DNA of 22,311 nt, from positions 1 to 22,311 of IMG/VR virus record IMGVR_UViG_3300035698_005635; one strand, 5' to 3'. Below are positions 1-22,311 of the stretch, piece after piece. Each line of letters starts with the position of its first letter. The stretch's first letter is position 1. Position numbers and translations under genes: made by a program. The notes beneath the pieces were generated by a model. That model was not told the origin of the DNA. It was given only the letters and a program-made list of their open reading frames with translations, and did not search any database. The DNA comes from a virus.

Positions 1-1
1 C

Positions 2-1357
2 CAGCAAACAAGAAACCCTATTACAAATACTATTATTATAGAAAAAGCGTTAGAACTCACGAAGCTTGAGGGTCTTTGGCATATAAATATGCGCGACGCT
101 GTTGCCGCTATGGTTGGTAAGGGTTGGAGCGATGATGCTATTCATTTATCAACCAAGCCTTATTTGCGGGATAATTCTCTTATAAAGGATATGGTCACGC
201 CGCTAATAGCATCAGCGCGTAAAACATTTAATCACCCAGAGCCGGGGCAAGAGGCCTATAACCCGGTTACTGGCGAGATTATAGAACAAAAGCCCAAAAC
301 AAAGCTTTATTACATTCCGGCAAAGGATATAAAATTTAACCTAGAGGATACATCTTTAATAAAGAATGTTTTCGGGCAATCCGAGCTCAGCGTTATTTAT
401 GGCGAGAGCAACTGCGGGAAGACCTTCTTTATGACGGATTTATCTTTCCATGTTGCTCGCGGCGTTGATTGGCGCGGCAACCGTACAACGCAAGGCGGGG
501 TTATGTATGCCGCTCTTGAAGGGGTTAAGGGCTTATCAGGACGTTTTGAGGCGTACTGCACCAAAAATCAAGAGGCGCGGTCCATGCCCTTAGCTCTCAT
601 GCCCTGCGGTCTTGATTTTTATTCAGAGCAAAGCAATATCGGCGATTTCATTGACTTAATCAAATCCGCGCAAGATGATATTGGTGATCCAAAGCTTATT
701 GTTATTGACACTCTCGCCCGCGCCATGTCTGGCGGGGATGAGAATAGCGGTCAGGATATGGGGCGTTTGGTTTATTACGCAGACCTTATACGCTTTGAGA
801 CTAAGGCGCATCTTAGTTTTGTACACCACTCAGGTAAAAACAAGGCGCTGGGGGCGCGTGGGCATTCAAGCTTGCGTGCGGCTGTTGATACAGAGATAGA
901 GATTAGCCGCGATGAGGGAGACGATTATAGCACAATTAAGTTTGTAAAACAGCGCGAAATGGAAATGGCGGAGACTATGGCCTTTTCTCTTGAGCGCGTT
1001 GTTATTGGCATAAACGGCTTTTTCGAAGAGGTTTCGTCTTGCGTTGTTGTGCCAGCGGAGGCCGGAGAGGATACGCCTCAGCGTGCTCAAACTGCGAAAG
1101 AGCGGTTTGTTTACGAAGCCCTCGTTTTAGCTGTTGACCAGTACGGCAAAGAGCGCCGTCCATACAAAGACGGTCCGCTTCTAAAAACGGTTACGTTTGA
1201 TGATTTTGCAGGTGTTTTGGACGCTATGGGTTATGATCAAATGTATAATAAAAACGGCGAAACTAACGTGGTCCGTTCTACTAAATCCGTTCGCCTTACG
1301 CTGCGGGACAAGAATCTTATAGGCTATAATGCTGGTGGGGTATGGCTGTTGAGTTGA
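2..1357 (+). CDS. RepA-like replicative ATPase/helicase, 5' partial
   Basis: A RecA-fold hexameric ATPase of the RepA/AAA_25 type, expected to act as the phage replicative helicase or helicase-primase. Counting from the first in-window ATG (position 89), the Walker A loop GESNCGKT is at residues 105-112, Walker B LIVID at 203-207, and the family's VHHSGK followed by ARGHSSLRAAVDTEI at about 245-270. The frame stays open upstream of 89 to the window edge (29 further codons, with helical residues such as LELTKLEGLWHIN running into the ATG), so the true start and any N-terminal primase-type domain lie outside the window. The C-terminal ~90 residues look like a separate small domain of unknown role. 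It ends in TGA and is followed by a 275-nt gap, so it belongs to the early/replication region rather than the late operon. The ATPase call is firm; the exact replication role is inference. Confidence 0.85.
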   Translation, partial: QQTRNPITNTIIIEKALELTKLEGLWHINMRDAVAAMVGKGWSDDAIHLSTKPYLRDNSLIKDMVTPLIASARKTFNHPEPGQEAYNPVTGEIIEQKPKTKLYYIPAKDIKFNLEDTSLIKNVFGQSELSVIYGESNCGKTFFMTDLSFHVARGVDWRGNRTTQGGVMYAALEGVKGLSGRFEAYCTKNQEARSMPLALMPCGLDFYSEQSNIGDFIDLIKSAQDDIGDPKLIVIDTLARAMSGGDENSGQDMGRLVYYADLIRFETKAHLSFVHHSGKNKALGARGHSSLRAAVDTEIEISRDEGDDYSTIKFVKQREMEMAETMAFSLERVVIGINGFFEEVSSCVVVPAEAGEDTPQRAQTAKERFVYEALVLAVDQYGKERRPYKDGPLLKTVTFDDFAGVLDAMGYDQMYNKNGETNVVRSTKSVRLTLRDKNLIGYNAGGVWLLS

Positions 1358-1380
1358 AACAACAAAGAGCCAAACTATGC

Positions 1381-1400
1381 TTTTGAATAATAATTCAAAA
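1381..1400. repeat. AT-rich perfect palindrome, candidate operator
   Basis: TTTTGAAT-AATA-ATTCAAAA: two perfect 8-base inverted arms around 4 bases, 23 bases after the stop of the replication gene. The stem has only two G/C pairs and no T-run beyond it, so it is a poor intrinsic terminator. A dyad of this size fits a repressor or activator site, but no flanking promoter is convincing. Confidence 0.35.
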
Positions 1401-1452
1401 ACGCTAACGTATTGAAAAATATCATATTTTTATTTTAGGGGTTTTAAAAATA

Positions 1453-1572
1453 ATGAACAAAATCAAGGGGTTAATTTTGATAAAGGTGGCTTTCACCGGA
1501 TATTCCGTTATGTACGCGGCGAAGCGTCTCACGCGCTCGCAGCGTACAAATAAACGGATCGAAAGTCAATAG
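1453..1572 (+). CDS. Possible 39-residue peptide in intergenic region
   Basis: An ATG-to-TAG frame of 39 codons (MNKIKGLILIKVAFTGYSV at the N-terminus, then a basic RTNKRIESQ end). AGGGG lies upstream at 1437-1441 but 11 bases from the ATG, a long spacing. Much of the frame coincides with a strong RNA hairpin (1504-1558), so the base pattern here may be set by structure rather than coding. I recognise no family. The reading is weak; it could equally be non-coding leader. Confidence 0.2.
   Translation: MNKIKGLILIKVAFTGYSVMYAAKRLTRSQRTNKRIESQ
1485..1558 (+). promoter_or_regulatory. Structured two-hairpin intergenic element
   Basis: Two consecutive inverted repeats. The first is GGTG-GCTTT-CACC (1485-1497). 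The second is long and interrupted: TCCGTT (1504-1509) with AACGGA (1553-1558); TGTACGC (1511-1517) with GCGTACA (1542-1548); GCGA (1519-1522) with TCGC (1537-1540); GCGT (1524-1527) with ACGC (1531-1534), around a CTC triloop, 21 pairs in all. CGGA at 1497-1500 could pair with TCCG at 1504-1507 instead of the outer stem, giving a possible switch. No T-run follows directly, so it is not a standard terminator. It lies just ahead of the late gene block. Possible roles are an antitermination leader RNA, a small RNA or a protein-binding site; none is proven. Confidence 0.45.
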
Positions 1573-1632
1573 GGTTTTTGGAAAGTAGTGAAAAAAGTTT
1601 ATTTTATCCACTTTTTTAACAGGAGAAACAAA

Positions 1633-2130
1633 ATGGGAATAAGAGATATGGTAAAACGTAATAGAATACCATGGCCAGAGATTGACCATGTTGATGCGGT
1701 AAATTATTCCATGCAGCAGTGGCTTGATAGGTTCGAGGCGCTGGCGATTGAGTACGAGGCAAGATGGGGAGTGGGCGGCCTTGAGAAGCTTGTCTCAAAA
1801 GAAACGAAAGAGAAATGGGCGCGGCAAATGGAAAAGGTAGCAGATGCTATAAATAATTCAAAGCTTGAAATCATGCACGATTTACTCAATGGCACGATTA
1901 GAGGTTATGACGCGCTCGAAGCTGAGGTTCGCAAGGCCGGGTACGTCCCTCATGGCGCTCCGGTTGCATGGACGTATGATATGGGCGATAATCGCGTGTT
2001 GGCAATATGTGCAACCGCGCAAGATGCCGCTAGTGTAATGGGAAATATAGATGGTGCCTCAACGCTAGAGGTCTGGAGCTTGGCTGAAATTAGTAATTTA
2101 ATCAAAAGCAGAGGGAGTATAAAACCATGA
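1633..2130 (+). CDS. Unknown phage protein upstream of terminase (165 aa)
   Basis: The ATG at 1633 is chosen over an upstream in-frame GTG (1588) because AGGAG at 1621-1625 stands 7 bases before it. The protein is soluble with no signal or membrane segment. The N-terminal ~100 residues look helical; the C-terminal part (about 108-158) has a beta-rich pattern around APVAWTYDMGDNRVLAI and ends in EVWSLAEISNLI. That layout resembles small proteins found near terminases in alphaproteobacterial phages, a similarity from memory only. Its stop overlaps the next start (ATGA), so the two are translationally coupled. Function unknown; a DNA-packaging accessory or regulator is a guess from position. Confidence 0.75.
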   Translation: MGIRDMVKRNRIPWPEIDHVDAVNYSMQQWLDRFEALAIEYEARWGVGGLEKLVSKETKEKWARQMEKVADAINNSKLEIMHDLLNGTIRGYDALEAEVRKAGYVPHGAPVAWTYDMGDNRVLAICATAQDAASVMGNIDGASTLEVWSLAEISNLIKSRGSIKP

Positions 2131-2492
2131 GTGCTGAGAAAAGATTTTGGGCGACAGTTCTTGTCACAAGAATAAAAGACGCTCTAGGGGGTTTTGATGT
2201 GCCGGATCTAGGTGAAACGCTTCAAAAACAATATGAGCGGCGCAGGGCTGAGTTTATTGATGGTAGCGTGAGAAAGCCTTTTCTAAGAAAGTCTTTACAG
2301 TGCAATATCTCGCTTTATATACAAGCTTGCGACAAAGCGAGATATTTTTTAGAAAGTTCGCATTTTGATGAGATTGCGAGTATAATAGGATACGATAGCG
2401 ATTTTGTGAAAAGAACCTTTGATATGGTTCAAGAAGCGATTACACTAGAGAAAAGATTATGGGACGAGTTTGCCCAGAAAAGGCGGGTTTAA
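2127..2492 (+). CDS. Small terminase-adjacent protein with possible HTH (121 aa)
   Basis: Starts at the ATG that overlaps the previous stop. The N-terminus EKRFWATVLVTRIKDAL and the segment HFDEIASIIGYDSDFVKRTFD (about residues 79-99) match a pattern I associate with a family directly upstream of terminase genes in alphaproteobacterial phages, in which an aromatic-rich first helix is followed by a helix-turn-helix-like stretch ending in a V-x-R/K helix. Residues 33-55 are strongly basic (QYERRRAEF, VRKPFLRK). This suggests nucleic-acid binding, perhaps packaging-site recognition or late-gene control, but no function is established. It abuts the next gene without a gap. Confidence 0.75.
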   Translation: MSAEKRFWATVLVTRIKDALGGFDVPDLGETLQKQYERRRAEFIDGSVRKPFLRKSLQCNISLYIQACDKARYFLESSHFDEIASIIGYDSDFVKRTFDMVQEAITLEKRLWDEFAQKRRV

Positions 2493-2669
2493 ATGATAAA
2501 GTTTTTAATAAGGATGTTGGGCGGCTACACAAAAGAAGAGTTCAATGTTCTTAAAATTATGGTTGACGCGCTGAGGGAAGATAGTGCAGTATTGCGTTTG
2601 AAGCTAAAAGAAGCGTCTAAAAACGACCATCGGGACACAAAGGGCCGCTATAAAAAACCGAATAAATAG
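2493..2669 (+). CDS. Small basic helical protein (58 aa)
   Basis: ATG directly follows the previous TAA, with a G-rich AAAGGCGGG stretch just upstream as the likely ribosome-binding site. The product starts MIKFLIRMLGGYTKEEFNVL, continues as an amphipathic helix (KIMVDALREDSAVLRLKLKE) and ends in a basic tail, RDTKGRYKKPNK. No membrane span is long enough to be convincing. The D-x-GR[FY]-KK tail recurs in the 75-residue protein of the lysis region (20999-21226) and is common at the C-terminus of small phage proteins. No family recognised. Confidence 0.55.
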   Translation: MIKFLIRMLGGYTKEEFNVLKIMVDALREDSAVLRLKLKEASKNDHRDTKGRYKKPNK

Positions 2670-2703
2670 TTAATATGAAAATAACATTCAGGAACATATA
2701 GGC

Positions 2704-3051
2704 ATGGGCCAGCGCAAGGGACAGACGGGGAACCCTAACGGACGCAAGAAGGGTGTGCCAAATAAATCAACAACAGCGGCGCGTGAGGCGATTGCTAGGT
2801 TTGTTGATGGGAACTCTGAGCGTTTGCAAGGCTGGCTTGATAGAATAGCCGAAGACAGCCCGCTCGCTGCTTTTAACTGCGTTCGTGATTTAATGGAATA
2901 CCATTTACCAAAGCTGGCGCGTACTGAGTTCGTTGGCGATGATGAAAATCCCGTTGTTTTTGAAGACATTAGCGGGATTAAATCTAAAATTCTAAAAGCC
3001 ATACCGGAGGAACAACTTGCAGAAATCCTTGCCGGAATTGACAACGGCTGA
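2704..3051 (+). CDS. Terminase small subunit (DUF5681-like)
   Basis: 115 residues. It opens with the basic GNPNGRKKGVPNKSTT stretch (residues 9-24) typical of the DUF5681-type proteins encoded immediately before terminase large subunits, followed by a helical region (AAREAIARFVDGNSERLQGW and on) and an acidic C-terminal half. The expected role is recognition of the packaging site on the concatemer and regulation of the large subunit. AGGA lies about ten bases before the ATG. The large-subunit start sits inside its 3' end, a 35-base overlap. It is shorter than P22 gp3 and not obviously homologous to it, so the call rests on the N-terminal motif and position. Confidence 0.75.
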   Translation: MGQRKGQTGNPNGRKKGVPNKSTTAAREAIARFVDGNSERLQGWLDRIAEDSPLAAFNCVRDLMEYHLPKLARTEFVGDDENPVVFEDISGIKSKILKAIPEEQLAEILAGIDNG

Positions 3052-4426
3052 TTTATTAGCTGAACGAGAGCGCAGAAAGTATTTCCGCCTAGATTATTAT
3101 TTCCCGATCCACGGCCCCTTTGCGCGGTCTGGCTATGACAAACACCTTCAATTTATCGAGAACACAGGTAAGTATAGAGAATCTTGCTTTATGGCCGCAA
3201 ACCGCGCTGGGAAAAGCGAAACTGGCGCATATGCTGTTAGTGTCTGGTTAACCGGGCTTTATCCTTCATGGTGGACTGGTAAGCGCTTTAACAGGCCAGT
3301 TGATATTCTTGTTAGTGGTGAAACTGGCAAGCTTGTCCGTGATTCCATCCAAAAGAAGCTTTTAGGGGCGCCAAGCGATATAGGCAGCGGGCTTTTGCCG
3401 CGCGATTGCATAAATGGAATACGCCCAAAGGCAGGGATACCGGACGCAGCCGATACGGTTCGTGTTCGCCATGTCTCCGGCGAAAGTGTCTTGCAGTTTC
3501 AATCTTATGACCAAGGCCGCACAGCCTTCCAAGCGACTGAGCGCGATGTTATTTGGGAAGATGAAGAGCCGCCTATAGAAATCCATAACGAAAATCTAAT
3601 AAGAACAATGACAACTAACGGGATTGTCATGCTTACGTTTACCCCGTTAAAAGGCCTGTCCGCGACTGTTTTATCAATGCAGGAGAAGGCCGAAAAGGGC
3701 TTGTGCTCTATTACGTCTGCTACATGGGACGATGCTCCTCACTTAGGCACAAAGGAAAAAGAGGAGCTTATGGCAGCGCTCCCTCCTTATCAACGCGATG
3801 CTCGCTCAAAAGGGATACCACAGCTAGGCTCCGGCGCAATTTACCCTGTGCCGGAGTCCGAGATTATTGTCGAGCCGTTTGCTATACCTGAGCATTGGAA
3901 AGTATGTTATGGCATGGACGTTGGGTGGAACAATACCGCTGCGGCTTGGTTGGCGCATGATGTGGAAAGCGATACCGTGTATCTTACGCATGATTACAAA
4001 CAAGGCCAGCGCGAGCCAGCACTGCATGCTGCGACAATCAAGGCTAAGGGTGATTATCCCGGTGTTATCGATCCGGCAAGCCAAGGGCGCTCGCAAAAAG
4101 ATGGTGAGCAGCTTATAAATCTATACAAAGGGCAAGGCCTTTCGTTATTCCTAGCTGATAACACAGTCGAGGCGGGGATTTTTGATATTTACATGCGCCT
4201 AACAACAGGGCGGCTCAAGATATTCAAAACATGCGTGCAAACGCTCGGAGAGTACAGAACATACCGCAGAGATGAAAAAGGCCGGATTGTCAAGCAAAAC
4301 GATCACATCATGGACGCGCTTCGTTATGGTATTAGAACAGGGCTTAAACACGCAACCTACGCCAAGCCGCAAGTTATTGAAGACCCTTATACGCATTCAA
4401 ATCATAATGCGGGGTGGATGGGTTAA
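3017..4426 (+). CDS. Terminase large subunit (P22 gp2-like)
   Basis: The packaging motor: an N-terminal ATPase that drives DNA into the procapsid and a C-terminal RNase H-like nuclease that makes the cuts. Visible motifs are Walker A AANRAGKSE (residues 60-68), Walker B DVIWEDEEP (177-185), the coupling motif MLTFTPLKG (205-213), and nuclease acidic residues D301 (YGMDVGW), D352 (GVIDPASQ) and D433 (NDHIMDALRYG). 469 residues, close to the ~500 of P22 gp2. The start is TTG: GGAGG at 3006-3010 stands 6 bases before TTG at 3017, inside the small-subunit gene, and no better ATG precedes the conserved N-terminal KYFRLDYYFPIHGPF. Very confident in function. Confidence 0.96.
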   Translation: MQKSLPELTTADLLAERERRKYFRLDYYFPIHGPFARSGYDKHLQFIENTGKYRESCFMAANRAGKSETGAYAVSVWLTGLYPSWWTGKRFNRPVDILVSGETGKLVRDSIQKKLLGAPSDIGSGLLPRDCINGIRPKAGIPDAADTVRVRHVSGESVLQFQSYDQGRTAFQATERDVIWEDEEPPIEIHNENLIRTMTTNGIVMLTFTPLKGLSATVLSMQEKAEKGLCSITSATWDDAPHLGTKEKEELMAALPPYQRDARSKGIPQLGSGAIYPVPESEIIVEPFAIPEHWKVCYGMDVGWNNTAAAWLAHDVESDTVYLTHDYKQGQREPALHAATIKAKGDYPGVIDPASQGRSQKDGEQLINLYKGQGLSLFLADNTVEAGIFDIYMRLTTGRLKIFKTCVQTLGEYRTYRRDEKGRIVKQNDHIMDALRYGIRTGLKHATYAKPQVIEDPYTHSNHNAGWMG

Positions 4427-4435
4427 AAAATCCTA

Positions 4436-4465
4436 TTGACGTATTTTGCTAATTAGTGTTATTAT
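4436..4465 (+). promoter_or_regulatory. Sigma70-like promoter before portal gene
   Basis: TTGACG (4436-4441) and TATTAT (4460-4465) are separated by 18 bases; TTATTA at 4459 gives a 17-base alternative. This is the best consensus-like promoter I find, in one of the few real gaps of the late block. Transcription would start near 4472, only about 25 bases before the portal ATG. It could boost the head genes independently of the upstream operon. Confidence 0.6.
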
Positions 4466-4473
4466 TCAATATT

Positions 4474-4487
4474 CAGGTTTTCACCTG
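4474..4487 (+). promoter_or_regulatory. Small hairpin at 5' end of portal mRNA
   Basis: CAGGT-TTTC-ACCTG, a perfect 5-base inverted repeat at the predicted transcript start and 9 bases before the portal ATG. It occupies the place where a ribosome-binding site would be expected, and no clear Shine-Dalgarno sequence is present. It may be an operator overlapping +1 or a translational control element. It is short, so chance cannot be excluded. Confidence 0.35.
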
Positions 4488-4496
4488 TCTTAAATC

Positions 4497-6554
4497 ATGC
4501 CCGAAAGGGCCAATATCGAACGCGCAAGGCGTAATTTGTCCGATATTGTAGAAGAGTCGAAAGTTAAATACGAAAGCGCTAAAGACTATTGGTCTTCTAT
4601 TTATGAAGAGGCCCGTAGTGATTTAATGTTTTTGTCAGACGTTCCAGGCGCTCAGTGGGACGATAAAGCGTACGCGCTTCGCACAAGAAAAAACCGTCCA
4701 GCTCTCACTATAGACCGCCTTACTCAATTCGTTAATCAAGTCTCTAATGATGTGAGAATGAACACGCCTAGCGTAAATGTCATACCACATGGCAGCGGCG
4801 CAGATGTAGAAACAGCAGAAGTTTTTCAAGGCCTAATCCGCGATATTGAGCAAAACAGCAACGCCGATGATTCGTATGATTATGCAGTGAACAGCGCTAT
4901 TAAATGCTCTATCGGCTTTATTCGCATCGATCACAGATACAAAGATAATTCAGGTTTCGACCAAGAGTTATACATAGAGCGCATCGTAAACCCTCTTTCT
5001 GTTGTCTTTGACCCTGCGAGCGTTACGCCTGATGGATCAGATGCAAAATGCGCTTGGGTTATTGATTCTATCACGAAAGAGGAGTTTGAAGGTAGTTATA
5101 AAGGTTTTGACGCCGTATCTTACTCAGGCGAAACAACAGATGATGCAGTATCAATATGCGAGTATTACAAAGTCAAAGAGGAGCCTGTTACTCTTTATCA
5201 ACTATCAGACGGCTCTATTGTTGATAAGCTCGAAGGCCCGCTTGATGTTATAGCAACACGCGAAAGCGTAAAAAGCGTTGTCCATCGCTATCATTTATCC
5301 GGCCAAGATGTTTTAAAAGAAACAACCTTCCCCGGCAAATATATTCCTATTGTTCCTGTTTATGGCGAGGAAGCATGGCGAGATGGTGAGCGTCATCTTC
5401 ATTCTCTTATTAGAAAAGCAAAGGACTCGCAGCGCCGTTATAACTTTTGGGCCTCTACCGAGGCTGAGTTGCTTATGAAAGCACCGAAGGCGACAATCAT
5501 CGCGGTAGGCGGCACAACTGAGAATTACGCAAAAGACTACCAAGACCCTGATAACGCCATTGTTTTGCGTTACGATCAAACAGACGCAAAAGGCAACCCG
5601 GCCCCGCCGCCGCAGATCAACCCCGGACCGCAAGTGCCTTCAGGTATTGTTAACGCAATGATGAGCGCTGCTGAGGATATGAAAGCCACGGTAGGGCTTT
5701 ATGACGCGTCACTAGGCCAGCGTTCTAATGAAACTTCCGGGATTGCTATCCATCAAAGACAGGCGCAGGGCGATAGGGCTGTATTCCATTATAGTGATAA
5801 TCTTGTGCGCTCTATTACACAGGTTGGTAGAATTTTAGTTTCTGCAATTCCTTTTATTTACTCATCGCCGCAGAAAATCCGCATTATAGGAAAAGAAGAA
5901 AAGGCCGATGAGGTCGGTGTAAACGGTGAAATGACAGAGGGGCAGGAGCGCTCGTTCGACTTATCACAAGGGCAGTACAACGTCCAAGTTAAAACGGGTG
6001 CAAGCTTCGCTACAATGCGCGAGGAAGCTGCTGATTTCTTCCAGCAAGTCATACAATCGCAGCCGCAGCTCATCGAGATTGCTGGCGATCTTTTGTTTAA
6101 GTATATGGACTTCCCCGGCGCTCAAGCTTTATCAGAGCGTATGAAAAAAATCATGCCGCCGCATCTTTTGGATGAGGGTGAGCTTGACCCGCAATCCGCA
6201 GCTCTTCAACAAGAAAACGAGCAGCTTAAACAAGCCTTGCAGCAAATCCAAGCGGAGGGGCAGGCTATACAGGCTCAGCTCGATAACAAGCAAGCGGACA
6301 CACAAATCAAAATTCTATCCGAGCAAAATGACGCTCTTGAGGCTCAAGGCAGGCAACAAGTCGATGCTGCTAAGTTGCAGCTAGACCAGAAAAAAGCGGA
6401 CTCGGACAATGAAATTAAGGTGGCAGAACTCACACTCAAAGAGCGCGAAATCGCAATTAAAGAGCGTGAATTGCTGCTTAAAGAACAGGAGGCCGCTTTA
6501 ATGGCCTCAAGGGAATTATATCCCACTGTAATGCCGTTATCGGACGGCGTTTAA
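4497..6554 (+). CDS. Portal protein (P22 gp1-like)
   Basis: 685 residues (P22 gp1 has 725). The dodecameric portal ring occupies one capsid vertex, is the channel for DNA entry and exit and the docking site for terminase and tail hub. The family pattern is visible: an N-terminal DYWSSIYEEARSDLMFLSD segment, the PALTIDRLTQFVNQVSNDVR stretch (~73-92), and the long wing/stem region with AMMSAAEDMKATVGLYDASLGQRSNETSG (~386-415). From about residue 570 the C-terminus is a long Gln- and charge-rich coiled coil (QQENEQLKQAL through IAIKERELLLKEQEAAL), corresponding to the P22 barrel region. The ATG has no good Shine-Dalgarno; TAA two codons upstream rules out an earlier start. A promoter and hairpin lie just upstream. 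Confidence 0.95.
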   Translation: MPERANIERARRNLSDIVEESKVKYESAKDYWSSIYEEARSDLMFLSDVPGAQWDDKAYALRTRKNRPALTIDRLTQFVNQVSNDVRMNTPSVNVIPHGSGADVETAEVFQGLIRDIEQNSNADDSYDYAVNSAIKCSIGFIRIDHRYKDNSGFDQELYIERIVNPLSVVFDPASVTPDGSDAKCAWVIDSITKEEFEGSYKGFDAVSYSGETTDDAVSICEYYKVKEEPVTLYQLSDGSIVDKLEGPLDVIATRESVKSVVHRYHLSGQDVLKETTFPGKYIPIVPVYGEEAWRDGERHLHSLIRKAKDSQRRYNFWASTEAELLMKAPKATIIAVGGTTENYAKDYQDPDNAIVLRYDQTDAKGNPAPPPQINPGPQVPSGIVNAMMSAAEDMKATVGLYDASLGQRSNETSGIAIHQRQAQGDRAVFHYSDNLVRSITQVGRILVSAIPFIYSSPQKIRIIGKEEKADEVGVNGEMTEGQERSFDLSQGQYNVQVKTGASFATMREEAADFFQQVIQSQPQLIEIAGDLLFKYMDFPGAQALSERMKKIMPPHLLDEGELDPQSAALQQENEQLKQALQQIQAEGQAIQAQLDNKQADTQIKILSEQNDALEAQGRQQVDAAKLQLDQKKADSDNEIKVAELTLKEREIAIKERELLLKEQEAALMASRELYPTVMPLSDGV

Positions 6555-6576
6555 CCGAAAACCTAGGTGAAGTAAA

Positions 6577-7416
6577 ATGTTAGAAGATGTAGAAGTTCAA
6601 AATGGCGGTGATGAAATCTCGGATGTTTCCGAGGTTGCAGTCGATACTGCTGAGGATAACGCGGTAGAACAAGACGATGTTGTCGAAGACGATATTGAAT
6701 CTTTAAAAGCACAAATCCAAGAACTTAAGGCAGAAAAAGAAAAAGTTGTAAAAGGCTCTAAGAAAAAAGAGCGCTATAGCGAAAATCTTAGAAACCGTCT
6801 ACGGGCTTTAGAGGCCGAAACGCAAAAAGCAAACACCGGAGCAGGGGATAATAAGCCACCAAACGAGGCTGATTTTGAAAGTGTTCTGGATTATCTTGAT
6901 GCGAAACAAAAATACTTTGTCGAAGAAAAATTTAGTGAACAAAGTAAGCAACAGCAACTCAGTGCGCTGGAGCAGCAAACCACATTCGTAAAACAGCAAC
7001 AGCTTCAACAAATCGCAGGGGATATTCAAGAGTTGGTTTCTACCAGCCCCGAAGTCCAGCGCATTTATGCTGAGAACGCTGAGGTTTTCGATGCGATGCC
7101 GCCCCATTTTGAAAAACTTCTTTTTGAAGTCAATAATGCGCCCTTGGCTGTTTACGCGCTTGCCCGTGATGGTGTCCTGCAAGAACTTTATGGCATGGAA
7201 CCTCACATAGCAGCCGCTTATCTTGTCCAAGCAGAAGCCCGTGGAGCGCAGTATCTACAAGAGTCAAGCCATACTCCTGTTGTTAATACGCCGCGTGTGC
7301 AAGCCCTGCATCAAGCCCCAGCACCTATTGGCTCTGTCAAGGGCGCTGGATCATCCAACAACAAGCCACTGAACCAAAAAAGCCCTGATGAGCTTATGAA
7401 GTGGCTTAAAAACTAG
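6577..7416 (+). CDS. Scaffolding protein (P22 gp8-like)
   Basis: 279 residues between portal and coat, the gp8 position; P22 gp8 has 303. Directs coat assembly around the portal and leaves the procapsid before packaging. The features fit: a very acidic N-terminus (residues 1-40), a charged coiled coil (about 38-85, IESLKAQIQELKAEKEKV), a Gln-rich helical middle (QQQLSALEQQ, VKQQQLQQI), a disordered Pro/Ala/Asn linker near 235-265, and a short C-terminal helix (SPDELMKWLKN) like the coat-binding helix of scaffolds. AGGTGAAG precedes the ATG. The sequence alone is low-complexity; position and architecture make the call. Confidence 0.85.
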   Translation: MLEDVEVQNGGDEISDVSEVAVDTAEDNAVEQDDVVEDDIESLKAQIQELKAEKEKVVKGSKKKERYSENLRNRLRALEAETQKANTGAGDNKPPNEADFESVLDYLDAKQKYFVEEKFSEQSKQQQLSALEQQTTFVKQQQLQQIAGDIQELVSTSPEVQRIYAENAEVFDAMPPHFEKLLFEVNNAPLAVYALARDGVLQELYGMEPHIAAAYLVQAEARGAQYLQESSHTPVVNTPRVQALHQAPAPIGSVKGAGSSNNKPLNQKSPDELMKWLKN

Positions 7417-7431
7417 GAGAACTAAAAAATG
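7415..7431 (+). promoter_or_regulatory. Strong RBS of coat gene
   Basis: AGGAGA begins inside the scaffold TAG stop codon and is followed by ACTAAAAA and the ATG. Virtually the same leader, with one A fewer, precedes the 121-residue protein at 18068, including the first codons ATGGCTA. It marks very efficient initiation and couples coat to scaffold termination. Confidence 0.7.
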
Positions 7432-8667
7432 GCTAACAACCTAAACACACTAAAAAACGCACCGGGCATTATTGCCTCGCTCGCTGCAAAGATGCTTGCT
7501 GATAAAATGCAGTTTTGCAAAACTATCGACAAGGCGGATGAAAGCGATTTCAACGGCAAAAACGGCTACAACGCTGGCGACACTATCTATATAAACAAAA
7601 ACGCCCGCTTTGTTTCTGGGACAACCGCTGATATTACGTCTTCTATTCAAGATGTAAAAGAAGAGAAGGTTGCTCTTGTTCTTGACCAAAGACGCGTTAC
7701 TGGTATTGCTTTAACATCCTCTGAAATTGCTACAGAGATTTCTTTGAAGCAATGGGCTAACCGCATTCTTGATCCTGCGTTGTCTGAAATGGCGCAAAAG
7801 ATTGAATCCGCTTTTCTTGATAAAGCAGTCGATGCGACTAGCAACCTTGTCGGCACTGCTGGCTCAACTGTTTTCGACCTTGACACTATCTTGTCTGCTG
7901 GTCAAAAAATCGATGAGCATGCCTGTCCTGACTTGGACAACCGCTATTGCTTGCTAAACCCAGCCGCTCAGCGTTCTGCTGTAAATGCTAACAAAGCGTT
8001 GTTTAATAACACAACCGAAGTTGGTAAGCAGTACATTAAGGGTCGTATGGGTCAAGGTATGGGCTTCGAGTTCTTGTCTAACAACCTGCTTCCTCTTCAC
8101 ACAAACGGCAATGATGTTGTTTTTGAAGTTCGTACAACTGTATCGGTAGAAGGCCAAACAACACTTGTTGTTGAAGCTTTGACAACTACAACCGGAACAG
8201 TGAAAAAAGGCACAGTCTTTACAATCGGTAGCGTAAATGATGTTCACCCGATTACAAAAGACAGCCTTGGTTATGCTAAGCAATGGACTGTTGCCGCAGA
8301 CGCAACTGCGGACGCCTCAGGTTATGCAACCCTTACTTTGACAGAAGGTATCTATACTTCTGCCTCTGGCGGTTTGCAAAACGTAACGGCGTTTCCTGTC
8401 GATGGTGCTGCTATCACACCATTCGGCGCGGCTTCGACTGCTTACGTGCAAAACTTGGCTTACCACAAATCTGCTTTCCGTATGGTGTCCGTTCCTTTGG
8501 TCACACCTGATGGTACAGACATGGCGGCTCAGAAAACTGTAGACGGCATCACAATCCGCGTTATTCGTGATTATGACGTTCTGACAGACAAGCTCATTAT
8601 GCGCCTTGACTTCCTTGGCGGTATTGCAGCGGTTCGTCCAGAGTGGGCAGTCCGTATTTCTGCTTAA
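7429..8667 (+). CDS. Major capsid (coat) protein, P22 gp5 family
   Basis: 412 residues (P22 gp5 has 430), HK97 fold with the P22-type inserted domain. The family signature is clear: ANNLNTLKNAPGIIASLAAK at the N-terminus; VALVLDQRRVTGIALTSSEIATEI (~84-107) in the region equivalent to the P22 FFQLRADDL segment; LDPALSEMAQKIESAFLDKA; an inserted-domain region (~225-335) with TLVVEALTTTTGTVKKGTVFTIGSVNDVHP; and a C-terminus with AYHKSAFRMVSVPL and IIVRVIRDYDVLTDK-type sequence leading to GGIAAVRPEWAVRI. It forms the icosahedral shell. It has the strongest ribosome-binding site and is closed by the best terminator here, as expected for the most abundant product. Confidence 0.95.
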   Translation: MANNLNTLKNAPGIIASLAAKMLADKMQFCKTIDKADESDFNGKNGYNAGDTIYINKNARFVSGTTADITSSIQDVKEEKVALVLDQRRVTGIALTSSEIATEISLKQWANRILDPALSEMAQKIESAFLDKAVDATSNLVGTAGSTVFDLDTILSAGQKIDEHACPDLDNRYCLLNPAAQRSAVNANKALFNNTTEVGKQYIKGRMGQGMGFEFLSNNLLPLHTNGNDVVFEVRTTVSVEGQTTLVVEALTTTTGTVKKGTVFTIGSVNDVHPITKDSLGYAKQWTVAADATADASGYATLTLTEGIYTSASGGLQNVTAFPVDGAAITPFGAASTAYVQNLAYHKSAFRMVSVPLVTPDGTDMAAQKTVDGITIRVIRDYDVLTDKLIMRLDFLGGIAAVRPEWAVRISA

Positions 8668-8673
8668 ATAAAT

Positions 8674-8706
8674 AAAGTAGGGGCTTAGCGGCCCCTACTT
8701 TTCTTT
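8674..8706 (+). terminator. Rho-independent terminator after coat gene
   Basis: AAGTAGGGGC (8675-8684) and GCCCCTACTT (8691-8700) form a perfect 10-bp GC-rich stem with a 6-base loop (TTAGCG), extended by A8674-T8701 and followed by TTTCTTT. Placed 7 bases after the coat stop, it should lower transcription of the tail genes relative to coat. Confidence 0.92.
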
Positions 8707-8722
8707 AACATTGGAGTAAAAA

Positions 8723-8965
8723 ATGACGGTAACATTGAAAAAAGGCGATGCTGTGAAAGTGCTTTCCGAAGACAGCACACTTATCGCGCATTTAAAAAAC
8801 GAAGGCTGGACTTCTAGCGGCGCAGAGAAAAAAGAAAAGCCAGTTGAAAAAGATACCGCAGACCGCGAGGCTCTTTTTGCGCAAGCCACAGAACTAGGGT
8901 TAAAACCACACCACAAAACAGGTGTTGACAAATTAACCGAGATTATTGCGGACGCTAAAAAATGA
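8723..8965 (+). CDS. Small HeH/LEM-like domain protein (80 aa)
   Basis: GGAG stands 7 bases before the ATG, just after the coat terminator. The N-terminal half (MTVTLKKGDAVKVLSEDSTL) reads as a short beta-rich segment; a Lys/Glu linker (EKKEKPVEKD) follows; the C-terminus (REALFAQATELGLKPHHKTGVDKLTEIIADA, residues 48-78) has the helix-extension-helix pattern of HeH/LEM/SAP-like modules often found in small phage proteins next to the head genes. Likely a nucleic-acid- or protein-binding accessory between head and tail genes; P22 has no clear counterpart here. Stop overlaps the next start (ATGA). Confidence 0.7.
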   Translation: MTVTLKKGDAVKVLSEDSTLIAHLKNEGWTSSGAEKKEKPVEKDTADREALFAQATELGLKPHHKTGVDKLTEIIADAKK

Positions 8966-9651
8966 CAACAGCCCTTCGCATAATTACTTCGGCATTAAGG
9001 AAAGCTGGCGTTCTCACAATGGGAGAAACACCCGCTGCGGATGATGCTATCGACTGCCTTGAAATGCTTAACGATATGATTGCGAGCTGGTCTAATGATA
9101 GCTTAATTGTTTACGCTCGGACTCTTGAGAGCTTCCCTGTAGTTTCTGGAACAACGTCTTATACTATAGGCTCGGGCGGTACGTTTGATACGGCCCGGCC
9201 TATACGTATAATTTCGGCGTACGTTCGCTCTGCAACGATAGATTATCCGCTGCAAGTGATTAATGACGAGAATTATGCCGATGTTGGTATAAAAAGCATA
9301 GGCGGTATTCCTCAGTTTTTGAATTACACGAACGAATACCCCTTGGCTACAATCAACCTATTCCCAGCGCCAACAACAGGCTATAGTTTATTTTTATTGA
9401 CAGAGAAACAATTATCTGAATTTACACTTAATCAGACCGTGGCGCTTCCGCCGGGCTGGAAAAGGGCGCTTATTTACAACTTAGCGATGGAATTAGGCCC
9501 GGAGTATGGGCAGCCGACTTCGCAAGGTGTTTTTAATACCGCGAATGAAAGTAAAGCTTTGTTACGCGCCGCTGTTATGGCCGCAAAGCCGATGCAGTGG
9601 GATACTGGCGTATCGTCTGCTGATAATATCTATGGGGGTTGGAATAATTGA
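8962..9651 (+). CDS. Tail accessory factor (P22 gp4-like)
   Basis: 229 residues. The N-terminal helix pair TALRIITSALRKAGVLTMGETPAADDAIDCLEMLNDMIASW (~2-43) and the following SYTIGSGGTFDTARPIRIISAYVR belong to the P22 gp4 / head-completion family. This protein binds under the portal as the first ring of the tail hub and creates the surface for the gp10-like protein. It is longer than P22 gp4 (166 aa) because of a C-terminal alpha/beta extension including PPGWKRALIYNLAMELGPEYG, a motif shared by many gp4-like adaptors. It is coupled at both ends: ATGA with the gene before and TTGA with the gene after. Confidence 0.88.
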   Translation: MTTALRIITSALRKAGVLTMGETPAADDAIDCLEMLNDMIASWSNDSLIVYARTLESFPVVSGTTSYTIGSGGTFDTARPIRIISAYVRSATIDYPLQVINDENYADVGIKSIGGIPQFLNYTNEYPLATINLFPAPTTGYSLFLLTEKQLSEFTLNQTVALPPGWKRALIYNLAMELGPEYGQPTSQGVFNTANESKALLRAAVMAAKPMQWDTGVSSADNIYGGWNN

Positions 9652-11054
9652 AGGTTGGAATTGTCGGCCCATCTTATGAAATGCGTTCTTTGCCATTTGA
9701 TGCGCAGAGATCGATTAATCTTTTCCCCGTTTTTGACCAGCGGGGTAAAGAGGTTGCCGCTATGTATTCCACGCCCGGCAAGGTTCTGTTTGGAACTGCG
9801 GGAGTAGGTCCGGGGCGCGGCACCTTTGCCTCAAGTAATGGCAGGGCGTTTTCTGTCTCCGGCGCACAAATATATGAGGTTCTAAGCAACGGCGATACTG
9901 TGGAGATTGGCGGTCTTGACCAGTCTTCCGGCCTTATAACTATTGCGGAGAACAACACTCAGCTTGCCGTATGCGATGGGTTTAGTTTATATATTTTAAC
10001 ATATTCAACTGATGTATGGGTAAAAGTAAGCGCTGCTGGTTTTCCTGCTGGCGGCGCTGGCACTGTTACATTCATAGATGGTTATTTTGTTGTTAATGAA
10101 AACAACTCAGGCAGGTTCTTTATTTCTGCAATAAATAACGGCTTGCTCTGGGATGCTTTGGATTTTGCAACCGCCGAGAGCAGCCCTGATAAATTAGTCG
10201 CCTGCATAAACGCAGTCGGCCAGCTTTGGCTTTTCGGCGATAAAACAACAGAGATATGGTCAAACACTGGCGATAGCACATTCCCGTTCCGCCGTGTTTC
10301 CGGCGCTGTTATGGAGGCCGGAACGACTTCCGCTTTTTCTTTTGTTGAAATGGATAATAGTATTTTTTGGGTAGGGCAGGATGAATACGGGAGCGGCGTT
10401 GTGTATAGAACGCAAGGCTTTTCGCCTGCGCGTATTTCAACAACCGCAATTGAAAAACGCATTCAAGAGGCAACTGATTTAGAAAGCCTCACCTCTTGGG
10501 CGTACCAAGAAGAGGGTGCATCTTTTTATGTAATAACAGGCGGCGGGCTTGAGACTTCTCTTGTTTACGACTTGACCACGCAACAATGGCATGAACGCGC
10601 CTTTATGAATAGTGACGGAGATTTTGAGCAAGACCTTGCACAAGATCACATGTTTGCGTTTGGCAAGCATATTGTTAATGATAGAAGAAATGGCAATATA
10701 TACGATATGTCATTGGATTATTACGATGATGCAGGCGAAGAATTGGTTCGTGAAAGAATTTACACGCATTTAAGTGACGAGGGCCAAAGAATAAGGTACA
10801 ATAGTCTTGAAATAGGTTTTGAGGTTGGTGTAGGCTTACAAACGGGCCAAGGCTCAAATCCCCTTGTTTCCTTCTGCCTAAGCAAAGATGGCGGTCGTAG
10901 ATGGACTGATTGGGTCACTTCATCAATAGGCGCGGTAGGCAAATACCAAACAAAAGTTGTTTTTAGACGTTTGGGGATTGCCGAGCAAATGACATTTAGA
11001 TTAAGAATTACGGAGCCAGTACGCGTTGCCATAACAGGAAGTTATTTGTTATGA
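9648..11054 (+). CDS. Packaged-DNA stabilisation protein (P22 gp10-like)
   Basis: 468 residues, nearly the length of P22 gp10 (472), directly after the gp4-like gene as in P22. Recognisable pieces are SLPFDAQRSINLFPVFDQRGKEVAAMYSTPG near the N-terminus, and beta-propeller-like blades such as TFIDGYFVVNENNSGRFFIS and VGQLWLFGDKTTEIWSNTGD (~175-220), ending in VFRRLGIAEQMTFRLRITEPV. It plugs the portal channel after packaging and carries the fibres or needle. The start is TTG (9648), overlapping the previous stop as TTGA, with GGGGG at 9634-9638; the next ATG would lose conserved N-terminal sequence. Confidence 0.9.
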   Translation: MKVGIVGPSYEMRSLPFDAQRSINLFPVFDQRGKEVAAMYSTPGKVLFGTAGVGPGRGTFASSNGRAFSVSGAQIYEVLSNGDTVEIGGLDQSSGLITIAENNTQLAVCDGFSLYILTYSTDVWVKVSAAGFPAGGAGTVTFIDGYFVVNENNSGRFFISAINNGLLWDALDFATAESSPDKLVACINAVGQLWLFGDKTTEIWSNTGDSTFPFRRVSGAVMEAGTTSAFSFVEMDNSIFWVGQDEYGSGVVYRTQGFSPARISTTAIEKRIQEATDLESLTSWAYQEEGASFYVITGGGLETSLVYDLTTQQWHERAFMNSDGDFEQDLAQDHMFAFGKHIVNDRRNGNIYDMSLDYYDDAGEELVRERIYTHLSDEGQRIRYNSLEIGFEVGVGLQTGQGSNPLVSFCLSKDGGRRWTDWVTSSIGAVGKYQTKVVFRRLGIAEQMTFRLRITEPVRVAITGSYLL

Positions 11055-11482
11055 GTGTTCGCGCAGCCCCTATATATGAGCCTGTAGTCGATCAAGGCGG
11101 TGTTGCGAATATCCCTTGGATTGATTTCTTTAATGGTATTTTTGAAGGTGATGCCGGGACAGACTGGACACCAACCTTCACAGACCTAACCTCAACCGGA
11201 GCGCCTACTTTATCCGGTCGTTATTGGCGCATCAATCAAAATCTTGTCGTTTTTCAAATAACAATTATCCCTGCAACCAACACGACAAGCGTAGCGGGTA
11301 CAACATATTGTGATAATTTTCCGCTTCTTTTCAGCACAAATAGCGTTTGTTTTGTAAGCACTGGGACAGGGGCCGTCCAAGGTATAGGCGGCATTCCTGC
11401 GAGTAATAGTAGAATTTATCCCCCGGCTTGGACAGCCGAAACTTTAACTTTAACAATCACAGGATTCGGAGTAGCGAGATAA
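11051..11482 (+). CDS. Small beta-rich tail protein, possible needle/knob (143 aa)
   Basis: ATGA overlap with the gp10-like gene. After an N-terminal segment with conserved-looking aromatics (NIPWIDFFNGIFEGDAGTDWTP) the remainder is strand-rich and small-residue-rich (SGRYWRINQNLVVFQITIIPATNTTSVAGTTYCDNFPL), a pattern seen in small C-terminal knobs of phage fibres. It holds the place of the gp26 needle of P22 but lacks the long coiled coil of a needle. A hub-capping or receptor-binding knob is the best guess, from position and composition. Confidence 0.65.
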   Translation: MSVRAAPIYEPVVDQGGVANIPWIDFFNGIFEGDAGTDWTPTFTDLTSTGAPTLSGRYWRINQNLVVFQITIIPATNTTSVAGTTYCDNFPLLFSTNSVCFVSTGTGAVQGIGGIPASNSRIYPPAWTAETLTLTITGFGVAR

Positions 11483-12639
11483 TGGAACAAGAATATATGC
11501 AAGAGCCACAGGTTCAAGATGTAATGCAAGAAGCCGCAGACGCAGGGCGTGGTGGCGATACTGTCATGGCTCACATGACACTTGGCGAAGTTGTTATTCC
11601 AAGGGATATAGCGCAAGACCCGGAAGTGCAGCAAATTTTACAATCTATCTTTGATGCCTACGGTGTAGACCCCGGCGAGTTTACTGTAGGGGATGCGGCA
11701 AACAAAATAAACCCAGAAACCGGACAGCCCGAGTTTGGGTTTTTCAGTAGCATTAAGAGATTCTTTAAGAAAGTCGCGCCTATCGCCCTTCCTATTCTTG
11801 GTAGCCTTATCCCCGGTGTTGGTACTGCTCTAGGCGCGGCCCTTGGTGGTGGTCTAGGTGGTGCTATTTCTGGCGGCGGTGTAAAAGGGATTTTGAAGGG
11901 CGCGGCCCTCGGCGGCGCCGGGGGTTATCTTAGCGGCTCCTTGGGCGGCCTTGGCGGTATTTTAGGCACAAAAGCAGGAACCGCTCTTGCAGGCGGTATT
12001 GGCCCTACGCAGGGTTCCGGCATTCTAGGGGCTTTGACGGGCGGCGGTGTAAAAAGCTTGTTTTCTGGCGGTGCGACTGGCGGGCTTGGGGGTATTTCCA
12101 GCCTTATTCGTCCCGCTACGTCTATCATTAGCGGCATTAAAAGCACTGATACACAAAACGAAATGCAAAAACAACTTCTTGCGGCTCAAGGTAAGGCGGC
12201 GCAAGCGTACGCACCGTACACGCAGGCCGGAACAACAGCAACGCAGAATCTCGCAAGCGGGTTTGATCCCTCTAACCTAGGGAATGATCCCGTCTATCAA
12301 TACCGCGTGCAGCAGGGGCAAATCGCCCTTGATAGGGGTTTGAGCGCACAAGGTTTAGGACAATCCGGCGCAGCGATTAAAGCCGCACAGGATCAAGCAC
12401 AAGGCCTTGCACAACAGCAATACGACACTGCGTATCAACAATGGTTACAGCGCAACCAAGGCCTCTCAAACCAAGGCTACGGGGCGGCAGGGGCGAATGC
12501 TGATGTTGCGGGCAATGTTGGCAACATCCAAGCCAATGCGACCTCGCAAAAATCAAACATCTTTAACCAAACGCTTGCGGACCTGGTTGGCAGAAAAGTT
12601 ACGGGTTACGACACAAACGGGAATCCCATTTATGGTTAA
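11482..12639 (+). CDS. Ejection/DNA-transfer protein 1, glycine-zipper
   Basis: 385 residues. The start is the ATG overlapping the previous TAA (TAATG) with GGAG ten bases before it; a longer frame from 11428 would be read out of the upstream gene. The N-terminal GRGGDTVMAHMTLGEVVIPRDI (22-43) is the D-T-x-x-A-H-x-T-x-G-E-V-V-I-P motif of podoviral internal virion proteins. Residues ~98-205 form a Gly/Ala zipper (GTALGAALGGGLGGAISGGG) able to insert in a membrane. The C-terminal third (YAPYTQAGTTATQNL, QYRVQQGQIALDRGLSAQGLGQSGAA) is typical of DNA-transfer proteins. It likely exits the virion first and lines a trans-envelope channel, in the gp7/gp20 role. Confidence 0.82.
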   Translation: MEQEYMQEPQVQDVMQEAADAGRGGDTVMAHMTLGEVVIPRDIAQDPEVQQILQSIFDAYGVDPGEFTVGDAANKINPETGQPEFGFFSSIKRFFKKVAPIALPILGSLIPGVGTALGAALGGGLGGAISGGGVKGILKGAALGGAGGYLSGSLGGLGGILGTKAGTALAGGIGPTQGSGILGALTGGGVKSLFSGGATGGLGGISSLIRPATSIISGIKSTDTQNEMQKQLLAAQGKAAQAYAPYTQAGTTATQNLASGFDPSNLGNDPVYQYRVQQGQIALDRGLSAQGLGQSGAAIKAAQDQAQGLAQQQYDTAYQQWLQRNQGLSNQGYGAAGANADVAGNVGNIQANATSQKSNIFNQTLADLVGRKVTGYDTNGNPIYG

Positions 12640-12838
12640 TTTTATTTCAAGGGCGATTAACGGGGTGCAGCAAGAGCAGCAAGCCTTGCAGGGGCAGCAA
12701 TACCAGCCTCCGCAGCAGTTCCAACAACCGCCGCAGTTTTCACAACAGCCTCCCATGATGGACCCTTACGGGCAGCAAATAGGTGGTTTAAAACAAGCTT
12801 TAATGATGGCAGCAGGGGGATATTATGGCCGGACCTGA
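12632..12838 (+). CDS. Pro/Gln-rich small protein (68 aa)
   Basis: ATG at 12632 overlaps the end of ejection protein 1 by 8 bases and the stop overlaps the next start by 14, so it fits snugly between two ejection genes. The product starts MVNFISRAINGVQQEQQALQ, continues as a disordered QPPQQFQQPPQFSQQPPMM stretch and ends in GGLKQALMMAAGGYYGRT, a short hydrophobic helix. The same frame is open upstream inside the previous gene, but that part is a shadow. The composition fits a virion-internal linker or ejection accessory; no family recognised. Confidence 0.55.
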   Translation: MVNFISRAINGVQQEQQALQGQQYQPPQQFQQPPQFSQQPPMMDPYGQQIGGLKQALMMAAGGYYGRT

Positions 12839-13817
12839 TTTATCCGTTTTTCGCAATACAAACTCTTTTAACGATTACATAAGAGCGCAAGAGGAGTTTG
12901 ATTTTAAAAAGCAGCAGGTTTTGCAGCAATCAAAAGGGCAAGACCCTGCGGCTGTAAAACTCGCGAATGAGCTTCAAACAGCGAGAGCTGCTGGAGACAC
13001 GCAGCGTATCAATGATTTAACTGTGGCCGCAAAGCTTTATGATAGAGGTGTTGTCACAGACCAATTTGGCCAGCCTATCGCTATGGGAGGTTATGGTGAT
13101 GCTGTTGGCTCTATCGCAGGGACAAAGAAGACTTATGAAGCTAACGCGCAGAACTCAAGCGATTTATACTTTGATCCACAGATAGCTGGCGCGGAGTCTG
13201 CTGCGAAGTACCAGCAAGAAAGCTTATATAAACCACAGATAGAGCAAGAGGTTGCGCAAAGAAAAGCGAACGTAGAGCTAGGCAGCGCCCCTGTCATTGA
13301 ATCAGCCAAGATAGAGGCCAAAAAAACATCAGAAACACGCAACGATCTAAAAGAAATGGAGGCCAACCTTCCCCAGCTTTTAGAAACTACAAAGCAATTA
13401 AGCGCTCTCGGGCAAAAAGCCACTTACACGACGCTAGGTAGAATTGGCGACACTATAAGAATCGAGACTGGCGGCGTCACTGGTCTTTACGGCCCATCTG
13501 AGGGCGCTATAGCTAGGAAAGAATATACTTCGCTTGTGGATAATCAGGTTTTGCCATTGCTCCGGCAAACTTTCGGCGCGGCCTTTACGGAAAAAGAAGG
13601 CGAAAAATTAAATAAAACGCTAGGGGATGTAAACGCAAGCCCACAAGAGAAAGACGCTGTTCTTAAATCGTTCATAAAGCAAAAAGTAGCGTCTATCGCA
13701 ACAAAACAGCGCGAGCTTGGTATACAACCAGCCCCGCAAAAGGGTGAAATTGTTGACGGGTACATGTTCTTAGGCGGCGATAGAAACGATCAAAAAAACT
13801 GGAAAAAATATAAATGA
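12825..13817 (+). CDS. Ejection/DNA-transfer protein 2 (330 aa)
   Basis: GGGGG stands 6 bases before the ATG. A mostly helical, Gln/Ala-rich protein without membrane segments: RAQEEFDFKKQQVLQQS near the N-terminus, a helical middle (ESAKIEAKKTSETRNDLKEMEANLPQLLETTKQL, ~165-198), then TLGRIGDTIRIETGG and VLPLLRQTFGAAFTEKEGEKLNKTLGD, a block common to phage DNA-transfer proteins. The C-terminal GYMFLGGDRNDQKNWKKYK matches the G-Y-x-F-x-G-G-D-x-x-x-x-x-N-W ending seen on many ejection proteins. By position it corresponds to P22 gp20; no pairwise similarity to gp20 is claimed. Confidence 0.8.
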   Translation: MAGPDLSVFRNTNSFNDYIRAQEEFDFKKQQVLQQSKGQDPAAVKLANELQTARAAGDTQRINDLTVAAKLYDRGVVTDQFGQPIAMGGYGDAVGSIAGTKKTYEANAQNSSDLYFDPQIAGAESAAKYQQESLYKPQIEQEVAQRKANVELGSAPVIESAKIEAKKTSETRNDLKEMEANLPQLLETTKQLSALGQKATYTTLGRIGDTIRIETGGVTGLYGPSEGAIARKEYTSLVDNQVLPLLRQTFGAAFTEKEGEKLNKTLGDVNASPQEKDAVLKSFIKQKVASIATKQRELGIQPAPQKGEIVDGYMFLGGDRNDQKNWKKYK

Positions 13818-15610
13818 AGCCTTGGGAAAGACAGTATAGCACCACGGCAGCGCAAAACCTTCCTACTGGCGGGCAGTTTGCGTATAATGACGACATAGGC
13901 GCTATCCCCATGGATGAGAGCGATATTCTTAACGCTATAGCGCCAAACGAGCAGCCTAAGCCATGGGAGCGTGAATATGCGCAAGGGGCCGTTGAAGCGC
14001 AGCCTAATGACTTACAGCAAGCGTTCGAGGATAAAAAGGCTGGTATAGGCTCGCGGATAAGTGAGCGCTTCCAAGAGCGGGATAAAAAACTACAAGAAGC
14101 GAGCGAAAACCCTAATTTTGCTGGAGGTGAGGCTGGATTGATGTATAATGCTATCGGGCAGAATATGCAAAAGGCGTTTTCTGATGTTCCCGCCGAAGTA
14201 ATAACAAGCGTTTCTAATGCTATACCACAATCAGTAAAGGATTATGGCTCACGTGTATATTCTAGCTTTACGAATGATGGTATCGTGGGTCCTGTTGCCA
14301 ATATGGCGCTCGGTGGTGCGCGCGCTTTGCTGGGTAACGCAGCACAGGGTTACGATAAGTTCAAAGGAAATTATCCAACAGCCGGACTCTACGCCGATTC
14401 CACGCTTGGCTTTGGGAATGCTGCGCTATCCGCGCTCCCAGTCAAAGGGGAAAGCATACCGTCTAGAGCTTTGGCCCCCGCACAAAAAGCAGTAGACATC
14501 ACAGGCAAGGCTGTAGGGACCGCGGTATCATACCCTATCAATAGAGGTATCGAAAACGCTGTAACAAACAGCCTTGATGATTACGCGTTTTCATTGGCTA
14601 AAAAAGCGCGTGATATGGGTATTGAAATACCGATGGATGCTATCGCGCCGGATGGCCCCTTTAAGGGTTTGGCGCAAGTTTCACAATCAACTCCATTTTC
14701 TGGTGTTAAAGCTATAGATAAAGCGAACCTTGAAAAATGGAGCGCACAAGTAGGAAGAACAATCGGCTCTGATAAGCCAATAAATGCGCAAGTTTTAGCG
14801 CAAGCAAAAGAGCGCTTCGGCAAGCAGTTCGATAGAATTGAAACAGGGCGCAATATTCCTGTAAATCAAGACTTTATATCAGGCATTGAGGATTTACGCA
14901 CAGTCGCGAATGAGGCCTCTACTTTAGATGTTGGCAATGTTATCAACCGCCAGCTTGATAAAATAGAAAGCAATATAAAGCTTTATCCTGAATTACCGTT
15001 TAACGCTCGCAATATGAAGGCGGAGATTCCTGTAGAAACGCTTGCAAGCCTTAGAAAGAAAGTTAATAAACTATCCGGCAGCGGCTCGAATTACGAAATA
15101 TCGAGCGCCCTTGGTGATATTGAAGGATATTTATCCGATAAAATTATCGATAGCTTACCTGAGGCTGGCCGCGCTGAATATGGCGCACTAAAGCGTCAAT
15201 ATAGAAACTTTATCGCCATTAAAAAAGCCGTGAAGCTTGACCCTGAAAACGCTCTTTCCAGCCCTACAAAACTACTTAATTCTGTCGCGACTGTTTACAA
15301 AGACTTTCCGACAGGCGGCGGTGGAGAGCTTGGAGACCTTGCAAGAATCGGCAAGATGTTTTTATCTCCCCGCGCTATAGGCTCGCCAACTTTTGAGAAG
15401 TTAGCAACGGCTGGCGCGTTGATGTCTGTCCCAGCCGCGCTCACAAACCCTTTAATCACAGTCGGCGCGGGGCTTGGTGTTGCGGGCGGCAGACTGGGAA
15501 AAAGTGTTGTTTATAATCAAAAAGCAATTGATAATGCTATCGCAAAATCCTTGAATTTACAAGACTTACAAAAAGCATTTGAAGCTAGAAAAGGCCTTGG
15601 CGCTCCCTAA
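13814..15610 (+). CDS. Ejection/DNA-transfer protein 3 (P22 gp16 position)
   Basis: 598 residues, close to the 609 of P22 gp16, which must leave the capsid for DNA to cross the inner membrane. Coupled to the preceding gene by ATGA. A short motif KPWER-[QE]-Y is repeated at residues 2-8 and 49-55. The central part is helical with Gly/Ala stretches (MALGGARALLGNAAQGYDKFKG ~172-193); a long helical region with ASLRKKVNKLSGSG follows; and near the C-terminus (about 535-565, TAGALMSVPAALTNPLITVG and on) is a hydrophobic Gly/Ala segment that could span a membrane. No lytic-enzyme motif was seen. The gene ends the ejection cluster and precedes a 94-base gap. Confidence 0.82.
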   Translation: MKPWERQYSTTAAQNLPTGGQFAYNDDIGAIPMDESDILNAIAPNEQPKPWEREYAQGAVEAQPNDLQQAFEDKKAGIGSRISERFQERDKKLQEASENPNFAGGEAGLMYNAIGQNMQKAFSDVPAEVITSVSNAIPQSVKDYGSRVYSSFTNDGIVGPVANMALGGARALLGNAAQGYDKFKGNYPTAGLYADSTLGFGNAALSALPVKGESIPSRALAPAQKAVDITGKAVGTAVSYPINRGIENAVTNSLDDYAFSLAKKARDMGIEIPMDAIAPDGPFKGLAQVSQSTPFSGVKAIDKANLEKWSAQVGRTIGSDKPINAQVLAQAKERFGKQFDRIETGRNIPVNQDFISGIEDLRTVANEASTLDVGNVINRQLDKIESNIKLYPELPFNARNMKAEIPVETLASLRKKVNKLSGSGSNYEISSALGDIEGYLSDKIIDSLPEAGRAEYGALKRQYRNFIAIKKAVKLDPENALSSPTKLLNSVATVYKDFPTGGGGELGDLARIGKMFLSPRAIGSPTFEKLATAGALMSVPAALTNPLITVGAGLGVAGGRLGKSVVYNQKAIDNAIAKSLNLQDLQKAFEARKGLGAP

Positions 15611-15662
15611 GACTTCTAGCAAACTATATAAAAACGTGGTAAGATACCGCGAAACCCGCCGA

Positions 15663-15680
15663 TACCGTGTTTTCATGGTG
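15663..15680 (+). promoter_or_regulatory. Hairpin upstream of tail fibre gene
   Basis: TACCGTG-TTTT-CATGGTG folds into a 7-pair stem counting two G-U pairs. It lies 24 bases before the fibre ATG in the 94-base gap 15611-15704. GATACCG also occurs twice as a direct repeat (15643 and 15661). No convincing promoter, no T-run and only a weak ribosome-binding site (AACGAAAG) are present. It could be a processing or regulatory site; the evidence is modest. Confidence 0.3.
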
Positions 15681-15704
15681 GCATAAAGTAACGAAAGTTT
15701 ATTT

Positions 15705-17543
15705 ATGGCCGTCCTGTATTCTCAGCATTTTGTGCAATTCTTTGATGATGATGGCCTTCCGCTATCAGGTGGGAAGCTTTACACCTACGCCGCAGGAACC
15801 ACAACACCAAAAGCAACCTACACAACAGCCGCCGCCACAGTAGAGAACGCCAACCCCGTTATCTTGGATGCGTCAGGCCGTGCGGTTATATTTATCGCAG
15901 GGTCGTATAAATACACCCTGCTTGATGCTAATGATGCCCTTATAAGAACGACCGACAACGTCACAGCCTTTACAGCAACAGGTGAGGCTTCGGACGCGTA
16001 TTTCCAGACATTCTCCGGTGATGGAACACAAACAGTCTTTACGCTTTCGGAGGATTTAGGGTCTGATGAGAAAACTGTTATGCTTTTTGTCGATAATTCC
16101 AATCGTGATTATGTAACAAACGGCTCTTTCGCAACAGATACAGACTGGACAAAAGGCACTGGCTGGTCTATCGGCTCTGGTGTTGCAACAGCCGCAGGCG
16201 CTATTTCTACAGCTATTTCGCAAACAACACCGTTCACTCTAATCGAGGGTGTTGCTTATGTTGTCACTATGACAATCACCAGAAGCGCCGGAGATTTAAA
16301 AGCCTCCCTTGGCGGCACTGACGGCACAGCACGCGCTACAAGCGGCACATACTCCGAGGTTATCATAGCAGGTTCAACGCAAATCCTAGCCTTTACTGGT
16401 AATGCGTTTACAGGAACGCTTGATGCTGTGACAGTCAAGCTTGCAAACGGCAAGGGTTTTGAGATTCAATCCACAACAACGTACACAATAAGCGGCACAA
16501 GTTTAACAATCGCCTCGGCCCCCGCGACAGGAACAAATAATATCCAGCTATGGGCACCCGCGCGGCTTGCAAACGCTGCCTCTGCCTCTGCGGACGCGGC
16601 GGATGGCTCAGCTAGTGCGGCGGCAGCAAGCGCGGCGGCGGCTCTTGTTTCTGAGAACAATGCAGCAACCTCCGAAACAAACGCAGCGACTTCCGAAACA
16701 AACGCGCAGACTGCAGCAAATGATGCGGCTGCGAAGTTGTCCGGCACTTCCGCAACTTCTGTTTTAATAGCCACAGGCTCAACCGCCTTTACAACCGAGG
16801 CCTCTAAGCACTTTGAGGCTGGAAACTGGCTTACAATATCCTCCTCGGCCGATAACGCCAACTTCATGTTTGGCCAAGTAACAGCTTATTCCGGCACAGC
16901 ATTAACGGTGAACGTCACAGCAATTGGTGGCGCTGGAACCTTTTCGGACTGGCTTGTAAATGTTTCAGGCACTCGCGGGCCTATGGGCCCGGCAGGCGGG
17001 CCGCTTGTAGATGGTGATTATGGTGATGTCACCGCATCAAGCTCCGGCACAGTCATTACAATTGATAATACAGTTGTTTCAAACGCCAAGCTCGCAAACG
17101 TATCCACAGCGACAATCAAGGGCCGGACAACGGGCGGCACAGGCTCGCCGGAGGATTTAACGGCCACTCAAGCGCGGGGCGTGATGAGTGTTTACTCTCA
17201 AGCTGAGGTTACATCTGCGATAGCCGCTGCAATCGCCCTTCTGCCTGAAAAATATCAATTTAAATTTGTAAATAATGGTTCTACAATTGCAGTCACTACA
17301 CAATACGGCGGGGTTTGCACAGGTGTGCGCAACTCGGCTGGAAATGTCACAATCACCATGCCCACAGCTTTAACCACAGCGTCAATGAATATTCTTGCAG
17401 GGCTAGACGAAAACGGAACCTCTACAATTCTTTGCGAGCTTGAGGTTTTAAGCACTACAACATTTAGAGTTATCTCAAAACATACGAGCGGTACGCTTAG
17501 TGATAGAGATTTAATGATTAGAGTTTCAGGGGTGTTGGTATGA
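15705..17543 (+). CDS. Tail fibre protein with inserted carbohydrate-binding-like domain
   Basis: 612 residues. N-terminus (1-90) is the common podoviral fibre/spike head-binding type: FFDDDGLPLSGGKLYTYAAG, NPVILDASGRAVIFIAGSYKYTL. Next is a fibre domain (YFQTFSGDGTQTVFTLSEDL ... YTISGTSLTIASAPATGTNN, 99-280) interrupted by a galactose-binding-like jelly-roll region (~134-247, TNGSFATDTDWTKGTGWSIG). An Ala/Ser/Asn shaft follows (288-346, with ATSETNAATSETNAQTAAND), a short collagen-like GPMGPAGGP (425-433), the TASSSGTVITIDNTVVSNAK repeat-type domain and a ~100-residue beta C-terminus ending DRDLMIRVSGVLV. No polysaccharide-depolymerase domain is visible, so it is a binding fibre rather than a P22-like enzymatic spike. 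It probably attaches to the gp4/gp10-like hub. Confidence 0.88.
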   Translation: MAVLYSQHFVQFFDDDGLPLSGGKLYTYAAGTTTPKATYTTAAATVENANPVILDASGRAVIFIAGSYKYTLLDANDALIRTTDNVTAFTATGEASDAYFQTFSGDGTQTVFTLSEDLGSDEKTVMLFVDNSNRDYVTNGSFATDTDWTKGTGWSIGSGVATAAGAISTAISQTTPFTLIEGVAYVVTMTITRSAGDLKASLGGTDGTARATSGTYSEVIIAGSTQILAFTGNAFTGTLDAVTVKLANGKGFEIQSTTTYTISGTSLTIASAPATGTNNIQLWAPARLANAASASADAADGSASAAAASAAAALVSENNAATSETNAATSETNAQTAANDAAAKLSGTSATSVLIATGSTAFTTEASKHFEAGNWLTISSSADNANFMFGQVTAYSGTALTVNVTAIGGAGTFSDWLVNVSGTRGPMGPAGGPLVDGDYGDVTASSSGTVITIDNTVVSNAKLANVSTATIKGRTTGGTGSPEDLTATQARGVMSVYSQAEVTSAIAAAIALLPEKYQFKFVNNGSTIAVTTQYGGVCTGVRNSAGNVTITMPTALTTASMNILAGLDENGTSTILCELEVLSTTTFRVISKHTSGTLSDRDLMIRVSGVLV

Positions 17544-18052
17544 TTTTATCTCTTATAGGCGCACTACTTTATCGCTGGCGCGGCATGAACCACGATAACA
17601 CATGGTTCAAAAGACCGCTTCCACAACTCGCTTTTGCCCTGCCCTATGCGGTAGTCGCGGCTTTGTTTTGGTGGGGTGAGCTTGGTTATTACGCTTTGGC
17701 AGTTGGCGGCGTTATCTGGGCCTTAACAGCTCTCGCGGTTGCCACAGGGCATGGGCGCGGCATTGATCTGGGTGATACGGATATAGGCGAGCCTGAAAAG
17801 CTTGAATTTCTAATCAAATGGATCAAGCCAAAAGTACCTTTATACTGGTATGACATGGCGCTCTTATCCATCACAGGACTTGCTATTACGCTTCCTGCTG
17901 GCCTTACTACGCTCAACCCTGTTCTTGCTCTCTCGGGGCTTCTTAAAGGCCCAGCATACGGGGTAGCTAAATTCGGTGGTGCGCGTACCGAGGGCGGGGA
18001 AATTCTCACAGGCGCTCTTTTATGGGGTGCTATTGCAATCTATTTAATTTAA
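17540..18052 (+). CDS. Polytopic membrane protein of unknown function (170 aa)
   Basis: Coupled to the fibre gene by ATGA. Predicted spans by eye are at about 29-46, 50-69, 105-131 and 152-170, plus a short hydrophobic N-terminus ending in YRWRGMNHDNTWFKRP. The loop after the second span carries GHGRGIDLGDTDIGEPEKLEF (70-90), which looks constrained with its invariant-looking His, Gly and Asp. I have an impression of similar proteins beside fibre genes in other phages but cannot name a family. It is not a holin by length or position, being separated from the lysis genes. Superinfection exclusion or alteration of the host surface would suit its place; this is inference. Confidence 0.75.
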   Translation: MILSLIGALLYRWRGMNHDNTWFKRPLPQLAFALPYAVVAALFWWGELGYYALAVGGVIWALTALAVATGHGRGIDLGDTDIGEPEKLEFLIKWIKPKVPLYWYDMALLSITGLAITLPAGLTTLNPVLALSGLLKGPAYGVAKFGGARTEGGEILTGALLWGAIAIYLI

Positions 18053-18054
18053 TG

Positions 18055-18070
18055 AGGAGAACTAAAAATG
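18055..18070 (+). promoter_or_regulatory. Strong RBS matching the coat leader
   Basis: AGGAGAACTAAAA leads into ATGGCTA, the same leader as the coat gene minus one A. It implies that the short protein that follows is made in large amounts. Confidence 0.65.
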
Positions 18071-18433
18071 GCTACAGTACCGCTACAATTAGAGAATAAA
18101 GGGAACGTCCAGCATGTTAAATGGGAGGCGTTATCAACAAACGATTACGGCCAGCCTTGGGAGTTGCCCGCAAACGCTGATAAGACGTTTCAAATACTAG
18201 GAAACTTCGGCTCGGGCGCTACAGTTGTTTTACAAGGCTCTAATGTATGGAACCCTGTTTTAACAACCGATGCGGACTGGGAGTCTTTAACAGACACCAC
18301 AGAAACAGCCATAAGCACCACCTCAAAGCTTGGTGGTCAGGTTTTGCAGAACTATAGATGGGTTAGACCGAAAGTTACATCCGGCACAACTCCGGCTATA
18401 AATGTTTTAATTTGTGCAGCGAGGAACTACTAA
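18068..18433 (+). CDS. Small abundant structural-type protein (121 aa)
   Basis: A strand-rich, Cys-poor protein with no membrane segment. It opens ATVPLQLENKGNVQHVKWEAL and has GNFGSGATVVLQGSNVWNPV mid-sequence and VLQNYRWVRPKVTSGTTPAINVLICAARNY at the end: alternating hydrophobics with W/Y at regular places suggest a single beta-sandwich. Its ribosome-binding site equals that of the coat gene. Small beta-sandwich proteins are often capsid decorations or head/tail fibres, and this one may be such; the sequence alone does not decide. It is separated from the next ATG by a single base. Confidence 0.7.
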   Translation: MATVPLQLENKGNVQHVKWEALSTNDYGQPWELPANADKTFQILGNFGSGATVVLQGSNVWNPVLTTDADWESLTDTTETAISTTSKLGGQVLQNYRWVRPKVTSGTTPAINVLICAARNY

Positions 18434-18434
18434 A

Positions 18435-18896
18435 ATGGATATTACAGAACTTAAAAAAATCGTAAAAGATGGCCTTGTGCAATACAAGGGCTATAAAGAA
18501 GCAGATGAAGCTTTGAAGCAAATTGACTCGCTAAAACAAGCAGAGCGCGATATTGCAGGCGAAATCAAAAAGCTTGAAGTCCAGCGCGAGGCTTTTAAAA
18601 GTGATGTTTCTTCTTTGAAAGGCAAAACAGACGAAGCAAGCGCAAAAGCGCTTAGTGTTGTCTCGGCTGCAAAAGAACAGGCTGATAAAATCATTGAAGC
18701 AGCAGGAAAGGAAGCTTTTCTTTTACAAGAGAAATCTTTCAAAGAGTTAGAGCAAATTAAAGCGGCTTTGGTAAAATCTAAGGCCGAGTTGAAAGACGCT
18801 TCCGAAAAAGTGTCTTTTGTCACCGTTGAATTGCAAGAGCTAAACAAAGCAAAAGAAAAAGCGAAAAACACGCTAAAAAGCTTTGTTAGTGAATAA
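18435..18896 (+). CDS. Coiled-coil protein (153 aa)
   Basis: The ATG at 18435, with GAGG at 18421-18424, is preferred to an in-frame start at 18414 inside the previous gene. Nearly the whole product is charged heptad coiled coil: ALKQIDSLKQAERDIAGEIK, AKALSVVSAAKEQADKIIEA, FKELEQIKAALVKSKAELKD, rich in Lys/Glu/Ala with no Pro or Cys. It lacks a signal or membrane span. Such a rod could be a head fibre stalk or an assembly chaperone for the fibres around it. No family is recognisable because coiled coils give little specificity. Confidence 0.7.
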   Translation: MDITELKKIVKDGLVQYKGYKEADEALKQIDSLKQAERDIAGEIKKLEVQREAFKSDVSSLKGKTDEASAKALSVVSAAKEQADKIIEAAGKEAFLLQEKSFKELEQIKAALVKSKAELKDASEKVSFVTVELQELNKAKEKAKNTLKSFVSE

Positions 18897-19039
18897 TGTC
18901 TGTTTTTAGGCGCAGGCGCGGCCACCCGATTTTATCGAAGTTTAATCAAGCTTCTGGTTATTTCTCGGATGATGCGCTTGTTTTCGGTTATTTTTTTGAC
19001 GATGCCGTAACTCTAAGATATGTGAGCACCGATGCCTGA
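18896..19039 (+). CDS. Small protein with tandem GYFxDDA motif (47 aa)
   Basis: TAATG overlap with the previous stop, and its TGA overlaps the next gene's start by 8 bases; it exactly fills the gap between two genes. The N-terminus is very basic (MSVFRRRRGHP) and the rest contains two near-tandem copies of one unit, GYFSDDALVF and GYFFDDAVTL, likely a beta-hairpin. No ribosome-binding site of its own is evident, so translation would depend on coupling. Unknown function, perhaps a minor virion component. Confidence 0.5.
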   Translation: MSVFRRRRGHPILSKFNQASGYFSDDALVFGYFFDDAVTLRYVSTDA

Positions 19040-19781
19040 TACAACCATAAGAGATTTATCTGCTGGCTCTGCGGTTTTAGACGCAGACCTATTTATCTCC
19101 CGGCAGGGCGCGGACACCTCAGACGTTAGTATCACAGGCCTGCAAATAAAAAACTATATCGGCGCCTCTAATGGGTTCGTAGACCTTACGAGCGGGACAA
19201 ATACGACTGCGGCCATGGTGGTTGGCTCGGGCGCTACTTTGGCCGCAAGTGGCTCAGGCACGATTACAGCCACAGCCGCGCCGTTAAGCGGAATAACAGG
19301 CTTAGGAACCGGGGTAGGGACGTTTTTAGCAACTCCTTCGAGTGCTAACCTAGCTGCTGCTGTAACAGGTGAGACAGGCTCGGGCGCTTTGGTGTTTGGC
19401 ACTTCGCCGACTATTACAGGCGCGACTATGACAACGACCAGCGTCAACGGCGTAACGCTTGTTTCTGGCGGTACATCTACAAATTATCTGAGCGAGGACG
19501 GGACATATACGACACCTGCGGGTGGCGGCGGTTCTCCTGCGGGTTCAAGCGGCCAACTCCAATATAATTTTGGTGGGGTCTTTGGGGGCGCTGCGGCGCT
19601 TGCTTATGCCACAAGCGGCGCAAACCTCACAATCACAGGTCAAAACACTGGGGACGTGCCTTTAACACTGAGAGGCCATACCGCATACGACGGTAATCTT
19701 CAAAACAACTATGATGCTGGCGGGACTTTGCGCTCAGCATTTTTGCCGGGTGGTACGCTTTGGATCACAGGCGATGCTTAG
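19032..19781 (+). CDS. Tail fibre, N-terminal part, ended by in-frame amber
   Basis: 249 codons to a TAG at 19779-19781. The N-terminus TIRDLSAGSAVLDADLFISRQGADTSDVSITGLQIKNYI is a common fibre attachment domain; the remainder is a Gly/Thr/Ala-rich beta shaft (VVGSGATLAASGSGTITATAAPLSG, TGETGSGALVFGTSPTITGA) with a PAGGGGSPAGSSGQLQYNFGG linker. The frame stays open after the TAG for 37 codons up to an ATG at 19893 and on to TAA at 20276; the residues beyond ([20 protein letters not shown]) are natural fibre sequence. So this is the first 60% of what reads as one 414-codon gene. It may be a truncated fibre, a readthrough gene or a recent nonsense mutation. Confidence 0.75.
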   Translation: MPDTTIRDLSAGSAVLDADLFISRQGADTSDVSITGLQIKNYIGASNGFVDLTSGTNTTAAMVVGSGATLAASGSGTITATAAPLSGITGLGTGVGTFLATPSSANLAAAVTGETGSGALVFGTSPTITGATMTTTSVNGVTLVSGGTSTNYLSEDGTYTTPAGGGGSPAGSSGQLQYNFGGVFGGAAALAYATSGANLTITGQNTGDVPLTLRGHTAYDGNLQNNYDAGGTLRSAFLPGGTLWITGDA

Positions 19782-19892
19782 TATTGGGATTTAGTTCTTG
19801 AATCTGGCGCGGGGCTGCGCTCAGGCGCGTCCATACTTCTTAATGACGGTGTTGCACCGTCCTTTATAGGGGTTGCCAGCGGAAAATTAATT

Positions 19893-20276
19893 ATGGCCGC
19901 TGGGTATTATGCCAGTTCGCCAAAATACATTCAATTTAGCTTGTCAGGGACTCAGGGGAAAACCCACTGCTCTGACAGTCAAAATCTTTATGGTTCTGGT
20001 CTTTGTAATGGCGAGGTTGCTGTTTCTACTACAGTCCCCGCGTTTCATGCGCTTATGCGTGGTGCTCCTACCAGCGGGACAGCCAAGGCTTTTCAGGTAA
20101 CCTCCGGCGGCTCTTATGGCACTCAGGTTTGGAATGTTGATTTTACAGGTCGTCAATATATGCGCAATACAACAGCGCCCTCCACACCATCAAGCGGTGG
20201 TGTTCTTTATGTTGAGGGCGGCGCGTTAAAATATAAAGGTTCATCAGGAACTGTCACAACCATAGCCCCCGCATAA
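19893..20276 (+). CDS. Tail fibre, C-terminal part (in frame with preceding fibre)
   Basis: Positions 19782-20276 continue the frame of the fibre gene at 19032 after its amber codon; 19893 is merely the first ATG. A weak AGCGGAAAA lies ahead of that ATG, so separate translation of a 127-residue product is possible but not compelling. The product ([39 protein letters not shown]) and its ending [31 protein letters not shown] match the usual C-termini of fibre proteins, where the last strands form the tip. It therefore probably supplies the receptor-facing end of the second fibre. Contains three cysteine/aromatic-bearing loops ([19 protein letters not shown]). Confidence 0.65.
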
Positions 20277-20289
20277 AAAGGAAATTATT

Positions 20290-20583
20290 ATGCCAGAATT
20301 AGTTTTTAAAGTACCAGTGCCAGCCGATAAGGTTGATGGCTTTGTTTTGGCCTTTGCCTCAAACCATGGCTGGCTTCCATTCGCCAATGATGAAAACGGT
20401 GATGAAATACCGAACCCCGTCACGCCTTTGATGCACGTGAGAAACACGTTAAATCGTTTTATCGCAGATGGTGTTTCAAATTACATGGCGCAAGAGGCTG
20501 GAGAAGCGGCGCGGAAAGCAACTCTTGAGGCTGTACAGACAGATTTGGGTGGTATCGTTTCTGAGTTGATTGTGGAGGAATAA
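20290..20583 (+). CDS. Conserved-type small phage protein (97 aa)
   Basis: AAGGAAATTATT before the ATG is a good ribosome-binding site. The product has a FASNHGWLPFANDENGDEIPNPVTPLMHVRNTLNRFIADGVSNYMAQEAGE block; I recall similar short proteins between fibre and lysis genes of other phages, without a known function. The first 30 residues look beta-rich, the rest helical, no membrane segment. Placement just before the lysis cassette, one base from the next gene's ATG after its TAA, suggests a shared transcript. Function unknown. Confidence 0.7.
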   Translation: MPELVFKVPVPADKVDGFVLAFASNHGWLPFANDENGDEIPNPVTPLMHVRNTLNRFIADGVSNYMAQEAGEAARKATLEAVQTDLGGIVSELIVEE

Positions 20584-20997
20584 ATGCAAAAAGAAGAAGA
20601 GCAAACACTGGTAAGAGTTTTGTCTGCTATTAGTGAAAAAATAGACAACAACAAAACAAGCAAGTGGACGGATTGGGGTATGCGCATTGCCGCAACCGTT
20701 TCCACAGCGGGTATCATGGCCGTTCTCGCTCTTTTTACAACGACAATCCCGCAGCTAAAAAACAGCATTGCTCAGATTTCATGGGAAACCTCAGCAATGA
20801 AAGACCAGCTTTCAAAGCTGGTCTCAGAACCGCGTTTCACTCTTAAAGACTACAACCTTGAAGAGCGCGAACAACGCGCAGACCTTGCCCGAATCAAAGC
20901 TTTAATAGATTTTAGTGGGGATTGGATGAAGCAAAAAGATGCGATAAACGCCGCGCAGGATTTTAGGATTGATAACTTGGAAAAGAAAGTGAATTGA
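20584..20997 (+). CDS. Single-span membrane protein, holin candidate (137 aa)
   Basis: GAGGAA before the ATG. An amphipathic N-terminal helix (EEEQTLVRVLSAISEKIDNN) is followed by one membrane span (about 31-55, WGMRIAATVSTAGIMAVLAL) and a charged helical C-terminus (LEEREQRADLARIKALID, DFRIDNLEKKVN). It heads the lysis cassette. The layout resembles XhlA-like or other single-span holin-associated proteins more than the two-span pinholins that usually work with SAR lysozymes. A holin, holin partner or anti-holin are all possible. A 23-base near-perfect palindrome lies in the reading frame at 20802-20824. Confidence 0.6.
   Translation: MQKEEEQTLVRVLSAISEKIDNNKTSKWTDWGMRIAATVSTAGIMAVLALFTTTIPQLKNSIAQISWETSAMKDQLSKLVSEPRFTLKDYNLEEREQRADLARIKALIDFSGDWMKQKDAINAAQDFRIDNLEKKVN
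20802..20824. repeat. 23-base near-perfect palindrome inside coding sequence
   Basis: AGACCAGCTTT - C - AAAGCTGGTCT: 11-base perfect arms around one central base. As RNA it folds to a stem of about 10 pairs with a TCA loop, within the codons for DQLSKLV. No T-run follows, so it is not a classical terminator. Confidence 0.75.
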
Positions 20998-20998
20998 A

Positions 20999-21226
20999 AT
21001 GTTTGATATTGTTTTTATGATTGTATTACTTATTGTATTCCTAGCTTTGTACTTATTTGAGTTTTTAAAAAACAAAGACCTCAAGGAAACCATAAAACAA
21101 AGAGAAGACGTTATCTTTCACTTACAAAAAACAAGCCGCGTCCTTAAAAGCGCTCTGCGGCATTCAAAGCGTAACGATACGCCAAAAGACCTTGTGACAG
21201 GTAGGTTTATTAAAAAGGAAAAATAG
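20999..21226 (+). CDS. Small N-anchored membrane protein of lysis cassette (75 aa)
   Basis: A very hydrophobic N-terminus (FDIVFMIVLLIVFLALYLFEFL, residues 2-23) is followed by a basic helical domain (KDLKETIKQREDVIFHLQK, SRVLKSALRHSKRND) and the tail VTGRFIKKEK. One membrane span, cytoplasmic or periplasmic tail not decidable by eye. Being directly upstream of the SAR endolysin it is the second holin candidate, though it could also be an additional anchored coiled-coil protein. It has little ribosome-binding sequence and begins one base after the previous TGA, so coupled translation is likely. The next ATG follows its TAG by one base. Confidence 0.6.
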   Translation: MFDIVFMIVLLIVFLALYLFEFLKNKDLKETIKQREDVIFHLQKTSRVLKSALRHSKRNDTPKDLVTGRFIKKEK

Positions 21227-21227
21227 A

Positions 21228-21740
21228 ATGTTTGGAATATTCAAAAACGCCCCCAAAAGATCAGGAGCAGCGGTTGCAACGCCTTTAATCATGGCGGCAG
21301 CTTTGTTTATCGGCCCGATGGAAGGCCGCGAATACACCCCGTATTATGATGTTGGCGGCGTTCTAACTGTTTGCGATGGCCACACAGGGCCGGATATTGT
21401 GGTAGGAAAGATTTATAATGACATAGAATGCGATAATTTATTCTATTCAGATTTAAATAAGCACGAAAAGCAGCTTGATGGGATAATCACATATACGCCG
21501 ATACCGGACAAAACCAAAATCGCGCTCTTGTCTTTCACGTTTAACGTAGGACAAGGCAATCTTGCATCATCCACACTTGCCAGAAAAGCCAACGCTGGCG
21601 ATTTAGAGGGCGCATGCAATGAATTAAGCCGCTGGGTGTATGTGAAGCGCAAATATGTCCGAGGCCTCTACAACCGCCGTATAAGCGAAAAAGGCCTATG
21701 TCTGGAAGGTTTAGGTAAAAACCCGATATGGGGGGTATAA
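21228..21740 (+). CDS. SAR endolysin, GH24 lysozyme (R21-like)
   Basis: 170 residues. Cleaves peptidoglycan glycan strands. The GH24 catalytic pattern E-x8-D-x5-T is present: E32, D41, T47 in MEGREYTPYYDVGGVLTVCDGHTG. Residues 14-30 (AAVATPLIMAAALFIGP) are a weakly hydrophobic, Ala/Gly-rich N-terminal segment after a basic KRSG, the hallmark of signal-anchor-release endolysins such as that of phage 21, to which the rest is plainly related (ALLSFTFNVGQGNLASSTLARKANAGDLEGACNELSRW, YNRRISEKGLCLEG). It is secreted by the host Sec machinery, held inactive in the membrane and released when the membrane is depolarised. AAGGA precedes the ATG. Cys residues at 49, 71, 136 and 157 fit redox-sensitive relatives. 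Confidence 0.93.
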   Translation: MFGIFKNAPKRSGAAVATPLIMAAALFIGPMEGREYTPYYDVGGVLTVCDGHTGPDIVVGKIYNDIECDNLFYSDLNKHEKQLDGIITYTPIPDKTKIALLSFTFNVGQGNLASSTLARKANAGDLEGACNELSRWVYVKRKYVRGLYNRRISEKGLCLEGLGKNPIWGV

Positions 21741-21962
21741 ATGTTTGGTTTCAACCCGTGGTTGATACTCGCTGTGTTTCTGGCCGTTACGGGGGCGCTG
21801 GGCGGGATGTATGTCAAGGGCCGCATGGACGCGGCGAATAACTGCAGGGTTGCCGCGCTGAAAAAAACAATCATAATTGGAGAGAAGAGAAATGAAATCG
21901 CAAATAACCGCCCTGATGATACTCTTACTATTAAGCGGCTGCGCAGCAAAGCCCAGTTCTAA
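21741..21962 (+). CDS. Inner-membrane spanin subunit (Rz-like)
   Basis: 73 residues directly after the endolysin stop, with GGGGGG before the ATG. One N-terminal span (about 7-24, WLILAVFLAVTGALGGMY) is followed by a charged helix (KGRMDAANNCRVAALKKT) and the ending NRPDDTLTIKRLRSKAQF, a form common in Rz-type i-spanins. It is short for an i-spanin, so its periplasmic reach is limited. With its partner it fuses inner and outer membranes in the last step of lysis. The o-spanin gene begins inside it in another frame. Confidence 0.78.
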   Translation: MFGFNPWLILAVFLAVTGALGGMYVKGRMDAANNCRVAALKKTIIIGEKRNEIANNRPDDTLTIKRLRSKAQF

Positions 21963-22101
21963 TTCCGGTTTTAGCATTCCAGAGTACAGCCAACAAACGC
22001 GGAACACCGCCGCAGATGAAATGGAGGGCAAAACCTGCCCCACGTTGAACGGCTTTGTGAATGATTACAGCGTTCTTAGGGATCAGGCGCGGATTCGGTG
22101 A
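21892..22101 (+). CDS. Outer-membrane spanin lipoprotein (Rz1-like)
   Basis: 69 residues. The ATG at 21892 is preferred to the TTG at 21877 because GGAGAGAAGAG precedes it and gives a proper signal peptide. Signal sequence MKSQITALMILLLLSGC ends in an LSGC lipobox, so Cys17 would be lipidated and the mature protein sent to the outer membrane. The first 71 bases lie inside the i-spanin gene in a different frame, the usual Rz/Rz1 arrangement. The mature part begins AAKPSSNSG and ends FVNDYSVLRDQARIR. Confidence 0.83.
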   Translation: MKSQITALMILLLLSGCAAKPSSNSGFSIPEYSQQTRNTAADEMEGKTCPTLNGFVNDYSVLRDQARIR

Positions 22102-22112
22102 CGCATTGTGTT

Positions 22113-22310
22113 TTATTGGCCTCTTGCTTTTTCTTTCTTTGCTCTTGCTTTCATGTCCGCTAAAGCTTCGTCATTGCCGCAATAAAAATCAGGCATTTTT
22201 TCAATAACGGGGTCGCTGGCCAAATATATAAGCGCGGCTGCTGCGGTCGTACCGTAGGCCCATTCAAGGGTTTTCCCTGCCTCACCCGCAAGGACAACAA
22301 CCCAACCAGC
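22113..22310 (-). CDS. Unknown minus-strand gene, 3' part only
   Basis: Read on the minus strand, 65 codons are open from the window edge to TAA at 22113-22115: AGWVVVLAGEAGKTLEWAYG, then TTAAAALIYLASDPVIEKMP, DFYCGNDEALADMKARAKKE and a basic end. The composition looks protein-like, with one possible short hydrophobic segment (TTAAAALIYLA). It converges on the o-spanin gene with only 11 bases between stops and no visible bidirectional terminator. The start is outside the window. No family recognised. It is the only minus-strand gene here and could mark the end of the late operon. Confidence 0.5.
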   Translation of the reverse strand, partial: AGWVVVLAGEAGKTLEWAYGTTAAAALIYLASDPVIEKMPDFYCGNDEALADMKARAKKEKARGQ

Positions 22311-22311
22311 C

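Follow-up and report, generated by a model that had tools for sequence, protein, structure and literature searches.

The range of bacteria open to a phage is set by its tail-fibre genes, which are often lost or swapped. In laboratory lambda, the side tail fibre gene stf is broken by a frameshift (PMC10721106), and in a biofilm-like setting, in which rapid adsorption carries a cost, selection favoured stf mutations and the mutants took over (PMC2762979). As lambda stf illustrates, losing a side fibre can be of no consequence to a phage or even be favoured by selection. A host-range mutant of a kayvirus shows another route, in which a deletion splits a tail-fibre gene and leaves two ORFs (PMC6445280). 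Among phages that read TAG as an amino acid under code 15, about half carry a suppressor tRNA with a CTA anticodon (PMC11210395).

We analyzed a stretch of viral DNA of 22,311 nucleotides (the window), which is an entire IMG/VR virus record consisting of a single contig (positions 1–22,311). Matches to PHROG families identified a portal, a large terminase, a head protein, an Hc3 head-closure protein, an ejection protein and a lysozyme, and the portal is P22-like; the window is a 22.3-kb fragment of an uncultured P22-like podovirus. An Rfam scan of the window gave no matches, and within 17500–22311 there were no strong repeats pointing to an invertible segment or to a diversity-generating retroelement with its template/variable repeat pair. 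One fibre-like gene lies intact at 15705–17543, with its N-terminal half conserved in two of the compared loci (L105 and L106).

The other fibre gene starts at ATG 19032 on the plus strand and runs for 249 codons, encoding an N-terminal anchor and a repetitive shaft, to an in-frame amber codon at 19779–19781 (5′ part, 19032–19781). Beyond it, the frame stays open through a distal part of 164 sense codons (19782–20276, plus strand) ending in TAA at 20274–20276; the preliminary description had reported this open frame correctly, its count of 165 codons including the stop. It had also stated that no start serves the first 37 codons after the amber (19782–19892), and these indeed contain no ATG, GTG or TTG. 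The earliest in-frame start is ATG 19893, which would open a putative re-initiated ORF of 127 aa (19893–20276, plus strand) behind a weak Shine–Dalgarno sequence. An in-frame 26-nt direct repeat (19712–19737 and 19799–19824, with 19 of 26 positions identical and the copies 29 codons apart) flanks the amber codon and may represent two copies of a shaft repeat. We dropped it as evidence: it was not significant at the protein level, and the DNA-level result (0 of 200 codon shuffles) concerned a pair picked post hoc.

The stretch downstream of the amber codon is coding in character. Shuffling its bases 20,000 times left 164 codons open in only 6 cases. When scored in bits per codon from the codon usage of the other genes in the window, the 37 start-less codons reached +0.19 in the fibre frame, whereas the remaining five frames gave –0.09 to –1.07, and are thus coding-like in the fibre frame only; the part after ATG 19893 was likewise positive in that frame (+0.16). 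For a base rate, we examined 1,123 non-overlapping ORFs, each 120 aa or longer, from the window and the compared loci (about 110 sequences) for at least 60 open in-frame codons after the stop and no start within the first 20. Start-less extensions of this kind followed 37 of the ORFs, and the post-stop stretch scored as non-coding in nearly all, which marks these as neighbouring genes or as stretches open by chance. Of the extensions that score clearly above zero, that of the window fibre is the longest (+0.19, the higher-scoring of the remaining two forward frames giving –0.64), and the single comparable score belongs to an ORF of L012 (+0.24, 101 codons) that has no PHROG match. Among the ORFs screened, the window fibre is the clearest in-frame interruption. 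Three fibre ORFs with a terminal TAG, in L068, L069 and L077, were at first taken for the same phenomenon but rejected, because they end normally: more stops follow, and after these comes the next gene.

The distal part has the usual C-terminus of a fibre, as the preliminary description had recognized. Its last 34 residues match the extreme C-termini of continuous fibre ORFs in unrelated phages, namely gp06 of Xanthomonas phage XAJ24 (L098; 479 aa), a fibre of Xanthomonas phage GF1 (L102), gp41 of Streptomyces phage LuckySocke (L099) and a 528-codon ORF of an environmental viral contig (L081). The last ~34 residues also match the C-terminus of a solved hyaluronidase, 4UFQ (E 1.1e-5), which we take to be a trimeric phage-like beta-helical enzyme. 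The short ending common to these four phage sequences and the PDB entry lies at 20172–20273 and is probably a mobile fibre-end module; a weak match to the short P1201 gp48 (E 0.8) hints that it may occur on small proteins too. Compared with viral and genome contigs, the distal part gave a sole match, the 36-residue C-terminal one in the environmental contig, and none in genomes; plasmids gave no match. Because no homologue was detected for residues 250–336, the middle of the distal part, continuity across them rests on the frame and the coding score. An AlphaFold2 model of residues 172–414, read through and predicted from the single sequence, had a mean pLDDT of 35 and was uninformative except for the last ~25 residues.

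A relative, L106, carries an uninterrupted homologue at this locus, a fibre 660 aa long; the homology covers the N-terminal anchor only (63% identity over the N-terminal 46 aa of the window fibre), while shaft and tip differ. The two fibres share their context, being preceded by the same 121-aa protein, a coiled-coil protein and an overlapping 47-aa ORF. In the window, the latter (18896–19039, plus strand) overlaps both the preceding stop (TAATG) and the fibre start (ATGCCTGA), and its homologue is found at the same place in L106, at about 10827–10973; this conserved overlap suggests possible translational coupling into the fibre gene. At 1003–1392 of L108, a complete 129-aa protein, which ends in TGA and is followed by a separate 559-aa gene, carries a similar N-terminal anchor (43% over 83 residues), an arrangement from which the anchor is seen to pair with very different tips. 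In L104 (10829–16124), the 121-aa neighbour is 85% identical, yet the fibre slot after the coiled-coil gene holds unrelated genes, which suggests wholesale gene exchange. Homologues of the 121-aa neighbour in L110–L112 were set aside as fibre-locus comparators, as they are not syntenic at the fibre. The differing shaft and tip of L106 and the differences in L108 and L104 thus identify the fibre locus as a variable module, most likely one serving receptor binding. The assignment of both pieces to one fibre gene is supported at the level of homology, because the homologous C-termini end continuous fibre ORFs and the syntenic fibre of L106 is uninterrupted. Homologues split into consistently separate genes with their own starts, named in the preliminary description as counting against a single gene, were not found for the C-terminal part; the anchor does occur on a short separate protein in L108.

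We favor, with a probability of roughly 0.6, the reading that a 414-codon tail-fibre gene of a P22-like podovirus has received a single nonsense substitution, placing an amber at position 250. The observations behind it are the frame, the coding character on both sides, the conserved fibre C-terminus, the intact homologue at the same locus and the lack of a recoding signature. One substitution would have cut the gene before its distal domain and conserved end, and the resulting 249-aa fragment would probably not be assembled, because it lacks the receptor-facing domain and the conserved C-terminal end. The phage may tolerate the loss, with the fibre gene at 15705–17543 intact and the slot variable between relatives, and the affected gene would be a dispensable, fast-evolving receptor-binding gene. 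With the downstream frame free of any second lesion, the nonsense variant is probably recent. The change itself is inferred, not directly observed: the exact pattern spanning the amber was matched nowhere, with no second contig over the site and no near-identical version carrying a sense codon. Within a single contig, a sequencing or assembly error is indistinguishable from a real mutation, and the main alternative is that the TAG arose as a one-base error of the consensus or reflects a minority variant in the metagenome assembly, the fibre being intact in the population. The otherwise intact gene is what an isolated error would leave, and the record is a single IMG/VR contig; there is, however, no homopolymer at the site, and no damage is visible in any other gene in the ORF list of the window. 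We give such an error a clearly smaller, though appreciable, chance than a nonsense mutation. One or the other is likely to be right among the options that had been put forward.

The remaining explanations keep the amber functional or treat it as a true gene end. Programmed or suppressor-dependent readthrough would yield a majority of 249-aa short fibres and a minority of 414-aa long ones. Both parts are intact and in frame, and the naturally short 129-aa protein of L108, with the same type of anchor, makes a short form not absurd, but the 249-aa product would lack the C-terminal end that is conserved in other fibres. A purine after UAG favours suppression (PMC6266110), whereas the base here is U, and the RNA fold around the amber is ordinary (z = –1.16 versus shuffles), so that neither a stimulating context nor a stimulating structure was found. 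The amber is shared by neither of two comparators, which are not homologous at the site itself: the intact L106 has no stop at the position, and the short gene of L108 ends in TGA within unrelated sequence. The search for an amber-suppressor tRNA, as had been proposed, found no tRNA in the window or in six relatives; the records may be fragments, and some recoded phages have no such tRNA. We consider readthrough unlikely, and the suggestion of a suppressor tRNA or programmed event gained nothing from these results. The alternative of two real genes, the 249-aa fibre and a 127-aa protein re-initiated at ATG 19893, is weakly possible and in our estimate quite unlikely. At least one gene start of the window has a weaker anti-Shine–Dalgarno pairing than this ATG (–3.5 kcal/mol), and modular small fibre genes exist (the 129-aa gene of L108 and, by its weak match, P1201 gp48); nevertheless, the value of ATG 19893 is unremarkable, the median over all ATGs being –2.7 and most real starts lying lower, the ATG is internal and 111 nt beyond the TAG, the close C-terminal homologues are the ends of long single ORFs, and 37 coding-like codons would be left unexplained. 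A stop leaky by design, with fibres of two lengths made at a constant ratio or the long form made only in amber-suppressing hosts, would turn the amber into a host-range switch operated by translation; positive support for programmed short and long fibres is absent, and we regard the idea as very unlikely. Under a genetic code that assigns an amino acid to TAG (code 15 or a similar one), the fibre frame would be open, but, as had been noted, three other genes terminate in TAG (2669, 7416 and 21226), the ends at 2669 and 7416 meeting another stop within two codons. With no other long gene interrupted by TAG and no suppressor tRNA found, the earlier rejection of a recoded code holds, and we give this possibility hardly any weight.

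The evidence points to an interruption that is real and was rightly described, with an ordinary explanation and no indication of a programmed switch. One isolated in-frame amber does not make a metagenomic contig evidence for recoding or readthrough; the nonsense mutation, if real, adds one more natural broken fibre, in an uncultured phage. TAG-recoded phages such as Lak and crAss-like phages resemble the window in having an in-frame TAG in a late structural gene, but they have many interrupted genes, whereas here there is one, the other TAGs terminate and no tRNA was found. Gp06 of XAJ24 bears the same C-terminal end motif and adjoins the lysis cassette, as the window fibre does, but is one continuous ORF of 479 aa and differs in its N-terminus and shaft. 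In Kayvirus 812K1/420, a premature stop likewise leaves the tail-fibre complex gene orf119 as two ORFs, although the split there comes from a 77-bp deletion (PMC6445280). Lambda PaPa offers a further likeness: in stf a single small mutation disrupts a fibre gene, which lambda tolerates, and in the window both halves lie in one frame and are recognizable as one fibre protein. The lesion in stf is a frameshift and that in the window a nonsense codon, and lambda is an isolated and tested siphovirus, whereas the window is a fragment of an uncultured podovirus.
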